Shown here in pieces: positions 1 through 32,467 of a stretch of 32,467 bases of DNA. The position numbers were made by a program, and so were the translations under genes. A model generated the notes under the pieces. The model ran no database searches, was not told the DNA's origin, and saw nothing but the letters and a program-made list of their open reading frames with translations. Numbering within the stretch: the first letter of the stretch is position 1; the number at the start of each line of letters is the position of its first letter. The stretch is from Vicinamibacterales bacterium (lineage in GTDB: Bacteria; Acidobacteriota; Vicinamibacteria; Vicinamibacterales; SCN-69-37), in the NCBI GenBank assembly GCA_030827135.1, contig JAURFE010000010.1, positions 1-32,467 on the forward strand, given 5' to 3'.

Positions 1-424
1 CCCCCACAATGCGATCGCCACGAAGCAGGGCCACCGTCGCGGTGGCGCCTCGCCCGTCAGGGGTTCTGAATGCCTCCATCACCGGCTTCCCGACGGACGG
101 ATCGACGATACGCAGCGGGACGCCGGCCTCACGCGCCAACGTCGCGACGTAGGGCACGGTGTGGACCGAGTCGCTGCACGCAGCGACAGCAACCACCACA
201 AGGCGCAGGTCACCGGCTGCGGCCTTGAGGCGTGCGACCAACTCTGGCGCCGGCTTGCTGCGGGCGGCGTTGCTGCGCCAGGTCTCCGGCCGCGAATCGG
301 CGGTGGCAAGGAAGTCCTCCCAGGTCTTGCCCTGATCGAACATGGCACCACCACCGGTCATCGGGGGCTGTGAAACCTGGGCCGGGACAACAAACGCCAG
401 AAGTGCCATGAGGAGAATCGACAT
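1..424 (-). CDS. thioredoxin-like secreted protein, C-terminus off the left edge
   Basis: The frame is open from an ATG at 424 to the window edge, giving 141 visible residues without a stop. The first ~15 residues are hydrophobic and end near PAQ, so a signal peptide and extracytoplasmic location are likely. From about residue 70 the pattern strand (LRLVVVAVAAC), helix (YVATLAREAG), strand (PLRIVD) matches the thioredoxin-like fold of short 'thioredoxin family' proteins. The usual CxxC is CSDS, leaving a single cysteine at residue 83, and the position before the later strand reads ATAT where a cis-Pro would be expected. A classical disulfide reductase role is therefore doubtful; a monothiol or non-redox role is possible. 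It is divergent from the MBL gene, with 63 bp between the two starts. Fold assignment is fairly sure; function is unknown. Confidence 0.7.
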   Translation of the reverse strand, partial: MSILLMALLAFVVPAQVSQPPMTGGGAMFDQGKTWEDFLATADSRPETWRSNAARSKPAPELVARLKAAAGDLRLVVVAVAACSDSVHTVPYVATLAREAGVPLRIVDPSVGKPVMEAFRTPDGRGATATVALLRGDRIVG

Positions 425-440
425 GGGTAGAGGGTAACTC

Positions 441-480
441 AGATGGGCAGATGGGCGGATGGGCGGATGGGGAGATGATA
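441..480 (+). repeat. 8-bp tandem repeat and G-quadruplex motif
   Basis: Five consecutive 8-mers follow an (A/G)GATGGGC pattern: AGATGGGC, AGATGGGC, GGATGGGC, GGATGGGG, AGATGATA. G-runs at 445-447, 453-455, 461-463 and 469-472 are separated by 5-nt loops, which satisfies the G3N1-7 x4 quadruplex rule on the plus strand. It lies between two divergent starts and ends 7 nt before the MBL ATG. Any regulatory effect is inference. Confidence 0.8.
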
Positions 481-487
481 GAGGGCG

Positions 488-1417
488 ATGGGCACTGTGA
501 TTCCGCTTGCGGCCGGGGTTGATTATGCGGACCTGCATTTTGTCGGGCACCCAGGGATCATTGCGACGGCGCTGATTCATGGCGTCGATGGCGTGGCGAT
601 TGTGGATCCGGGGCCGGCGACCGCACTGCCGGTGCTGGAAGAAGCACTGAAGACGCGGGGGTTTGGATGGCGGGACGTGCGGGCGATTCTGCTGACGCAC
701 ATCCATCTGGACCATGCGGGCGCCACCGGCTCAATCCTCGCGCTGGCGCCACAGGCGACCGTCCACGTGCACGAACGGGGCGCCGCGCACCTGATCGACC
801 CTTCAAAGCTCCTGGCCAGCGCCAGCCGGCTCTATCAGGCGGACATGGAGCGCCTCTGGGGCGATGTGCTGCCCGTGCCCGCCGCTCACGTGCGGATCCT
901 CGGCGACAGCGATCACCTCACCATCGCCGGTCATGCCATCCACGCCGCCTGGACCCCGGGTCATGCCTGGCATCACGTCAGTTACTTCCTGCCGGCATCC
1001 GGCATTGCTTTCGTCGGAGATACGGCCGGTATCTGCAGGCCAAGCGGACGACTGATCATTCCGCCCACGCCCCCACCAGACATCGATCTCGACGCTTGGC
1101 GCTCAAGCACAGAGACCATCCTGGCGTGGAACCCGGAGACCCTGTTCCTCACGCATTTTGGTCCGGCCCCGGCTCCGCGGGTCCACTTTCAGGCGCTGTG
1201 GCAACAGCTCGATTCCTGGAGCCTGAAGGTCAGGGCATCGCTCGCGCGTCAGGACCTGGAAGACCACGAACGGTCACAGCAGTTTGTGGATGACGTGATG
1301 GCGGATATTGCGCGCGAGACGTCCAGTGAGGAAGCCCAGTCGTACGCCAGGGCCGGCCGGTTCGATTTCTCCTGGACAGGCCTCGCCCGGTACTGGCGCA
1401 AACAGCAACACCCGTAG
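488..1417 (+). CDS. MBL-fold metallo-hydrolase (glyoxalase II-like)
   Basis: A 309-residue metallo-beta-lactamase-fold enzyme, predicted cytosolic and with no signal peptide. The metal site is complete: HIHLDH at residues 71-76 (H71, H73, D75, H76), TPGH with H159, VGDT with D178 and LTHFGP with H223. This is the binuclear zinc/iron hydrolase pattern of the glyoxalase II-like branch. The C-terminal ~90 residues are a helical extension typical of the 'MBL fold metallo-hydrolase' group related to hydroxyacylglutathione hydrolases. The substrate cannot be read from the sequence. The ATG at 488 follows a GAGGG at 481-485, only 2 nt away, which is tight. The stop codon TAG lies inside a REP-like palindrome (1414-1440). 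The downstream neighbour is convergent. Confidence 0.9.
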   Translation: MGTVIPLAAGVDYADLHFVGHPGIIATALIHGVDGVAIVDPGPATALPVLEEALKTRGFGWRDVRAILLTHIHLDHAGATGSILALAPQATVHVHERGAAHLIDPSKLLASASRLYQADMERLWGDVLPVPAAHVRILGDSDHLTIAGHAIHAAWTPGHAWHHVSYFLPASGIAFVGDTAGICRPSGRLIIPPTPPPDIDLDAWRSSTETILAWNPETLFLTHFGPAPAPRVHFQALWQQLDSWSLKVRASLARQDLEDHERSQQFVDDVMADIARETSSEEAQSYARAGRFDFSWTGLARYWRKQQHP

Positions 1418-1440
1418 GGCGCGCTGGGTGTGAGCGCGCC
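1414..1440 (+). repeat. REP-like palindrome, copy 1
   Basis: The element has a GTAG head (1414-1417), a stem arm GGCGCGCT (1418-1425), a 7-nt loop GGGTGTG and a perfect complementary arm AGCGCGCC (1433-1440), followed by AA. The TAG of the head is the stop codon of the MBL gene. It lies between convergent genes, so it could act as a bidirectional hairpin, but there is no T-tract. Confidence 0.8.
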
Positions 1441-1458
1441 AATACACGCGGTGCGGTC

Positions 1459-4248
1459 TTATCTCCGGATCTTGTCCAACTGGGCGAGCACTTCGCCCAG
1501 CTTCCGCATTTCCTCTCCGTACAGCGCCCAGTTGCCTTCGCGCTGCGCGGCGATCGCGCGCTCGTAGTGGCCGGTCGCGCGTTCGGTAAGCACAAGGAAC
1601 GACGGATCGACTGTCGTGCCAGGGATCGGAGTCGTGGACTCAGTCGTTGTTCCCGTGGCCGGCGTCTGCGCCACCGGCGCCAGCGTGCCGTCGGCGCGGC
1701 GGTCCGGCGCCAGCGCAGCCGCAACACTCCGGCCGAAGATCTGGACGAGTCCCTGCGTCAGGGTTTCCGCCATCACGATCTGTTCCTGATAGGCGACGAT
1801 CACCCGCTTCAGTTCAGGGATCCGCCCCCCGGCGGACCGCAGGTACAGCGGACGCACATAGAGCAGGGATTCCTCAATCGGAATCACCAGCAACGTGCCC
1901 TGAATAACCTGTGACCCCTGCTGGTTCCACAACGTAATCTGCGGCGCAATCGTCTGGTCCTGATTGATGCGCGCAACGATCTGCCTCGGGCCGAAGACGA
2001 CCTTCTGTTTCGGGAACTGAAACACGATCAGGCGGCCGTAATGGTCACCGTCGCTGCGGGCCACCAGCCAGGCCGCAAGGTTGTCCTTGAGGCGCGGCGT
2101 AAACGGCAGCATCTGAATGAACTCGGTATCCGTCTCGCCAGGCAGCCGCATGATCGTGTAATACGGCTGCATCGGCGCCGCGTTAGACTCCCCGTCGATC
2201 ACCGGCACCTGCCACTGGTCTTCCTTGTTGTAGAAGGTCTGCGGGTTGGTCATGTGGAAGGTCGCAAACGCGGCGGCCTGCACCTTGAAGATGCGCTCCG
2301 GGTACCGCACGTGGCTGCGCAGCGCCTCGGGCATCTCGCTCAACGGCTTGAACATGCCGGGAAAGACACGGCTGATCGTCTGAATGATGGGATCGTCCGG
2401 CTCGGCGATGTAAAACGACGTGGACCCGTGATACGCGTCAACCACGACCTTCACGGAGTTCCGGATGTAGTTGATCCGCGGCAGGTCGAACGGCGTCGCG
2501 TATGGATAGTTCTCGCTGGTGGTGTACGCGTCCTGAATCCAGAAGATGCGGCCGTCGGCCACGACCGGATACGGATCGGCGTCGTACTCGAGGAACGGCG
2601 CAATGGCGCGCACACGCCCGGCGATCCGCCGGTGGTACATGATGCGGCTCTCGGGCGTGATCTGGTTCGTGATCAGAATGTTCGCCGCGCCAAATCTCAG
2701 CGCGAACATCAGCCGCCGCAGCAGACTGTTGAGCTCGACACCGCCGGTACCGGCATAGGTCGTTGTGACGTTGTCTTCGCCGCGCGGATAGTGGAACTCC
2801 GGTTGCTGCGTTTTGACCAACGCGTAATCACTGGAGAGTTCGCCGTAGTAGATGCTCGGCTCGCTGATCGCAAGGTCCACTTCGGACACCGGCGGCAGAT
2901 CCCGCACAAACAACACCGGCTGACCGGACGTCGTCACCTCATTGACCGGTCCGAGGGTCAGACCGTAGCCATGCGTGAACGTCAGCCGCTCGTTGACCCA
3001 TGACCGATTCGGCAGGCTCTCGCTGTTCAGCTCACGCAGCGACAACATGACCTGGCGATACTTGCCGTCGATCGTGTACCGGTCGTTGTCGACATTCACA
3101 AAGTCGTAGTACGTCCGGATCTCCTGAATCTGGGAAAAGGTCTGCAGAAGCGGCTGGTGGTCCCAGAGGCGGATGTTTTCAATCGTGCCGGCGTTGGCGG
3201 CGATATCGGCCGCCGTCAGCGATCCCTCGCCCGACAACTCGCGTTCCTCGACGCGATCAAGGGCGTACGCCTTGCGGGTCGCCTCGATGTTGTGGCGGAT
3301 GAACAGCTCTTCTTTGGTCTGCTCGTTCGGGGTCACCACGAACCGCTGCACAAAGCCCGAGTACACCCCGCCGGCAGTGGTCACCACGAAATACACCGCG
3401 ATCGCGGCCGGGAGCGGCCAGCGCTGTGGGCCGAAGCCCTGCCACAACGCGACAAGGCTCGCCAGACTCAACACGACGAGCGAGATGCGCAGGAACGGAA
3501 TTTGCGCGTTGACATCCGTATACGAGGCGCCAAACACAACCGCCGTGGACGATCCCGTCAGCAGCGTGCGCGGCAGTTCCAGCCACGTGCCCCATGCCAT
3601 CAGCGCAAACAACACCGCCAGAAGCACCATCAGGTGACGACGAGTACCGGCGGCGAGATTCAGCTTCGGCCAGAACGCCACCCCGTACCGCGGCTCCATC
3701 GACACGTTGCCCGACAGCAGGTACAGCAGCCCGCTGGAGCCCAGCGCCAGCACGGTGAGGAGCAGGGCCTGCTGCCGCACTAGGTCCAGCACGGGAAGCT
3801 GGAAAATGTAGAACCCGACATCGCGGCTGAACAGGACGTCACGATCACCAAACGGCACGGCGTTAAACGCCGTCAGCCATTCCAGCCAGTGATTCGCTGC
3901 ACTGATGCCGAGAACGAAGGCCACAAGCACGGCCACCGGTAGTAGCAGGCCGGCAAGGCTCTTGCTCTCGACCACAATCGGGCGGCCGTCTTCGGTGGTG
4001 CCAAGAATGAACTGCGGGCGCGACAAGGCACGGCGCGCGATTCGCAGGTTGGCGTACAAAAAGACAAACGCCACCGTGAACGTCGCAAGGAACAGCAGTG
4101 ACTGGGCCTTGTACGTGCGAAGAAACACGGCTTGATAGCCGAGTTCCTGGAACCACAGCCAGTCGGTGTACAGCGCCGCGGCGGACGGAACCGCCAGCAG
4201 CAGAACCGCCGCAACCAGGATGAAACCGGGAAGTCCTCGCAGTGTCAT
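1459..4248 (-). CDS. UPF0182 family integral membrane protein
   Basis: A 929-residue protein of the UPF0182/COG1615 family, at the family's usual length of about 900-1000. The N-terminal third carries about seven hydrophobic segments, starting with a segment at residues 8-28, followed by the family-typical YTDWLWFQELGY block and a second segment near residues 50-68. The remaining ~600 residues form a large, mostly soluble domain, presumably extracytoplasmic, with a low-complexity Thr/Pro/Ala stretch (around residues 845-875) before a short helical C-terminus. No biochemical function is established for the family that I know of. The start at 4248 is 27 bp from the divergent peroxiredoxin start, and the gene converges on the MBL gene across REP copy 1. 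Family assignment is secure. Confidence 0.93.
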   Translation of the reverse strand: MTLRGLPGFILVAAVLLLAVPSAAALYTDWLWFQELGYQAVFLRTYKAQSLLFLATFTVAFVFLYANLRIARRALSRPQFILGTTEDGRPIVVESKSLAGLLLPVAVLVAFVLGISAANHWLEWLTAFNAVPFGDRDVLFSRDVGFYIFQLPVLDLVRQQALLLTVLALGSSGLLYLLSGNVSMEPRYGVAFWPKLNLAAGTRRHLMVLLAVLFALMAWGTWLELPRTLLTGSSTAVVFGASYTDVNAQIPFLRISLVVLSLASLVALWQGFGPQRWPLPAAIAVYFVVTTAGGVYSGFVQRFVVTPNEQTKEELFIRHNIEATRKAYALDRVEERELSGEGSLTAADIAANAGTIENIRLWDHQPLLQTFSQIQEIRTYYDFVNVDNDRYTIDGKYRQVMLSLRELNSESLPNRSWVNERLTFTHGYGLTLGPVNEVTTSGQPVLFVRDLPPVSEVDLAISEPSIYYGELSSDYALVKTQQPEFHYPRGEDNVTTTYAGTGGVELNSLLRRLMFALRFGAANILITNQITPESRIMYHRRIAGRVRAIAPFLEYDADPYPVVADGRIFWIQDAYTTSENYPYATPFDLPRINYIRNSVKVVVDAYHGSTSFYIAEPDDPIIQTISRVFPGMFKPLSEMPEALRSHVRYPERIFKVQAAAFATFHMTNPQTFYNKEDQWQVPVIDGESNAAPMQPYYTIMRLPGETDTEFIQMLPFTPRLKDNLAAWLVARSDGDHYGRLIVFQFPKQKVVFGPRQIVARINQDQTIAPQITLWNQQGSQVIQGTLLVIPIEESLLYVRPLYLRSAGGRIPELKRVIVAYQEQIVMAETLTQGLVQIFGRSVAAALAPDRRADGTLAPVAQTPATGTTTESTTPIPGTTVDPSFLVLTERATGHYERAIAAQREGNWALYGEEMRKLGEVLAQLDKIRR

Positions 4249-4275
4249 GGATGACTCACATTATCATGGGCAGAT
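4249..4275. promoter_or_regulatory. putative bidirectional -10 region between divergent starts
   Basis: The only AT-rich core in the 27-bp gap is ATTATCAT (4260-4267). It reads TATCAT toward the peroxiredoxin, 8 nt before its ATG. On the other strand it reads GATAAT, 11 nt before the UPF0182 ATG. I see no convincing -35 on either side. Near-leaderless transcripts are inferred. Confidence 0.35.
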
Positions 4276-4740
4276 ATGCTTCCCATCGGTACCCCAGCCC
4301 CGGAGTTTGAACTTCGCAGCCACACAGGAGAGACCGTCCGGCTTTCCGACTTCAGAGGAAAACAGCATGTCGTGCTGGCGTTCCACCCATTGGCCTTCAC
4401 CCCCGTCTGTTCGCTGCAGATGCAGACCTACCAGCGGGACCTGCCGAAATACGAAGGACTGGACGCCCACATCCTCAGCCTCAGCGTGGATGCGGGCCCG
4501 GCGAAGAAGGCATGGGCAGAGTCGCTCGGGGGAATCTCCTTCGACCTGCTGGCAGACTTCCACCCGCACGGCCACGTCGCGTCCCTCTACGGCGTCATGC
4601 GCAACGACGGCATCTCCGAGCGTGCGTCGTTTATCATCGACAAGACGGGCACGATCGTCTGGGCCAAGAAGTACGACATCCCGCAGCAGCCAGACCACGG
4701 CGAGGTACTCGAAGCCCTCAGTTCCCTCTCGGGCCGATAG
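4276..4740 (+). CDS. AhpE-like 1-Cys peroxiredoxin (AhpC/TSA family)
   Basis: A 154-residue peroxiredoxin that reduces H2O2 or organic hydroperoxides in the cytosol. The active-site signature PLAFTPVC places the peroxidatic cysteine at C45 with T42 and P38. The conserved arginine is R116 in ERASFIIDKTG. C45 is the only cysteine, so there is no internal resolving cysteine and reduction must use an external thiol. The PLAFTPVC wording resembles the AhpE subfamily more than BCP/PrxQ. The last 23 nt overlap, tail to tail, the end of the minus-strand propeller gene (4718-4740). Its partner reductant is unknown; the thioredoxin-like gene at the left edge lacks a CxxC and is not an obvious candidate. 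Confidence 0.9.
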   Translation: MLPIGTPAPEFELRSHTGETVRLSDFRGKQHVVLAFHPLAFTPVCSLQMQTYQRDLPKYEGLDAHILSLSVDAGPAKKAWAESLGGISFDLLADFHPHGHVASLYGVMRNDGISERASFIIDKTGTIVWAKKYDIPQQPDHGEVLEALSSLSGR

Positions 4741-5995
4741 CCAGCAGCTCTTTGTCCGTGCGCCAGTACCAGGTGCCGTCGACAAGCGCTGGGGACGCAA
4801 GGACACGCGCCCCCAGCTCATTCACATGGTGCAGCCTGAACGTCGTACCGGCCTCCACAACAAAGGTTTGTCCGTCGTCATTGGTGAAGAAGATCTTGTT
4901 GCCCACGACAACCGGTGACGACGAGAAACCTTCGCGGGTCGCGATGCCAAGCCGTTCCTGATAGATCAGCTCGCCCGTTTTCGCGCGAAGAACGGTGAGA
5001 ATGCTCTGCATGTCGTTGATCTGATAGAGCAGCTCTCCATGGATCAGGCTCGAGGGTACAAATGGAGATCCGCGCGGCGATGTCCAGGCCACGTGAGACC
5101 CGGTCACATCACCCGACCCGCCGGGCCGGATGGCAAGCGTGGGGCCCGCGCGCCCTGAGGCCGCAAAGACCAGCCCATGCCCCACGACGGGCGTCGGAAT
5201 CACCTCGACGGTGTTGCCGGACACCGTCCACAAGTCGGCGCCGCTGGCCGGGTCGTAGGCGTAGACCTTGCGCATGCTCGACACGATCAATTCATCCCGG
5301 GTGCCTGTGGTGATGACGATGGGGGTGCCCCAGCCCGTCGTCTCGGCGCGATCCCTCCACCAGATGGTCTTGCCCGTTTTTGCGTCAAAGGCCGCCACGA
5401 ACGAACTGAGAGTCGAGGTGCCCCGGTGATCCTGGTACAGGAACAGACGGTCCTTATAGAGGACAGGCGAACCCGCACTGCCGTGGTAGTTGTTCAGCTC
5501 ACCAAAATCGCGATGCCACACGAGCGTGCCCGTGAAATCGAAGGCGGCGAGTCCGTGAGTGCCGAACGAGGCGTAGACAAACTGGCCGTCGGTGACCGGA
5601 GTGGCCGACGCGTGGCTGTTCTTCGGATAGATGTGCTCAACGCCGCTTGAGGGCACGGAGGTCTCCCACCGCAGCTTTCCGGTGCGGCGGTCGTAGGCCA
5701 GCATCGAGACCTTCGCCCCGCCCTCTCGGGCGGTCGTGATGAAGAGATGGTCTTTCCAGACGATGGGCGACGAGTGCCCGAGCCCCGGGACGGCAGTCCG
5801 CCAGCGCACGTTCTCGGTGGCCGACCAGCGGTCGACGTAGTTGGTACCCGTGACCAGCCCCTGCCCGGACGGCCCACGCCACTGGGACCAGTAGTTCCCG
5901 GCTTCTGCGGTAACGGGAATACGGCGAACATCGTCGGTGGATGCACCTGCGGCCGCAGTCAGCAGGACTGCCCAGACACACACGGCTTTGCGCAT
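4718..5995 (-). CDS. secreted PQQ-like beta-propeller repeat protein (first of two)
   Basis: A 425-residue protein with an N-terminal signal peptide (about residues 1-18, ending AAAGAS). The mature part opens with the block WSQWRGPSGQG, seen at the front of many secreted 'PQQ-binding-like beta-propeller repeat' proteins. Propeller blades follow, recognisable by repeated signatures of the type AYDRRTGKLRWE, AFDAKTGKTIWW and AYDPASGADLWT. This fold is shared by BamB and quinoprotein dehydrogenases. I see no adjacent vicinal cysteine pair or cytochrome domain, so a PQQ dehydrogenase role is not supported. It lies 121 bp downstream of coxD on the same strand, possibly as a separate unit, and overlaps the peroxiredoxin by 23 nt at the 3' end. 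A paralogue lies at 23002-24360. Confidence 0.85.
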   Translation of the reverse strand: MRKAVCVWAVLLTAAAGASTDDVRRIPVTAEAGNYWSQWRGPSGQGLVTGTNYVDRWSATENVRWRTAVPGLGHSSPIVWKDHLFITTAREGGAKVSMLAYDRRTGKLRWETSVPSSGVEHIYPKNSHASATPVTDGQFVYASFGTHGLAAFDFTGTLVWHRDFGELNNYHGSAGSPVLYKDRLFLYQDHRGTSTLSSFVAAFDAKTGKTIWWRDRAETTGWGTPIVITTGTRDELIVSSMRKVYAYDPASGADLWTVSGNTVEVIPTPVVGHGLVFAASGRAGPTLAIRPGGSGDVTGSHVAWTSPRGSPFVPSSLIHGELLYQINDMQSILTVLRAKTGELIYQERLGIATREGFSSSPVVVGNKIFFTNDDGQTFVVEAGTTFRLHHVNELGARVLASPALVDGTWYWRTDKELLAIGPRGN

Positions 5996-6042
5996 GAGGG
6001 GATCCTACCCTGAACTCGCGGGCGATGCCGCCGCGGCGAGGA

Positions 6043-6110
6043 CTACAGCTCCCGGAGCGCTGTGGGAATCGGCAGCCGCGCGGCACGGACGGCCGGAAAC
6101 ACCCCGCCGG
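6043..6110 (-). pseudogene. remnant C-terminus of an FtsX/MacB-type ABC permease
   Basis: The minus-strand frame ending in TAG at 6043-6045 reads GGVFPAVRAARLPIPTALR followed by a short tail. This matches the hallmark C-terminus of FtsX-domain permeases (LolC/E, MacB, ADOP), where a last TM segment is followed by PAxRAARL..ALR. Nothing of the gene survives upstream: the frame runs into coxD in a different phase. It looks like a truncated tail left where coxD now ends. The match is by motif only and only about 22 codons long. Confidence 0.4.
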
Positions 6111-6116
6111 TTTGCG

Positions 6117-6413
6117 CTATCTCCCAGGCACCCCGAGCCACCCGCGCGTCAGGTAGTCGCCCATCGTGATGCCGAACAGGATAATCAGCCAGACAAAACC
6201 CGATGCCGCGACAACTTTCGTCAGTGGGGTGTTGTACTTCACACCCATGAAAAACAGGATGACCAGCAGCGCCTTTGACACGGCGACCGCAAGGGCGATG
6301 GGGGTATTCATCACACCGAGGTCCACGCGCGCGATCACCACGGTCACGACCGTCAGGACGCACAGCGTGAGGAACACCGAGTAGTAGAGGCCTTTTGAGC
6401 TGACGTGTGACAT
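6117..6413 (-). CDS. coxD: cytochrome c oxidase subunit IV
   Basis: A 98-residue membrane protein with three hydrophobic helices (about residues 11-30, 38-57 and 68-87), as in the prokaryotic cytochrome c oxidase subunit IV family. It is a small accessory subunit of the inner-membrane oxidase, without metal ligands. The start lies 6 nt after the coxC stop and it is the last gene of the respiratory operon. The reading LVILFFMGVKYNTPLTKVVA between TM2 and TM3 fits the family's short loop. The order coxB-A-C-D supports the assignment. Confidence 0.88.
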   Translation of the reverse strand: MSHVSSKGLYYSVFLTLCVLTVVTVVIARVDLGVMNTPIALAVAVSKALLVILFFMGVKYNTPLTKVVAASGFVWLIILFGITMGDYLTRGWLGVPGR

Positions 6414-6419
6414 GGCTTT

Positions 6420-7091
6420 TTAGTGGTGTTTCCCGATGAGATACAGCAGCGGGAAGAGGAAAATCCAGACGATGTCGACGAAGTGCCAGTAGAGGCCCGT
6501 GACTTCGACCGGTGCGAAGTAATCGGCGTTGAACTGGTTCTTCCAGGCCATCCGCAGAATGATGAAGAGGAGCACGATGCCCACGACCATGTGCAGGGCG
6601 TGGATGCCCGTCATCATGAAGTAGAGCGAGAAAAACAGCTGCTGCGCGGGCTCGCGGGCCGGGTCGAAGCTCGATCCAGGCACGAGGTGGTGCTCGAACT
6701 TCGCCGCGTATTCGAAGTACTTCACGATGAGGAAGATCGAGCCGAAGATGATCGTCAGAATCAGGTTGGCAATTTGCGCCATCCGGTGCCCGACCTGCGC
6801 CGCCCGCACCGCCAGCGCCATCGTCAGCGACGAGACGATGAGTACCAGAGTGTTGACGCCGCCGAGCACTTCGTTGAGCTCGTTGCTGCCGGCCAGCCAG
6901 GCGTCCGGATACATGTTCCGGTAGAGCAGATAGGCCATGAACAGGCCGCCGAAGAACATGACTTCAGTGACGAGGAACACCCACATCCCGAGGATGGAGG
7001 CCTCGAGCTGCTGCGCCATGTTGTGGAAATGGTGCTGCAGCTTCGGGTGGTGTTCCTGATGAGCGTCTGCGTGCAGGTTGGAAGCTGACAC
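6420..7091 (-). CDS. coxC: cytochrome c oxidase subunit III
   Basis: A 223-residue, multi-helix subunit III of the haem-copper oxidase, an inner-membrane protein that stabilises subunit I and its D-type proton pathway. Family landmarks are visible: LGMWVFLVTEVMFFGGLF in the first TM, HALHMVVGIVLL in the middle, and the C-terminal GLYWHFVDIVWIFLFPLLYL. The WHFVDxVW block is diagnostic of COX3. The N-terminus is rich in His (HADAHQEHHPKLQHHFHN), a feature of some caa3 clusters. The start is 1 nt past the coxA stop, implying translational coupling. Identity is secure. Confidence 0.95.
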   Translation of the reverse strand: MSASNLHADAHQEHHPKLQHHFHNMAQQLEASILGMWVFLVTEVMFFGGLFMAYLLYRNMYPDAWLAGSNELNEVLGGVNTLVLIVSSLTMALAVRAAQVGHRMAQIANLILTIIFGSIFLIVKYFEYAAKFEHHLVPGSSFDPAREPAQQLFFSLYFMMTGIHALHMVVGIVLLFIILRMAWKNQFNADYFAPVEVTGLYWHFVDIVWIFLFPLLYLIGKHH

Positions 7092-7092
7092 G

Positions 7093-8730
7093 TTAGACCT
7101 CCTCTGCCTTCTTCACATGGCCGGCGTTGGCGCTGCGGCCTGCGTAGTTGTATGCGTCTTCGGTCACGATCGGATCGTGCTCGAAGTTCAGCGTGATCGG
7201 CGGCGACTGAATCTGCCACTCAAGCCCGGTCGCACCCCACGGATTCGCCGGCGCATTCCGTTCCTTGAACAATGACGCCACCAGGTAGAACACGATCAGC
7301 GCGTAGCCGACACCCAGCACGCCGGCACCGGCGGTCGACAGCACATTGAGAATCTGAAAGTCCTCCGGATACGCGTGATACCGGCGCGGCATCCCGAGGT
7401 AGCCCAATACAAACTGCGGGAAGAACGTCAGGTTGAATCCGACAAACACCAGGATCGCCGAGATCTTGCCCAGCGTTTCCGGATACATCCGGCCCGTCAT
7501 TTTCGGCCAGTAGAAGTGCACGCCGCCGAGGAACGCCATGATGGCGCCGCCGACCATGATGTAGTGGAAGTGCGCCACGACGAAGTAAGTGTCGTGCAGG
7601 TGAACGTCGAGGCCCATCGTGCCGAGGAACAGGCCCGTCAGACCGCCGATGAGGAACAGGCCCATGAAGCCGATGACCCAGTAGGTCGGCGATTCCCAGG
7701 TGATCGACCCCTTGTACATCGTGGCCGTCCAGTTGAACGTCTTCACGGCCGACGGCACGGCGACAATCATTGTGATGATCGAGAACACCAGGCCGGCGTA
7801 GATGGACTGGCTGCTCACGAACATGTGGTGGCCCCACACGAGGAATCCGATGATGGCAATCGCCAGGCTCGAATACGCCACAAAGCTGTAACCGAAGATC
7901 TGCTTGCGGGAGACCGCCGCCACCAGCTCGGAGACGACGCCCATGCCCGGCAGGATCATGATGTAGACGGCCGGGTGCGAGTAGAACCAGAACAGATGCT
8001 GGAACAGGACCGGGTCGCCGCCGGCGCGCGGATCGAAGATCGCAAAGCCCATCGCGCGTTCCGCAAACACCAGCAGGATGGTGATGGCGACCACCGGCGT
8101 GCCGAGAATCATGACCAGGCTGGTCGCGTAATGCGCCCAGATGAACAGCGGCAACCGGAACCACGTCATGCCCGGCGCCCGCATCCGGTGAATCGTGACG
8201 ATGAAGTTGAAGCCGGTCAGGATGGACGAGAACCCGGTGATAAAGACGCCCAGCGCCGCGAGCACCACGTTGGTGTTCGAGGCAATCGAACTGTACGGCG
8301 TGTAGAACGTCCAGCCGGTGTCCACGCCGCCCATGAACACCGCGGCGAGCGTGAAGACGGCACCGATGACGTAGATGTACCAGCTCAGCAGGTTGATGCG
8401 CGGGAATGCGAGGTCCTTCGCACCAATCTGAATCGGAATCAGGAAGTTGCCGAGAGTGGCCGGAATCGACGGAATCAGGAAGAAGAAGATCATCACGACG
8501 CCGTGCAGCGTGAAGAGCTTGTTGTACAGGTCCGCCGTGAGGAAGTCGCCCTTGGGCGTCAGCAGTTCCGTCCTGATGCCGGCCGCGAAGAGGCCGCCGA
8601 TCGCAAAGAACACGGTGACCGAGATCAAATACATGATCCCGATCCGCTTGTGGTCCTTGGTCAGCAACCACGACCAGATGCCGTGCGGGGCGTCCAGATA
8701 ACTGGGTGAATTCTGAGTGCCGTGAGTCAT
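7093..8730 (-). CDS. coxA: caa3-type cytochrome c oxidase subunit I, A2 subfamily
   Basis: A 545-residue catalytic subunit with about 12 TM helices. It reduces O2 to water and pumps protons. Ligands visible: H252 (CuB) in YSHPAVY with Y256 as the expected His-Tyr crosslink partner, H301/H302 (CuB) in WGHHMF, and H387/H389 in VAHFHY for haem a3 and haem a. The lysine in VKTFNW fits the K pathway. The glutamate of canonical HPEVY is alanine (A254), and Y250-S251 precede H252. This YS motif defines A2-type oxidases such as the Rhodothermus and Thermus caa3 enzymes. The start is supported by the [18 protein letters not shown]-terminus. It follows coxB by 15 nt. Confidence 0.97.
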
Positions 8731-8745
8731 AACGGTCCTTGCGCC

Positions 8746-9702
8746 TTACTGTCCGCCCGCCGGGGCCGCCGGCGGGGTGGCCTTCAACGTCTTGATATAG
8801 GCGATGAGCTGCATGAGGTTTTCCTCGCTCACCGTGCCCTGGAAGGTCGGCATGATTGGCTGGAAGCCAAGCACGACCTTGGCCTGCGGATTCACGATGG
8901 ACTCGCGCAGGTAGTTGTCGTCGGCGATCACCGTGCGGCCGTCCATCAGCCGCACTTCGTGGCCAAACACGTCGGCCAGCACCGGGCCGCGGCCCGTCGT
9001 GTCGGTCTTGTGGCACGTGATGCACGCCAGATCCGTGAACAGGCGCTCGCCGTTCTCAACCGCGGTCCCCGTGGACCGGCCGCCCGCCAGCCAGGCCTCG
9101 TAGTCGTGCTCCTCCATGGCGATGACCTGTCCGATCATCCCGGAGTGCTGCGTGCCGCAGTATTCGGCACAGAAGATCTGATACGTGCCCGCCTTCGTCG
9201 CGCGGAACCACATCGTGGTCAACTTGCCGGGCACGGCGTCCATCTTCACGCGGAACGCGGGGATGTAGTAGTCGTGCAGCACGTCCTCGGATCCGAGCGT
9301 GATCTTGACGTTGCGATTGATCGGCACGTGCAGTTCGTTGATCTCGCGGACGCCGTCCGGATGCTGCACCTTCCACATCCACTGCTTGCCCACCACGAAG
9401 ACTTCCATCGAATCGGCCGGCGGACGCGCGATGCGGAAATACAGGTCCGCGCCCCACACGAACATCGCCATGGCGAGAACGAACGGAATCACCGTCCACA
9501 ACAGTTCGAGCGCGATCGAACCGTGGATGTCGGCGCCGACCTCATCCGGGTGACGCCGGCGGAACTTCACCGCGAAGAACACGACAAGTGCGGACACCAG
9601 CACGGCGAAGAACGAACACACCGCGAGGATGAAGAAATAGATCAGGTCGACTTCGTACGCAATCGACGAGGCGGCCTCTGGGAACAGGGGGAAACTGGAC
9701 AT
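8746..9702 (-). CDS. coxB: cytochrome c oxidase subunit II with fused cytochrome c domain
   Basis: A 318-residue subunit II that receives electrons. Two N-terminal TM helices (about residues 18-45 and 63-88) are followed by the periplasmic cupredoxin domain. The CuA site is complete: C178, C182, H186 and M189 in CAEYCGTQHSGM, with an upstream His in NELHVPINR. A C-terminal class I cytochrome c domain follows, with haem site CITCH (C227, C230, H231) and a likely Met ligand in PIMPTF. The fusion makes this a caa3-type enzyme, taking electrons directly from ACIII through bound cytochrome c. It starts at the base next to the sco stop. Confidence 0.97.
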   Translation of the reverse strand: MSSFPLFPEAASSIAYEVDLIYFFILAVCSFFAVLVSALVVFFAVKFRRRHPDEVGADIHGSIALELLWTVIPFVLAMAMFVWGADLYFRIARPPADSMEVFVVGKQWMWKVQHPDGVREINELHVPINRNVKITLGSEDVLHDYYIPAFRVKMDAVPGKLTTMWFRATKAGTYQIFCAEYCGTQHSGMIGQVIAMEEHDYEAWLAGGRSTGTAVENGERLFTDLACITCHKTDTTGRGPVLADVFGHEVRLMDGRTVIADDNYLRESIVNPQAKVVLGFQPIMPTFQGTVSEENLMQLIAYIKTLKATPPAAPAGGQ

Positions 9703-10578
9703 CTACCGAGTACCCGTTGCGGTCGATGCGACCGCGGTGCGCTGCCGGCGATCGCGCCGCAGGTTGACAAAAAGGAATGCGCCAAGCCCCACCATGGTCA
9801 ACACGGCGCCAATCCGGACAAAGGACATGATCGCCAGGCTGTACTTGCCCGTGGCGGGGTCGTAATGAAAGCAGTACAGAAGCGCCTGATCCACCAACGT
9901 GCCGATCTGGCCCTCGCCGGCGGCCGTGACGGCGAACCGGAAATCCAGCGGCGCAAATTCAACGCCGTAGAGGTACTTCGACACCTTCCCCTGTGCGGTG
10001 AGCACGGAGATGGCGGCGGGATGGGCGTACTGGTCAATCGCTTCGTCGTAGACGTACCGGAAACCAACCGCATCAGCCAGCCGATCGATGGACGTCTGAC
10101 GGCCGGTCAGAAAATGAATACCGGCCTCCGCCGTCGGCCGCTGATAGTGCTTCACATAACCGGCCTTCTTTGCGAGAGCCATCGCGGGCGTTTCACCCGG
10201 ATCAAAGCTGACGACGACGAGGTCGAAGTCGCGGCCGGCGTCAATCTTGACGGGCTCCATCGACGAGAAGAGACCGTTCAGTACCTGCGTGCAGAGCATC
10301 GGGCACTCGTAATACACCAGCGCCAGCACGACCGGGCGTTTGCCGAAGTAGTCGCCCAGCACCACATCGCGGCCCTGTTCGTCGGTGAAGGGCAGATCGA
10401 GCGGCACAGGCGAATCGAGCTTCTGATCGATGCGCACTTCCTTGAGGATCGGCAACGGTGCCATCGCCGGCGTGCCGGGCGCACTCGACCCGGGCATCGC
10501 CCGCTGTGCCGACATCGACACCACGCCCGCACCGGCCCACAGGACCGCCGCACACGCGAGGAGTCGTCGCAGGTTCAT
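9703..10578 (-). CDS. sco: SCO family copper chaperone for the CuA site
   Basis: A 291-residue SCO1/SenC protein delivering copper to subunit II. It has a signal peptide or anchor (residues 1-24), a thioredoxin fold with the copper motif CPMLC (C92, C96) and the distal His ligand H186 in DQYAHPA. Unusually for the core family it carries a C-terminal TM helix (around residues 249-272, FVRIGAVLTMVGLGAFLFV) with a basic cytoplasmic tail, so it is held in the membrane at its C-terminus. The gene lies 2 nt after the small membrane protein and directly abuts coxB, its presumed client. Confidence 0.95.
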   Translation of the reverse strand: MNLRRLLACAAVLWAGAGVVSMSAQRAMPGSSAPGTPAMAPLPILKEVRIDQKLDSPVPLDLPFTDEQGRDVVLGDYFGKRPVVLALVYYECPMLCTQVLNGLFSSMEPVKIDAGRDFDLVVVSFDPGETPAMALAKKAGYVKHYQRPTAEAGIHFLTGRQTSIDRLADAVGFRYVYDEAIDQYAHPAAISVLTAQGKVSKYLYGVEFAPLDFRFAVTAAGEGQIGTLVDQALLYCFHYDPATGKYSLAIMSFVRIGAVLTMVGLGAFLFVNLRRDRRQRTAVASTATGTR

Positions 10579-10580
10579 GC

Positions 10581-11012
10581 CTACTGTCCCCCCGCCCGCA
10601 CAGGGAGGCCCTGCTTGAGCACGAGTTCCTTGGCCACATCAACGGGCACGCGGACGGTGCCGGCGTTCTGGTCCACCCACCCGTAGGTCGTCAGCATTTC
10701 GACTTCGTGAGCGCGGAACTTCTTGAGGTTGGCCGGTTCATTCACCAGAAGCGGAGACGGCGACGCGTTGCTCGACACGATGCGGCCATCCACGATCGTG
10801 GGCGTGACGGGTGGCGCCGCCAGCGGATTGCGCACGGTGTCATTGGTCACCGAGCGGTGCTCCATGAACAGGAAGAAGCCCCACACAATGAGGTAACAGG
10901 CCAGCGTGACGATGGTCAGGACGATCATCGAGACACCGAGGCTCTTGTACTCGATCCCGTCGCCCTCGGTCCGGGCCGGCGCGGCGTGGCCGTGGTGATT
11001 AGTGTCCGCCAT
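10581..11012 (-). CDS. small single-TM protein of the ACIII/caa3 operon, function unknown
   Basis: A 143-residue protein. The ATG at 11012 is chosen because it gives MADTNHHGH followed by a clean TM helix (about residues 26-50); the upstream in-frame extension is actF antisense-like sequence. After the helix comes a linker, then a conserved-looking C-terminal block with YGWVDQNAGTVRVPVDVA. I recall similar W-D-x-x-x-G-x-x-R-x-P blocks in small proteins next to SCO and cytochrome oxidase genes in Acidobacteriota and relatives, but I know no defined role. It overlaps actF by 14 nt and precedes sco by 2 nt, so it is translated with the complex. A small ACIII subunit or an oxidase assembly factor are both plausible. 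Confidence 0.75.
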   Translation of the reverse strand: MADTNHHGHAAPARTEGDGIEYKSLGVSMIVLTIVTLACYLIVWGFFLFMEHRSVTNDTVRNPLAAPPVTPTIVDGRIVSSNASPSPLLVNEPANLKKFRAHEVEMLTTYGWVDQNAGTVRVPVDVAKELVLKQGLPVRAGGQ

Positions 11013-12207
11013 TGGCAACTGCATCCTTGAAGTACGGGTCGTTGGCCGGCACCAGAGACCGGCTGCCCAGATTGCGGTAGAACAGGAACAGCCACGGCGC
11101 CGCGAACGCGACCACCATGGCAAAGTCCATCCAGTGCAGCGTGTATTCGTGCCGGAACACCGGCCCGATGGTCCACGCGAAGTCGACCACGCGCATGATG
11201 AGCACGAGGAACGCCACGCGGGAGAGCACGCGGCCATGACGCTTCAGGTTGCGCGACAGCAGCAGCATGAACGGCAGCACGAAGTGGCCCACCAGCACCA
11301 CCACGGCCCACGGCGCCCAGTGGCCCTGCAGGCGTTCGATGTACCACGGAATTTCTTCCGGCAGGTTCGCGGACCAGATGATGAGCAGCTGCGACACGTT
11401 GAAGTAGGCCCACAACATGACGAAGGCCAGCATCAGCTTGCCGTAGTCGTGGAACCGCTCCGCGTCAGCAACCTCGGAGATCGGCTTCGAGTTCGACAGG
11501 CCCTGCAGCACCAGAATCGTGAACGCCAGTGTGGAGAGCCCCTGGCCGCCCAACACCAGCACGCCGAAGATCGTCGAATAGAAGTGCGGGTCGAGCGACA
11601 TCACCCAGTCGACGCTCATGAAGGTGATGGCGAGAATGTGCAGGACCATGCCGGGCCCCGACACCACGCGGAAGCGGCGGTCCTTCGGACCGGGCCCGAG
11701 CGGTGCACTATCGTCCTGCTCCTTCGACCACTTGCTCAGCAGCAGGGACAACCCGATCCAGATCACGAAATAGATCGCGGCGCGGACGTAGAAAAACTCG
11801 ATGTCGAGATAGGCTGCCTTCAACTGGATGATGGGATCATCCACGGCTTCCGGGCGCGCCCACTTGTAGAGCGTGGGCATGTTCATCGCAATCGGAATAA
11901 ACAGGAGCGCCATCAGCGGCAACGTGCGCGTGCTGGCTTCAAACACGCGGCGGGCCACCAGGCCCCACGCGCCGCCGCTCAGGTACTGCACCATCAGCAG
12001 CGACAGCGAACCCAGCGAGATGCCGATCCAGAACATGTAGGCGATCAGGTAGGACTGGAGGAACTGCGACAGGTCCACCATAAAATACCCGGCCGCGACG
12101 GCCACGATGCCCACCGCGCCAACCATGACGCCGCGATTGGACAGACGGCTCAGGTCGGCGACCGGCCGCTCCTTCAGCAACGCGGCTGCGTTGAACTCCC
12201 CACTCAT
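10999..12207 (-). CDS. actF: alternative complex III quinone-binding-like membrane subunit ActF
   Basis: A 402-residue polytopic protein with about ten TM helices, paralogous in fold to ActC (NrfD/PsrC-like), corresponding to the 'quinol:cytochrome c oxidoreductase quinone-binding subunit 2' family. Recognisable parts are SYLIAYMFWIGISLGSL near residue 55, VDWVMSLDPHFYSTIFGVL around residue 205 and YFNVSQLLIIWSANLPEEIPWY around residue 270. The last two blocks are typical of ActF. It acts in the inner membrane with ActC. Whether it binds quinol itself is not shown by sequence. The start overlaps the actE stop by 4 nt (ATGA). Confidence 0.93.
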   Translation of the reverse strand: MSGEFNAAALLKERPVADLSRLSNRGVMVGAVGIVAVAAGYFMVDLSQFLQSYLIAYMFWIGISLGSLSLLMVQYLSGGAWGLVARRVFEASTRTLPLMALLFIPIAMNMPTLYKWARPEAVDDPIIQLKAAYLDIEFFYVRAAIYFVIWIGLSLLLSKWSKEQDDSAPLGPGPKDRRFRVVSGPGMVLHILAITFMSVDWVMSLDPHFYSTIFGVLVLGGQGLSTLAFTILVLQGLSNSKPISEVADAERFHDYGKLMLAFVMLWAYFNVSQLLIIWSANLPEEIPWYIERLQGHWAPWAVVVLVGHFVLPFMLLLSRNLKRHGRVLSRVAFLVLIMRVVDFAWTIGPVFRHEYTLHWMDFAMVVAFAAPWLFLFYRNLGSRSLVPANDPYFKDAVANGGH

Positions 12208-12851
12208 CGGTGAATCTCCCCGGCAGCTGGCGTGGCCCCGGCGGCTGGAACCGCCGTCGCGCCCTTGCGCAACTGATCAAGCACGTCGGCCGGCAGATCC
12301 GCGGTGGTGCCCTGCCGGCTGGCCTGCAGCGCGCGCACGTAGGCCACAATCCGCCAGCGATCCTCCACGGGAATCTGCGAGCGGTAGTCCGGCATCACGC
12401 CAAAGCCGTTTGAAATCACGTCGTAGAAATAACCGACCGGCGCAAGTCGCAGCCGATCAATGTGCATGGACTGCGCCTGACGATAGCCGCGCTGGACGAC
12501 CATGCCGTTGCCCTCACCGGTCTTGCCGTGACACGGGGCGCAGAACACATTGAACCGTTCCTGGCCCCGATCCAGATCCGCGCGGGTGATCGCAAACGGG
12601 AATGCCGTCACCGGCAGGCCGGCGGCATCCTTCCCGGTGTGCAGGTACGCGTCCTCATTCAGGTGGCCGCGCGCGACGGTGCCGGCCATCAGCGGACGAG
12701 CCGCGCTGCCGTTCGCGAACAAATCGGACGCTTCGAGCGGGTCATACCGCGGCGCATCGTGCATGTCCTGACGGCAGCCCGCGGACACCGCCGCTGTGAG
12801 TGCCAGGCCTGCCATCAGGCGCCGGCTGCGTGAACCAAGTTTAGTGATCAA
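12204..12851 (-). CDS. actE: alternative complex III monohaem cytochrome c lipoprotein ActE
   Basis: A 215-residue periplasmic cytochrome c. The N-terminus is a lipoprotein signal with the lipobox ending at C26 (VSAGC), so it should be membrane-anchored by lipid. The single haem site is CAPCH (C104, C107, H108) in a class I cytochrome c fold; a Met ligand is likely in GVMPDYRSQIPVEDRW, a block typical of this family. In ACIII this subunit passes electrons from the pentahaem ActA toward cytochrome c or the oxidase. The C-terminus is low-complexity (Ala/Pro-rich). The start overlaps actD by 11 nt. Confidence 0.94.
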   Translation of the reverse strand: MITKLGSRSRRLMAGLALTAAVSAGCRQDMHDAPRYDPLEASDLFANGSAARPLMAGTVARGHLNEDAYLHTGKDAAGLPVTAFPFAITRADLDRGQERFNVFCAPCHGKTGEGNGMVVQRGYRQAQSMHIDRLRLAPVGYFYDVISNGFGVMPDYRSQIPVEDRWRIVAYVRALQASRQGTTADLPADVLDQLRKGATAVPAAGATPAAGEIHR

Positions 12852-13392
12852 GCTTCACCACTTCCCGGGCATGGAGACCCGCGAGAAACGCCCGCGTTGT
12901 GTCTTCGTTGTAGCGCGGGTCGGCGGCTTCGATGGCCAGAAAGAACGAATCCTGACTGGCCAGACTGAAGCGCTTCGCATTGAAGACCGGGTGATACGGC
13001 AACGGCAACCCGTTGAGGGCAATCATCGAGATCACGGCGGAGAAGGCCGCCAGCAGAATCGTCGTTTCGAACGTGGGCGGAATGAACGCCACCCAGGAAT
13101 GGAACGGACGGCCACCAATGTTGATGGGATACGCAATGACCGACGTCCAGAACTGAAGACTGTACCCGCCGATCAGGCCCATGATGCCGCCAGCCAGCAC
13201 GAACTTGGGCACCAGGTGCTCCTTCATGCCGAGCGCCTCGGCCAATCCGTGGATGGGCATCGGGGAAAACGCGTCGGTCCTGGTGTACCCGGCTTCCCGC
13301 ACCTTGTGCGCGGCATCCAGCAGCGCCTGCGCGGACTCGAACTCGGCCATCAGGCCGTAATGCGACGTGGTGTCAGCAGCATGGTGGGCCAT
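12841..13392 (-). CDS. actD: alternative complex III membrane subunit ActD (DUF3341)
   Basis: A 183-residue protein of the DUF3341 family. An N-terminal soluble alpha/beta part (residues 1-60, including GLMAEFESAQALLDAAHKV) is followed by two TM helices (about residues 63-82 and 108-130). The loop between them has the family's PINIGGRPFHSWVAFIPPTFE block. ActD is a structural subunit without cofactors. Its ATG shares one base with the actC stop (TGATG), a coupling arrangement. Confidence 0.94.
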   Translation of the reverse strand: MAHHAADTTSHYGLMAEFESAQALLDAAHKVREAGYTRTDAFSPMPIHGLAEALGMKEHLVPKFVLAGGIMGLIGGYSLQFWTSVIAYPINIGGRPFHSWVAFIPPTFETTILLAAFSAVISMIALNGLPLPYHPVFNAKRFSLASQDSFFLAIEAADPRYNEDTTRAFLAGLHAREVVKLDH

Positions 13393-14795
13393 CAGTGCGC
13401 CCCTCCCTCGGATTTGTGCTTCGGCGACGCCTCAGGCAACAGCGTGCGCATTTCGAAGATCGAAATCATCGGCAGCACGCGGACAAACAGGAACATCAGT
13501 GTCAGGAACAAGCCGATGGTGCCGAAGAACGTCATGAAGTCCCACCGCGTGGGGTAATACATGTCCCACGACCCGGGCAGGAAGTCGCGGTGCAGACTCG
13601 TCACGATGATGACAAACCGCTCCAGCCACATCCCGACGTTGACAAACATCGACACGGTGAACAGGATGGCGATGTTGCGGCGGAACTTCTTCACCCACAA
13701 CAGCTGCGGCACGATGAAGTTGCACAGCAGCAGCATCCAGTAGGCCCAGGCGTACGGCCCGCTCACAATACGGTTCATCAACATGAACCGCTCGTACTGA
13801 TTGCCGGAATACCACCCGAAGAACAACTCGCACGCGTAGCCGTACACGACGATGAGCCCGGTCACGAGCGTGACCTTCGCCATGTTCTCGAGGTGGCGCA
13901 TCGTGATGAAGTCGTGCAGCTTGTACATCGCGCGCAGCGGAATCGCGAGGGTCAACACCATCGCAAACCCGGCGTAGATGGCGCCGGCGACAAAGTAGGG
14001 CGGGAAGATCGTCGCGTGCCAGCCCGGCAGGTTCGAGACGGCGAAGTCGAACGACACGACCGTGTGCACCGAGAGCACCAGCGGCGTCGAGAGACCGGCC
14101 AGAATCAGGTACGCCGTTTCATACCGGAACCAGTGCCGCGCGGATCCGCGCCAGCCCATCGCCAGAATGCCGTAGAGGCGCTTCTGCCACGGCTTCTCCG
14201 CCTTGTCGCGGAAGGTCGCCAGGTCGGGAATCAGGCCGACATACCAGAACAACGCCGACACCGTCGCGTACGTCGAAACGGCGAACACGTCCCAGATCAG
14301 CGGGCTTTTGAAGTTCGGCCACAACCCCATCACGTTCGGGTAGGGGAACAACCAGTACGCGGCCAGCCACGGACGGCCGGTGTGGAAGATGGGAAAGATC
14401 GCCGCACAGGCCACGGCGAACAACGTCATGGCTTCGGCAAAGCGGTTGATGGACGTGCGCCAGTCCTGCTTGAAGAGCAGCAGAATCGCGGAGATCAACG
14501 TGCCGGCGTGACCGATGCCGATCCACCAAACGAAGTTGATGATGTCAAACGCCCAGCCGACCGGGACGTTGTTGCCCCAGATGCCAACACCCTTCAGCAC
14601 GAGGTAACACAACGACACCGTCAGGACCGTCAGAAGCGTAAAGCCCACGGCCATGAACACAAACCACGCGGTGGGCGTGTTCTTCGAGAACACGATCCCC
14701 ACGAGCTTGTCGGTCATGCTCTTGTAGCTATGTCCCGGCGCGAGGACCGGGACAGCGCCGAGCGGGTCTTGCGGGTTGGGGGTAACGTCCACCAA
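13392..14795 (-). CDS. actC: alternative complex III quinol-binding membrane subunit ActC (NrfD/PsrC-like)
   Basis: A 467-residue, about ten-TM protein of the NrfD/polysulfide reductase C family. It is the ACIII subunit thought to hold the quinol oxidation site near the ActB iron-sulfur clusters. Visible blocks include VWWIGIGHAGTLISAILLLF in TM2, PIFHTGRPWLAAYWLFPYPN in the following loop and LVLSVHTVVSFDFAVSNLPGWH in the middle. The second and third carry family-typical His and Asp residues proposed for quinol binding or proton transfer. It follows actB by 21 nt and is coupled to actD. Confidence 0.95.
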   Translation of the reverse strand: MVDVTPNPQDPLGAVPVLAPGHSYKSMTDKLVGIVFSKNTPTAWFVFMAVGFTLLTVLTVSLCYLVLKGVGIWGNNVPVGWAFDIINFVWWIGIGHAGTLISAILLLFKQDWRTSINRFAEAMTLFAVACAAIFPIFHTGRPWLAAYWLFPYPNVMGLWPNFKSPLIWDVFAVSTYATVSALFWYVGLIPDLATFRDKAEKPWQKRLYGILAMGWRGSARHWFRYETAYLILAGLSTPLVLSVHTVVSFDFAVSNLPGWHATIFPPYFVAGAIYAGFAMVLTLAIPLRAMYKLHDFITMRHLENMAKVTLVTGLIVVYGYACELFFGWYSGNQYERFMLMNRIVSGPYAWAYWMLLLCNFIVPQLLWVKKFRRNIAILFTVSMFVNVGMWLERFVIIVTSLHRDFLPGSWDMYYPTRWDFMTFFGTIGLFLTLMFLFVRVLPMISIFEMRTLLPEASPKHKSEGGAH

Positions 14796-14816
14796 AATTC
14801 TCCGTTCGTCTCAGTC

Positions 14817-17831
<3,015 letters not shown>

Positions 17832-17855
17832 GTGCGTTCGTCAAACCAGGCCAAA

Positions 17856-18515
17856 TCAGCGATGACACACGGAGCAACTGGTCATGTGCTCGGTGCCCGC
17901 CACGTTGTATTCCTTCTTGAGAGCCCGGCCGAGCTCCAACTGATTGGCCGGGGCCTCGTACGCCATGTTGAACACTTCCGACCGCGGCCGCAGGTACTTC
18001 TCAGGCGCGCGATGGCAGTCCAGACACCATTCCATCTGCATCGTTGTGGCCTGATAGGTCAGAGCCATCTTGTCGACGGGTCCGTGGCACGTGGCGCAGC
18101 CGACGCCCTGTTTCACGTGGATTTGGTGGTTGAAATAGACGAAGTCGGGAAGGTCGTTTACCCGAACCCAAGTCAAAGGAGTGTTATTCCTGAAGCTCGC
18201 CCGCACCGGCTCAAGGAGCGGTGCGTTCGCCCAGATCTGCGAATGGCAGTTCATGCAGGTCTTGGTCGGGGGAATTCCGGCGAACGAGGAGTTCTCCACA
18301 GACGTATGGCAATACCGACAGTCAAGGCCGACGCCGCCAACGTGGTGGGCATGGCTGAACTGGATCGGTTGCTCGACAAACTCGTTTTGACGCGTCACCC
18401 AGGAGGAACGCATCAGTGTGAAGATCACCCATCCCAGGAACAGGACGAGGGTCAACACACCAAAGAGGCTCGAGCGAGCAGCAGCGTTGGCGCTTTTCGG
18501 AAAAATCTGGCTCAT
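17856..18515 (-). CDS. actA: alternative complex III pentahaem cytochrome c ActA
   Basis: A 219-residue membrane-anchored multihaem cytochrome. An N-terminal TM helix (residues 17-35) leads to a periplasmic domain with exactly five CxxCH sites: C66-C69-H70, C87-C90-H91, C140-C143-H144, C164-C167-H168 and C214-C217-H218. The last lies one residue before the C-terminus. Blocks such as FSHAHHVGGVGLDCRYCH and YFNHQIHVKQGVGC match ActA. It takes electrons from ActB iron-sulfur clusters and passes them to ActE. It is the first gene of the operon; the promoter must lie in the 235-bp gap shared with the ABC transporter genes. Confidence 0.97.
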   Translation of the reverse strand: MSQIFPKSANAAARSSLFGVLTLVLFLGWVIFTLMRSSWVTRQNEFVEQPIQFSHAHHVGGVGLDCRYCHTSVENSSFAGIPPTKTCMNCHSQIWANAPLLEPVRASFRNNTPLTWVRVNDLPDFVYFNHQIHVKQGVGCATCHGPVDKMALTYQATTMQMEWCLDCHRAPEKYLRPRSEVFNMAYEAPANQLELGRALKKEYNVAGTEHMTSCSVCHR

Positions 18516-18686
18516 AGCGGGCTAAAAAGCGCCCCTAGCCTACCTTGATCGACAGGCAATTGCACACACGCGCACCAAGCTCCAACCTGGACCCGAAATT
18601 TTGGCCAGAATGTCTCGCGCACGTACAGCGTCGCTCTCGATCGGTTGTCCCGGGTGGGCGGCGTACCCGAGGCAGCCCGGATATGA

Positions 18687-18702
18687 TGTGAAAGGTTTCA
18701 CA
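18687..18702. promoter_or_regulatory. perfect CRP-type operator (TGTGA-N6-TCACA)
   Basis: The 16-bp sequence TGTGAAAGGTTTCACA is an exact palindrome outside its central GG and matches the core consensus of CRP-type sites. It lies 48 bp before the ABC ATPase start and 171 bp before the actA start, inside their shared divergent region. A CRP/FNR-family or similar homodimeric regulator is inferred. TetR- or MarR-type operators can look alike. Confidence 0.5.
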
Positions 18703-18750
18703 AGCCTGTCAATACCGACCAAAAAGGTCCAAGCTTCACCCGGAGTCCCC

Positions 18751-19686
18751 ATGTCCACTTCCGCAGCCATCGCCGTCAACGGCGTTTCCAAACGTTTCGG
18801 CGAGCACCAGGCCGTCAATAACGTCTCGATCGAGGTTCCGTCCGGGTCCATCTACGGATTCATCGGACCCAACGGGTCCGGAAAAACCACCACGATCCGC
18901 ATGATCATGAACATCCTGGTGCCTGATGCCGGCTCGATCCATGTGCTGGGGAAGGCGAGCGCGGCCGAGGTCCGGGATGACGTGGGCTACCTGCCGGAAG
19001 AACGCGGTCTCTACAAGAAGATGACGGTGCGCCGCGTCCTGCGCTACTACGGGCAACTCAAAGGCAAGGCCGCGCACGAGGTGGACACGGGCATGAAGGA
19101 ATGGCTCGGCCGGCTCCAACTGACCGACTGGATGGACAAACGCGTCGAACAACTCTCCAAAGGCATGGCGCAAAAAGTCCAGTTCATTGCGGCCGTCGTC
19201 TCCCAACCCAGGCTGCTGATTCTTGATGAGCCGTTTTCGGGCCTGGACCCGGTGAATGCGGAGGCGTTGAAGGACGCCGTGCTGGAGATGCGGCGCCGTG
19301 GCACGACCATCGTGTTTTCGACACACGATATGAGCGCGGCTGAACGCCTGTGTGAACGTATCTTCATGATCTTCAGAGGGAACAAGGTGCTCGACGGCAC
19401 GCTCGACGACATCCAGGCGGAATACGGCCACGATACCGCCCGCGTCCGGGTGAGCGGCGGGGTGTCGATGCTGCAGGGGCTCCCCGCCGTTGACGCGATC
19501 AACGACCACGGCAACTATCAGGACGTGCGGCTCAAGGGAAACCCGCAGGCATTCCTCCAGGCGCTCGTGCAAAAAACCGACGTCCAGCAGTTCGAGATTC
19601 GTCGGCCATCGCTGCACGACATCTTCGTGAGAATTGCGCGGCCCACCGCGGATGACCTGCGCGCCAATGAAGGAGGTGCACAGTGA
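18751..19686 (+). CDS. ABC transporter ATP-binding protein (ABC-2 exporter type)
   Basis: A 311-residue ATPase energising the permease encoded next. Motifs: Walker A GPNGSGKT (39-46), signature LSKGM (135-139), Walker B LLILDE (155-160) with FSGLDP, and the switch histidine in STHD near residue 191. A C-terminal extension after residue ~215 is typical of NatA/DrrA-like subunits of ABC-2 exporters. The ATG at 18751 is preferred over an in-frame ATG 150 nt upstream because a GGAG lies 5 nt before it, homology-type sequence begins there, and the longer form would run over the CRP-type palindrome. The substrate cannot be inferred. Confidence 0.93.
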   Translation: MSTSAAIAVNGVSKRFGEHQAVNNVSIEVPSGSIYGFIGPNGSGKTTTIRMIMNILVPDAGSIHVLGKASAAEVRDDVGYLPEERGLYKKMTVRRVLRYYGQLKGKAAHEVDTGMKEWLGRLQLTDWMDKRVEQLSKGMAQKVQFIAAVVSQPRLLILDEPFSGLDPVNAEALKDAVLEMRRRGTTIVFSTHDMSAAERLCERIFMIFRGNKVLDGTLDDIQAEYGHDTARVRVSGGVSMLQGLPAVDAINDHGNYQDVRLKGNPQAFLQALVQKTDVQQFEIRRPSLHDIFVRIARPTADDLRANEGGAQ

Positions 19687-20981
19687 GCCGCATCTTCACC
19701 ATCGCGCAGTCCGAATTCCTGACCCTGGTGAAGACTAAAGCCTTCATCATCGGCATCCTGTTGATGCCGGTTCTGATGGTCGGGTTCTTCTTCTTCATGG
19801 CCTACGCCGAACGGCATGTTGACGTCGAGCGCCGGCCGTTTGCCGTGATCGATCACACCGGCGTGTTATTTGACGCGCTCAAGACGGCCGCCGACGCACG
19901 CAATGCCGACAACGTCGAGAACGGCACGCGCACCGGGCCGGAATTTGTCGCCTCGCCGGTGGACGCCACCGGACGATCGAGTGACGACCTGAAGGTGGAA
20001 CTGTCGGGTCGTGTGCGCAGCAAGGATCTTTTTGCATTTGTGGAGATCCCCGCCGAGGTGCTGACAGCCACGGGCGGCGACGTGCCTGCCATCCGGTACT
20101 ACTCGGAAAGCACGTCGTACGAACCGTTGCCCAACTGGCTCCGCACGACACTGAACGACGAGATTACCAAGCGGCGCTTTGACGCGGCGGGGATCGATCA
20201 GGCCCTGATCACGCGGCTGAACACGCGCACGCCGCTGTCGACGTTCGGCCTGATGGAACAGGCGGCGGACGGCACGGTCACGGAAGCGCAGGAAGTGGAC
20301 GCGCTGGCGCGCATGGCCATGCCGATGTTCTTCCTGGTGCTGATGTTCATGTCGGTCATGACCGCAGGCCAGCATCTGCTCAACGCGATCATCGAAGAAA
20401 AAATGAGCAAGATCGCGGAAGTGCTGCTGGGATCAGTCACGCCGTTTCAATTGCTCGCCGGAAAACTGCTCGGCACGGTCGCCGTCTCCCTCACACTGAG
20501 CTGCGTGTATCTGGCCGGCGGCATCTACGCGTTGTTTGCGAGCGGGCGCTGGGATCTGCTCGACCCGGCGCTGATCGCATGGTTCGTGATGTTCATGGTG
20601 TGTGCGGCCCTGCTCTACGGCTCGGTCTTCCTGGCGCTGGGATCGGCGTGTTCCGACCTCAAGGACGCACAAAGCATGATGCAGCCGGCGATGATCCTGA
20701 TCATGCTCGCCTACCTCGGATCATTCATCGTGATCCAGAACCCCGACTCGAGCATTGCGATCGGCATGTCGTTTTTTCCGACACTGACGCCATTCGCCAT
20801 GTTGCTGAGAATGGCCATGCCGCCGGGACCGCCGATGTGGCATGTCCTCGTGGCCGTGATCGGCCTGGTCACCACCACGGGATTCTGCGTGTGGGCCGCC
20901 TCCCGCATTTTCCGCGTGGGCATCCTCATGCAGGGCAAGGCCCCGACGCTGCCGGAACTGGTGAAGTGGATTGGCAAGTAG
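19683..20981 (+). CDS. ABC-2 type permease (NatB-like)
   Basis: A 432-residue permease partner of the preceding ATPase. It has one TM helix near the N-terminus (about residues 21-39), a large extracytoplasmic domain (about 40-210), then a cluster of five or six TM helices. This is the topology of NatB-like ABC-2 permeases. The block NAIIEEKMSKIAEVLLGSVTP after the first helix of the cluster is a common cytoplasmic coupling element in this group. The start is GTG at 19683, overlapping the ATPase stop (GTGA) and preceded by a strong AAGGAGGTG at 19670-19678. The two genes form a complete exporter; the substrate is unknown. Confidence 0.92.
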   Translation: MSRIFTIAQSEFLTLVKTKAFIIGILLMPVLMVGFFFFMAYAERHVDVERRPFAVIDHTGVLFDALKTAADARNADNVENGTRTGPEFVASPVDATGRSSDDLKVELSGRVRSKDLFAFVEIPAEVLTATGGDVPAIRYYSESTSYEPLPNWLRTTLNDEITKRRFDAAGIDQALITRLNTRTPLSTFGLMEQAADGTVTEAQEVDALARMAMPMFFLVLMFMSVMTAGQHLLNAIIEEKMSKIAEVLLGSVTPFQLLAGKLLGTVAVSLTLSCVYLAGGIYALFASGRWDLLDPALIAWFVMFMVCAALLYGSVFLALGSACSDLKDAQSMMQPAMILIMLAYLGSFIVIQNPDSSIAIGMSFFPTLTPFAMLLRMAMPPGPPMWHVLVAVIGLVTTTGFCVWAASRIFRVGILMQGKAPTLPELVKWIGK

Positions 20982-21013
20982 TTGGGCTGCTGGGTGACTG
21001 GGCGGATGGGTAC

Positions 21014-21040
21014 GTAGGGCGCGCTGAACTTGAGCGCGCC
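21014..21040 (+). repeat. REP-like palindrome, copy 2
   Basis: GTAG head (21014-21017), arm GGCGCGCT (21018-21025), loop GAACTTG, arm AGCGCGCC (21033-21040), then AA. This copy is in the gap between the ABC permease and the M61 gene. Its TAG is not the stop of an intact gene. It is preceded by GGGCGGATGGG, similar to the tandem repeat at 441-480. Confidence 0.8.
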
Positions 21041-21043
21041 AAA

Positions 21044-21063
21044 CAGGTTGGATCAGGTTGGAT
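21044..21063 (+). repeat. two tandem copies of CAGGTTGGAT
   Basis: A 10-bp unit is repeated twice without interruption immediately after REP copy 2 and directly before the ribosome binding site (GAGGTGA, 21064-21070) of the M61 peptidase. It may be a duplication scar or a spacing element; no function is evident. Confidence 0.6.
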
Positions 21064-21074
21064 GAGGTGAAGCG

Positions 21075-22991
21075 ATGAGACGGATAGCGACGATTCTGTG
21101 TGGTCTGGTGATGATGACGGTGTACGCGTCGGGCGCACCCAACTCCATTCAACCGGCGTCCGCGTCAGCGGTCTCCTATCGCGTCACCTTCCCTGAGCCC
21201 GAACACCACTGGATGCAGGTGGAAGTGACGTTCAGCGGTTTGGGAACGCGGCCGCTGCAGGCACGGATGAGCCGCTCGTCGCCGGGGCGCTATGCGGTGC
21301 ACGAGTTCGCGAAGAACATCTTTGCGTTTGAAGCGTTCAACGCCAAAGGCGTCGCGCTCAAGCCGACGCGGCCGACGCCGTATCAGTGGAACGTCGCCGG
21401 CCACGACGGCACCGTGCGCGTGGTCTACAAGATCTTCGGCGACCGAGGCGACGGCACCTATTTCGCCGTCGACAACACACACGCGCGCCTGAATATTCCG
21501 GCGTCGTTCCTGTGGGCCGTCGGTTTCGAGAGTCGTCCGATCCGCGTGACGTTTGTGCCGCCGACAGGCTCGAACTGGAAGATTGGGACACAACTCTTCC
21601 CCACCAACGATCCGGCGACGTTCACGGCACCGAACCTGCAGTACTTCATGGACAGTCCGACCGAATTGTCGAACTTCGGTCTGCGGTCGTTCGCCGTCAG
21701 GAACCCCGACGGCAAGACGTACGACATCCGCGTGGCCGCACATCACGACGGCTCCGACGCGGACCTGGACGCGCTGGCCAAGGACGTCGAGCGTGTCGTG
21801 CTCGAACAGGGCGCGGTCTTCGGAGAGTTTCCTGCCTTCGACACAGGGAACTACACGTTCCTGCTCGATTACACGCCGCACAGCGACGGCGACGGCATGG
21901 AGCATCGCAACTCCACCTTCACCAGCAGCCGCCTCTCGATTGCCAACCCGCAGCAGCGGCGGCAGGCGCTGGGCACCATCTCCCATGAGTTCTTCCACGC
22001 GTGGAATGTCGAGCGCATCCGGCCGGCTGACCTCGAGCCCTTCGACTTCACCGATGCCAATATCTCGTGCTGCCTCTGGCTGGCGGAGGGCTTCACGCAG
22101 TACTACGGCAACCTGCTCCTGATCCGCGCGGGCTTCACCCCGGTGTCCCAGGGGGGCATCGGCTTCGGCGGCACGATCAACGCGGTCGTCAACGGCTCCG
22201 GCCGGCTGGTGCGGTCGGCGGTCGAAATGAGCCAGCACGCGGCCTACACCGACGCAGCCGCGTCAATCGACAAGACCGACTTTGGCCGGTCCTTTATTTC
22301 CTACTACACCCATGGCGCGGCGGTAGCGCTCGCGCTCGATCTCTCGCTGCGCGAAATGTCCGACGGACAGATCACGCTGGACGACTACATGCGTCTGCTC
22401 TGGGTGACCTATGGGAAGCCGGCAAGTGCCATGTCGGGATTTGTGGCCCGTCCCTACACCCTGCGCGACCTGCGTACGCAGTTGGCGGTGTTGACTAAAA
22501 ACAAGGCCTTTGCCGACGAGTTCTTCGACAGGTACGTCGAAGGCCGCGAGGTCGTCAACTACGAGCGTTTGATGTTGCAGGCCGGATTTGTGGTGCGTCC
22601 GCGCGCGCCCGAAGCGGGATGGATTGGCAACGTGCAGGTCACACCGACCGAAGGCGGCGGGCTCACCATCAATCCGACGCAGGGCAACACCATTAATCCG
22701 ATCGCATTCGGGACACCGGCGTACGACGCCGGCCTCGAATACGGCGACGTCATCGTCACGATCGATGGACAGCCGGCCACGGTCGACGCCTTCGGCGCCA
22801 TGAGCCGCAAGAAGCCCGGTGAAACCACCTCGCTGACGCTGCGGCGTCGCGGGGGACAGACCGTGACAACCACGATCACGTTGAAACCAAATCCGGCGCT
22901 CGTCGTGATTGACGTGGAAGCTGCCGGCGCCGCGCTGACGGACATGCAGAAGGCATTCCGCGAAGCGTGGCTGGGCTCAAAGGTCAAGTAG
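21075..22991 (+). CDS. M61 family metallopeptidase with PDZ domain (glycyl aminopeptidase-like)
   Basis: A 638-residue secreted zinc peptidase. A signal peptide covers about residues 1-17 (MRRIATILCGLVMMTVY). An N-terminal beta domain with GRYAVHEFAKNIFAFEA precedes the gluzincin core. The zinc site is HEFFH (H304, E305, H308) followed by AWNVERIRP, with the third ligand E338 in WLAEGFTQYY; both blocks are diagnostic of M61. A PDZ domain occupies about residues 540-615 (FGTPAYDAGLEYGDVIVTIDGQ). M61 enzymes cleave N-terminal Gly or Ala peptides in the periplasm or outside the cell. A GAGGTGA lies 4 nt before the ATG. The next gene starts 10 nt downstream, so the two are probably co-transcribed. 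Confidence 0.95.
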   Translation: MRRIATILCGLVMMTVYASGAPNSIQPASASAVSYRVTFPEPEHHWMQVEVTFSGLGTRPLQARMSRSSPGRYAVHEFAKNIFAFEAFNAKGVALKPTRPTPYQWNVAGHDGTVRVVYKIFGDRGDGTYFAVDNTHARLNIPASFLWAVGFESRPIRVTFVPPTGSNWKIGTQLFPTNDPATFTAPNLQYFMDSPTELSNFGLRSFAVRNPDGKTYDIRVAAHHDGSDADLDALAKDVERVVLEQGAVFGEFPAFDTGNYTFLLDYTPHSDGDGMEHRNSTFTSSRLSIANPQQRRQALGTISHEFFHAWNVERIRPADLEPFDFTDANISCCLWLAEGFTQYYGNLLLIRAGFTPVSQGGIGFGGTINAVVNGSGRLVRSAVEMSQHAAYTDAAASIDKTDFGRSFISYYTHGAAVALALDLSLREMSDGQITLDDYMRLLWVTYGKPASAMSGFVARPYTLRDLRTQLAVLTKNKAFADEFFDRYVEGREVVNYERLMLQAGFVVRPRAPEAGWIGNVQVTPTEGGGLTINPTQGNTINPIAFGTPAYDAGLEYGDVIVTIDGQPATVDAFGAMSRKKPGETTSLTLRRRGGQTVTTTITLKPNPALVVIDVEAAGAALTDMQKAFREAWLGSKVK

Positions 22992-23001
22992 GAGACAGGT
23001 G

Positions 23002-24360
23002 ATGACGCGTGCACTGCTGACGACACTGGTTGCGACAACGATGATGGCCGCTGCGGCGGCCACCGCACCCGATGCGCGGCCTGGTGTGGATTGGCCGGGG
23101 TTCCGCGGCATTAATGGCGCCGGCATCGGCACAGGCAGCACTCCGACGACCTGGAACGTGCCCAAGGGCGAAGGCGTCGCGTGGTCAACACACCTGGATG
23201 GCCTTGGACACTCGAGCCCCGTCATCTGGGGTAACCAGCTGTGTGTCACCACCGCAAAAAGCGACAAGGGGGACGCCAGCATGAAGCTGGGCCTGTACGG
23301 CGACATCCGGTCGGTGGACGACGCCACCGAGCACACGTGGCGTCTGGTCTGTCTCGACAAACGTGACGGCAAGCTGATGTTTGACCGCGTCATCCACAAG
23401 GGCGTGCCGATCATCAAACGTCACACCAAGGCCACACACGCGAACTCGACGCTGGCCACCGACGGCACCAGCCTGGTCGCCATGCTCGGCTCCGAGGGCC
23501 TTTTCGCGTTTGACATGCGCGGCGATCTGAAGTGGAAGAAGGAATTCGGCGTGCTTGATTCCGGCTACTTCATGGCGCCGCAGGCCCAGTGGGGATTCGC
23601 AGCCTCGCCGGTCATCCACGGGGGCAAGGTCATCCTGCAGGCCGATGTGCAGAAGGATTCGTTCGTCGCGGCCTTCGACCTGGCAACAGGCAAAGAAATC
23701 TGGCGAACCCCTCGGCAGGATGTGCCCACCTGGAGCACGCCGGCGATTCACCGGATGGGTGGCCGCACACAGGTCATCGTCAACGGCTGGCGCCATATGG
23801 GCGCGTACGATTTCGAGACCGGCGCGGAGATCTGGAAGCTCAACAGCGCGGGCGGCGACATTCCGGTACCGGTGCCCGTGATTGGAGACGGCTTGATCTA
23901 CCTCACCTCGGCGCACGGCCCGGGCGCGCCGGTATTTGCTGTCAAGGATACGGCGAAGGGCGACATCTCCCTGGCGGCGGGAGTCACGTCCAGCGAGCAC
24001 GTGTCGTGGAGCCATCTGCGCGAAGGCGCCTACATGATCTCGCCGGTGCTGTACGACGGCCTGCTCTACGTGTCGAAGAACAACGGGGTGTTCAGCGTGT
24101 TCGACGCTGAGTCCGGCGAGAAGGTCTACCAGCAGCGGTTGGGCACCGGCACCACAGGCTTCACGTCGTCACTCGTTGCCGCGGACGGCAAGATCTACTT
24201 CAGCAGCGAAGACGGTGACGTGTTTGTTGTGAAGGCCGGCCGCACGTACGAACTGCTGGCCACCAACCCGCTGGGCGCCTACTCCATGGCGACGCCGGCC
24301 ATCTCCGAAGGGCGGATCTACTTCCGCACAGGAACGGGGATCGTCGCGATTAGAAAGTAA
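23002..24360 (+). CDS. secreted PQQ-like beta-propeller repeat protein (second of two)
   Basis: A 452-residue protein from the ATG at 23002. That start is preferred over the GTG one codon upstream because a GGAG at 22991-22994 then sits 7 nt away. The signal peptide covers about residues 1-20. The mature part opens with DWPGFRGINGAG, equivalent to QWRGPSGQG in the gene at 4718-5995. Repeated blade signatures follow: AFDLATGKEIWR, AYDFETGAEIWK and VFDAESGEKVYQ. No quinoprotein catalytic features are visible. It probably shares a transcript with M61. Its 3' end overlaps the convergent Omp85 gene by 11 nt. Confidence 0.87.
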   Translation: MTRALLTTLVATTMMAAAAATAPDARPGVDWPGFRGINGAGIGTGSTPTTWNVPKGEGVAWSTHLDGLGHSSPVIWGNQLCVTTAKSDKGDASMKLGLYGDIRSVDDATEHTWRLVCLDKRDGKLMFDRVIHKGVPIIKRHTKATHANSTLATDGTSLVAMLGSEGLFAFDMRGDLKWKKEFGVLDSGYFMAPQAQWGFAASPVIHGGKVILQADVQKDSFVAAFDLATGKEIWRTPRQDVPTWSTPAIHRMGGRTQVIVNGWRHMGAYDFETGAEIWKLNSAGGDIPVPVPVIGDGLIYLTSAHGPGAPVFAVKDTAKGDISLAAGVTSSEHVSWSHLREGAYMISPVLYDGLLYVSKNNGVFSVFDAESGEKVYQQRLGTGTTGFTSSLVAADGKIYFSSEDGDVFVVKAGRTYELLATNPLGAYSMATPAISEGRIYFRTGTGIVAIRK

Positions 24361-25612
24361 ATCCGCCGCCGAAGTTCACGCGCGTCTTTCCGCCACGTGC
24401 GTGAGCCACTGAGAAGCTCAGCTTGAAGCCGGTCGCGGTGAACCAGAGACTGCCGCCGATACCGGTGTGCCGGGCCTGATCGTTGAACTTCATGCCGTGG
24501 TCGTAGGCGACGCCGGTGTCGGCAAACGCGCTGATCCCCAGTTTGCCCACACTCATCGGTGACGTCAGCGGCACCAGCAATTCTGCAGATCCGGTGACGA
24601 CGATGTCGCCGTGGAAACGCCCGGCCTCAAACCCGCGCAGGTTCGACCAGCCGCCGAGGAGCGGCTGAAGGTATCGCGGCAGGGCGCCGTCAGCCCCTTC
24701 GCGGGTGACCCGGACCGCGAGAACTGATTCGCGAATCACACCCAGATAACCGCGCCCATCAAGGCGAGTTCTATGGATGCGGTGCCCTTCCTTGAACGCC
24801 AGCAGGTCGTAAGCCGCCGACAACCAGACGGCGTTGCGCGGATACCCGGGATCGAGACGCGTATCAAACGCCACGTCGGCCCCGAACGTCCCGAAGCCAT
24901 GCGTGACGGCGTCGAACTCGACCGAGTCCCACGCGGCCGTGGCACCCACTCGCAGCGAGCCCTCGGTGCGTTCTGCGCGCACCCACGCCTTTTTGCGATC
25001 ATCGTTGATGCTGAATGCGGGATTCCTTTTCCGCTGCACGGCGCCTCCGGCCTCAACTCGCGAGACAGGGCCGCCGTCAAAGTTCTTCTCGAGAATCACC
25101 GCGGCGCGTTTGGTGCCGCCCCACGACAGGGGGGCCGACAACCGACTGCGCGCTCCGAGGACATCCGCCAACGACGTCGTAAGACCGTAGGTCAGGCCGT
25201 AACCGTCTTCCCCATTGAGGATCGGCAGATACATCAGGTTGTCGGTCCACCCACGTCGCACCACCCGCGCGACTTCTTCGCCGCCGGGCATCCGCTCAAA
25301 CTCCACACGCGCAGCGCCGTCGTTGATGATGATGACAAGGGTGATCTGGGTCGGATCGGCGATCGACGCAAATCGCTTGAGCACCTCGACGCCCTCGAAC
25401 CTCCCGCTGTCCTTCAAGCGCTTCTCGACATCGCGTAGTGTCGACGCCGTAAACGGCGACCCGGTCGTCACGTCCGCCACCTTGAGGACGTCTTCAGTCG
25501 GGGTCACGTGGTTGCCGTGCACCCGGATCTCGGCGATGACCTCGCCCTGCGCCTGAGACGCAGACGCGGGGGCCGACGCCAGGGCGATCAGTAGAACCAG
25601 TGCCGCAACCAT
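24350..25612 (-). CDS. Omp85/BamA-like outer membrane protein with one POTRA domain
   Basis: A 420-residue outer membrane protein. A signal peptide (about residues 1-19) is followed by a single POTRA-like domain (about residues 24-97): IAEIRVHGNHVTPTEDVL, then LRDVEKRLKDSGRFEGVEV. The rest is a beta barrel of alternating hydrophobic strands ending in a terminal phenylalanine (GGGFTF), the usual outer-membrane sorting signature. The internal LLGGWSNLRGFEAGRFHGD contains the RGF-type loop motif of the Omp85 superfamily. With one POTRA it is much shorter than BamA (about 800 residues), resembling 'BamA/TamA family' or patatin-associated barrels. It directly abuts the upstream gene, so the two form a unit. 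Its client is unknown. Confidence 0.85.
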   Translation of the reverse strand: MVAALVLLIALASAPASASQAQGEVIAEIRVHGNHVTPTEDVLKVADVTTGSPFTASTLRDVEKRLKDSGRFEGVEVLKRFASIADPTQITLVIIINDGAARVEFERMPGGEEVARVVRRGWTDNLMYLPILNGEDGYGLTYGLTTSLADVLGARSRLSAPLSWGGTKRAAVILEKNFDGGPVSRVEAGGAVQRKRNPAFSINDDRKKAWVRAERTEGSLRVGATAAWDSVEFDAVTHGFGTFGADVAFDTRLDPGYPRNAVWLSAAYDLLAFKEGHRIHRTRLDGRGYLGVIRESVLAVRVTREGADGALPRYLQPLLGGWSNLRGFEAGRFHGDIVVTGSAELLVPLTSPMSVGKLGISAFADTGVAYDHGMKFNDQARHTGIGGSLWFTATGFKLSFSVAHARGGKTRVNFGGGFTF

Positions 25613-26581
25613 CTACTTGATCCTCGCGGTGGCGGTGGCCAGCTTGTAGTTGTCGTACGTAATGCGATACCGCGCGTCGAATTCCCCGATCGCGAGCATC
25701 ATCGAAAAGTACATCTCGATGTTCTTCGGCAGCCAGACATCGGGAAACGGCTGGTGCATCATCATCGAGGCCTTCGCGTCGGTGAGCCTGACCAGCCACG
25801 CGCCTGGCAGGAAGTCGAGGTTGACGTTGTTGAAGTCATATTTCACGATCTGATGCGTCGCCGGCTCGATCCACAACGTCACGATCGACACCTTGTTCAG
25901 CATCTTCTCGAGTTCGGCTTCGTAGTTGTCCTCCTTGCGTTTGATGTCCATGTCGCGCCGGTGCTGGCGTGAGTTCTGTTCCTGGGAAAACAACATGGCC
26001 GGGTAGTGCTCGACCTTCAGTAACTCCCGGCCGTCGATGGTCTCTCGCCCAACAAGCGCGTACTTGCCTTCCTCAAACTTGAACTTCAGGAAATACGCGG
26101 AGGAGATGAACTGCGGTTCGCGGGTCTGGCGAATCAGACCCTGGGTGTCGGCGGGCTCACCGGGTTCGACGGCAGCGGCCCGCTCCGGTGGCGCTTCGCC
26201 CGGTTTTTCCGCTGCGCGCAGACGCGCGTCACGACGTTTTTCAGACTGCAGAAAGCGGTCCTCGTAGCGACGCCGATCCTCCTCGCTCAAGGTGACGCCG
26301 TTGAACCTGACAGGGCTCCGCACAAAAAAGCCGTCGCGCAGATACCATGTGTAGTCACGACGCTCGCCCCAGATCGGCAACTTGCCGGGGCCTCGGAGCT
26401 CCATCTGTTCGCGCTCATCCAACACGTATTGCTGAAACTTCTTCCAGTTGTCGTCACGCCGCGCGATGACTTTCTGCATGAACGCGTCCAGGTCACCCTG
26501 CGCCTCGTCGCTCACGGCCATCACCGACCCCGCCGTCAGCGCCAGCAACACCGCCACCGTTCCGCACTTGATCCTTGTCAT
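25613..26581 (-). CDS. secreted protein of unknown function, LolA-like fold suspected
   Basis: A 322-residue protein with a clear signal peptide (residues 1-22, ending SVMA). Residues 25-60 are helical and charged. A Glu/Arg/Ala-rich segment around 105-150 is probably a coiled or disordered linker. The C-terminal half alternates short strands: YALVGRETIDGRELLKVEHYP, IVTLWIEPATHQIVKYDF, then PFPDVWLPKNIEMYF. This strand pattern resembles the half-barrel of lipoprotein-sorting (LolA/LolB-like) proteins, which is only an inference. Its stop is adjacent to the start of the Omp85-like gene, suggesting a periplasmic partner for that barrel. A GAGGAC lies 3 nt before the ATG. Confidence 0.7.
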   Translation of the reverse strand: MTRIKCGTVAVLLALTAGSVMAVSDEAQGDLDAFMQKVIARRDDNWKKFQQYVLDEREQMELRGPGKLPIWGERRDYTWYLRDGFFVRSPVRFNGVTLSEEDRRRYEDRFLQSEKRRDARLRAAEKPGEAPPERAAAVEPGEPADTQGLIRQTREPQFISSAYFLKFKFEEGKYALVGRETIDGRELLKVEHYPAMLFSQEQNSRQHRRDMDIKRKEDNYEAELEKMLNKVSIVTLWIEPATHQIVKYDFNNVNLDFLPGAWLVRLTDAKASMMMHQPFPDVWLPKNIEMYFSMMLAIGEFDARYRITYDNYKLATATARIK

Positions 26582-26668
26582 GACGTCCTCACCACCCCCG
26601 GCATCGTCAGGCCAACCCTATCAGACGGTCAACGGGGGTGTTCGGTTGCGGCATAATCGAACCATCAG

Positions 26669-28369
26669 ATGCATTTGCCCCTCCTGACCAATATCGCGAT
26701 CGCCCTCGGTCTCGCGCTGGCGGCCGGGTTGCTCGCGCGGCGGATGGGCATTCCGACCATCGTCGGTTACATGCTGGCGGGGCTCGCCATCAGTCCGAAG
26801 TCCCCGTTCTGGGTGGGCGACATCGAAGCCATCCATCAGTTCGCCGAATTCGGCGTCGTGTTGCTGATGTTCGGTGTTGGGCTGCACTTTTCGTTCAAGG
26901 ACCTGTGGCGTGTCCGTCATGCTGCGATTCCGGGGTCACTGATTCACATGGCACTCAGTGGAGGTGCCGGGTATCTGCTCGCACGCGCCTGGGGATGGTC
27001 GCAGGGACCCGCCGTCGTGCTCGGCGTCACGCTCTCAGTCGCCAGTACCGTCGTGTTGTTGAAGAACCTGATGGACCGGGCTGAGCTCGATACGCCGGCG
27101 GGCCAGGCGGCTGTCGGATGGCTCGTCGTCGAAGACATTGCGACCATCGTGATTCTTGTGCTCCTGCCCGTTCTGGCCACCGGCGGCGGCGATGCGGGGT
27201 GGACCAATGCGGGATGGGCCCTGTTGAAGGCGGCGCTGTTTGCCGTCGCGATGCTGGTCGTTGGCAATCGCCTCGTGCCGATGATCCTCATCCGGGTGGC
27301 ACACACACGGTCGCGGGAACTGTTTGTGCTGGCCGCGATCACCATGGCCCTTGGCACCGCACTCGCGTCAGCGGAGTTCTTCGGCGTGTCGATTGCCCTT
27401 GGCGCCTTTGTCGCCGGTGTCGTCGTCAGCGAATCGCCGCTCAGTCACCAGGTGGCCGCAGAGTTGCTTCCATTCCGGGAGGCGTTCGCTGTCCTGTTTT
27501 TTGTGTCCGTCGGCATGCTTGTCGATCCGTTCGAGATGGTCCGGTACTGGCCGCAGATTTTCGCCCTCTCGTTGCTCGTCATCGTCGGCAAGTATGTATT
27601 CGGCGCGCTTGTGAGCTTCGCTTTTCCCTATCCCGCGAGAACCGGACTTGTCGTGGCGGCGGGTCTGAGTCAGATCGGCGAGTTCTCGTTTGTCGTCGGC
27701 CAGAGCGGCATGGCGCTGGGGCTGCTGAACTCGACGCAGTACTCCCTGATTCTGGCGACGGCCCTCGTGTCGATTTCCGTCAACCCGTTGATGTTCGGCA
27801 CCATCGCGCCGATGGAGCGGTGGCTTCGTGGTTTTCCGCAGCTCTGGCGGCGGGTCAATCAGGACGGCATCGTGGCGCCACCCGTGCCTCCAGGCCTGCG
27901 CGACCATGTCGTTATTGTGGGCTGCGGCCGGGTGGGGCGGCATGTGGCGGAAGTGCTCGGGCAGATGGGCACACCGCGTCTCGTGGTGGAATCGGATCCG
28001 GAACGTCTGGAGAAGCTCCGGGACCTCGGCGTGCCGGTGCTGTATGGGGATGCGGCAGACTCGGAGATCCTGCAGCATGCCCATTTGAAACACGCGCGAG
28101 TCGTTGTCATCACCGTGCCTGACGACACCGTGACGCAGATGGTGGTGGAGGCCGTCCATCGCTACGCGCCTGACGTGCATATTGTGGCGCGGGCGTCGTC
28201 GTGGGCGGCGGGTCATGTGCTGCGGTCACGCGGCGTCCACGACATCGTGAGGCCGGAGCTTGAGGGCGGCGTCGAGATGGTCAGGCAGACCCTGATGGAG
28301 CTTGCGGTGCCGCACGACGAAATCCAGCGGTTCGCCGAGCAGGTCCGCGGGTCGGACACCTCACAGTAA
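26669..28369 (+). CDS. Kef-type monovalent cation:proton antiporter with RCK/TrkA-N domain
   Basis: A 566-residue inner-membrane antiporter of the CPA2 family. Residues ~5-385 form the 12- to 13-TM exchanger domain (GIPTIVGYMLAGLAISP in TM2; VSVGMLVDPFEM and AAGLSQIGEFSFVVGQSG later). The latter block is characteristic of KefB/YbaL. A Rossmann-type RCK (TrkA-N) domain follows at ~409-535, with HVVIVGCGRVGRHVAE and the acidic end of the second strand in VVESDPERLE. This suggests gating by NAD(H) or a related nucleotide. Potassium or sodium efflux coupled to proton entry is the expected role. Its last 9 nt overlap the decayed minus-strand gene ending at 28361. Confidence 0.93.
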   Translation: MHLPLLTNIAIALGLALAAGLLARRMGIPTIVGYMLAGLAISPKSPFWVGDIEAIHQFAEFGVVLLMFGVGLHFSFKDLWRVRHAAIPGSLIHMALSGGAGYLLARAWGWSQGPAVVLGVTLSVASTVVLLKNLMDRAELDTPAGQAAVGWLVVEDIATIVILVLLPVLATGGGDAGWTNAGWALLKAALFAVAMLVVGNRLVPMILIRVAHTRSRELFVLAAITMALGTALASAEFFGVSIALGAFVAGVVVSESPLSHQVAAELLPFREAFAVLFFVSVGMLVDPFEMVRYWPQIFALSLLVIVGKYVFGALVSFAFPYPARTGLVVAAGLSQIGEFSFVVGQSGMALGLLNSTQYSLILATALVSISVNPLMFGTIAPMERWLRGFPQLWRRVNQDGIVAPPVPPGLRDHVVIVGCGRVGRHVAEVLGQMGTPRLVVESDPERLEKLRDLGVPVLYGDAADSEILQHAHLKHARVVVITVPDDTVTQMVVEAVHRYAPDVHIVARASSWAAGHVLRSRGVHDIVRPELEGGVEMVRQTLMELAVPHDEIQRFAEQVRGSDTSQ

Positions 28370-28706
28370 CAACGCTTCAATCCGGTGCGCGTGCACGATG
28401 TTGTCGCACGGGGACCAGAGAAACACCGTGAACTTCCCGTCCTGCGACGCGACCAGCGCGAGTGTGTCCGGCTGATCCTGTACAAACTGTGCGGCTGACA
28501 ACAGCGGTGAGGCCGGCGGTCGCATCAACGGCGCGTCGTAACTCATCCTCGCGCCAGCTCGCGCCTCGACTGGGAGCGCCGTCGGGAACCACCAGCAGCG
28601 CGCCGCCGCGTTTGTGCGCACGCATTGATGCGGCCAGATGCACGAGCAGGTTCACGGACTCTTCCACCCCCGGCGGGGTGACGTGTCCGAGCAGCGACTT
28701 CAACAT
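28361..28706 (-). pseudogene. decayed DACNV/DisA_N-like sensor protein
   Basis: Two minus-strand frames carry pieces of what looks like one protein. From 28706 to about 28550, one frame reads LVHLAASMRAHKRGGALLVV and then ASWRE. From about 28550 to the stop at 28361, the second frame reads SAAQFVQDQPDTLALVASQD, GKFTVFLWS and finally HAHRIEALLL. The GGALLVVP....SWRE start and the SQDG.FTVF.WS...VHAHR..LLL end match what I recall of proteins annotated 'putative sensor domain DACNV-containing', related to the diadenylate cyclase fold. The central portion is missing and the frames are shifted, so the gene is broken. Identity rests on motif recall. Confidence 0.5.
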
Positions 28707-28753
28707 GCCGGGACAATCCGGCGTGGTCGACGTGCGTTCGTCGACGATTTTGA

Positions 28754-28882
28754 CTCACGGCGCGCGGCGTGCAGGTCCCGTTTACGGCCGTCAACTCGAC
28801 CCCGATGCAGACCGTGACCATCACACTCAAGACGGTCGAACACAACGTCGCGATCGACGACACGATATTCAGCGTGAAGTAG
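28754..28882 (+). pseudogene. C-terminal remnant of a lipoprotein-sorting-like protein
   Basis: The plus-strand frame between a TGA at 28751-28753 and a TAG at 28880-28882 reads GVQVPFTAVNSTPMQTVTIT and then VEHNVAIDDTIFSVK to the stop. A pattern of G-V-x-x-P-F, then T-x-x-x, then N-V-x-I-D-D-x-x-F at the very C-terminus is typical of secreted outer-membrane lipoprotein-sorting-like proteins. No start or upstream domain remains; the stretch before it is antisense to the decayed DACNV-like gene. About 42 codons are left. Together with the neighbouring pseudogene it fills the 522-bp gap between the antiporter and the EF-P gene. Confidence 0.4.
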
Positions 28883-28891
28883 CGCGGTGCG

Positions 28892-29467
28892 CTAGGCCCG
28901 ACCGGCGAACTCCAGCGTCTCGGTGTGCACTTTCACCTTTTCGCCTTCTTTGATGAAGAGGGGGACGCGCAGTTCCATGCCGGTTTCGAGCACGGCGAGT
29001 TTGGTGACGCTGCCGCTGCTGGTGTCGCCACGGACGGCCCCCTCGCAGGAGGCCACGGCCAGTTCCACGTGCGCCGGGAACTGGATGGCAATCGGGTTGC
29101 CGTTGTACTTCTGGACCTGCACTTCGAGGTTGTCCACGAGCAGGAAACGCTCATCGCCGAGCATGTCTCCCGTCAGTGTGAGCGTCTCGAAATTCGCCTG
29201 ATCCATGAAGTGGTAGCCGTCCGCGTCCGCATAGAGAAACGTCGCGGGGACTTTCACCAGATCGGGCTCCGGAAATTTCTCGCCGGCCTTGAACGTGCGG
29301 TCGAACACCGCGCGCGTCAGCAGGTTGCGCATCTTCACGCGCACGAGCGTCTGGCCGCCTCTGGCCGTGGGCTTGGATACTTCGACTTCCAGACAGTTAT
29401 AGGGCGCGTTTTCGTACTCGAAGTACATCTTGCGCTTGATCTCAATCGCTTCAATCAGGGCAGCCAT
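28892..29467 (-). CDS. efp: elongation factor P family protein with a PTARG tip loop
   Basis: A 191-residue three-domain EF-P protein that enters the ribosomal E site to relieve proline-induced stalling. Domain I (KOW-like) covers about residues 1-65, domain II (OB) about 66-130 and domain III (OB) about 131-190, the last with the EF-P block TGMELRVPLFIKEGEKVKV. The tip of domain I, where Lys34 is beta-lysylated in the E. coli protein, reads SKPTARGGQ. Arg36 occupies the tip, as in the SPTARG loop of E. coli YeiP/EfpL. The rest (TFKAGEKF, YHFMDQANFETL, GDTSSG) is closer to ordinary EF-P. It is not the EarP-type context as I recall it. The start is 20 bp from the divergent flavoenzyme. Confidence 0.92.
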   Translation of the reverse strand: MAALIEAIEIKRKMYFEYENAPYNCLEVEVSKPTARGGQTLVRVKMRNLLTRAVFDRTFKAGEKFPEPDLVKVPATFLYADADGYHFMDQANFETLTLTGDMLGDERFLLVDNLEVQVQKYNGNPIAIQFPAHVELAVASCEGAVRGDTSSGSVTKLAVLETGMELRVPLFIKEGEKVKVHTETLEFAGRA

Positions 29468-29487
29468 GGCCGTTATTCTACCTGCGC
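29468..29487. promoter_or_regulatory. putative bidirectional -10 in a 20-bp divergent gap
   Basis: The sequence TATTCTA (29474-29480) is the only AT-rich stretch between the EF-P and flavoenzyme ATGs. It reads TATTCT rightward, ending 8 nt before the ATG at 29488. It reads TAGAAT leftward, ending 7 nt before the ATG at 29467. This spacing is what leaderless transcripts would need in both directions. There is no room for Shine-Dalgarno sites, and -35 elements would lie inside the genes. Confidence 0.4.
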
Positions 29488-30654
29488 ATGTCCTCGCGCC
29501 CGAAAGTCGTCGTCATTGGAGCCGGAGCATTTGGGGGCTGGACCGCCCTCGCGCTGCAACGCCAGGGTGCCGACGTCACCCTGCTCGACGGTTGGGGGCC
29601 GGGCCATGGCCGGTCGTCATCAGGTGGAGAGACCCGGATCATCCGGGCGTCGTACGGCCCACGCCGCCTTTATACCCGCATGGCGGCCCGGGCCCTCTAC
29701 CTGTGGCGGCAGCACGACACCGACTGGGGGCATGGGTGCCTGCAGACGACCGGCGCCCTGTGGATGAGCGGCGCCGACGATCGATTCGGCCAGGAATCTG
29801 CGGCCGCACTGCGGGATGAAGGTTTGCCGGTCGAGGTGGTGTCGGTCGGGGACGCCGCTGACCGGTGGCCGCAGGTCAGTTTCACCGGGATTACCTCGGT
29901 CCTGTTCGAGCCGGAAGCCGGGGTGCTCTCCGCCCGGCGCGCCTGTGCCGCCGTGGTGGATCGTTTTGTCGCGGACGGCGGCACCTACCGGATGGCACCG
30001 GTCGCCGCCCCACGCCAACTCGAGGTGGTGACATTCGATGACGGCACCACCCTCGAGGCCGACGCCATAGTCTACGCCTGTGGTCCATGGCTTGGTGCCT
30101 TGTTTCCCGATGTGATCGGGCCACGCATCACGGCGACACGCCAGGTCGTCCATTACTTCGGCACGCCCCCAGGCGACACGTCGTTTGCCTCCCCGCATCT
30201 GCCCGTGTGGCTGGAGGTGGGGGACGTTGTCATGTACGGATTCCCGGCGGATGCACAGCGGGGATTCAAGATCGCCGACGACACGTCAGGCCGGCCGTTT
30301 GATCCCTCAAGCGATCCACGCGTGATTACGTCGGATGACATCGACCCGGTGCGCGCGTATCTGGCGGCGCGATTCCCAGGGCTTTCGAATGCACCATGGA
30401 TCTCCGGCGAAGTCTGCCAATACGAGGCTTCGCCTGACGCCGACTTCATCATCGACACCCATCCCGAATCATCAAAGGTCTGGATCGTCGGCGGCGGGTC
30501 CGGCCACGGCTTCAAGATGGGTCCGGCGATCGGCGAACTGATGGCGGACGCCGTGCTCGGAGACTCGGCCCCTGATCCCGCGTTCAGCCTGCACCGGTTC
30601 GCAGGGGGCCACGCGGCGACGGCAAAATGGAGCCCGGGGGCTTCGTCGTCGTAG
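29488..30654 (+). CDS. FAD-dependent oxidoreductase, monomeric sarcosine oxidase / N-methyltryptophan oxidase family
   Basis: A 388-residue DAO-fold flavoenzyme, predicted cytosolic. The dinucleotide-binding motif GAGAFGG lies at residues 11-17 of the first strand-helix. The block SSGGETRIIRASYG (residues 44-57) matches the conserved H/S-x-G-D/E-T-R-I-I-R block of monomeric sarcosine oxidase. C310 in EVCQYEASPDADFIID aligns with the cysteine that binds FAD covalently in that family, and GGGSGHGFKMGPAIGE is the C-terminal FAD-contact segment. Oxidation of an N-methyl amino acid with H2O2 release is expected; the substrate is not determined. The stop TAG lies inside REP copy 3. Confidence 0.9.
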   Translation: MSSRPKVVVIGAGAFGGWTALALQRQGADVTLLDGWGPGHGRSSSGGETRIIRASYGPRRLYTRMAARALYLWRQHDTDWGHGCLQTTGALWMSGADDRFGQESAAALRDEGLPVEVVSVGDAADRWPQVSFTGITSVLFEPEAGVLSARRACAAVVDRFVADGGTYRMAPVAAPRQLEVVTFDDGTTLEADAIVYACGPWLGALFPDVIGPRITATRQVVHYFGTPPGDTSFASPHLPVWLEVGDVVMYGFPADAQRGFKIADDTSGRPFDPSSDPRVITSDDIDPVRAYLAARFPGLSNAPWISGEVCQYEASPDADFIIDTHPESSKVWIVGGGSGHGFKMGPAIGELMADAVLGDSAPDPAFSLHRFAGGHAATAKWSPGASSS

Positions 30655-30677
30655 GGCCCGCTGCACTGTAGCGGGCC
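30651..30677 (+). repeat. REP-like palindrome, copy 3, with compensatory stem change
   Basis: GTAG head (30651-30654), arm GGCCCGCT (30655-30662), loop GCACTGT, arm AGCGGGCC (30670-30677). Relative to the other copies, one stem base pair is inverted (G-C to C-G) with both sides changed, so the 8-bp stem is still perfect. The TAG is the stop codon of the flavoenzyme gene. Copy 4 follows in inverted orientation 5 nt later. Confidence 0.8.
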
Positions 30678-30682
30678 GCGTT

Positions 30683-30709
30683 GGCGCGCTCGAGTGCAGC
30701 GCGCCCTAC
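30683..30709 (-). repeat. REP-like palindrome, copy 4 (inverted)
   Basis: On the minus strand: GTAG head (30709-30706), arm GGCGCGCT, loop GCACTCG, arm AGCGCGCC (ending at 30683), then AA. It forms an outward-headed pair with copy 3, like a BIME. Its TAG (30706-30708) is the stop codon of the permease-tail remnant on the minus strand. Confidence 0.8.
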
Positions 30710-30834
30710 ATGTTCCGCAGGGACACGACAAAGTCGACCGTCGCGCAGCGGCGCGATGGCACCCAGCGGGCGACGGCAGCGACTGCAAGCATGAGCACGG
30801 GCACGCCGACAAAGGCACTGACCTCGGACGCCAT
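30706..30834 (-). pseudogene. remnant C-terminus of a MacB/ADOP-type permease
   Basis: A 42-codon minus-strand frame from an ATG at 30834 to a TAG at 30706. It reads PVLMLAVAAVARWVPSRR, then CATVDFVVSLRNM. The final TM helix followed by W-x-P-x-R-R-x-x-x-V-D-x-x-x-x-L-R is the usual end of MacB-like and Acidobacterial duplicated orphan permeases. Nothing upstream of the last helix remains; 7 nt separate it from the kinase-like gene. Calling it a tail rather than a genuine small membrane protein is inference, although its length and motif favour this. Confidence 0.45.
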
Positions 30835-30841
30835 CGCCGGG

Positions 30842-31459
30842 TCACGCGGGGTCGATGACACGATACGGCACCTCCTGATAGGGCGGAAGATCGGCCAGGC
30901 GGATGATCTCGTCCAGCCCGGCCCGGTCGTGGAATTCCTTGCCGTCGCGGTCGATCACCACTGTCTGCGGATACTCCGGCGCCAGGCGCCTGAACTCGGC
31001 GTCGATCAGTCGAAACCGGGCCACCATCTGCTCCGCTTCTTCGTGAGGCCGGCTGCGGAGGCGGATGTGTTTTTCGATGGTGTCGGTGCTGGAGGTCAGG
31101 ACGATTGTACGGTCCGGATTCCAGCCGTCACCGATGCGCAGGACGTCATGCAGCGCGTCGTGATACCGCTCGGGATACTCGGCGATGTGTGCTTCGAGCG
31201 TCAGTCTGGCGCCCTCGAAGAAGATCACCCTGTCCCCGTGGTCATGCGCCGCCGCGTCCCGATAATTCGCGTCGTACAGTTCGGCAAAGTACCTGGTCAC
31301 ACCGACCGGGTTGCGACCCGCCTCGATATCAGCCAGCACCCGTGGGTCCCACACGCCCTTTTCGCCTTCGCCGTAGGACCCGTGGTGATACAGGTCGGCC
31401 AACTGACGCACGAGGGTGCTCTTGCCAACGCCCGGTCCACCGACTATTGCGACTCGCAT
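30842..31459 (-). CDS. P-loop nucleoside-kinase-like ATPase
   Basis: A 205-residue protein. The ATG at 31459 puts the Walker A motif GGPGVGKST at residues 7-15, directly after the first strand (MRVAIV). It also lies 7 nt after the MFS stop; an in-frame ATG 18 nt upstream would overlap that gene. Later features are an acidic residue after a strand in VIFFEGARL, a LID-like arginine pair in IRLRSRPHEE, and a final strand TVVIDRDG. The layout resembles deoxynucleoside kinases and related NMP-kinase-like 'AAA family' proteins, also NadR-type kinases. The substrate cannot be assigned. It is the second gene of a pair with the MFS transporter. Confidence 0.75.
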   Translation of the reverse strand: MRVAIVGGPGVGKSTLVRQLADLYHHGSYGEGEKGVWDPRVLADIEAGRNPVGVTRYFAELYDANYRDAAAHDHGDRVIFFEGARLTLEAHIAEYPERYHDALHDVLRIGDGWNPDRTIVLTSSTDTIEKHIRLRSRPHEEAEQMVARFRLIDAEFRRLAPEYPQTVVIDRDGKEFHDRAGLDEIIRLADLPPYQEVPYRVIDPA

Positions 31460-31466
31460 GAAGGGC

Positions 31467-32467
31467 TCATCGTACATCGCGATGCGGCCGGATGTCCGGC
31501 AGCCACAACGCAATCAGTCCAAGCACGGGCAGGAACGCACACCATCGGAACACGGTGACAATCCCCACGTGGTCGGCCGCCCAGCCGAGCACCGCCGCAC
31601 CCGTGCCGGCGACGCCAAACGCAAAGCCAAAGAACAGCCCTGACACAAGTCCCACACGGGTGGGCACCAACTCCTGCGCGTACACCAGAATGGCCGAGAA
31701 CGCCGAAGAGAGAACCACACCGATGACGATGCTCAATACCGTCGTCCATCCGAGCGACAGATACGGCAGGGCGATCGCGAACGGGACGATGCCGACGATC
31801 GAGCCAAGAATCACGGGTCTGCGGCCAAAGCGGTCGCCCACCGGTCCGCCGATGAACGTGCCGGCCGCGACGGCCCCCAGAAATGCAAAAAGATGAAACT
31901 GCGCCTGTTGCGTGGAGACGCCGAATCGTTCGATCAGGAAAAACATGAAATAGCTCACGAAGCTCGAGATGTACACGTACTTCGAAAACACGAGCCCCAG
32001 CAGAATGACCAGCAGCATGCGCACGCGGGCGCGTGGAAGCGTACCGTGTGTCGATACGGGGCGAGCGGCGCGTTGCCTGGCAATGCCGACCGTCCAGTAC
32101 CAATGGCCGATGCGCCACAAGACGAAGATTCCGACGAGCGCGACGATGGTGAACCAGCCGACGGCCCCCTGGCCTCTGGGCAACACAACAAACGCCGCCA
32201 TCAACGGACCAAACGACGTGCCGAGATTGCCGCCCGTCTGGAACAACGACTGGGCAAATCCGTGACGGCCGCCAGAGGCCAGCCGCGCAATGCGCGACGA
32301 CTCCGGGTGGAAGATCGACGACCCGACCCCCACGAGCGCGGCCGCAAGGAGCAAACCCGCGTATCCGCTGGCAGTGGCGAGAAGCACCAGACCAATGAGC
32401 GTGAAACCCATCCCGATGGGCAGTGAATAGGGATGGGGGCGTTTATCGGTGTAGTACCCCACAAACG
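31467..32467 (-). CDS. MFS transporter, fosmidomycin-resistance (Fsr)-like, N-terminus off the right edge
   Basis: About 333 residues of a major facilitator permease are visible, from the loop after TM2 to the stop at 31467. The first visible block, FVGYYTDKRPHPYSLPIGMG, is the MFS loop 2-3 signature region. Next comes GVGSSIFHPESSRIARLASGGR, where the FHPE.SR.A......G pattern is characteristic of Fsr-like exporters. About ten TM helices follow. The frame is open beyond 32462, where the codon GTG is an internal valine, so the gene continues outside the window. Drug efflux is the role in E. coli Fsr; the substrate here is unknown. Confidence 0.88.
   Translation of the reverse strand, partial: FVGYYTDKRPHPYSLPIGMGFTLIGLVLLATASGYAGLLLAAALVGVGSSIFHPESSRIARLASGGRHGFAQSLFQTGGNLGTSFGPLMAAFVVLPRGQGAVGWFTIVALVGIFVLWRIGHWYWTVGIARQRAARPVSTHGTLPRARVRMLLVILLGLVFSKYVYISSFVSYFMFFLIERFGVSTQQAQFHLFAFLGAVAAGTFIGGPVGDRFGRRPVILGSIVGIVPFAIALPYLSLGWTTVLSIVIGVVLSSAFSAILVYAQELVPTRVGLVSGLFFGFAFGVAGTGAAVLGWAADHVGIVTVFRWCAFLPVLGLIALWLPDIRPHRDVR

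Follow-up and report, generated by a model that had tools for sequence, protein, structure and literature searches.

The actA locus and its palindrome

The window (the whole 32,467-nucleotide stretch of DNA analysed) carries on its minus strand a run of respiratory genes that begins with actA (17856-18515), which codes for the multihaem cytochrome c subunit of alternative complex III (ACIII). It is followed by actB (14817-17831; 1004 aa, with Fe-S domains), actC (13392-14795; NrfD family), actD (12841-13392; PF11821), actE (12204-12851; cytochrome c domain) and a probable actF (10999-12207; 402 aa), which has no Pfam match and is named by position. Further along the same strand lie genes for a SCO1/SenC family protein (9703-10578) and for oxidase subunits II (8746-9702; with a fused cytochrome c domain, as in caa3), I (7093-8730) and III (6420-7091). 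We infer a single operon that extends through the oxidase genes; if so, the sco and oxidase genes would fall under the control predicted below for actA to actF, with actA as the first gene of the controlled operon. On the plus strand, a gene for an ABC-2 exporter ATPase (18751-19686) reads divergently from actA.

The palindrome under study, TGTGAAAGGTTTCACA, lies between the divergent genes at 18687-18702. An earlier reading made from the sequence alone (the sequence-only reading) had described it as an exact match to TGTGA-N6-TCACA, the core of the E. coli CRP site, placed 48 bp from the ABC ATG (18751) and 171 bp from the actA ATG (18515, minus strand); sequence and spacings are all confirmed. 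This is the sole perfect instance within the window, where six sites match with at most two mismatches, the perfect box included, and the remaining five carry two mismatches each. Genome-wide expectations were computed from the base composition of the window. For the 10 fixed bases of the CRP core, about 1.3 perfect matches are expected in the 3.24 Mb genome, as against three present and none for a reversed-pattern control; on its own, the 10-base core is weak evidence. The longer form TGTGAAA-N2-TTTCACA, with an expectation of about 0.0015 per genome, is present twice, as the window box and at C33:90539, and is not chance.

A similar picture emerges with the 18-mer TTGTGAA-N4-TTCACAA, which at two or fewer mismatches has exactly two sites in the genome - the window box and C33:90538, each with one mismatch - while the reversed 18-mer is found at one place. 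This pattern is the consensus for operators of Rex, a repressor that senses NADH/NAD+, given as TTGTGAANNNNTTCACAA in a quotation in PMC5317091, and PMC5355995 gives the versions of S. aureus, S. coelicolor and S. avermitilis. The window box matches 13 of its 14 fixed bases, and we predict a Rex operator (ROP) at 18686-18703, reading TTGTGAAACCTTTCACAT on the minus strand.

A scan of 18480-18800 for sigma-70-like promoters found one, on the minus strand and directed toward actA (score 10/12; mean of 0.1 in shuffles), and no plus-strand promoter at the box. Its -35 hexamer, TTGACA, lies at 18707-18712 and its -10 hexamer, CATCAT, at 18683-18688, with a spacer of 18 bp; the form CATnAT is seen in most relatives. 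The predicted operator occupies most of this spacer plus the first half of the -10 hexamer, which its end overlaps, and this predicted placement is a repressor position. Two other elements are seen on the minus strand here. A family-conserved TAGGCTA..GGGCG block at 18530-18542, shortly before actA, may be a ribosome-binding region or a second promoter element, and a terminator-like stem with a T run lies at 18728-18744, upstream of the actA -35, though the mean of 0.5 in shuffles means that it is possibly due to chance.

Distribution of the box

Retention of the motif upstream of orthologous actA genes had been suggested as a check by the sequence-only reading, and the box is indeed kept. Our first set comprised 60 genomes (the window's own and relatives), in 41 of which actA orthologs scored above 280 bits, with a readable upstream region in 40; the remaining 19 genomes, with matches below 280 bits or none, are not part of the upstream count. 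The count of 40 likewise excludes G002, whose contig stops 15 bp upstream of actA, and the second copies of complex III that three genomes carry (L090-L092), all without the box. A box with at least 12/14 matches is present in 28 of the 40 upstream regions, 25 of these boxes matching at 13/14; in shuffled upstream regions, at least 12/14 was reached in 5 of 4000 and 13/14 in none. In 25 of the 28, the box is preceded by TTGACA at a distance of 2-3 nt. Across the readable upstream regions of the window's own family (n=13), the sequence has otherwise diverged, and its long invariant blocks are TTGACA, the half-sites and the -10, apart from the short block before actA.

No variation is seen among the 28 boxes at positions 3, 5-7 and 11-17 of the 18-mer, part of this invariance being built in since boxes were picked by likeness to the consensus. 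Among the invariant bases are A7 and T12, which are free for CRP and needed by Rex, and a CRP-type box without them could still pass at 12/14; positions 8 (A in 25/28) and 11 (T in 28/28) were unscored.

The box is absent from 12 of the 40 upstream regions (G022, G014, G055 with 11/14, G041, G052, G049, G043, G017, G056, G033, G048 and G057). Of the genomes concerned, nine encode a canonical Rex; the exceptions are G017, where Rex is missing, and G048 and G057, whose only Rex is divergent. Set against presence of the regulator, the box occurs in 28/37 actA upstream regions from genomes with canonical Rex (PF06971 E <1e-13) as against 0/3 from those without (Fisher p 0.022, a small count with relatedness ignored).

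A second set, which overlaps the first and is not independent of it, consisted of the best 80 of the actA matches listed among named genomes, of which 79 were readable (L164 was too short). Here the box at 12/14 or better is found in 20 of the 79 upstream regions, one of which (L138) has TTGTGTAATTTTACACAA 270 bp upstream and may represent another motif. None of the 26 upstream regions labelled Terriglobia, Terriglobales, Acidobacteriaceae, Acidobacteriales or Sulfotelmatobacter in this set carries the box. A second group (L101-L105, L112, L116, L117 and L147; compare L055 and L061) carries a TTGCGAAA or TTGAGAAA..TTTCACAA box, which looks as if it sits after the apparent -10, that is, near the start site. 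In the actA promoters of another group (L130, L140, L157 and L163), a conserved TTGATCCTTTTTTCACAA stands ahead of a TGGTACAA element, with a single Rex half-site kept. The named records nearest to the window are for the most part metagenome bins of Acidobacteria. One record, L095 (VFZF01000001.1), is titled Acidimicrobiia, yet its actA shares 94% identity with the window's and other near records are titled Acidobacteria, so the label looks wrong.

The composite TTGACA-N2-4-TTGTGAA-N4-TTCACA occurs at 21 places in 18 of 396 genomes of the phylum, against none for the reversed control, and all 18 genomes fall among the 42 of the same order, the window's own included. Thirteen of the 21 places are actA promoters. 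Three lie before LolA-like genes (PF17131) in genomes of another family (G359, G234 and G046); the gene that follows is of MMPL type, over the Pfam cut-off in G359 and, as a partial gene, just under it in G234, and is presumed to be so in G046. Two places precede an ABC ATPase with a MacB/FtsX-type permease (G030, G049) and two a metallo-beta-lactamase-fold gene (G019:C28, G047:C9), and the last, G007:C1, is a LolA-type promoter with an apparently different gene behind it.

The second box of the window's own genome (L003:1500-1517, equivalent to C33:90538-90555) lies within a TTGACT..CATAAT-type promoter before a LolA-like gene (PF17131), which is followed by a gene for a 776-aa MMPL-family protein (PF03176 E 4.1e-36) and then by a DUF1302-like gene just under the Pfam cut-off. 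Box, promoter form and genes are kept in 6/6 sister genomes (G001-G006), and G008 (L206) has a 12/14 box with the same LolA-like/MMPL genes; for G007, G009 and G011, which have a like box, the sequence read gave no LolA-like match. Some ten bases past the -10 of the LolA-like/MMPL promoter, L187-L190 and L192-L194 share a short conserved leader close to CGTTCCCGGCCC.

Neither of the genome's two 18-mer sites adjoins rex, cyd, nuo or atp genes. Among 14 genomes of the family that were searched, seven (G001, G002, G003, G005, G006, G010 and G012) have a box near the end of the ATP synthase operon that carries atpI-atpB; it lies between a VWA gene and atpI-atpB in sister genomes, and two further genomes have it close to atpB (L196:1539-1556, with matching places in L197-L200, L204 and L205). 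Here atpI is named by translation and place, and the assignment for G005 (L205) is drawn from matching surroundings of the box, the atpB stretch lying outside the piece read. For the window's own genome, a third Rex site, ahead of the atp operon, was considered and rejected, the candidate being degenerate (8/14).

Autoregulation of rex is common, though not universal, and is not treated here as a defining trait of a Rex regulon. In none of the 11 genomes inspected, the window's own among them, did the sequence read around canonical rex contain a box (best 9-10/14), and autoregulation of canonical rex was set aside for these genomes. Boxes do adjoin divergent or second rex-like genes in five genomes (G048, G057, G039, G052 and G033), and it is likely that these genes are autoregulated through them. 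These boxes are located in L032, L033 and L034 (around 1484-1535), at G052:C52:6906-6947 and at G033:C39:96239, several of them as close pairs.

From these sites, we consider the chances about even that the Rex regulon has shrunk in this acidobacterial family: at two or fewer mismatches, with weaker sites uncounted, the window's own genome would have two operators, one for the ACIII-caa3 operon and one for the LolA-like/MMPL exporter operon, and NADH state would set both. If true, NADH state couples the terminal electron-transfer chain with envelope lipid or lipoprotein export. To our knowledge, Rex coupling of respiration to envelope export has not previously been shown.

Candidate regulators

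Which protein, then, reads the box? The sequence-only reading had proposed a regulator of the CRP/FNR family tying respiration to carbon, cAMP or redox state. Family searches for CRP/FNR and Rex were run on the genome, which is rated 100% complete. The domain PF00027 gives three matches in only two open reading frames, one for an FAD/NAD oxidoreductase (844 aa) and one for a mechanosensitive channel (497 aa), and the same search recovered proteins in 10/14 control genomes, E. coli among them. The single match to HTH_Crp_2, at 28.3 bits against a cut-off of 27, is a protein of Lrp/AsnC type. These searches thus found in the genome no CRP/FNR protein, that is, none combining a cyclic-nucleotide-type sensor domain with a Crp-type HTH. 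The 844-aa protein (L208:568-3099, on C11 of the window's own genome) is composed of two cyclic-nucleotide domains, a BFD-type [2Fe-2S] domain and the FAD/NAD oxidoreductase.

There is one canonical Rex gene in the genome (on C51, about 226 aa; PF06971 E 6.9e-18). Its product scores 246 bits against the NCBIfam Rex equivalog NF003993 (cut-off 217), exceeds the cut-offs of several NCBIfam Rex models, and has a Rex as its best PDB match (1.7e-48), with 8 of 9 matched sequences being Rex or carrying its older name; a QxRKDLxYFGxxGxRGxGY stretch is common to the genome Rex and PDB Rex in both alignments shown. Several marks of a Rex regulon were found at the level of sequence: an operator match, a Rex protein with winged helix and NAD domain, overlap with the promoter and, in part, conservation. 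A CRP regulon would leave the N6 free; the core is present, with the inner A and T conserved in all 28 boxes. Since no CRP/FNR regulator was found, the genome has one clear Rex and the operator matches at 13/14, the regulator is very probably Rex and not CRP.

The competing accounts can be weighed against this evidence. We give almost no credence to a chance palindrome: some 1.3 perfect 10-base matches per genome would be expected, but the rarity of the longer form, the two-site count for the 18-mer and retention upstream of actA far above the shuffles lead us to reject it. Regulation by a CRP/FNR-family activator or repressor, linking respiration to cAMP or oxygen through TGTGA-N6-TCACA, has in its favour the exact match to the CRP core. 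Yet PF00027 and HTH_Crp_2 matches are confined to the oxidoreductase, the channel and the Lrp/AsnC-type protein, the inner A..T, to which CRP is indifferent, is invariant, and a position between -35 and -10 is a poor one for an activator; we reject this account, for which no matching protein was found in the genome, as highly improbable. A different regulator with a Rex-like site would accommodate the nine genomes that have canonical Rex and lack the box at actA, as well as the missing autoregulation of canonical rex in the 11 genomes looked at. Set against it are the match to the published Rex consensus, the atp operon as a co-target, as in Streptomyces, and the boxes adjoining divergent or second rex-like genes, and we regard it as improbable, if slightly less so than CRP/FNR.

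It had further been suggested that the spacing could allow control of both divergent genes, and one may ask whether Rex, bound at the box, governs the ABC exporter as well as actA. The ABC ATG is 48 bp from the box, and a divergent ortholog of the ATPase gene adjoins 15 of the 28 boxed actA loci (stretch read about 1-2 kb). At the other 13, however, no ABC ortholog was found within the stretch read, and TTGACA still precedes the box in 10 of those 13; conversely, G022 has the ABC gene and no box, and the lone promoter faces actA. Because 13/28 boxed loci lack an adjacent ABC exporter, the box goes with actA and the respiratory operon. The neighbour counts and promoter direction thus leave control of the exporter unsupported, both as the main role of the box and as the exporter half of the original suggestion, and we consider joint control of actA and the exporter rather doubtful.

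Proposed mechanism and comparison with known Rex and CRP systems

In all likelihood, the palindrome is a Rex operator inside the sigma-70 promoter of an actABCDEF-sco-caa3 operon, which Rex would repress until NADH rises. In the Rex family, a low NADH/NAD+ ratio leads to binding and repression, and NADH releases the protein (PMC5355995); by analogy, the same behaviour is presumed at this box. Bound Rex would mask the spacer between the two hexamers together with the beginning of the -10, which would shut RNA polymerase out of the promoter. A rise in NADH relative to NAD+, as happens when too few electrons reach oxygen, would cause Rex to bind NADH and leave, and its release would yield more quinol:cytochrome c reductase and caa3 oxidase. 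Of the earlier idea that the box ties the aerobic chain to redox state, what survives is a conserved operator that would link ACIII-caa3 to redox state, with Rex taking the place of CRP/FNR as the predicted regulator.

An improbable account based on cAMP and CRP is thereby replaced by a specific and testable one, in which operator, promoter and regulator are named: in a largely uncultured group of Acidobacteriota, ACIII-based aerobic respiration is probably set by the NADH/NAD+ ratio via Rex, and Rex-type boxes extend to an envelope export operon. We know of no ACIII target of Rex. Ravcheev and colleagues, in J Bacteriol in 2012, are said to have described Rex target sets as lineage-specific, and Acidobacteria are reportedly not among the phyla named in their abstract. 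In the literature searched, including PMC5317091, PMC4215793 and PMC5615132, we found no report of Rex control of ACIII or of Rex in Acidobacteria, and nothing on regulation of alternative complex III, though related operons of other phyla may have been the subject of a previous prediction. The type of switch is known; Rex control is apparently new for ACIII and for Acidobacteriota.

Compared with the CRP/FNR sites of E. coli, the window box has the core in common, but differs in keeping the inner A..T, in its repressor-type position and in that no CRP/FNR protein was detected. The Rex regulons of Ravcheev et al. 2012 share the same consensus, as quoted in PMC5317091. That source also describes Caldithrix, which has both Rex and ACIII, with a Rex site assigned to a hydrogenase cluster. 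The closest likeness is to Streptomyces, where Rex operators (S. avermitilis atpI, nuoA1, rex and cydA1; S. coelicolor cydABCD) share the 18-bp consensus of the window box. Three of four footprinted operators in S. avermitilis (rex, atpI and nuoA1) lie between and over -35 and -10, as predicted here, the fourth (cydA1) being downstream of the start (PMC5355995). Aerobic respiratory operons are targeted there as well, and the atp operon, a proven Rex target in S. avermitilis with atpI and following genes repressed, is shared with relatives of the window (PMC5355995). Unlike in Streptomyces, the main predicted target in this member of the Acidobacteriota is ACIII with a caa3-type oxidase, and rex lies beside moaC, outside any haem operon.
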